Source: a virus. Taken from it: 24,822 nucleotides of DNA. Made by a program: the position numbers and the translations under genes. Within the stretch, counting starts at the first letter, position 1, and each line of letters starts with the position of its first letter. The stretch spans positions 1 through 24,822 of IMG/VR virus record IMGVR_UViG_3300017783_005237; one strand, written 5' to 3'. The notes beneath the pieces were generated by a model, which was not told the DNA's origin, did no database searches, and was given only the letters and a program-made list of their open reading frames with translations. Of this stretch, positions 1 through 24,822 are shown one piece after another.

Positions 1-318
1 TAAATCTACTGCAAAAGTTTCATGTTCCAAACTCTCTTCAAGTATTCTCAAAATAGAATGGTCATGTGATTCATCAATGGGTGCAATAATTTGACTAGGA
101 TGTCCGTCTAAGCCTGTAATAAGTTCTCCGGCTTGTAAGGCATGTGCTAGACTTTCGTTTGCTTGTTCCTGTAAGAATTGCACAATAGGTATCCTGTATG
201 GACCAGTAACCATTAGAGAACTGTGTGCGTATCTAACAACACCTGCCATCTCATATTCCACTATTGTATTAAGTATATCGCATACTTTACTTTCGTTTAA
301 CTCTTTCAATTCCATCAT
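1..318 (-). CDS. Ferritin/bacterioferritin-like protein, C-terminus cut off by window edge
   Basis: Reading the minus strand from ATG at 318 gives an open frame of 106 residues that runs off the window. It looks like a ferritin-like four-helix protein. Helix one carries an IVEYEMAG stretch whose Glu is in the position of a ferroxidase ligand. Helix two carries ANESLAHALQAGELITGLDG, with the Glu/His spacing of bacterioferritin-like proteins. A third helix has ILEESLEHE. Such proteins bind and oxidise Fe(II), or act as related di-iron proteins. It is the last visible gene of the operon that starts at 4926. Its ATG overlaps the stop of the gene before it (ATGA). A second in-frame ATG at 315 is 4 nt from a GGAG and may be the true start. 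Haem-binding residues cannot be judged. Family call fairly sure, exact function not. Confidence 0.75.
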   Translation of the reverse strand, partial: MMELKELNESKVCDILNTIVEYEMAGVVRYAHSSLMVTGPYRIPIVQFLQEQANESLAHALQAGELITGLDGHPSQIIAPIDESHDHSILRILEESLEHETFAVDL

Positions 319-1091
319 TCTCCGTTGTAGTATTCAAGACGTTCAATATCTTCTTCAGTGGTTTCTTCGCCATATTGTATCTCTATAATATGACATGGTT
401 TCTTACTTCTATTTACAATTTGATGCCACTCATTTGCTTTAACGTGGAAATTCTCATCTGTCTTTAAAGTAAACTCTATAAAATTATCTGGATTGCTGGC
501 ACTATACTTTATATCGCATTGACCTTTACTGCAAAACCATATTTCACTTCTCTTGAAGTGCCGTTGATAACTTATGCCTTTCCCTGGCTCTATTATCAAC
601 TCCTTTACACGAACTGCTTCATCATGAAACAAGTCACTAAACTCGCCCCAAACTCTTCGTGTTGTTGGGTATTGCCATTCCTTCAATATCCAACTGCTAC
701 TGTTTGATTTGTCTATGCCACCGACACCAAATTCAAACTCTATACCCTCGACTTCCATTTCTGGAATGTTATCTTTTGTTCTATCACCTCCGTTGCAAAA
801 GATAATTCTATCTGTTGTGTAAGCCTTCTTGGCTTGCTCAAGGGCCTTCTTAGCACTTCCGTCGTTATCATCGAAACCCCAAACATTGTCTACCATGTCT
901 AGTCTTTCTATAATTCCTGCCCTCTCTTCAAATGGCATAAAGGGCCTGCCTTTTTTTCTACTTAACCATGCATCACTGTTTAATGCAACAACTAATTTGT
1001 CGCCCAGTCTTTTTGCTGACTCTAAGTAACTTATATGTCCTGAATGTAGCGGGTCAAATCCCCCACTAACTATGACTACCGTGTTTGACAT
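315..1091 (-). CDS. Cytidylyltransferase-like nucleotidyltransferase fused to a C-terminal cupin
   Basis: The 258-aa product has two domains. Residues 1-135 are a Rossmann-type nucleotidyltransferase of the glycerol-3-phosphate cytidylyltransferase / heptose-phosphate adenylyltransferase superfamily. It starts VVIVSGGFDPLHSGH, with the HxGH motif at H16-H19, and has a Ser-rich nucleotide-binding segment (KSNSSSW) near residue 130. Residues about 145-250 are a cupin resembling the type II mannose-6-phosphate isomerase domain: GKGISYQRHFKRSEIWF carries the metal-ligand His/Glu pattern, and a second motif has NEWHQIVN. The pair suggests activation and processing of a sugar phosphate, for example for a nucleotide-sugar or surface glycan, but the substrate cannot be read. 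The start overlaps the bS21-like stop as TAATG, and the end overlaps the ferritin-like start, so translation is probably coupled. Confidence 0.85.
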   Translation of the reverse strand: MSNTVVIVSGGFDPLHSGHISYLESAKRLGDKLVVALNSDAWLSRKKGRPFMPFEERAGIIERLDMVDNVWGFDDNDGSAKKALEQAKKAYTTDRIIFCNGGDRTKDNIPEMEVEGIEFEFGVGGIDKSNSSSWILKEWQYPTTRRVWGEFSDLFHDEAVRVKELIIEPGKGISYQRHFKRSEIWFCSKGQCDIKYSASNPDNFIEFTLKTDENFHVKANEWHQIVNRSKKPCHIIEIQYGEETTEEDIERLEYYNGE

Positions 1092-1516
1092 TAATGACCA
1101 CGACTTCTCTGCATGGCGGCAATCTTATCATTGTAGTCTCTAACACGTCTAGATTTACGTTTGGATTTCATCCATTTTGTACCAGTGGGCATGTATTGTT
1201 TAAACTCGCCTCTTGCTTCGGCTTCTCTAACATACTTTTCCCATCTTTTCTTTGCCGCTTTCTTTTTTCTATTACGTTTTGCACTAGGCTTTTCATAATA
1301 TTGTTGCTTTGCTAATTCTTTTTGAAATTCTGCTTTTTCTAATCGTTTTTTCAAAACTCTTAACGCCTTATTTACATCGTTGTTTCTAACTTCGACAGCA
1401 CTATTAAATCTATCGAGATAATGTGTGTCTTTTTTAGGTTGTTCCTTTCTTTTATTTGAATTCCAACTTTGGGTAATTTTTTTACCCTGTTGTTTTCCAT
1501 ACTGTTTATTGCTCAA
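1091..1516 (-). CDS. rpsU: Phage-encoded ribosomal protein bS21 homologue, extended
   Basis: Residues about 38-95 match bS21 of the small ribosomal subunit. The stretch VEVRNNDVNKALRVLKKRLE is followed by QQYYEKPSAKRNRKKKAAKKR, which parallels the bacterial pattern REFYEKPTxxRxRxxxxAxKR. bS21 sits near the anti-Shine-Dalgarno helix of 16S rRNA and aids initiation. Phage bS21 homologues are known from marine phages and may swap into host ribosomes. This one has 141 residues against about 70 for host bS21: a basic N-terminal region of about 37 residues and a basic C-terminal tail of about 46 are added. The start is TTG at 1516, overlapping the clpX stop (TTGA), with AGAGGT five bases upstream. 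No ATG fits the conserved reading. It lies directly between clpX and the nucleotidyltransferase gene. Confidence 0.85.
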   Translation of the reverse strand: MSNKQYGKQQGKKITQSWNSNKRKEQPKKDTHYLDRFNSAVEVRNNDVNKALRVLKKRLEKAEFQKELAKQQYYEKPSAKRNRKKKAAKKRWEKYVREAEARGEFKQYMPTGTKWMKSKRKSRRVRDYNDKIAAMQRSRGH

Positions 1517-2781
1517 CTTTTACCTCTAATCTTTATTTTGTAATCATTATCTGATTCTTCATTACCGTTAGTATATATGAAAATAGGGTATGTGTCAACA
1601 TCTTTTGTAGGATATTTGTTAAACCTTATTGCTTTAACTCCATTTTCTTTGAGTTTGGGTGCTCTAAACATAACATTATGTAGACTATTTTCTACAATAG
1701 ATTTTAATCCTCTAGCACCAGTTTTTGTTTTACTTGCCATTTTGGCAATATCATTTATATACTCTTCGTTAAATTCTAATTCAATATCGTCAAACTCTAA
1801 TAGTTTTTTAACCTGTGGAAGAACACTTGCTTTGGATGATTTTAAAATTGATTTCATATCACTTTCAGTTAAAGGTTCTAAAGGAACAATGTTTGGCAGT
1901 CTTCCAACAAGTTCTGGTATTAGACCAAAACTTATTAAGTCATCATGTACTACTTTGTGTTGCCAATTATCTTTTTTAGTTGTGTCTTTGAGGGTCTTAT
2001 TGAACCCTATATTCTTTTTATTTGTTCTTGTATTAATTTGTTTTTCTAATCCAACAAATGCACCACTACATATGAATAGTACGTTAGTTGTATCAAATTC
2101 TACAAATTGATCCATACGTTTAGAACCATTTGAAGATACTTTAACAGTTGTACCTTCTATAAGTCTTAATAGTGCTTGTTGTACACCTTGCCCACTAATA
2201 TCCTTTGTGCCGGTGTTAGACTCGCCCTTACGAGCCTTTTTATCTATCTCATCTATGAATACTATACCTTTTTGTGCTACTTCTAAATTCCAATCACACA
2301 TATTAAGTAAACGTTCTAACATGCTTTCTACATCTTCTCCAACATATCCTGCTTCAGTTAATGTTGTAGCATCTGCAATAGCAAAAGGCACACTTAACTT
2401 TTCTGCAAGTGTTCTTGCTAATAGTGTTTTACCTGTTCCTGTATTACCTAAAATAATAATATTACTTTTTTCTATTTCAGTATCACTTTCATTATAAATT
2501 GTTTTGTAATGATTATATGCACAAACAGACAATATTTCTTTTGCATATTCTTGGCTGATTACATATTCATCTAGATGTGCTTTGATTTCTTCAGGCGTAG
2601 GAATATCCTCAAATAGTAAATCTTCTAAAGGATCTTCTTCGTTGATTATTTTGTGACTGATGCTAATACATTCATTACAGATGTATGAACTGGGACCAGC
2701 GATGAGTTTCTTTACTTCAGTTCGCTTTTTACCACAAAAACTACAGTTTAAATTTTGTTCGCTATCTTTATTACCGGGCAT
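1513..2781 (-). CDS. clpX: ClpX-type AAA+ unfoldase
   Basis: This 422-aa protein is nearly the length of E. coli ClpX (424). An N-terminal zinc-binding domain has C13, C16, C35 and C38. The AAA+ core has Walker A GNTGTGKT (K118), the GYVG pore loop (145-148), Walker B IVFIDEID (173-180), an arginine finger in LVGRLP, and sensor 2 in TGARGLKS. The IGF tripeptide that docks ClpX onto ClpP is present at 258-260, so the product should pair with host ClpP; no clpP is in the window. The RKH pore-2 loop, which helps choose substrates, reads SKRMDQF here, so specificity may differ. Start ATG at 2781 overlaps the previous stop (TAATG) and has GAGGAA upstream. The likely role is redirecting host proteolysis, or unfolding phage proteins; that role is inference. 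Confidence 0.95.
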   Translation of the reverse strand: MPGNKDSEQNLNCSFCGKKRTEVKKLIAGPSSYICNECISISHKIINEEDPLEDLLFEDIPTPEEIKAHLDEYVISQEYAKEILSVCAYNHYKTIYNESDTEIEKSNIIILGNTGTGKTLLARTLAEKLSVPFAIADATTLTEAGYVGEDVESMLERLLNMCDWNLEVAQKGIVFIDEIDKKARKGESNTGTKDISGQGVQQALLRLIEGTTVKVSSNGSKRMDQFVEFDTTNVLFICSGAFVGLEKQINTRTNKKNIGFNKTLKDTTKKDNWQHKVVHDDLISFGLIPELVGRLPNIVPLEPLTESDMKSILKSSKASVLPQVKKLLEFDDIELEFNEEYINDIAKMASKTKTGARGLKSIVENSLHNVMFRAPKLKENGVKAIRFNKYPTKDVDTYPIFIYTNGNEESDNDYKIKIRGKS

Positions 2782-3542
2782 TATTTCCTCGTAACATAGT
2801 TTGTATCAGTATCATCGTTATCAGTATCGTTTGGTAATGGAACAGCCCAAAACCCTCCTAACTGTTTATTTACATCTTCTTCACTTATTTGTTGCAACAT
2901 TGTGAGTATTTCATCTGTAGATAAATCATCTGCATTCATTTCACTATTTGCAATTAATGTTGCCGCAGTTCTAAGGTCTCCGGTATTTGGTAATTCAACT
3001 CTTACTGCTCTTCTAGGACCTTCAACAATCTTTTCTTTAATAGGTCGTTGTTCTAATTGGTTTTCTAATTCAGCAACTAACTTTGTAAGGCGTTCTATTT
3101 CCCTGTTATCTGTTCGTACAACAACTCTTTCTGGTCCTGGTATTACTTTGTGTACTTCTTTTTCAACCTCTTTAATTACTTCAACAGGAACTTCTTTGAC
3201 TATTTCTTTTTCTACTATTTTTTCTACAGGTACTTCGACTACTACCTCTTTGATAACTTCTTTTTCTATGATTCGTTCTGGTCCGGGGACTTCAACTTCA
3301 ACGATTCGTTCTGGTCCTGGGACTTCCTTTTCGATAGTGACCACTGTCTCTTTTTCGACCGGGATCTGTTTCTCAACTTCAACAATTTTCTCGATTTCAA
3401 CTTGCACTTCCTTAGGCTTCTCAGCCAGTTTCGTTTCTAAATCTTCTATCAAATCCAAAGCATCATCTAACATTACTAACGTGTTAGCATACTTTGTGTT
3501 TAAATTGTTTAGTGCTTCTTTAACTGTTATCTTTTTTGCCAT
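2781..3542 (-). CDS. Charged Val/Glu/Lys repeat coiled-coil protein with PGPER repeats
   Basis: The 253-aa product is not recognised as a known family. Residues about 15-130 alternate hydrophobic and charged residues (EKIVEVEKQIPVEKETV and similar), with two PGPERI repeats 11 residues apart and a third PGPERV copy further on. This suggests an extended coiled coil or beta-like stalk. A second predicted coil (about 148-166) and a neutral C-terminal domain with NTGDLRTAATLIANSEMNAD follow. No membrane segment or signal peptide is seen. The start lies 23 bp inside the end of the upstream membrane protein gene, whose C-terminus carries the same KEVIKEVPVEVIKEVE pattern, so the two products may bind each other or derive from one another. 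A structural or scaffold role is a guess. Confidence 0.7.
   Translation of the reverse strand: MAKKITVKEALNNLNTKYANTLVMLDDALDLIEDLETKLAEKPKEVQVEIEKIVEVEKQIPVEKETVVTIEKEVPGPERIVEVEVPGPERIIEKEVIKEVVVEVPVEKIVEKEIVKEVPVEVIKEVEKEVHKVIPGPERVVVRTDNREIERLTKLVAELENQLEQRPIKEKIVEGPRRAVRVELPNTGDLRTAATLIANSEMNADDLSTDEILTMLQQISEEDVNKQLGGFWAVPLPNDTDNDDTDTNYVTRK
3119..3330. repeat. Imperfect tandem repeats coding for PGPER units
   Basis: GATTCGTTCTGGTCC occurs at 3270-3284 and again at 3303-3317, a 33-bp period (11 codons). A diverged third copy with CTGGTCCTGG is at 3131-3140. The reading frame is kept, so the repeats set the protein's repeat number. Confidence 0.75.
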
Positions 3543-4926
3543 CTTTCTTTAGTTTCTTTGCAAGTCGTTTTTCTAATTCTTTAATAGCAGGTGGTGTACT
3601 TAAATCTATCTCTGCTTCTATTTCTTTCTCGACAACTTTTTCAACTTCAACTTCTTTGATGACCTCAACAGGCACTTCTTTAATAACTTCTTTTTCCACT
3701 ATTATAGGCGTAGGTTGTTTATAACCTGACATAACATCAGCGGCATCATCTACCGCACTTGGTGTACTTGGTTCTTTTATTGAACCATAATCTTTTTCTA
3801 ATACTTCTCTAATATCAGGACCTGTCTTTTCTAAGTTGATACCATAACGTAATAACGTTTGGTTCGCCGCGATAACTAGCATAACTGCTAGTGGATCAAA
3901 CACAAATACAAGCATAAGAATGAATACTTGTACTGCTTTATCCAATAAGTCTTCGCTATCTCCTCCAAAAAGTAATTGGGCTACATACTTAATTGGTCCT
4001 ACTTCTTTTTCTAATGTTCTTACAACACTCTCTGCATCATATTTTTCATCTTTAAGTGTTGCTATCTCTATATAGATATTATCTATTTGATTGTTATATT
4101 CTTCTATCTTTAATAGATTAGCATCTACTTGCTCTGTATTACTGCTTCTTAATCTATTAATCTCTGCATTAGCATTGTCAATTGTTTTTTGTGCTTGGGC
4201 TCTATAGCCATCTATGTTGTCTTGTTGTTTATCAATATCTTCTTTAATACTTACACGTTGATCCTTTTGAGATGCAAATAGGTCATTAGCCTGTGCAACA
4301 TAATCTATTTTTTCTGTAGTATCTCCTTGAAATAATCCACCTTCATCTGTTGTAATTACTTCAACACCTTTATTTCTTAGGTCATTTACTGCTTTGTCTA
4401 ATACACCTAGTTGGTCTCGTAGGCTTTGTATTTGTCCTTGTGCATATTCTATATCACCTTTTACTCTTTCCCATGCACCATCTCTAATTTCTTCTTGTTG
4501 TGCTATACTTTGACTTACATCAACTGTTCCGCCTATACCTAATATACGGTCTTCTATTGTTGCAATCTTATTTTCTTGTCTACCTATTTGTCCATCTATA
4601 CGTTCTACAATAGCAAAAGCATCTCCACTTTCACTTGCTTGATCCAAATGGGCTTTACTAAGATATCCAAAGATACCCATACTTGTAATAACCATTAAGA
4701 TAAAGACTGCTATAGAAAGATATGTTTTAAGTAATATAGAAGTTTCATGCCAGTATCTATAAAGCCAACTTGCAGTTAGTAGTTTGCCTACTTCTAATGT
4801 TCCAGCCATAATGGCAATGGGCATAGCGGCGGCACTGAAAATTGCCATAAGTCCAGCAATACTGAACCAGGCGGCAACTCCGGCAATGGCAAGAGCAGTC
4901 AATAATGTTAATATACCGAATAGCAT
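3520..4926 (-). CDS. Membrane protein with long coiled coil, marine-phage conserved type
   Basis: The 468-aa product has two or three hydrophobic segments at residues about 2-44 and another at 66-88. A long, mostly helical, charged region follows (about 100-310, with repeated heptad-like ERIDGQIGRQENKIATIEDR spacing), then a fourth membrane helix near 335-362. The tail is Val/Glu/Lys-rich (residues about 405-450) and ends in Lys. Proteins with this N-terminal layout occur in T4-like marine phages without known function. The start ATG has GATAAATA exactly 5 nt upstream and no Shine-Dalgarno sequence, so its late transcript is predicted to be leaderless. It is the first gene of the operon that reads through clpX. 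It could act at the inner membrane during lysis or assembly, but nothing decides this. Confidence 0.75.
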   Translation of the reverse strand: MLFGILTLLTALAIAGVAAWFSIAGLMAIFSAAAMPIAIMAGTLEVGKLLTASWLYRYWHETSILLKTYLSIAVFILMVITSMGIFGYLSKAHLDQASESGDAFAIVERIDGQIGRQENKIATIEDRILGIGGTVDVSQSIAQQEEIRDGAWERVKGDIEYAQGQIQSLRDQLGVLDKAVNDLRNKGVEVITTDEGGLFQGDTTEKIDYVAQANDLFASQKDQRVSIKEDIDKQQDNIDGYRAQAQKTIDNANAEINRLRSSNTEQVDANLLKIEEYNNQIDNIYIEIATLKDEKYDAESVVRTLEKEVGPIKYVAQLLFGGDSEDLLDKAVQVFILMLVFVFDPLAVMLVIAANQTLLRYGINLEKTGPDIREVLEKDYGSIKEPSTPSAVDDAADVMSGYKQPTPIIVEKEVIKEVPVEVIKEVEVEKVVEKEIEAEIDLSTPPAIKELEKRLAKKLKKDGKKDNS

Positions 4927-4931
4927 ATCAA

Positions 4932-4939
4932 TATTTATC
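4932..4939 (-). promoter_or_regulatory. T4-type late promoter box
   Basis: The minus strand reads GATAAATA, then TTGAT, then ATG (4926). It matches the T4 late box TATAAATA except for its first base. With T4 spacing, +1 falls on the A of the ATG. Confidence 0.65.
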
Positions 4940-4993
4940 GTATTTTCTTAAGGTTATAAACATTACTGAAATTATAAACTACCTATATAATAC

Positions 4994-5017
4994 AAAAAAA
5001 CCCCTAAGACGGGGTTT
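4994..5017 (-). terminator. Rho-independent terminator after queD
   Basis: On the minus strand AAACCCC, a 6-nt loop and GGGGTTT form a 7-bp stem, continued by a run of T residues (seven T in all). It lies 17 bases past the queD stop and separates the queD operon from the late operon that starts at 4926. Confidence 0.85.
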
Positions 5018-5033
5018 CAGTATGTTTTAGTGT

Positions 5034-5513
5034 TTATTCTGAGAAAGTTATTTTTTGATGGTCGTTACGTTCAACAGTAGCACTATTATGTTCATGTTCC
5101 CTAACAGTACATTCTTGTACCCAACATCTACCGTCAGTTAAATCATTAACTAAGTCTTGTGCATAGTCAAATACTTGTTCAGCAAAACGTTCACAACCAA
5201 CTGCTGGCACAAGTCTCATATCAATAAGATTTTTTTCTTGCAACATTTTAACTGTTTCTAACTCTGGATCATCTTCTGCAACTAGATATGTATGGTCAAA
5301 CATATATTTTAACCATTCTTTAAGTGGCTTTAGTCCACCAAAGTCTACAATCCAATTCCTGTCATCTAGTTCTCCACCAAATTTAAGTTCAAACTGTAAT
5401 GCATATCCATGTATTAAATTGCAATGGCTGTCTGCTCTCCATTGTCTAAATGCACAACTATGTCCAGTTGCATGTGAATAAGTTTTACCTGAATAAAATC
5501 TTTTGTTTACCAT
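5034..5513 (-). CDS. queD: QueD / 6-pyruvoyl-tetrahydropterin synthase family protein
   Basis: The 159-aa product matches the PTPS/QueD fold. In 7-deazaguanine synthesis QueD turns dihydroneopterin triphosphate into 6-carboxy-tetrahydropterin. Visible motifs are GHSCAFRQW near residue 18, C31-NLIHGYAL (catalytic Cys plus zinc His H35), WIVDFGGLKPLK, FDHTYL, and a late Glu in VREHEHNSATVE. The canonical second zinc His of LHGHxY is Tyr here (HGY, Y37), which may be a subfamily trait. Phages use this pathway for queuosine supply or for preQ0-type DNA modification. No queC, queE or folE is in the window, so the use is open. ATG at 5513 overlaps the stop of a 51-aa gene (TAATG), with an AGGAG-like site 12 bases upstream. 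Confidence 0.9.
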   Translation of the reverse strand: MVNKRFYSGKTYSHATGHSCAFRQWRADSHCNLIHGYALQFELKFGGELDDRNWIVDFGGLKPLKEWLKYMFDHTYLVAEDDPELETVKMLQEKNLIDMRLVPAVGCERFAEQVFDYAQDLVNDLTDGRCWVQECTVREHEHNSATVERNDHQKITFSE

Positions 5514-5668
5514 TATGTTGTGTCTCCTGTTTTACTGTCTTTTACTATTTCACCAAGTCTATAAGTTTTTATATTTTTATCTTGTAGTGTAAAAATAGAA
5601 CAAGCCACTATAGCCATAGCCAAAGGTGCAAATATTAATATGTATCCTTGTACTTCTTCTAAACCCAT
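5513..5668 (-). CDS. Small single-span membrane peptide, 51 aa
   Basis: A short frame fits exactly between its neighbours: its ATG (5668) overlaps the stop of the Sm-like gene as TAATG, and its TAA overlaps the queD ATG as TAATG. The product begins MGLEEVQGYILIFAPLAMAI and continues as a hydrophobic helix to about residue 27 (VACSIFTL). A charged tail follows (LQDKNIKTYRLGEIVKDSKT). The topology suggests an inner-membrane anchor with a cytoplasmic tail. No family is recognised. The exact coupling to both neighbours makes it very likely to be translated. Confidence 0.75.
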   Translation of the reverse strand: MGLEEVQGYILIFAPLAMAIVACSIFTLQDKNIKTYRLGEIVKDSKTGDTT

Positions 5669-5964
5669 TACAATGTTTCTATCTTGCTTGTTTGTTTTTG
5701 ATATCCTTTAGTAATCTCATCGTTAGTCTTATGCATACTTAAAATGTGCTCCATTTTAATCTCTACAGCACTTTCAGGATTTATAGTCATCATATATGGC
5801 ATAAGTCCAAAGCCTTCTGCACTTCTACCAACTATGAGGGGTTGTGATAATTCCACGAGATTGTCTTTATCTCGTCTATCTTTTTTTAGTCTTGCGATTA
5901 GTTCTTCACCAGTTGTAAGCCTACAACTAACTACTTCGCCTTCTTTAATAACTTCTATAAGCAT
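5668..5964 (-). CDS. Sm-like small conserved phage protein
   Basis: The 98-aa product begins MLIEVIKEGEVVSCRLTTGE and continues as strands and turns (ELIARLKKD, then LVELSQPLIVG, then LMPYMMTINPE, AVEIKMEHILSMHKT). This strand order, with a TGEEL turn and a late I/V-HI strand, resembles Sm/LSm folds such as Hfq. That is a pattern judgement, not a match. If true, it would bind RNA. It is the first gene of the queD operon. A sigma70-like promoter lies at 5987-6014, and AGGAT precedes the ATG. The predicted +1 near 5980 gives a leader of about 16 nt. Confidence 0.75.
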   Translation of the reverse strand: MLIEVIKEGEVVSCRLTTGEELIARLKKDRRDKDNLVELSQPLIVGRSAEGFGLMPYMMTINPESAVEIKMEHILSMHKTNDEITKGYQKQTSKIETL

Positions 5965-5986
5965 AATTCTATCCTGTAATATTTGT

Positions 5987-6014
5987 ATTATACAGAATAG
6001 TTATGAAAAGTCAA
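5987..6014 (-). promoter_or_regulatory. Sigma70-like promoter of the Sm-like/queD operon
   Basis: The minus strand shows TTGACT (6014-6009), a 16-nt spacer and TATAAT (5992-5987). The stop codon TGA of the upstream methyltransferase gene lies within the TTGACT box. Predicted +1 is near 5980. Confidence 0.75.
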
Positions 6015-6616
6015 GCAATTTTTACAACTATTTTGGACATTGTATTTCTAAATTCATTAGGCTCACTTAAAACATAGGATTGCTTGTATTCTTTACAAAA
6101 ATATTTTATTGCATTTTGCACATCTTCCATGAACCAATCATCTAAAACAATCACCGTACCATCTTTACAATATTGAAATACCCATTCTAAGTCTGCAACT
6201 TTTTGTTCGTAAGTATGTCCACCATCTATATAAATGTAATCTAATATTGGTAATTTTAGTTTAAGAGGTGTATGTCCGTTTATTAATTCTACTTGCGGGT
6301 AATCTGCAAAAAGTTTTTCGTTCTTTTCAAAAGTGTATGTATTAGGATTGCTTATTTTTGCAGTTGGTATGTCTAAGATATTTTCTTCAAATACATCAGG
6401 CAAACCTGCAGTGGATTGTAATTCTGAATAATTATCTACAGTAATAAGTTTTTTGGGATTTCCTACTTCAAGTAAATGTAATGCACTCTTACCACAGTAT
6501 GTTCCTATTTCCAAGCAAACAGAATCTTGAGACACATGTTCTTTAATAACATGTTCACAAAATGTTGCTTTTTCTAAAGATAAAGAACCAATAATATTCT
6601 TCCACGTTTTACGCAT
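6011..6616 (-). CDS. Class I SAM-dependent methyltransferase, Methyltransf_24/TylF-like
   Basis: The 201-aa product has a Rossmann methyltransferase layout. Motif I is VCLEIGTYCGKSALHLLE (residues about 33-50), followed by LITVDNYSE with the acidic residue at the end of strand 2. Next comes LDYIYIDGGHTYEQKVADLE, typical of the TylF/Methyltransf_24 group, and then GTVIVLDDWF. Members methylate sugars, small molecules or surface glycans; the substrate is not visible here. The ATG at 6616 has ATTAAATA 5 nt upstream and no Shine-Dalgarno sequence, so a leaderless late transcript is predicted. The gene lies 30 bp after the thermonuclease gene. Confidence 0.85.
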   Translation of the reverse strand: MRKTWKNIIGSLSLEKATFCEHVIKEHVSQDSVCLEIGTYCGKSALHLLEVGNPKKLITVDNYSELQSTAGLPDVFEENILDIPTAKISNPNTYTFEKNEKLFADYPQVELINGHTPLKLKLPILDYIYIDGGHTYEQKVADLEWVFQYCKDGTVIVLDDWFMEDVQNAIKYFCKEYKQSYVLSEPNEFRNTMSKIVVKIA

Positions 6617-6621
6617 AAGAA

Positions 6622-6629
6622 TATTTAAT
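6622..6629 (-). promoter_or_regulatory. Late promoter-like box, variant
   Basis: The minus strand reads ATTAAATA, TTCTT, then ATG (6616). Two bases differ from the T4 late box, but the 5-nt distance to the ATG equals that at 4926, 22004 and 22530. Confidence 0.45.
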
Positions 6630-6646
6630 TAGAACTTTTATTTAAG

Positions 6647-7105
6647 TTATACTATTCCGGCTTCTTCTAAAGTTACGTTTACCAAACCTTCTCTGATTAA
6701 CTTTTTACGGTTTGCCATATGCTTGTCTTGTATTTCTTCTTTACTGCCTCCGAAGTATGCAACTGCATGTCCTTCTTCAACTAATATATCAGTAACAAGT
6801 CTACCATCATCAGTAACAAAGTCACCTAGGATACGACCAAACTTGCCTCGCATGTCTTCGCCTTTTCTATTAATCTGTGTTTTGAGAATAGGACCTGAAC
6901 GACCACCAATAAGTTCTTTCAATCTAGCCTTACTTGCCAAACCGAATTTCTTTTCAACTTTGTCTCTTGTTCTACTTTCTGGTGTATCAATTCCCATGAT
7001 ACGCACTCTTTCACCTTTGATAATAATATCAAAACCTAAGTCGATGTCTACATCGACTGTGTCGCCATCAATTACTTTGATGACTTTACATCTGTACTCG
7101 TACAT
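6647..7105 (-). CDS. Thermonuclease (staphylococcal nuclease-like)
   Basis: The 152-aa product is an SNase-fold nuclease (Ca-dependent DNA/RNA endonuclease). Motif DGDTVDVDI holds the calcium Asp (D13, D15), RVRIMGIDTPES holds R35, D40 and E43, and KFGRILGDF holds the second catalytic Arg (R91). All key catalytic positions are present. No signal peptide is seen, so it probably acts in the cell, for example in host DNA breakdown or nucleotide scavenging. The ATG has AGGAG upstream, and a late box GATAAATA lies at 7132-7139, giving a leader of about 20 nt. Confidence 0.92.
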   Translation of the reverse strand: MYEYRCKVIKVIDGDTVDVDIDLGFDIIIKGERVRIMGIDTPESRTRDKVEKKFGLASKARLKELIGGRSGPILKTQINRKGEDMRGKFGRILGDFVTDDGRLVTDILVEEGHAVAYFGGSKEEIQDKHMANRKKLIREGLVNVTLEEAGIV

Positions 7106-7131
7106 AATTACTCCTGTGTTTCCTACAAGAG

Positions 7132-7139
7132 TATTTATC
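7132..7139 (-). promoter_or_regulatory. T4-type late promoter box upstream of thermonuclease
   Basis: GATAAATA on the minus strand, followed by a leader of about 20 nt that contains AGGAG before the ATG at 7105. Unlike the leaderless cases, this gene has a normal ribosome binding site. Confidence 0.6.
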
Positions 7140-7152
7140 TTAAACTACTGCT

Positions 7153-7701
7153 TTAATCGTTTCTAATTAAGAATGTATGATTGCTTAGAATAGCAACTAC
7201 AGGGTAAACTTGACCCCAATTAGGACTACTGATATTATGGTTGTAATAATGTGTAGCACCACTTGTTGGATCTATAGTAACACCTTTTAATGCTAACAAA
7301 GAAACTTGTACACTTTGTTTCCAGGCTTCCATGTTAGGTCCAATCTGTTTTCCTTTTGCTGATCCTTTTTCATAGACAACTTGGATTTTATCGGACTTAC
7401 CATCACAGTACCAACTGAATTGACACATACCTATAATAGGCACATCAGACCCTCTCCAGTTAGTTCTTAGTTTGGCTTGTTTTGTAACACCACATACGGT
7501 GCTAGGATATTTTGAATGTTTTACTCTATTAAGAGTTACATGGGCAACTGCTGATTTACCTGCAAGGTTTTCACCTTTGGCTTCCATAAAGACATTTTGT
7601 GCTAGACAAAATGCTTCTTCTTTTGTAAACTCAACACCGTTTACATTGTACGGAGCATAACTTATCATCATGCTTGTTAAGACTGCTAATAATGTTTCCA
7701 T
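7153..7701 (-). CDS. SleB/CwlJ-type cell wall hydrolase
   Basis: The 182-aa product is a Hydrolase_2 (SleB) domain protein. FMEAKGENLAGKSAVAHVTL (E40 and E44) and NRVKHSKYPSTVCGVT are followed by MCQFSWYCDGKSD. The domain ends with GATHYYNHNISSPNW. SleB enzymes are lytic transglycosylases that cut peptidoglycan glycan strands. Residues 2-17 are hydrophobic and may be a weak export or signal-anchor sequence, which would make it a secreted endolysin or a virion-bound cell wall enzyme. GGAGAGGG precedes the ATG. The T4-type lysozyme at 10593 is a second peptidoglycan enzyme in the same window. Confidence 0.9.
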   Translation of the reverse strand: METLLAVLTSMMISYAPYNVNGVEFTKEEAFCLAQNVFMEAKGENLAGKSAVAHVTLNRVKHSKYPSTVCGVTKQAKLRTNWRGSDVPIIGMCQFSWYCDGKSDKIQVVYEKGSAKGKQIGPNMEAWKQSVQVSLLALKGVTIDPTSGATHYYNHNISSPNWGQVYPVVAILSNHTFLIRND

Positions 7702-7723
7702 AGCCCTCTCCTCTTATTTTTTG

Positions 7724-8104
7724 TTAGGCAACATTCCTTATAATGTTTTCGTTGCCATGGTCAATAATATTACCTTGCTTATCTCTACCTGGAGATGATG
7801 TAGCATGTATAATACTATCAAAATCCCTAATATCGATACCAGTTCTATAAAGAACACTATCAATAACTCTGTCTCTCATCACTTTCATGTGAGGAACATT
7901 AATACTTACTGGGTATTCTGAACCTTCAGGATGGTCAATATTTTCTTCATGTCCATACCACATTTCTTCTAAACTAGTAAGTTGGATATTTACTGATTTT
8001 CCATCTTCTTCGTTCTCATTATAGCAAGTAAAAGAACCAATTGAATATCCAGGGATAACATGGATCTTGTCTTTGCTTTGATTTTGTGTGTTTAAGTTAC
8101 TCAT
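7724..8104 (-). CDS. Unknown 126-aa phage protein
   Basis: No family is recognised. The product starts with a polar Asn/Gln-rich tail (about 15 residues). A probable beta-rich part follows (IHVIPGYSIGSFTCYNENEE, VNIQLTSLEEMWYG), and then a helix with MKVMRDRVIDSVLYRTG. It is soluble and acidic. The gene follows a consensus sigma70 promoter (8139-8167), and its leader contains AGGAAGGTAGG just before the ATG. This suggests strong early or middle expression by unmodified host polymerase. Early promoter plus small acidic product would fit a host-takeover factor, but that is inference. Confidence 0.65.
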   Translation of the reverse strand: MSNLNTQNQSKDKIHVIPGYSIGSFTCYNENEEDGKSVNIQLTSLEEMWYGHEENIDHPEGSEYPVSINVPHMKVMRDRVIDSVLYRTGIDIRDFDSIIHATSSPGRDKQGNIIDHGNENIIRNVA

Positions 8105-8138
8105 ATAATTCCTACCTTCCTTGTTAAAATATACATAT

Positions 8139-8167
8139 ATTATAACGAATTATAGGGTCAATGTCAA
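8139..8167 (-). promoter_or_regulatory. Consensus sigma70 promoter
   Basis: The minus strand has TTGACA (8167-8162), exactly 17 nt, then TATAAT (8144-8139): a perfect match to the bacterial housekeeping promoter. Predicted +1 is near 8132, giving a 28-nt leader for the gene at 8104. Confidence 0.85.
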
Positions 8168-8174
8168 CCTTTTT

Positions 8175-8191
8175 TGCCAGGAATTCTGGCA
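8175..8191. repeat. Perfect hairpin TGCCAG-N5-CTGGCA
   Basis: A 6-bp inverted repeat with a 5-nt loop lies between the ferredoxin stop (8208) and the promoter at 8139-8167. On the minus strand it is followed by A residues, not T, so it is not a standard terminator. It may stabilise the 3' end of the ferredoxin mRNA or bind a regulator just upstream of the -35 box. Confidence 0.5.
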
Positions 8192-8207
8192 GATATTTAA
8201 GTAATAT

Positions 8208-8570
8208 TTATGTGATTTCTTTGTATGGAATTCTGCTAACTTTACTCCATTGTTCGTCAGCAGTATAAGACGCCGCTTCTTCATAAGTGGGCATTGGATC
8301 TTTAACTTTGGTAATAACAGGAGAGTCTGTTCCGCCAGATGGTGACATTTCCGCATTGAAGTCAAGCCAGTGTTGGTCTTCAGGTGCTAGTTTTCTATCA
8401 CTCACAATAGCATTGACTGGACATTCTGGTTCACATATTGCACAATCAATACAAATCTTTGGATCTATAACCAATGTATTTTCTAATTCAAAGAAACAGT
8501 CAACCGGACACACTTTCACACAGGTGGTATGTTTACAATCTACACATTCCCCTTTTACAACATAAGTCAA
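8208..8570 (-). CDS. fdxA: 7Fe/8Fe bacterial-type ferredoxin (FdxA-like)
   Basis: The 120-aa product begins MTYVVKGECVDCKHTTCVKV and has two cluster motifs: C9, C12, C17 and C21 (followed by Pro), and C40, C43, C46 and C50 (followed by Pro). The first has four residues between its middle cysteines, as in FdxA-type [3Fe-4S][4Fe-4S] ferredoxins of alphaproteobacteria. These are small cytoplasmic electron carriers. The 70-residue tail after the second motif is also typical of FdxA. The start is TTG at 8570, 7 nt after AGGAG. A nearer ATG at 8575 is out of frame and stops after two codons (ATG ATT TGA). The partner enzyme is not in the window. Confidence 0.92.
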   Translation of the reverse strand: MTYVVKGECVDCKHTTCVKVCPVDCFFELENTLVIDPKICIDCAICEPECPVNAIVSDRKLAPEDQHWLDFNAEMSPSGGTDSPVITKVKDPMPTYEEAASYTADEQWSKVSRIPYKEIT

Positions 8571-8638
8571 ATCATAACTCCTTTTAATACCAATATTTAC
8601 TCAAAATAAACTATTTCAGCATAGTTTTCCAGTAAACG

Positions 8639-8646
8639 ATTAAATA
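8639..8646 (+). promoter_or_regulatory. Late promoter-like box on the plus strand
   Basis: ATTAAATA, with predicted +1 near 8652, the first base of the long inverted repeat at 8653-8745. It faces away from both neighbouring genes. Confidence 0.35.
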
Positions 8647-8651
8647 TTATT

Positions 8652-8745
8652 AACTGTTTGGCAATGAACCAGTTGACAACATAGATATTTCACCGCTCAT
8701 TAAGATGTGATAGATAGTAAAGGAACTCGGTGTTCCCCAAACAGT
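8652..8745 (+). ncRNA. Candidate structured RNA, tRNA-sized long hairpin
   Basis: ACTGTTTGG at 8653-8661 pairs perfectly with CCAAACAGT at 8737-8745, closing a 93-nt element in a gene-free stretch of about 200 bp. Directly before the 3' arm lies a hairpin GGAAC-TCGGT-GTTCC (8721-8735), and CACCG/CGGTG can pair inside. The 9-bp closing stem with a stem-loop abutting its 3' arm looks like a tRNA acceptor plus T arm. However, no TTCGA loop and no convincing anticodon arm are seen. On the plus strand a late-type box precedes it. On the minus strand it would lie in the leader of the ferredoxin gene. Strand and function are uncertain. Confidence 0.3.
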
Positions 8746-8751
8746 CAACAC

Positions 8752-8768
8752 AAAAAGACTCCGGAGTC
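8752..8768 (-). terminator. Short terminator-like palindrome after uvdE
   Basis: GACTCCGGAGTC is a perfect 12-bp palindrome. On the minus strand it is followed by TTTTT and lies 3 bp past the uvdE stop. The stem is short (4-5 bp when looped), so efficiency may be low. Confidence 0.5.
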
Positions 8769-8771
8769 AAT

Positions 8772-9824
8772 TTATGTGTTTACATATTGCAAGTACAATT
8801 CTTCGCTGGCTAAGTTTTTAGCCTTTGCTTCGCATTGAATATCGAAATCATCTAAAAAACTTAATGCCCATTCATTCACTTTTTTGTTAGGGTAAAAATC
8901 TGAGTGTGCTCTAAGTTTTTGTTTTTTGCAACCTATATCGAGTAGGTCTGATAATTTATGCATAGTGTCATGTCTACTTCCTGATTCAAACAAGGATGGT
9001 TCTGGTAACCATTCATCCCTGCTATAACTATAATGTAAAGTAGGACGAACACCACGCCAACTATCAATAATTTTTTTAATACGGTCATCATCTGCTTGTA
9101 TATATTCTTCATCTCTTATCCAATGGTGGTGTATGTCTAGCACCAACGCCAAATGTTTTTCTAATTTTAAAGACTCATCTAATCCATGACACATTTCATC
9201 GTTTTCGATAGCAATAGTGTTACGAGCTTCTGTCGATAACTTAGGTAGTATATTTATAATACCTTGTGCTCCTTGCCTACCAGATATATGTATGTTAAGT
9301 TTCATGTCCATAAACTCTTTACCATACCCCATCCAACGTGCCATGTTAGCATGATATTCAAACTCGTCAACACTACGTTCAACTACATCAGGTTTATCAC
9401 TAGCAAGTACACAAAACTGCCCAGGATGAAAACTAATACGAACATCTTTATCTCTAGCAAGTTTGCCTACTTTAGCAAAGCCTTCTTCTAGCATTTTAAT
9501 ATTAGTAGGGTCTTGCCACATGTATTTCCAATCTTCTTGTGTAGCACCTGGCAATTGATTACTGCCTAGCCTAACCATTCTACGTTCTGCTGGAAGTTTG
9601 CTTACCCATTCTACAAGATTGTATGCCGCCTGCATGTTATGAGTAACAAGTTCAAGCATACGTTCTTCTGCTACAGACTTTTCTTGTCTGTTAAGCCAAG
9701 TAATAGTTGTCATGCGTTCTGTGTAATTTTGCTGTTTCTCTTTGAGAACTTTAGGTTTCTGACTCTGGTCAGGTTCCATATACTTACAGCAAAAGCCGAT
9801 TCTTTTTATATTACTATCAAACAT
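8772..9824 (-). CDS. uvdE: UV damage endonuclease UvdE
   Basis: The 350-aa product matches the UvdE (UVDE) TIM-barrel family, which nicks DNA 5' of cyclobutane dimers, 6-4 photoproducts and abasic sites. Visible family features are RIGFCCKYM near the start and ERMTTITWLN. Next come HNMQAAYNLVEWVSKLP, MVRLGSNQLP, RISFHPGQFCVL, and NTIAIENDE with metal-binding acidic residues. LVLDIHHHW holds the barrel His cluster, and PTLHYSYSRD follows. The length agrees with bacterial UvdE. It should repair UV lesions in phage DNA in sunlit water. The -10 box TATAAT lies 6 nt before the ATG, so +1 falls on the start codon and the mRNA is predicted leaderless; no Shine-Dalgarno sequence is present. Confidence 0.95.
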   Translation of the reverse strand: MFDSNIKRIGFCCKYMEPDQSQKPKVLKEKQQNYTERMTTITWLNRQEKSVAEERMLELVTHNMQAAYNLVEWVSKLPAERRMVRLGSNQLPGATQEDWKYMWQDPTNIKMLEEGFAKVGKLARDKDVRISFHPGQFCVLASDKPDVVERSVDEFEYHANMARWMGYGKEFMDMKLNIHISGRQGAQGIINILPKLSTEARNTIAIENDEMCHGLDESLKLEKHLALVLDIHHHWIRDEEYIQADDDRIKKIIDSWRGVRPTLHYSYSRDEWLPEPSLFESGSRHDTMHKLSDLLDIGCKKQKLRAHSDFYPNKKVNEWALSFLDDFDIQCEAKAKNLASEELYLQYVNT

Positions 9825-9830
9825 GCTGAT

Positions 9831-9859
9831 ATTATATTATATAATGGACCCATTGTCAA
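9831..9859 (-). promoter_or_regulatory. Consensus sigma70 promoter of uvdE
   Basis: The minus strand has TTGACA (9859-9854), exactly 17 nt, then TATAAT (9836-9831) and six bases to the ATG. Predicted +1 is 9824, the A of the start codon. Confidence 0.85.
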
Positions 9860-9867
9860 CTGATTTC

Positions 9868-9875
9868 GATAAATA
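9868..9875 (+). promoter_or_regulatory. T4-type late promoter box
   Basis: GATAAATA on the plus strand, 48 nt upstream of the ATG at 9924 and divergent from the uvdE promoter. The leader contains the palindrome at 9894-9909 and GGAG at 9913-9916. Confidence 0.6.
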
Positions 9876-9893
9876 TAAGCAGTAGGAAACTAC

Positions 9894-9909
9894 ATATAAT
9901 CGATTATAT
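9894..9909. repeat. 16-bp perfect palindrome ATATAATCGATTATAT
   Basis: A perfect dyad lies in the leader of the gene at 9924, between the late box and the ribosome binding site. It could be an operator or a small mRNA hairpin. AT-rich palindromes also arise by chance. Confidence 0.5.
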
Positions 9910-9923
9910 AATGGAGTAACCAC

Positions 9924-10508
9924 ATGGCAGATGTAAACAATTTCGGTTTGAAGGGTATTGCAAATTTAGTGCAATTCGGAAAACGCGGATTAAAATTACT
10001 TACAAACACTACAGATAATGAATTCACATTTACTGACAATGACGGTTCTACTCTCGTTGAAGTTAAGGGTGCAAATGCAACCCAGGCTACAGCATTTTTC
10101 ACTAAAGGACAATTTGATAGTGCAACTCAAACAGTAGCACAATACGTCAGTACTGAAGTTAGTTATAACACAGGTACAACTACATTGTTTGAGGCTCCGG
10201 CTGATAGCATGATTTACAGCATCTCTGTAGATGTTGGTAGTCCTTGGGTTAGTGCTGACGATAATACAACAATTATCATAGGCGACTCAGGAGATACTGA
10301 TAGACACTTTGGAACAGGTGATGCTGATATGACGCAAACATTCCAATTTCAAAGTTCGCACCAACATATATACAGTTCTGCAACAGATGTTACAGCCACT
10401 ATAGCGGCAGGTAGTGCCAGTAGTGGAACAGCAGTAGTTACAGCGATTGTAATTGTACAGGCTGGAGTTACTAGTAATATTGCTAGAGATTACGGTTCAG
10501 TTGCGTAA
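9924..10508 (+). CDS. Putative virion structural protein
   Basis: The 194-aa product has no recognised family. It is rich in Thr, Ser, Ala and Gly and has predicted short beta strands throughout: VNNFGLKGIANLVQFGKRGL at the start, DNEFTFTDNDGSTLVEVK, and a C-terminal run with DVTATIAAGSASSGTAVV. It has no Cys or membrane span. This composition is typical of phage capsid decoration, neck or tail proteins. The gene has its own late box, a GGAG site 7 nt before ATG, and a strong terminator right after it. It therefore forms a single-gene, probably highly expressed late unit, which supports a structural role. Confidence 0.65.
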   Translation: MADVNNFGLKGIANLVQFGKRGLKLLTNTTDNEFTFTDNDGSTLVEVKGANATQATAFFTKGQFDSATQTVAQYVSTEVSYNTGTTTLFEAPADSMIYSISVDVGSPWVSADDNTTIIIGDSGDTDRHFGTGDADMTQTFQFQSSHQHIYSSATDVTATIAAGSASSGTAVVTAIVIVQAGVTSNIARDYGSVA

Positions 10509-10529
10509 GTATAAGTAGAAACAAATTTA

Positions 10530-10558
10530 AAAGCACATCTTCGGGTGTGCTTTTTTTT
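10530..10558 (+). terminator. Strong intrinsic terminator with TTCG tetraloop
   Basis: AAAGCACATC, TTCG, GGTGTGCTTT forms a 10-bp stem (one G-U pair) closed by the very stable C(UUCG)G tetraloop. It is followed by eight T residues. It lies 21 bp past the stop of the putative structural gene. Confidence 0.95.
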
Positions 10559-10576
10559 GGCAAAAATAAGGAAACT

Positions 10577-10584
10577 GATAAATA
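10577..10584 (+). promoter_or_regulatory. T4-type late promoter box of lysozyme
   Basis: GATAAATA lies 8 nt before ATG 10593. Predicted +1 is near 10590, leaving a leader of about 3 nt. Confidence 0.6.
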
Positions 10585-10592
10585 CACACATA

Positions 10593-11069
10593 ATGTTTAA
10601 AAATTTATTTAAGGATACCAAATTGAATAGAGAAGCCGTATTTGAACAACTTAAAATTGATGAAGGAGTAGTATATGAACTCTATAACGACCATCTTGGG
10701 TACCCGACCTTTGGAGTCGGTCATCTTGTCCTCGAAAGTGACAAGGAATTCGGAAAACCAATTGGAACTCCAGTTGACGAAGAACGTGTCAGGAACTGTT
10801 TTGAACGAGACCTTGATATTGCCATCTCCGAGTGTGAACTTTTATACGAAGACGGGAGATTTGGAGACTTACCTGACGAGGTCCAGCAAATCTTGGTTAA
10901 TATGATGTTCAACATGGGCAGAACAAGATTAAGTAAATTTAAAAAAATGCATAAAGCAATATTAGAAAGTGATTGGAAAACTGCCGCAGTTGAAGGTAGA
11001 GATTCACGTTGGCACAAACAAGTTACTAATAGAGCAGAAAGATTAATGAAAAGATTAGAGGAAGTATAA
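10593..11069 (+). CDS. T4-type lysozyme (GH24 muramidase)
   Basis: The 158-aa product aligns with T4 lysozyme. IDEGVVYELYNDHLGYPTFG carries E24, D33 and T39, with the same spacing (9 and 6) as the T4 catalytic E11, D20 and T26. FGVGHL, then LVNMMFNMGRTRLSKFKKM and SRWHKQVTNRAERLMKRLE, match conserved C-terminal parts. It cleaves the MurNAc-GlcNAc bond of peptidoglycan. The ATG at 10593 is chosen because an upstream in-frame ATG at 10545 lies inside the terminator, and the late box at 10577 would leave it off the transcript. It has no signal peptide, so it would need a holin to reach the wall as an endolysin, or it acts from the virion. Confidence 0.93.
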   Translation: MFKNLFKDTKLNREAVFEQLKIDEGVVYELYNDHLGYPTFGVGHLVLESDKEFGKPIGTPVDEERVRNCFERDLDIAISECELLYEDGRFGDLPDEVQQILVNMMFNMGRTRLSKFKKMHKAILESDWKTAAVEGRDSRWHKQVTNRAERLMKRLEEV

Positions 11070-11440
11070 TGAAACTTAATGAAGTAATAGTTCAAGAGCA
11101 AAGCGAAGAAGAAATGAAAGCAGAATTAAAAAGGCTTCAACCTATTGCTGATAAGTTAGAATTTGCTAAAGAAGAAGCAAGAGATATTACTAAAGCAATC
11201 AAATATGAAAATACAACAAGTGAAATAATGATTGGATTAGGTGGTCTTGCAGAAAAACTTGGCATTGATGAAAAAGAATTAGACTACTACGAAAATAGAG
11301 TACGTGAAGCAAGAAATCAATTAGAGTCTGCTGTTTATGAAATGGAAGAAGTTTTTGAAGACAAGTACAGAGATGTAGCAAATAAAATTGAAAATATTGA
11401 AATGGATTTAGAAGATTTAGAATATGAGAGAAGACAATGA
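11069..11440 (+). CDS. Acidic coiled-coil protein, 123 aa
   Basis: No family is recognised. The product is nearly all helix and strongly acidic (runs such as EEEMKAELKRLQPIADKLE and EMEEVFEDKYRDVANKIE), so a coiled coil is likely. The N-terminus, MKLNEVIVQEQ, resembles those of the genes at 11437, 12249 and 14111 and recalls the capsid-targeting sequence of T4 internal proteins. ATG 11069 overlaps the lysozyme stop as TAATG, and its end overlaps the next gene as ATGA. An internal virion protein or a scaffold component is a guess. Confidence 0.7.
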   Translation: MKLNEVIVQEQSEEEMKAELKRLQPIADKLEFAKEEARDITKAIKYENTTSEIMIGLGGLAEKLGIDEKELDYYENRVREARNQLESAVYEMEEVFEDKYRDVANKIENIEMDLEDLEYERRQ

Positions 11441-12249
11441 AACTAACTGACTTTAACGAATCATTTAGACATTATACTGTTAAGCATAAACGTACTGGTA
11501 AAAAGTACAAAGTAACTGCTATGCATGATAAAAGTGCAATAGATAAAGCAAAGGCACAACATGGTGGAACAGCATCACGTTATACTGGCACTAGTAGTGA
11601 TGATTTTGAAATAGTTGAAGGCAGAAAGAAACAAGTTAAAGCAAATAGTAAAAAACCTAAGTTAGTAAAACCTAACACAGGGCATGAAAGTCCTCATCCA
11701 TACCAAGGCAAACTAGTAGGTGAGCAAAAGAATAAACCAAAAATGCCTAAACAAAATAATCCAGTAGCAAAGAATTCACGCAATATGAGTGGTGCTGGTG
11801 CCCATAAGTCAACAAAAGATTATGACAGAAAAAAAGAAAAACAAGATTTAAAAAAGTTTGACTTTGATGAAGGTACATACGTTGCACAAAAGTCTGAAGT
11901 TATAGATTCTATATTGAGACAATTAAAAGACAAAGCACAAGATGATGACAAATTAATGAGACATTTAGCAAAATTAGTAAACAAAGATGCTAAACCTAGA
12001 TTTCACAACAAACCACAAGGAAGATTTGAATTAAGTCCTATTGAGGAAGAAATTAGAAACACTTGGGAAGTTCGTGAAATAATGACAGAAGAACAATTCG
12101 ATGAAGCCGCAGGTGAAAAAGATGCCTGCTATCACAAAGTTAAATCCAGATACAAAGTTTGGCCCAGTGCTTACGCCAGTGGTGCATTAGTACAATGCAG
12201 AAAGAAAGGTGCGGCAAATTGGGGTAACAAATCTAAGAAGAAAAAGTAA
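11437..12249 (+). CDS. Basic protein with Cys/Lys C-terminal module, 270 aa
   Basis: No characterised family. The N-terminus MKLTDFNESF is followed by HYTVKHKRTGKKYKVTAMHD (residues about 12-32), a small strand-rich unit. A Lys/Asn/Pro-rich linker runs over about 65-140. A helical acidic part follows, then a C-terminal module at about 225-262: KDACYHKVKSRYKVWPSAYA, then SGALVQCRKKGAANWG. This module, with two Cys about 24 residues apart, recurs at the ends of otherwise unrelated marine phage proteins. It could bind nucleic acid or metal. The gene is translationally coupled on both sides (ATGA before, TAATG after). Confidence 0.7.
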   Translation: MKLTDFNESFRHYTVKHKRTGKKYKVTAMHDKSAIDKAKAQHGGTASRYTGTSSDDFEIVEGRKKQVKANSKKPKLVKPNTGHESPHPYQGKLVGEQKNKPKMPKQNNPVAKNSRNMSGAGAHKSTKDYDRKKEKQDLKKFDFDEGTYVAQKSEVIDSILRQLKDKAQDDDKLMRHLAKLVNKDAKPRFHNKPQGRFELSPIEEEIRNTWEVREIMTEEQFDEAAGEKDACYHKVKSRYKVWPSAYASGALVQCRKKGAANWGNKSKKKK

Positions 12250-13358
12250 TGCGTTTATTTGAAGTATATCAAGCAGAAGACAATGTCACTCAACTAGCAG
12301 AGCCTGGTGCATTCCGTAAGGAATGGAAAATACCACATGACGAAGTAGAGTCAGTTATTACTCAATGGATAAATCAAGAAGACCACATAGAGTTAAGCAA
12401 TGGTATGCATATACTCAGTGGTGAGAATCATGGATATGATGACAACGAAGCACTTGTTATTGGTCAGGACAATAAAATACTAGACCATGATTCAGACATA
12501 GTTGATTTAATGCAACAATTTACACCTATTGAGATAGATCCAAGTATTGCAGAAGCAATAGTTGAAAAATGTTGGAAAGGTTATCAAAAGAAAGGTATGA
12601 AGACTATGTTTGGTAAACGTGTTCCTAATTGTGTTAAGAAAGAAGCAGTTGAAGAAGCAGAAGAAATTACTTCAGGTGATAGAAACATTGCACTTACTTT
12701 ACCAAGAGGTGAAATGAAAGTTCTTAAAGCAGAAGATGACGAATATGACAGAGGACTTTTAGTTAAACTACTAGATGATGGTGGTTATGATATGGCATAC
12801 TGGTATGAAAAGCATGTGCCGTTTGAAGTAGAAGTTTTAGTAGATGGTAAATCAATTAAAAAAGATGCAAAAACTGTAACAATGAAATTTCATCCTGAAC
12901 TTGATGGTATGATGGATAAAGTAAACAAATTTAGAATGTATGACTTAGAAGCAGACATAAAAGATTTAAGAGACAAACTTGAGAAAGCAAAAGTAAATGA
13001 AACTTTAGAGTTTGCTCAAGACTTCAATGCATTATTAAATGGTATTGAGGAAGACCTAGCAAATAGAAAGCAGGAATTGAACGATGACCTTAAGGCTTGG
13101 TTTGGTAAAGGTAAAAAAGGTGGAGCCGGTGGCGGTGGCTGGGACGCCTATAATACTAAAGGTGAACGTGTAGGTAAATGCGGAGATACTAAAAGTAAAG
13201 CAAAGCCTAAATGTTTATCTAAAAGCAAAGCCGCAAGTCTAAGAGCCAAAGGTGGTAAGAGTGCAATAGGTTCTGCAGTTAGTAAAAAACGTAGACAAGA
13301 TCCTAATAAGAATAGAAAAGGTAAGGCTAAGAACGTTAGCAATACCAAAGGGAAGTAA
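12249..13358 (+). CDS. Acidic protein with basic Cys modules, DUF5872-like C-terminus, 369 aa
   Basis: The product begins MRLFEVYQAEDN, like its neighbours. A first Cys/Lys module lies at about 105-130 (C108-WKGYQKKGMKTMFGKRVPN-C128). The middle (about 140-280) is helical and mostly acidic. From about 288 it turns Gly/Lys-rich with GGWDAYNTKGERVGKCG and AKPKCLSKSKAASL, and it ends in a very basic tail (KKRRQDPNKNRKGK). The C-terminal unit resembles the domain called DUF5872, from memory and not checked. It could bind DNA or help condense it in the head. The start overlaps the previous stop as TAATG. Confidence 0.7.
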   Translation: MRLFEVYQAEDNVTQLAEPGAFRKEWKIPHDEVESVITQWINQEDHIELSNGMHILSGENHGYDDNEALVIGQDNKILDHDSDIVDLMQQFTPIEIDPSIAEAIVEKCWKGYQKKGMKTMFGKRVPNCVKKEAVEEAEEITSGDRNIALTLPRGEMKVLKAEDDEYDRGLLVKLLDDGGYDMAYWYEKHVPFEVEVLVDGKSIKKDAKTVTMKFHPELDGMMDKVNKFRMYDLEADIKDLRDKLEKAKVNETLEFAQDFNALLNGIEEDLANRKQELNDDLKAWFGKGKKGGAGGGGWDAYNTKGERVGKCGDTKSKAKPKCLSKSKAASLRAKGGKSAIGSAVSKKRRQDPNKNRKGKAKNVSNTKGK

Positions 13359-13360
13359 TT

Positions 13361-13618
13361 ATGAATTGGCTATTAATACTAACATTAAAAAGTGTCCTAT
13401 CCAGTATCATTGGAAGTAGTTTTTATCAATGGTTTAAAAATACTAAAGTAGGTGTTTGGTTCCAAGTAAAAATGGACAACACTATGGAATGGATAGCAAA
13501 AAGATACGACATTGAGATTGCTAGTAGAGAAGAAAAATGGTTAGCACAATATCCATTACTTGCAAAAAGAATAGTTACTCTTGAAAAAGAAGTAGCAAAA
13601 CTCAAAAAAACCAAATAA
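13361..13618 (+). CDS. Small membrane-anchored protein, 85 aa
   Basis: Residues 2-22 (NWLLILTLKSVLSSIIGSSF) form a hydrophobic segment. An amphipathic part rich in Trp follows (YQWFKNTKVGVWFQVKMDN). The C-terminus is a Lys-rich helix (residues about 65-85). No family is recognised. A single N-terminal membrane span and a helical tail fit a holin-like, spanin-like or other lysis helper near the lysozyme gene, but no motif proves this. It follows the previous gene by 2 bp with AGGGAAG as ribosome binding site. Confidence 0.7.
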   Translation: MNWLLILTLKSVLSSIIGSSFYQWFKNTKVGVWFQVKMDNTMEWIAKRYDIEIASREEKWLAQYPLLAKRIVTLEKEVAKLKKTK

Positions 13619-13695
13619 TATATTATTAAAACTATTTTTAACTAAATACATGCATCAAAACAACACTGATGTATGTGTTGTTCACTTCAGGTGAA

Positions 13696-13851
13696 ATGGC
13701 TAAAGCAGTAAGAAAATCAACAAGACACGTTACAAGAAAATGTAGTAGCATTGGACAAGGTGGTCGTGGTAGACGTACTAAAATAGGACAGTCTACTATG
13801 AACAAGCATAAAAAACGTTCCCATAAGCCTTATAGAGGTCAAGGGAGATAA
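13696..13851 (+). CDS. Very basic 51-aa protein
   Basis: The product MAKAVRKSTRHVTRKCSSIG continues with GRGRRTKIGQ and ends KKRSHKPYRGQGR; about one third of residues are Arg or Lys. It has one Cys. Such a peptide probably binds nucleic acid, as a nucleoid-like, RNA-binding or packaged protein. The ATG at 13696 is preferred because AGGTGAA precedes it. An in-frame ATG at 13669 would add nine unrelated hydrophobic residues and lacks a ribosome binding site. A weak late-type box ACTAAATA lies at 13641-13648. The next gene follows by 2 bp. Confidence 0.65.
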   Translation: MAKAVRKSTRHVTRKCSSIGQGGRGRRTKIGQSTMNKHKKRSHKPYRGQGR

Positions 13852-13853
13852 CA

Positions 13854-14084
13854 ATGCCAGTCAAATTCGGTCCATCAATAAAAAAATTCGCAAAAGGTAG
13901 TAGAACAAAGTGGCATTGGGAACATGACTACATCAAAGCAAAATCAAAAGAATTTTTATTCGAATATATCAATAAAGAAGGTGCAAAACCTAAAACAAGA
14001 ATCAAATGTATCAAAGAATTAGAACGTAGGGGCATTGATATTAATTGGGCACCTATTTCAGACCAGCAACAAGAAAACGAATAA
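13854..14084 (+). CDS. Small conserved marine-phage protein, 76 aa
   Basis: The product begins MPVKFGPSIKKFAKGSRTKW and continues WHWEHDYIKAKSKEFLFEYI, then TRIKCIKELERRGIDINW. The N-terminal MPVKFGPS and the closing basic helix with a RRG-I turn are familiar from T4-like marine phages, as hypothetical proteins. No function is known. It is basic and probably small alpha/beta. It follows the basic 51-aa gene by 2 bp and precedes the late promoter at 14097. Confidence 0.7.
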   Translation: MPVKFGPSIKKFAKGSRTKWHWEHDYIKAKSKEFLFEYINKEGAKPKTRIKCIKELERRGIDINWAPISDQQQENE

Positions 14085-14096
14085 TTTGCTAAAAGT

Positions 14097-14104
14097 GATA
14101 AATA
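14097..14104 (+). promoter_or_regulatory. T4-type late promoter box
   Basis: GATAAATA, then GTTTAC, then ATG 14111. Predicted +1 is 14110, one base before the start codon, and no Shine-Dalgarno sequence is present. Confidence 0.65.
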
Positions 14105-14110
14105 GTTTAC

Positions 14111-16087
14111 ATGAAACTATTCGATTTTACATCAGATAAAAACAAACTATCATCAAAGATAACAGAAAGCAAAACTGTAGTCCAAGAAGAATCTATCAAC
14201 GAGTCTTTACAAGCATTAGCAAAACATGTTAAAGAAGGCAGTTCACTATGTGCAAGTCCTTTTAGACATGGAAGTAAAGCATACCTCGAAACATTCCAGT
14301 TAGCAAAAAAACTACGTGAAGCAGGTTCACTTCCTGAATTAGATTGGGAAAGTGAAGAAATGCTTGCCACAGACGTAGGTGAAAGTGTAAAATTAAAGAA
14401 TGGTGAAACAGTTTGGCTAGATATTCCTTACTTAAATGAAGATGAAGATGATAATGGCATGATTGGTGAGCCTGACAACTACTATGATGCTGAAGAAAGA
14501 AAACAAGCATACAACGATTTACAAGATGCATTACAAGGCAATTATATGGACGACTACATCAAAGATGGTGATTGTCCTGCATGTGGCGGTTCAGGTTATA
14601 TGGACGGTGAAGAAACATTTATTAATGATGATGGTGAAGAGGAAGAAAGTTCAGAGTGCGATGGCTTTGGCAACTACAGTTGTGACGAAGGCGAAATGAC
14701 TTACGGCAGTGATGGACCAAGTTGGGTAGAAATTATTAAACATGACGAAAGTAATGCACAAAGACAAAAATCAAAAGACGAATATCCAGGTGATGAAGAA
14801 GTTATAAAACAAGTTGCTAGTTATATGAAAAGAATGGATGATCCTAGAATGGCATATCAACAAATGCAGGCAGACTTTCCACACATGGGTAGAGGACAAC
14901 GAAGTGAAATATTAGGCAAAGCATCTAAAATGGCATTTGGTGAAGGTGTAATGGATATGGATTGGAAATCATCACGTGAACTAGATATGTCCTTACCATT
15001 GATTAAGTCATATAGTACACCAGAAGAAAATGCAGTAGGCAAAATTTTAGGTAAAGCATTAGATAAAAAAGATTGGGAAAAATACTCCCCACAAGAGTTA
15101 TTTTCAGAATTAGAAAGTGTCAATCCAGCACTAGCAGATGACATTGCCAAAATTGCTAAAATTGTTTACAAAGTACAATTAGAAGAAAGAGCATACAAAG
15201 ATGTTGGTGTTGCAGATGTTCATACAGATGCTAGAGGTAAAGAATTCAAATTTGATAAAGACAGTAAAAAGTTTAAATCAATGGATGGCGAAGAAGCAGA
15301 TCCTAAAACTAAAGTTGGTAAAGAGTTAATGAGAAAACGTAGGAATGCAATGAAAAAATCAAGTCCTAGTTATAATAAAAAACCTGCACCTAAGAAAGGT
15401 GGATTTTTATCAAACCTCTTTAATGACGCAATTAGTGAAGGTGAAGAAAGAAGTATTATACGTGATGCAGTAGTACAAAATTTAGTAGACACATTTGGTG
15501 AACAACCAGGTTTGTATGCAGACAATAAAGAAGACCTAGAAGCAAAAATGTATTCAGACCTAGAAGCAATGGATGTTGAAGATGTTGTTGATCCAAGAAT
15601 GGAAGTAGGCGGACAACCAATAGGAGACTTTGCCAGTGGTAGAGTGTTAGATGTTGTCAGTGCAAATGAAGTTATAGAAGACGCATTACAGCATGTAAAC
15701 TTAAATGACATGGAAGATTTTGACGAAGGCAAATCCCCACACAAAAAAGGAACAAAGAAATATAAAAAACACATGGCGGCTATACATGCCGGTGAAGGTG
15801 TTACCAACGAAGCAGAATACAACGGTAAAGACGTAGAACTTAATAAACCAAAACGAGGCGGTAGTAAAAAATACTACGTTTATGTAAAAAATCCAAAAAC
15901 AGATAGAGTCAAAAAAATATCTTTTGGAGATGTTACAGGTCTCAAGACAAAAGCAAATAATAAGAAAAGAGCAAAATCATTTGCGGCTAGACACAACTGT
16001 GAAAAGAAAAATGATAAAATGAAAGCAGGCTATTGGGCATGTCGTTTACCACGTTATGGTTTAGTTAAAGGTGGTAAATGGTGGTAG
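14111..16087 (+). CDS. Large acidic phage protein with DnaJ-like Cys motif and basic C-terminal module, 658 aa
   Basis: The N-terminus MKLFDFTSDKNKLSSKITES resembles neighbouring MKLxxF starts. Residues 155-191 hold CPACGGSGYMDG, the form of a DnaJ zinc-finger repeat. A second half (ECDGFGNYSC, C183 and C191) has lost the usual CxxCxGxG order. The body is very acidic. Residues about 540-560 read SPHKKGTKKYKKHMAAIHAG. The last 80 residues are basic: KKYYVYVKNPKTDRVKKISF, then RAKSFAARHNCE and YWACRLPRYG, a Cys/aromatic module seen at the ends of marine phage proteins. A role in the virion, or in packaging with its neighbours, is likely but unproved. It begins a new late unit (box at 14097). 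Confidence 0.7.
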   Translation: MKLFDFTSDKNKLSSKITESKTVVQEESINESLQALAKHVKEGSSLCASPFRHGSKAYLETFQLAKKLREAGSLPELDWESEEMLATDVGESVKLKNGETVWLDIPYLNEDEDDNGMIGEPDNYYDAEERKQAYNDLQDALQGNYMDDYIKDGDCPACGGSGYMDGEETFINDDGEEEESSECDGFGNYSCDEGEMTYGSDGPSWVEIIKHDESNAQRQKSKDEYPGDEEVIKQVASYMKRMDDPRMAYQQMQADFPHMGRGQRSEILGKASKMAFGEGVMDMDWKSSRELDMSLPLIKSYSTPEENAVGKILGKALDKKDWEKYSPQELFSELESVNPALADDIAKIAKIVYKVQLEERAYKDVGVADVHTDARGKEFKFDKDSKKFKSMDGEEADPKTKVGKELMRKRRNAMKKSSPSYNKKPAPKKGGFLSNLFNDAISEGEERSIIRDAVVQNLVDTFGEQPGLYADNKEDLEAKMYSDLEAMDVEDVVDPRMEVGGQPIGDFASGRVLDVVSANEVIEDALQHVNLNDMEDFDEGKSPHKKGTKKYKKHMAAIHAGEGVTNEAEYNGKDVELNKPKRGGSKKYYVYVKNPKTDRVKKISFGDVTGLKTKANNKKRAKSFAARHNCEKKNDKMKAGYWACRLPRYGLVKGGKWW

Positions 16088-16090
16088 AAT

Positions 16091-16360
16091 ATGAGCGATC
16101 CCTATACTCAAATCAATATAACAGATAGCACATTTGAAAGAATATTCGATTTGTCCGTAGACAACGAAGAACTTGTTTGGCACAGAGACAAAAAAACTAG
16201 ATTTGTAAAAGTATTAGAAGGTGTAGGCTGGCAATTCCAATTTGATAACGAACTACCAAAAGAAATAGGGCCAGGCTCTACTATCCACATAAACAAAAAA
16301 TGTTATCATAGACTAATCAAAGGTTCTACTCCACTTAAGGTGAGAATTGTAGAACTATGA
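16091..16360 (+). CDS. Small cupin-like phage protein, 89 aa
   Basis: The product reads as a single cupin barrel: LVWHRDKKTRFVKVLEGVGW near residues 28-47, FQFDNELPKEIGPGSTIHI, and KKCYHRLIKGSTPLKVRIVE at the end. His residues in WHRD and CYHRLI sit where cupins hold metal. Related 85-90-aa proteins occur in marine T4-like phages with unknown function. It starts 3 bp after the previous stop and overlaps the next gene by ATGA. Confidence 0.75.
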   Translation: MSDPYTQINITDSTFERIFDLSVDNEELVWHRDKKTRFVKVLEGVGWQFQFDNELPKEIGPGSTIHINKKCYHRLIKGSTPLKVRIVEL

Positions 16361-17937
16361 AAAAAATAGTAATATACCCAGGAAGATTTCAACCCATGCT
16401 ACCTCATCATGAGATAGTGTACAAAAAACTACAGGCTGAATTTCCAGGTGCAGGAGTTTATCTTGCTACATCAGATAAAGTAGAAGGCAGTAAAAGTCCT
16501 TTTAATTTTAAAGAAAAAGCAGAAATAATAAGCCAAATGTATGACGTTCCTATGGATCATGTTATACTTGCACCGCAACCTTACCTTGTAGATTCATACA
16601 AAAAGAATTTTGATTTAGAAAATACTATGGTTATTTTTGCTGTAGGAGAGAAAGATACTGACCGTTTTCCAATGAATAATATAGATGATAGTACTGGTTT
16701 AGACATGACTGTGCGAGGAGAACCTCGTCCAAAGTACTATCAGATGATAAATACATTAGAGCAACATCCTGCTTTACCAATGGAGGAAAGAGGATATATT
16801 CATATAGCACAAACTGTTAAAAGTGCAGATGAAGTTGCTAGTGCAAGTGCTTTTAGAAAAGCATTCACAAGTGTTGAAGACATTGAAAAAAGAAAACAAG
16901 TATTCGAACAATACATGGGTACTTACAATGAAAGAGTTTTTAATCTTTTCAATAACAAATTAATAGGTGATAAAATGAGCGAAATGATAGAAGTAATGAA
17001 ATATTTGTCAGGTTTAACTGAAGCCGCTCCTGTTCAATACGGAGACTTAGATGTTGACACAGGTATGAAGGACAGTGAAGATGACGATTATGAAACAAAA
17101 CCAGGCTATGAACAAGATAGTATGATTAATCAATTAGGTAAAGTAATTGATAGTGAAGAGGCTGGTAAAGATGCTGAAGACATGAAGATTAAAAATTTTA
17201 AACCAGTAACTAGTGTAAAAACTGATGATGGTAAAGAAATGGATATGACTCCTGGTCAAGCAAAAGCATTAAAGAAAATGATGGACATGCTACCAACTAA
17301 TAGAGGTGGCGAAGAACAATCACCTAGAGAAAAGTTTTTAGATGCAATCCAGAGCTCCGAAGGATTAGCAAATATGTTAGATTTCGCAAAAAGCAAAAAC
17401 CTAGTAGATGAAGATGTTGAAAAAGTTGAAATGCCAACTATAGATTTATCAGACATTAGAGATGACTATAGTGTTAATGTCGAAGAAGGCAGACTAAAAG
17501 ATGTTATCATAGATGCTATGGAAATGGACCCAGAAGAATTTAAAAAGGAATATGGCGATTCATTTGACCAAGAAGAATTAGTAAAACAATATGACTCAAA
17601 TCATCCAGACTATGAAGACCAACCAGAACCAGAAATGGAAAGTGCACCAGAAGGTGAACCAAGTCAAGAAGATGAAATGTATAACAAGTTAATCACTGCA
17701 TACGAAAACAGTGAAGAAGACTTAGCAGAAGTTTTAGGCATGAGTATGGAAGACTTAGACACTGAACTAACTGACCTTTCATTAGAAATGGGTAAGCACA
17801 TGGATGATGACAGAGATGAAATCATACAAAGATACATTGAAGATACTGTTGACAATGCAGATTACAAAGACCATGGTGAAATGGATTATGATATGGCTGA
17901 CATGGAAGAAATGAAAAAATTAGCAGGATTAGTGTAA
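16357..17937 (+). CDS. Nucleotidyltransferase-like protein with degenerate HxGH and long acidic tail, 526 aa
   Basis: Residues 1-200 follow the cytidylyltransferase/NMN adenylyltransferase fold: IVIYPGRFQPMLPHHEIVYK, SDKVEGSKSPFNFKEKAEII, VIFAVGEKDTDRFP, and SASAFRKAF in place of ISxTxxR. The HxGH motif reads LPHH (15-18), so only the last His remains and catalysis is doubtful. Residues about 230-526 are an acidic, Asp/Glu- and Met-rich extension with little predicted structure, ending ADMEEMKKLAGLV. The closing KKLAGL also occurs in the next gene. The acidic tail suggests a packaged or scaffold-like role, with the N-terminal domain as a repurposed enzyme. It is coupled to the cupin gene (ATGA) and the following gene (TAATG). 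Confidence 0.8.
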   Translation: MKKIVIYPGRFQPMLPHHEIVYKKLQAEFPGAGVYLATSDKVEGSKSPFNFKEKAEIISQMYDVPMDHVILAPQPYLVDSYKKNFDLENTMVIFAVGEKDTDRFPMNNIDDSTGLDMTVRGEPRPKYYQMINTLEQHPALPMEERGYIHIAQTVKSADEVASASAFRKAFTSVEDIEKRKQVFEQYMGTYNERVFNLFNNKLIGDKMSEMIEVMKYLSGLTEAAPVQYGDLDVDTGMKDSEDDDYETKPGYEQDSMINQLGKVIDSEEAGKDAEDMKIKNFKPVTSVKTDDGKEMDMTPGQAKALKKMMDMLPTNRGGEEQSPREKFLDAIQSSEGLANMLDFAKSKNLVDEDVEKVEMPTIDLSDIRDDYSVNVEEGRLKDVIIDAMEMDPEEFKKEYGDSFDQEELVKQYDSNHPDYEDQPEPEMESAPEGEPSQEDEMYNKLITAYENSEEDLAEVLGMSMEDLDTELTDLSLEMGKHMDDDRDEIIQRYIEDTVDNADYKDHGEMDYDMADMEEMKKLAGLV

Positions 17938-18554
17938 TGCCTATAGATTTTAAATCTGCTGGCATGAAAAGAGCCGGAGCCAGAGATGCAAGTGTTTCTA
18001 AAGGTAAACAATTTGGTATAGGAAACTTTTTTGCCTGGGCAATGGAAAAATATCCTAAAATGACATTAGGTCAATTAGAAGCAAAAATGCCTAGTTTAGA
18101 AAGAGAATACGGACAAGAAAAGGCTATGAGGAAAGAACGTCCTGATGAAAAGCCTAGTGTAACTCCAGCATTTGATGATGAAAAAGAGTTAAACAAAGCA
18201 AAGGGTATAGAAATGCCTGATGCATTTGAAAGTGACATAGCAAGAATTAAAAAACTTGCTGGACTTAACGAAGATGAACAAACTGTAACCAAAATAGCAA
18301 TTGGACATGTTGATGATGAATCAGACATGTTAAGAAAAGAATTATACAAAATCGGCAAGTATAGTGTTGAACTATACAAGATGTTAGGCGAACTACCTAA
18401 CGGAGATTTCCCCCACTGGTGGCAAGGAAAAGTAATAAAAGCAGGAGAATATATAGGCTCTGCTAAACATTACTTAGAAGGAGAACTATTTGCTCCTGAA
18501 CAAGACTTACCAGAACCAGACGACAAAGACGACCTAAATCCTTCAGGCGTCTAA
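17937..18554 (+). CDS. Conserved phage protein with KKLAGL motif, 205 aa
   Basis: No function is known. The N-terminal half starts MPIDFKSAGMKRAGARDASV and has GNFFAWAMEKYPKMTLGQLE. A central IARIKKLAGLNED motif (about residue 100) repeats the KKLAGL ending of the preceding protein. The C-terminal half (about 115-185), with HVDDESDMLRKELYKIGKYS and PHWWQGKVIKAGEYIGSAKH, looks like a compact helical domain of a kind seen in other marine phages. The acidic tail ends in DDLNPSGV. It is the last gene of the 14111 unit. Confidence 0.7.
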   Translation: MPIDFKSAGMKRAGARDASVSKGKQFGIGNFFAWAMEKYPKMTLGQLEAKMPSLEREYGQEKAMRKERPDEKPSVTPAFDDEKELNKAKGIEMPDAFESDIARIKKLAGLNEDEQTVTKIAIGHVDDESDMLRKELYKIGKYSVELYKMLGELPNGDFPHWWQGKVIKAGEYIGSAKHYLEGELFAPEQDLPEPDDKDDLNPSGV

Positions 18555-18563
18555 TTCAAATCT

Positions 18564-18591
18564 AATAAATACTGTTATAATTAAATAACAG
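18564..18591 (+). promoter_or_regulatory. Late promoter box with a leader hairpin
   Basis: AATAAATA (18564-18571) precedes a perfect 7-bp hairpin CTGTTAT-AATTAA-ATAACAG (18572-18591). Its last G starts the GGAA ribosome binding site of the gene at 18601. A second ATTAAATA lies at 18580-18587. Predicted +1 from the first box is near 18577, inside the hairpin, so the hairpin exists in DNA but perhaps only partly in RNA. Confidence 0.5.
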
Positions 18592-18600
18592 GAACCAATT

Positions 18601-19353
18601 ATGACAATTGAAGCATACATTCCAAAACATGCATATTTTTCAACATCACTTACACCAACAAACATGGATGTTGATACATATGAAAATTCAAAAGTATTAG
18701 AATTATATGGTAATGCTGGTACACTTTTAAACGATCCAGAGAATAGAGTTAAAGAAGAAAACTATACAGTTTTTGATAGTGACCAAGAAGCAATAGACCA
18801 AGGTAAAACAGATTTTCCTGATGCTGATTTTAGAATGTGGAATAGACATAATCAAATGAATCACCCAAGTGGTAATGTTGATGAACCTATGCCTTTTAAA
18901 GATGGTGAGATGTTTGATTGTATTTTTTCATATATGAAAACTGCTAACGTAGATCCTGAAATTTTAATGGCAGATTTACAAACTTGTTATGACCATCTAA
19001 ATCCAGGTGGTATTATTTGTATGGGTGTGTTTATGCGTGAAGTAGCACTTAACTACTTTGTTGTTAGACGTACACATGAATATGGTATGTTAGAACCTAC
19101 ATTAGTTGAAAGCACAGAAAACAGTGATGTTTTTTGTCTTATTAACAATGATGATGTGAGAGTTGATATTGATAGAGTTCCTACTGAGGGTGATGATGCA
19201 GTTGTAGAAGCAACACACTTTACATGGTTTTGGCATAATGAAGCATTAACTAATAGATTAAAAACTGCATTTCCAGATGCAACAATTCACACAAGACGAC
19301 TTCCGCCTATGTGGACATTACAAAATCCTTTGGTTATTGAAAAGTCTCTATAG
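18601..19353 (+). CDS. Class I methyltransferase-like protein (Methyltransf_11 type)
   Basis: The 250-aa product has a Rossmann methyltransferase order. SKVLELYGNAGTLL is at the motif I place (about residues 31-44), NYTVFDSDQEAID has the strand-2 acidic residue, and FDCIFSYMKTANVDPEIL is motif IV. LQTCYDHLNPGGIICMGVF is the typical post-motif helix and strand. Motif I lacks the usual GxGxG (GNAG instead), so SAM binding may be altered. The substrate is unknown. It overlaps the convergent gene on the minus strand by 20 bp at the 3' end. Confidence 0.7.
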   Translation: MTIEAYIPKHAYFSTSLTPTNMDVDTYENSKVLELYGNAGTLLNDPENRVKEENYTVFDSDQEAIDQGKTDFPDADFRMWNRHNQMNHPSGNVDEPMPFKDGEMFDCIFSYMKTANVDPEILMADLQTCYDHLNPGGIICMGVFMREVALNYFVVRRTHEYGMLEPTLVESTENSDVFCLINNDDVRVDIDRVPTEGDDAVVEATHFTWFWHNEALTNRLKTAFPDATIHTRRLPPMWTLQNPLVIEKSL

Positions 19354-20032
19354 TATCTTTGCCAAGACTGGCAATCAAATGTATTCTTTCTGAATCACTA
19401 TAATTAGTAGCACAATGAATTTTACTAGTATTAAGTAGATAACTACTTCCTGCTTTAAAGTGTGCCATCTCTAAAGGAACTGTTTCTCCCTCATCTTTAG
19501 GTGTACCAAAGTTATCGGGCCAGTTTACCAAGAAGCATCTATTATTTGTTACCATTGGAAAATGTAATCTCCAATCTAGAATAGCACCTGTTGTATTAAG
19601 TGTTTGCATTAAAAAACTTCCGTCTTTATGTATGCTTAAAGTTGTTCTTGGAGGCAAAATACTTATTCTCCATCTATAAACATCTTTAAAACTATTAACA
19701 AATTCTTCTAAATATAATCCTTGTATTTGTTTTATAGGGTGAATAAATTGTGTTTCATCTAACATTTCATTTGAGTCATCACCTACTTGTGATGTAAGTA
19801 CACCTTGCTTACCTTGTGCACCTGTTTTGTTTACATAAGTTTTACCTGCTATACCGTCTGTCCAATCATCGCTGTTTGGTTTAGATGCAGTAATACATAT
19901 ATTACGGTATGCTAGAGCTTCATACTGCGTGTTTACTGCTTGTTCTTTGATAGTATGATATACATGGTTCACATCATTACGCAACTTCATGTAATCAAAG
20001 TCTACAGTTATTTTTTTAAACACATCTATCAT
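19334..20032 (-). CDS. 2-Oxoglutarate/Fe(II) oxygenase-like protein, aspartyl/asparaginyl hydroxylase type
   Basis: The 232-aa product has a double-stranded beta-helix pattern: VYRWRISILPPRTTLSIHKD holds an HxD iron pair (H135, D137). LDWRLHFPMVTNNRCFLVNW is next, and SSYLLNTSKIHCATNYSDSE holds the distal His (H206), followed by R216, which could bind 2-oxoglutarate. The order matches Asp/Asn beta-hydroxylase-like enzymes. The substrate is unknown. ATG 20032 is chosen because it overlaps the GH6 stop as ATGA; an ATG at 20050 would add six residues and has no better ribosome binding site. Its 3' end overlaps the plus-strand methyltransferase gene. Confidence 0.7.
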   Translation of the reverse strand: MIDVFKKITVDFDYMKLRNDVNHVYHTIKEQAVNTQYEALAYRNICITASKPNSDDWTDGIAGKTYVNKTGAQGKQGVLTSQVGDDSNEMLDETQFIHPIKQIQGLYLEEFVNSFKDVYRWRISILPPRTTLSIHKDGSFLMQTLNTTGAILDWRLHFPMVTNNRCFLVNWPDNFGTPKDEGETVPLEMAHFKAGSSYLLNTSKIHCATNYSDSERIHLIASLGKDTIETFQ

Positions 20033-20973
20033 TGTTTTAATCCACACCATTCACATTTTTTGTCTATTGGTACATGTACTATATATCCCCTTATTTGACA
20101 ACGGTGTGCCCAAAATGAAGGACTTTGTATAGAGTTACTAACTAATTCTTCTGCCATAGAACCCCAAAACTTTCCTGCTTTTGGTCCTTTATTCTTTTTA
20201 CCATCACTCTCGCCTGGTATTTTAACCCACAGAAAAGCATCACAATGTTCTTCTTCAGTATTACATGTAGGCTCTTTACCTAATGCTCTGCCAGGTGGGT
20301 TACACCATTCATTGCCTAGAGGACCTTTACCATTACGACTTGTATCGATTACAAAATAATCATTTGGTCTGTGTTCGCAAACTTTTAAACTCCACTCCAT
20401 AGATTCTTCTGTGCTTCTGTAATTACTTACATTTACTGCAAAACCTCTTACTTTATTATTGCTTACATTGTTTAAAAGGTTTGCGGCTTCTTTAGGACTT
20501 AGCCAATTGCTATGACCAATATCTATATAAACGTATGCTTCGCTTTCCTCTGTGAGAACTTTAAGTCCTTCTTTAATTAAGTTTAATCTATATTCTGATT
20601 GAGTAGGTTCCATATGTGTTGTATGTGGTAATGCATCTGGTTCGTATATAATAATAGGTTTATGCCCTTTTATACCCTCACAGAACTCGTGTATAAACAT
20701 TAAATATTCACTAGCATCTTTGGCACCACCTTTGCTATAATGTCCCATATCTCTATTAGGTAAATTATATATTACAAAGTATGGTAAGTTTGGTGCAGTT
20801 CGTTTTAGAAATCTTTTGAGACTCTTTTGTAAGTTCTTTACAGGTTTTCCTTTTTTAGAACCATACCAAAATGCTACTGGGTGTTCAAATATTCTACTTG
20901 ATAAAGGAAAGTTTATTCTGTGGTCTTTGACTCTGTCGAAATCGTTTACCCAGAAAGGATAATTAAGTGCCAT
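20029..20973 (-). CDS. Glycoside hydrolase family 6 (cellulase/cellobiohydrolase family) protein
   Basis: The 314-aa product shows the full GH6 signature set in order: VIYNLPNRDMGHYSKGG (R74, D75), IIIYEPDALP (catalytic-acid Asp D113), YVYIDIGHSNWL (147-158), GFAVNVSNY (177-185) and YFVIDTSRNGKGPLG (206-220). WCNPPGRALG follows (223-232), then FLWVKIPGESDG (247-258, D257), then PKAGKFWGSMAEELV. GH6 enzymes invert beta-1,4-glucan bonds. No signal peptide or carbohydrate-binding module is visible. About 30 residues after the GH6 core contain a possible CEWC knuckle (C-terminus). The start lies inside the end of the peptide deformylase gene. Phage GH6 genes are unusual. It may attack a host glucan-like surface polymer from the virion or act in the cell. 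Confidence 0.93.
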   Translation of the reverse strand: MALNYPFWVNDFDRVKDHRINFPLSSRIFEHPVAFWYGSKKGKPVKNLQKSLKRFLKRTAPNLPYFVIYNLPNRDMGHYSKGGAKDASEYLMFIHEFCEGIKGHKPIIIYEPDALPHTTHMEPTQSEYRLNLIKEGLKVLTEESEAYVYIDIGHSNWLSPKEAANLLNNVSNNKVRGFAVNVSNYRSTEESMEWSLKVCEHRPNDYFVIDTSRNGKGPLGNEWCNPPGRALGKEPTCNTEEEHCDAFLWVKIPGESDGKKNKGPKAGKFWGSMAEELVSNSIQSPSFWAHRCQIRGYIVHVPIDKKCEWCGLKQ

Positions 20974-21514
20974 TTTCTAATTGTTGCAAGGCTAAATCAT
21001 TCTGCAAGATTTTAAACTGTTTATCACGTTTTTTAATTGCACGTTTAAGTTTCATATCACTTGCATATTCCAAATATAGTTTACCATTTAAATGGTCTAA
21101 CTCATGTTGGAAACATCTTGCATCCATCCCTTCTAACCAATCTTCAACAACTTGTTGGTCATGCGTTTGGAATTTAACTTTAACTTTTGCTGGTCTAGTT
21201 ACTATAAAATATAATAAAGGAAATGTTAAGCAACCTTCTTCTATTGCAACTTCTTCTTTACTAAACTCTAATATCTCAGGATTAAATACCCCAACATCTT
21301 CGCCTGAAGCAAAAGTCATAACAAACATTCTATAACCCATACCTAATTGTGGTGAAGCAAGTCCTATACCAAACCTATCTTTCATAAGTTGTATCATTTC
21401 TTCTTCACGTTTTTCCCAATCTGCATTTTTATCATCAAATGGATTTACACTTGCAATTGAATGAAGTGCAGGATTTTTTGGATCAACTAGTTGTATTTTA
21501 AAATCTTCCGACAT
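20963..21514 (-). CDS. def: Peptide deformylase
   Basis: The 183-aa product has all three deformylase motifs: GIGLASPQLG (49-58), EGCLTFP (93-99) with metal Cys C95, and QHELDH (136-141) with H137, E138 and H141. It removes the formyl group from new proteins' N-terminal Met, using Fe or Zn. Unlike some short phage deformylases, it keeps a C-terminal helical tail (about 150-183, Lys-rich). Marine phages are known to carry def, thought to help translation of host-derived photosystem or other proteins during infection. It overlaps the GH6 gene at its end and the membrane protein gene at its start. Confidence 0.95.
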   Translation of the reverse strand: MSEDFKIQLVDPKNPALHSIASVNPFDDKNADWEKREEEMIQLMKDRFGIGLASPQLGMGYRMFVMTFASGEDVGVFNPEILEFSKEEVAIEEGCLTFPLLYFIVTRPAKVKVKFQTHDQQVVEDWLEGMDARCFQHELDHLNGKLYLEYASDMKLKRAIKKRDKQFKILQNDLALQQLENGT

Positions 21515-22004
21515 ATTTCTTTTTGTTTTGTTTGTTATGTATAGGTATTATTTCTGCTAGTTCAGGAGTAACTGCCTTTTGTATTGCATAAAATACACTT
21601 GCAAACACTACCGTACTCGCTAATAATCTTAAATCAAATATCAATGCTTCTGGTGATAATGGTGGAAAAGGCCCAGGAATATTAATAATTAAGTGCCATA
21701 AAACAACACTTAATACAGAAGAACCCATTAGTGTTGAGTACTGTCCGTTATTTAAAACCCTGGATACGACTCCTATAAGAGCCATTAATCCGTAAGTCAG
21801 CCACATAGTGCTATAAAACCCTAGAAATATATCTGTTATAAACATAATACTCACAGGTAAAAACATTTGTAATTGTCTATTTGATGTTAAGTATGGCATA
21901 AAAACTGCCATTGCAATAAGAGGTGTAATATTAGGAGGCAGTATAAATCTGCTTAATAAAATACAACCTAATAATAAACTAGCACTCTTAAAGAATTCTT
22001 TCAT
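21498..22004 (-). CDS. DUF6580-like integral membrane protein
   Basis: The 168-aa product has about five membrane spans: SASLLLGCILLSRF, ITPLIAMAVFMPYL, LPVSIMFITDIFLGFY, WLTYGLMALIGVVSRV, MGSSVLSVVLWHLIIN and LLASTVVFASVFYAI. PPNITPLIAMAVF and FITDIFLGFYSTMW recall the DUF6580 family of small bacterial transport-like proteins (from memory). It might be a substrate-binding component of a vitamin-type transporter or an unrelated membrane helper. The ATG at 22004 has GATAAATA exactly 5 nt upstream, so a leaderless late mRNA is predicted. The promoter lies in the last codons of the preceding gene. Confidence 0.7.
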   Translation of the reverse strand: MKEFFKSASLLLGCILLSRFILPPNITPLIAMAVFMPYLTSNRQLQMFLPVSIMFITDIFLGFYSTMWLTYGLMALIGVVSRVLNNGQYSTLMGSSVLSVVLWHLIINIPGPFPPLSPEALIFDLRLLASTVVFASVFYAIQKAVTPELAEIIPIHNKQNKKKYVGRF

Positions 22005-22005
22005 G

Positions 22006-22221
22006 CTAATATTTATCAGGAACTAAATGGGTAGGTACAAATTTTACAACACCTTCCTCTTCGATAACAACATACAAGTCTCCCATCTGACATTTGAGAT
22101 GTTTTCCTGTAATTTCTTCGTCGAATTCTATTGTGCCGTTACTTCTTAATCTAAAGTGGTAATCGTGAAATCTAACTGAGCCTGGATCTGTTTCTGGATG
22201 AAACTCTCTGCGTTTGAACAT
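22006..22221 (-). CDS. Small unknown protein, 71 aa
   Basis: Short strand-rich product: MFKRREFHPETDPGSVRFHD, then HFRLRSNGTIEFDEEITGKH, LYVVIEEEGVVKFVPTHLV. It may form a small beta barrel. No family is recognised. AAGGAC serves as ribosome binding site, and a late box AATAAATA lies at 22249-22256. The last codons (GAT AAA TAT) contain the late box of the next gene. Confidence 0.65.
   Translation of the reverse strand: MFKRREFHPETDPGSVRFHDYHFRLRSNGTIEFDEEITGKHLKCQMGDLYVVIEEEGVVKFVPTHLVPDKY
22010..22017 (-). promoter_or_regulatory. T4-type late promoter box inside the end of the preceding gene
   Basis: GATAAATA, TTAGC, ATG (22004). It overlaps the codons for Asp-Lys-Tyr at the end of the 71-aa gene. 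Predicted +1 is the A of the ATG. Confidence 0.65.
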
Positions 22222-22248
22222 AATAAGTCCTTACTGTTATTATACAAG

Positions 22249-22256
22249 TATTTATT
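22249..22256 (-). promoter_or_regulatory. T4-type late promoter box
   Basis: AATAAATA on the minus strand, right after the stop of the 91-aa gene, with a leader of about 22 nt to ATG 22221. Confidence 0.55.
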
Positions 22257-22530
22257 ATGCGGTGCCTCTACAGTAGGCATCAATTAGGTTATCTCCTGTG
22301 AGTTTTTCACCAATAATCCTAATTAATTTGCCATTCTGTTCTCTTCTAATAGTGCCGTCATTAAATTCAGTATCTGTTACTGCACCATTTTCAAAATCTT
22401 TTACAGATTCTTCTGTTTCGTAATGCATAGATGTTAGTGAATGGACATGCAAAGATTTAATGGTTTTGGACCATTCCTCTGCTTCAAGCAAAAGTCTTTG
22501 CCTTTCTACCCTGTAATCAAATTCTCCCAT
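22255..22530 (-). CDS. Small unknown protein, 91 aa
   Basis: No family is recognised. An N-terminal helix (MGEFDYRVERQRLLLEAEEW) is followed by a strand-rich part with FNDGTIRREQNGKLIRIIGE. The final codons include LIDAYCRG. It is acidic and soluble. Its ATG has CATAAATA exactly 5 nt upstream and no Shine-Dalgarno sequence. Confidence 0.65.
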   Translation of the reverse strand: MGEFDYRVERQRLLLEAEEWSKTIKSLHVHSLTSMHYETEESVKDFENGAVTDTEFNDGTIRREQNGKLIRIIGEKLTGDNLIDAYCRGTA

Positions 22531-22535
22531 AATAT

Positions 22536-22543
22536 TATTTATG
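22536..22543 (-). promoter_or_regulatory. T4-type late promoter box
   Basis: CATAAATA, ATATT, ATG (22530) on the minus strand. It overlaps the stop region of the gene at 22539. Predicted +1 is the A of the ATG. Confidence 0.6.
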
Positions 22544-23057
22544 CGGCTTTATGAACTTCCTCTAACAGTTGAGGATCTTTTTGGTCGAACCAACCGTTTT
22601 TGGTTTTATACTGACATTTATAGTCATCTCTAGTGTTACCTACACCAGGTGTCCATTGCTCAGCCTTACCAGTAATGCCATCTGCATAATGAGTATATTC
22701 AGGATGGGGAGTGTGATGGGTACGACACTTCCATTGCTTGTCTTCATAAAAGAACTGCACCGGAGTTTCCCAAGGTTCACATATTGGACCCTTGCCGTCG
22801 CCATTTTTACCAAGTTCACGTATCTCCCAATCCAGGATATATTCTTCAAATCCTTCGTTAAAGGATTCAATAAGTTTAGTAAGGGTTGGGATACCTCCAT
22901 TAGCAATCGTATTGATTTGCGTGGAAGTTAAATCATCAACAAAGTAAGTACAGCCACCCTTGAATTTCCAATAAGGTTCAGAAGTACCATGCACATAACC
23001 TTCGTCATGAGCCGCATAGTTCTCTCTGTATTGTGTGTGTATTACTAATGTTTGCAT
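22539..23057 (-). CDS. Conserved phage protein of unknown function, 172 aa
   Basis: The product begins MQTLVIHTQYRENYAAHDEG and goes on with YVHGTSEPYWKFKGGCTYFV. It is rich in aromatic residues, His and Gly. Related starts (TLVIxTQYRENYxAH) occur in marine phages without known function. ATG 23057 is preferred over 23102 because AGGAG lies 6 nt upstream and because a promoter with predicted +1 near 23086 would leave out the longer form. Expression by host sigma70 right after the tRNA genes points to early or middle timing. Confidence 0.75.
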   Translation of the reverse strand: MQTLVIHTQYRENYAAHDEGYVHGTSEPYWKFKGGCTYFVDDLTSTQINTIANGGIPTLTKLIESFNEGFEEYILDWEIRELGKNGDGKGPICEPWETPVQFFYEDKQWKCRTHHTPHPEYTHYADGITGKAEQWTPGVGNTRDDYKCQYKTKNGWFDQKDPQLLEEVHKAA

Positions 23058-23092
23058 AAATTCTCCTACCTTTTTATTTAAACTATGTACAT

Positions 23093-23121
23093 AGTATAGC
23101 AAATTTGGGGGTACGAGTCAA
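23093..23121 (-). promoter_or_regulatory. Sigma70-like promoter
   Basis: The minus strand has TTGACT (23121-23116), 17 nt, then TATACT (23098-23093). Predicted +1 is near 23086, giving a leader of about 29 nt that contains AGGAG. Confidence 0.75.
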
Positions 23122-23149
23122 CCTTTTTTTCACTTTTTTTGGTAAAAAA

Positions 23150-23224
23150 TGGTACTCCGTAGGAGAGTCGAACTCCTGTTGCCGAGATGAAAACCCGGTG
23201 TCCTAACCACTAGACGAACGGAGC
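23150..23224 (-). tRNA. tRNA-Glu (anticodon TTC)
   Basis: The minus strand folds into a full cloverleaf: acceptor GCTCCGT/ACGGAGT, anticodon stem CCGGG/CTCGG with loop TTTTCAT (anticodon TTC), T arm AGGAG-TTCGACT-CTCCT. The 3' CCA is encoded and is followed by T6. It decodes GAA, which this AT-rich, Glu-rich gene set uses very often. Confidence 0.97.
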
Positions 23225-23228
23225 AGGA

Positions 23229-23304
23229 TGGAGCTCGGGATAAGATTTGAACTTACGACCTGAGGTTTACAAAACCCCTGCTCTACCAACTGAGCTACCC
23301 GAGC
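23229..23304 (-). tRNA. tRNA-Thr (anticodon TGT)
   Basis: The minus strand folds into a cloverleaf: acceptor GCTCGGG/CCCGAGC, D arm AGCTCAGTTGGTAGAGC, anticodon loop TTTGTAA (anticodon TGT), T loop TTCAAAT, discriminator T, and encoded CCA. It decodes ACA. It lies 4 bp upstream of tRNA-Glu, so they probably share a precursor. Confidence 0.97.
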
Positions 23305-23308
23305 TCGG

Positions 23309-23432
23309 ATTAGAAAGTATAGTACACTTAAGGAACTTTACTGGGCACGGTTAAAATCTACTCTTGTTTCGTGGTGTGTTTTACCACACAACCCCACCTA
23401 ATATACGAAATACCACACGGATACTTTCTAAT
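23309..23432 (-). ncRNA. Candidate structured RNA upstream of the tRNAs
   Basis: ATTAGAAAGTAT and ATACTTTCTAAT form a perfect 12-bp inverted repeat (23309-23320 and 23421-23432) closing a 124-nt element with no open frame. The promoter at 23439-23466 predicts +1 at 23432, the first base of the repeat, so the RNA would begin with its own closing helix. Inside is a GTGTG/CACAC or GTGGT/ACCAC hairpin around 23371-23389. The tRNA-Thr begins 4 bp after the element. T4 carries stable RNAs of unknown role in its tRNA cluster, a possible parallel. No known RNA family is recognised. Confidence 0.45.
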
Positions 23433-23438
23433 ATATGT

Positions 23439-23466
23439 ATTATACTGATTTTTTGTTAAATGTCAA
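23439..23466 (-). promoter_or_regulatory. Sigma70 promoter of the ncRNA-tRNA unit
   Basis: The minus strand has TTGACA (23466-23461), 16 nt, then TATAAT (23444-23439). The TGA stop of the gene at 23463 lies within TTGACA. Predicted +1 is 23432. Confidence 0.8.
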
Positions 23467-23720
23467 GAACTTTGTTTGTTTGCTTCTGCTTCATTGAATG
23501 CATGTTTGAGTTTTATCTTTTCAATGAATTCTGCTATATTGTCGATTTCTTCTAGTCTTATTAATGCTTCTTTAGGAGTCATCTCTCCTGTCCTTGCTAC
23601 AGTTGTTGCTATGTGTATTAAGTCATGTCTACCAATACCATGCTTTCTGCAGATTGCCTGTACGTCAGGATCTTTCTGTTCTACTATGTCTTGGATCTTC
23701 TTTCGAATTATTTTTGGCAT
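23463..23720 (-). CDS. Small helical protein, 85 aa
   Basis: No family is recognised. The product is almost all helix: MPKIIRKKIQDIVEQKDPDV, RKHGIGRHDLIHIATTVART, then KEALIRLEEIDNIAEFIEKI. It is short, charged and soluble, with a helix-turn-helix-like spacing (AICRKHGIGRHDLIHIA) that could bind DNA; this is only suggestive. The start overlaps the stop of the glycosyltransferase-like gene (TAATG), and the end overlaps the promoter of the RNA genes. Confidence 0.65.
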   Translation of the reverse strand: MPKIIRKKIQDIVEQKDPDVQAICRKHGIGRHDLIHIATTVARTGEMTPKEALIRLEEIDNIAEFIEKIKLKHAFNEAEANKQSS

Positions 23721-24640
23721 TAAAGACTTATCTTTGTATCATCAGGTAATCTTCTATCTGAATCATTATTATCGTTATTCTTATTTATGCTATCAAACTG
23801 ACCTGCACCCTTAGGTTTGTGATTGTTTATGTCATCAAAAGGATTAACCTTACCATTAACAAAGTCTTCAAACGGACTAGGAGCAGTATGCGTACCAATC
23901 TTCTTTAAGAACCAATCTATTTTACTTGCATGATGCATTCTTGCTTGTACCATATTTGGATGATTAAAGTCTTGTGGATCTTCTGGATTGCCTTCCATGT
24001 ATTTTCTATTTTCAAATGTTTCGTCATCATTGCCACCAGTAAGGTCTGCTCTATCATGTAAAACTTCAATGTTAATTCTTTCGAATATACCATTCATCCT
24101 AGCAATAACACTTACCCAAGTATCATTTTGTGCATTAACACTCCAAGCATCACATAATGTAAACCAGTCTGCAGGTATAAGTGGGAAGATTGCAAAAGGA
24201 TGGTCATGATTGTCTTTAGGTGCTAGACACTTAAATTGACCATCATATTTTTGAATTTCAACTTCCCAATCTTTTGTTTGCATAATTGCATCATCATTCC
24301 AAAGGAATAACCATGCCCCTGTACTTGAGTGACAAAGTAAGTTTACATAAACATTTAATTGTTCATATCCTAAAGGTTTAAAAACTTTGGCTTTACAGGC
24401 ACAACCCCATTTTTTCATAAAGTTTCCTGCTTCGTTGTTTACCCAATCAATACTTTCTTGGTCATCGTCATCTACACCTAGCATGATTTCAATCTTTGCT
24501 GGATTATTTGCATTTTCTAAAAGGCTTGTAAGACTTTTTTCTAATGCTCCACTTGTTACTCTGCCTCTAGTAGGTAGTATAATACTAACTACACCACCAT
24601 CCGGATTTAGTATTTCTTGATTAACTTCTTCCTTTGCCAT
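23720..24640 (-). CDS. Glycosyltransferase-like protein (GT-A fold, family 2 type)
   Basis: The 306-aa product begins its domain with VVSIILPTRGRVTSGALEKS (about 17-36), as family 2 glycosyltransferases do. IEIMLGVDDDDQES follows, then GAWLFLWNDDAIMQTKDWEV with the Asp pair at the DxD metal site. The region after residue 230 is a low-complexity Asn/Asp/Pro-rich tail, and the end is NDSDRRLPDDTKISL. It probably transfers a sugar to phage or host surface molecules, or to phage DNA or protein; the acceptor is unknown. It directly follows another glycosyltransferase-like gene (24643), and AGGATAG precedes its ATG. Confidence 0.8.
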   Translation of the reverse strand: MAKEEVNQEILNPDGGVVSIILPTRGRVTSGALEKSLTSLLENANNPAKIEIMLGVDDDDQESIDWVNNEAGNFMKKWGCACKAKVFKPLGYEQLNVYVNLLCHSSTGAWLFLWNDDAIMQTKDWEVEIQKYDGQFKCLAPKDNHDHPFAIFPLIPADWFTLCDAWSVNAQNDTWVSVIARMNGIFERINIEVLHDRADLTGGNDDETFENRKYMEGNPEDPQDFNHPNMVQARMHHASKIDWFLKKIGTHTAPSPFEDFVNGKVNPFDDINNHKPKGAGQFDSINKNNDNNDSDRRLPDDTKISL

Positions 24641-24642
24641 AT

Positions 24643-24822
24643 CTATCCTGTTATAAGTTTTCTAATGTTTCCACGGAATGTATAATGTCCTACATGGTTT
24701 AGTCCAGTACGTGGATCTAAAAATACTTCTCCGCCCATTTGTTGCCATAGTCTACAAAATGTATAATCCTCAGACAAATAACGTCTGCTTTCAGGATCAA
24801 TCATTGTGTCGAACAATGCATA
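24643..24822 (-). CDS. C-terminus of a second glycosyltransferase-like protein, N-terminus outside window
   Basis: The last 59 residues of a frame that runs off the window are visible: YALFDTMIDPESRRYLSEDY, then TFCRLWQQMGGEVFLDPR, TGLNHVGHYTFRGNIRK. The order SEDYxFCRxW...GG...DP...LxHVGxYxFxG is familiar from phage glycosyltransferases of the GT-A fold, where the Glu-Asp lies near the acceptor site and the late His binds metal. The TAG stop is 2 bp before the next gene's ATG. Confidence 0.8.
   Translation of the reverse strand, partial: YALFDTMIDPESRRYLSEDYTFCRLWQQMGGEVFLDPRTGLNHVGHYTFRGNIRKLITG

Follow-up and report, generated by a model that had tools for sequence, protein, structure and literature searches.

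What would a lytic phage that brings its own tRNA-Glu gain from an RNA of 62–130 nt? This is the question raised by a locus in the window, the whole 24,822-nt (24.8-kb) stretch of DNA analysed here, which is the virus record IMG/VR IMGVR_UViG_3300017783_005237. The record has features of a marine T4-like phage, and the neighbouring proteins find their only matches, distant ones, in the Pelagibacter phages HTVC008M and Mosig. A preliminary description had placed here a possible new phage small RNA, without a gene and enclosed by a 12-bp perfect inverted repeat, with a sigma-70 promoter setting the +1 on the first base of the repeat and two tRNAs directly after it. The elements of the locus, including the predicted RNA (RNA A) and its closing helix (P1), are as follows.

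23461..23466, minus strand: −35 box TTGACA, by sequence match to the consensus
23439..23444, minus strand: −10 box TATAAT, with a 16-nt spacer and a predicted +1 at 23432
23305..23432, minus strand: predicted RNA A, 128 nt from the +1 to the 5' end of tRNA-Thr, supported by the match to model R1 and by covariation in 32 sequences
23309–23432, minus strand: closed part of RNA A, 124 nt including both arms
23421..23432, minus strand: 5' arm of P1, ATACTTTCTAAT, covarying in the RNA A family
23309..23320, minus strand: 3' arm of P1, ATTAGAAAGTAT, covarying in the RNA A family
23229..23304, minus strand: tRNA-Thr (UGU), starting 4 nt after P1
23150..23224, minus strand: tRNA-Glu (UUC), the tRNA that accompanies almost all tRNA-linked copies of RNA A
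23144..23149, minus strand: T6, a possible transcript end judged from sequence, immediately 3' of the tRNA-Glu CCA

The promoter matches the consensus at 12 of 12 positions (TTGACA-16-TATAAT) and, when the last T of the −10 box is counted as −7, its predicted +1 falls on the first base of the P1 5' arm, as had been described. The two arms are perfectly complementary over 12 bp, and the two tRNAs lie on the same strand where they were said to be. The 124 nt that the repeat was held to enclose is instead the span with the arms, 100 nt lying between them; the leader does lack any ORF of at least 40 aa. Counting this one, the window has three promoters that fit the consensus perfectly, every one on the minus strand; the other two (9859–9831 and 8167–8139) have 17-nt spacers. 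The genes of that strand look like a set driven by the host sigma factor, and among their predicted products are the following.

1513–2781, minus strand: phage-encoded ClpX-like ATPase
5034–5513, minus strand: QueD-like (6-pyruvoyl-tetrahydropterin synthase-like) protein, by sequence motif only
20963–21514, minus strand: phage-encoded peptide deformylase

The promoter of the gene at 22539–23060 (23121–23093, minus strand) is conserved in the contig L004, which carries neither RNA A nor the tRNAs, and the RNA-tRNA block therefore resembles a cassette set upstream of this gene.

Taken alone, the helix is weak evidence. By chance, each shuffled window should hold 0.78 perfect inverted repeats of 12 bp within 200 nt, which makes the one found here unremarkable by itself; such a repeat fell inside the 134-nt leader in 23 of 20,000 shuffles, and the folding energy of the leader alone is ordinary (z = −1.2). 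The decisive evidence is covariation in relatives, for which IMG/VR was searched first via the neighbouring gene and later via the core of RNA A. In its leader the nearest relative (contig 3300017746_000140) has a single base changed and is uninformative. Two more distant phages, L187 and L188, were reached through the neighbouring glycosyltransferase; in these the arms read ATTAGTAAGTAT/ATACTTACTAAT and TGAGGTGC/GCACCTCA, respectively, while the inner sequence is kept and tRNA genes then follow. A two-block pattern taken from the inner sequence yielded L216 and L219, whose arms differ again (TAGTTAATAA/TTATTAACTA); the genome-contig matches of the first RNA pattern (L220–L225) were rejected as coding-like and without arms. 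The arms thus change completely in relatives yet stay complementary, which upholds the proposed RNA closed by a helix at its +1, although neither its production nor its stability has been shown and the action on RNA polymerase, ribosomes or tRNA processing suggested for it is conjecture.

A covariance model built from the first six sequences recovered one distant member (G055, E = 4e-8), which revealed the minimal core, and a core pattern with 16 specified bases returned 68 contigs, with 42 loci scoring as members. In total, the family comprises 48 loci and 33 distinct sequences from uncultured phages in IMG/VR, the many carriers being mostly aquatic T4-like phages. The search pattern fixed the 5' core CGAGTGGTNTTTCGTNNNTT, so that invariance inside it is partly imposed, and left the 3' core, the closing helix and the upper helix free. 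The window, which is among the training sequences of both models, matches R1 at 23311–23430 (137 bits) and R2 with 71.5 bits, and has the covarying closing helix, the conserved two-strand core and the covarying N/N' pair by which the family is defined. The inner elements of the window copy are given below.

23397..23420, minus strand: conserved 5' core strand CCGUGUGGUAUUUCGUAUAUUAGG (family CGAGUGGUNUUUCGUAWAUUG), partly fixed by the search pattern
23414–23411, minus strand: GGUN of the 5' core, with the 3' core strand as partner
23321..23334, minus strand: conserved 3' core strand UCCUUAAGUGUACU, whose UACU at 23324–23321 pairs with GGUA, the outer pair being A-U in 21 and C-G in 11 sequences
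23374..23389, minus strand: apical hairpin, long form (GUGUG-GUAAAA-CACAC), covarying among close relatives
23346..23373, minus strand: apical element closed by CACG/CGUG (CAUG/CAUG in L188), from the six-sequence alignment

Among the first six sequences, double changes occurred at 10 of 33 pairs with 99.5% of cells able to pair, which none of 500 shuffles reached. Across the alignment of 32 sequences (A6), paired cells made up 95.8% (72.8% in shuffles) and cells changed on both sides numbered 157 (46 in shuffles; 0 of 500 as high), and shifting the helix partners abolished the signal. The check for compensating arm changes that the preliminary description had called for was passed, with covariation in all 10 tested pairs of P1. 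The N of GGUN and the N' of N'ACY paired without exception, and the upper helix was supported by G-C/A-U and G-C/C-G changes. In a scan of all column pairs those of P1, of the core and of the upper helix ranked highest, and U-A/U-G changes at columns 31–110 and 32–109 fit an extension of the upper helix. These comparisons show, as far as sequence can, a fold under selection with a closing helix whose sequence is free, a two-strand core (GGUN/N'ACY) that hardly varies, an upper helix and a variable top, which ranges from 4 nt in L256 (a 62-nt RNA) to two further hairpins in the window. That RNA A is a real structured RNA family is, on the covariation, near certain. Some 20 core positions are invariant, part of them fixed by the seed pattern. 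A first RNAalifold model with a long GUAUAUU/AGUGUAC helix was replaced, as N' covaries with the A/C of GGUN and not with GUA. If CGAG paired with UUCG in the 5' core, an H-type pseudoknot would result with GGUN as its loop strand; this pairing remains only a proposal because both segments are nearly invariant, with one mismatch in the window. Together, the covarying core pair and the unproven short hairpin suggest a pseudoknot.

No known family accounts for these sequences. Rfam 15 at gathering thresholds (cmscan) gave only tRNAs and GOLLD for the members tested, none over RNA A, and no recurring match overlapped RNA A up to E = 10. With four different members as BLAST queries, no member turned up among 50,697 named phage records, the matches to PBECO4-like jumbo phages being 25 nt long, coding and at E = 0.9, and the R2 model found none in HTVC008M and Mosig. 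None of 369 gammaproteobacterial genomes carried RNA A, a weak result for lack of a positive control, and a text search of a limited body of literature did not find the core sequence. An old or decayed tRNA was rejected, since the leader has no tRNA model match and the two tRNAs after it are all that ARAGORN and RF00005 detect; nor does the leader show a tRNA fold or match a tmRNA model. The family is new, in that neither Rfam nor the named phage isolates yielded it at the sensitivity of these searches, though its mechanism may prove to be a known one.

The genomic setting ties RNA A to one tRNA species. The cluster includes tRNA-Glu(UUC) in 12 of the 13 distinct copies linked to tRNAs, and in five of these 12 it lies immediately next to RNA A (4–17 nt); the exception, L259, has tRNA-Lys. 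In about 55 other sampled viral tRNA leaders the first tRNA was never Glu. Copies without a tRNA link lie between protein genes, and overall what follows RNA A varies (tRNA-Glu, or ligase-like, membrane and unknown proteins). A promoter matching at 11–12 of 12 positions with its +1 within 1 nt of P1 precedes five of 32 sequences (0.015 expected) from three lineages (window/L187, L216/L219 and L267), which strongly implies a predicted transcript beginning with RNA A in each. Most copies sit within operons, several directly abutting the stop codon of the preceding gene, and some run into T-runs or end 10–15 nt before a ribosome-binding site. Each of seven contigs (54–259 kb) holds exactly one strong copy.

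Two other types of leader were seen. In two related phages (L106:2831-2989 and L113:1176-1337) a different structured leader with three strong stems runs from a consensus promoter to tRNA-Lys(UUU); it does not belong to the RNA A family. A leader before tRNA-Lys at L078:1017-1184, whose predicted +1 is the first base of its closing helix (AAGGTT/AACCTT), is closed yet does not match the family model. Separately, in five contigs the stretch from RNA A to tRNA-Glu includes another non-coding segment, RNA B (AAUAGGGGUCU...GGACAGGUUUGCGAA...), with no Rfam match and modest support for structure.

L216:13323-13430, plus strand: RNA B, well conserved
L219:7252-7363, minus strand: RNA B, well conserved
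L267:9511-9617, plus strand: RNA B, well conserved
L250:7505-7652, minus strand: RNA B, weaker similarity
L238:2108-2256, minus strand: RNA B, weaker similarity

RNAs that combine a nearly invariant core with covarying helices nearly always have a specific job. The function tentatively preferred here, at somewhat short of even chances, is that of a stable RNA acting in trans, freed by RNase P and binding a protein through its core; the mechanism is inferred only, without transcript data. The arrangement in the window strongly implies that host sigma-70 polymerase would start on the first base of P1 and continue through tRNA-Thr and tRNA-Glu. Cleavage by RNase P at the 5' end of tRNA-Thr would then free the 128-nt RNA, its ends sealed by P1, and the conserved core might bind one protein, of host or phage, with the RNA serving in trans as a decoy or inhibitor. 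A single copy per 54–259 kb contig and the many gene contexts fit a trans-acting RNA gene better than a repeated cis signal, and conservation on both strands of the internal loop would suit protein or ligand binding rather than antisense pairing. The promoters that set the +1 within 1 nt of P1, and the row of RNA A, second RNA and intrinsic terminator ahead of tRNA-Glu in L250 and L238, also count in its favour. Against a trans role, the position of most copies within operons, several of them touching a stop codon, suits a role in cis. Some copies, moreover, run into T-runs or lie shortly before a ribosome-binding site, and those with no tRNA after them could not be freed by RNase P.

The main rival, a live possibility although unlikely on balance, is a cis-acting antiterminator in the nascent RNA that binds RNA polymerase and lets it pass terminators into the untranslated tRNA genes, in the manner of the HK022 put RNA, which binds the beta' zinc-binding domain. 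In L250 and L238 the order is RNA A, second RNA, intrinsic terminator, tRNA-Glu; the terminator is strong (8–9 bp stem, TATTTTT), and because no promoter was found between it and tRNA-Glu, this tRNA must come from read-through. In the five sequences with a promoter at P1, RNA A would moreover be the first thing transcribed, like putL after PL (PMC9378689). General terminator enrichment is nevertheless absent, terminators lying within 300 nt downstream in only four of 33 copies (those of L250 and L238 and two weaker sites), and an antiterminator is hard to reconcile with one copy per genome, often within protein operons far from promoters, or with a fold unlike the two stem-loops of put. It is also possible, if unlikely, that RNA A represents a class of functional RNA not known before, small and pseudoknotted (catalytic, ligand-binding or polymerase-binding), that among other uses sets the amount of tRNA-Glu(UUC) via terminator read-through right before that tRNA.

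A riboswitch-like aptamer that would act in cis, sensing a ligand to regulate the genes or tRNAs downstream, appears improbable. The architecture, in which a compact conserved core is set between a closing helix of free sequence and an upper helix that varies, would suit it, as would the copies ending 10–15 nt before a ribosome-binding site or in T-runs, the terminator ahead of tRNA-Glu in L250 and L238, and the precedents manA and wcaG in marine T4-like phages (PMC2864571); the function of the downstream gene is inconsistent, however, several copies precede tRNAs only, and near the window copy there is neither a terminator nor a ribosome-binding site to control. Only slim credence can be given to a self-cleaving ribozyme that cuts phage transcripts, for which there are no cleavage data: helices of free sequence around a nearly invariant, pseudoknot-like core, in phages and without fixed context, are the anatomy of small ribozymes, but no Rfam ribozyme model matches and, with the +1 at P1, a 10–12-bp helix would still hold the two pieces together after a cut in the core. 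Equally slight is the case for a cap in which helix and core only shield the transcript from RNases or aid tRNA maturation; a helix from the +1 leaves no single-stranded 5' end and some copies lie 4–8 nt from tRNA-Glu, but a plain helix would suffice, leaving the nearly invariant core unexplained along with the copies 100–220 nt from a tRNA or without one. A chance repeat within an ordinary tRNA leader, which the roughly 0.8 such repeats per shuffled window and the ordinary folding energy would allow, has next to no likelihood left, being ruled out by covariation across 33 distinct relatives (32 in the alignment).

Among known systems, the T4-like tRNA cluster with stable RNAs had been offered as the parallel, and it stands by position only: rnaC and rnaD (species 1 and 2 stable RNAs) are 119–139-nt RNAs in the T4 tRNA cluster, but they lie 3' of the tRNAs, and the best hit of the R2 model on the whole T4 genome (E = 0.68) is not at rnaC/rnaD. 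Phage and bacterial GOLLD and ROOL are likewise structured RNAs linked to phage tRNA genes, but several times longer (the Rfam GOLLD model is 416 nt) and without a model match to RNA A. One phage contig that also has several tRNAs carries GOLLD and RNA A, 2.8 kb apart.

L259:4347-4779, minus strand: GOLLD, by Rfam model match

The manA (RF01745) and wcaG (RF01761) RNAs, known from marine metagenomes and T4-like cyanophages (PMC2864571), are also structured RNAs of marine T4-like phages; they are potential 5' UTRs of metabolic genes, whereas RNA A has no Rfam match. The HK022 putRNA, of about 70 nt, is likewise a structured phage RNA, with putL just downstream of the early promoter PL (PMC9378689). 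Put consists of two stem-loops with a triplex, in two copies per genome (putL and putR); two adjacent stem-loops are not met with in RNA A, where covariation supports a single closing helix and a two-strand core, in one copy per contig.
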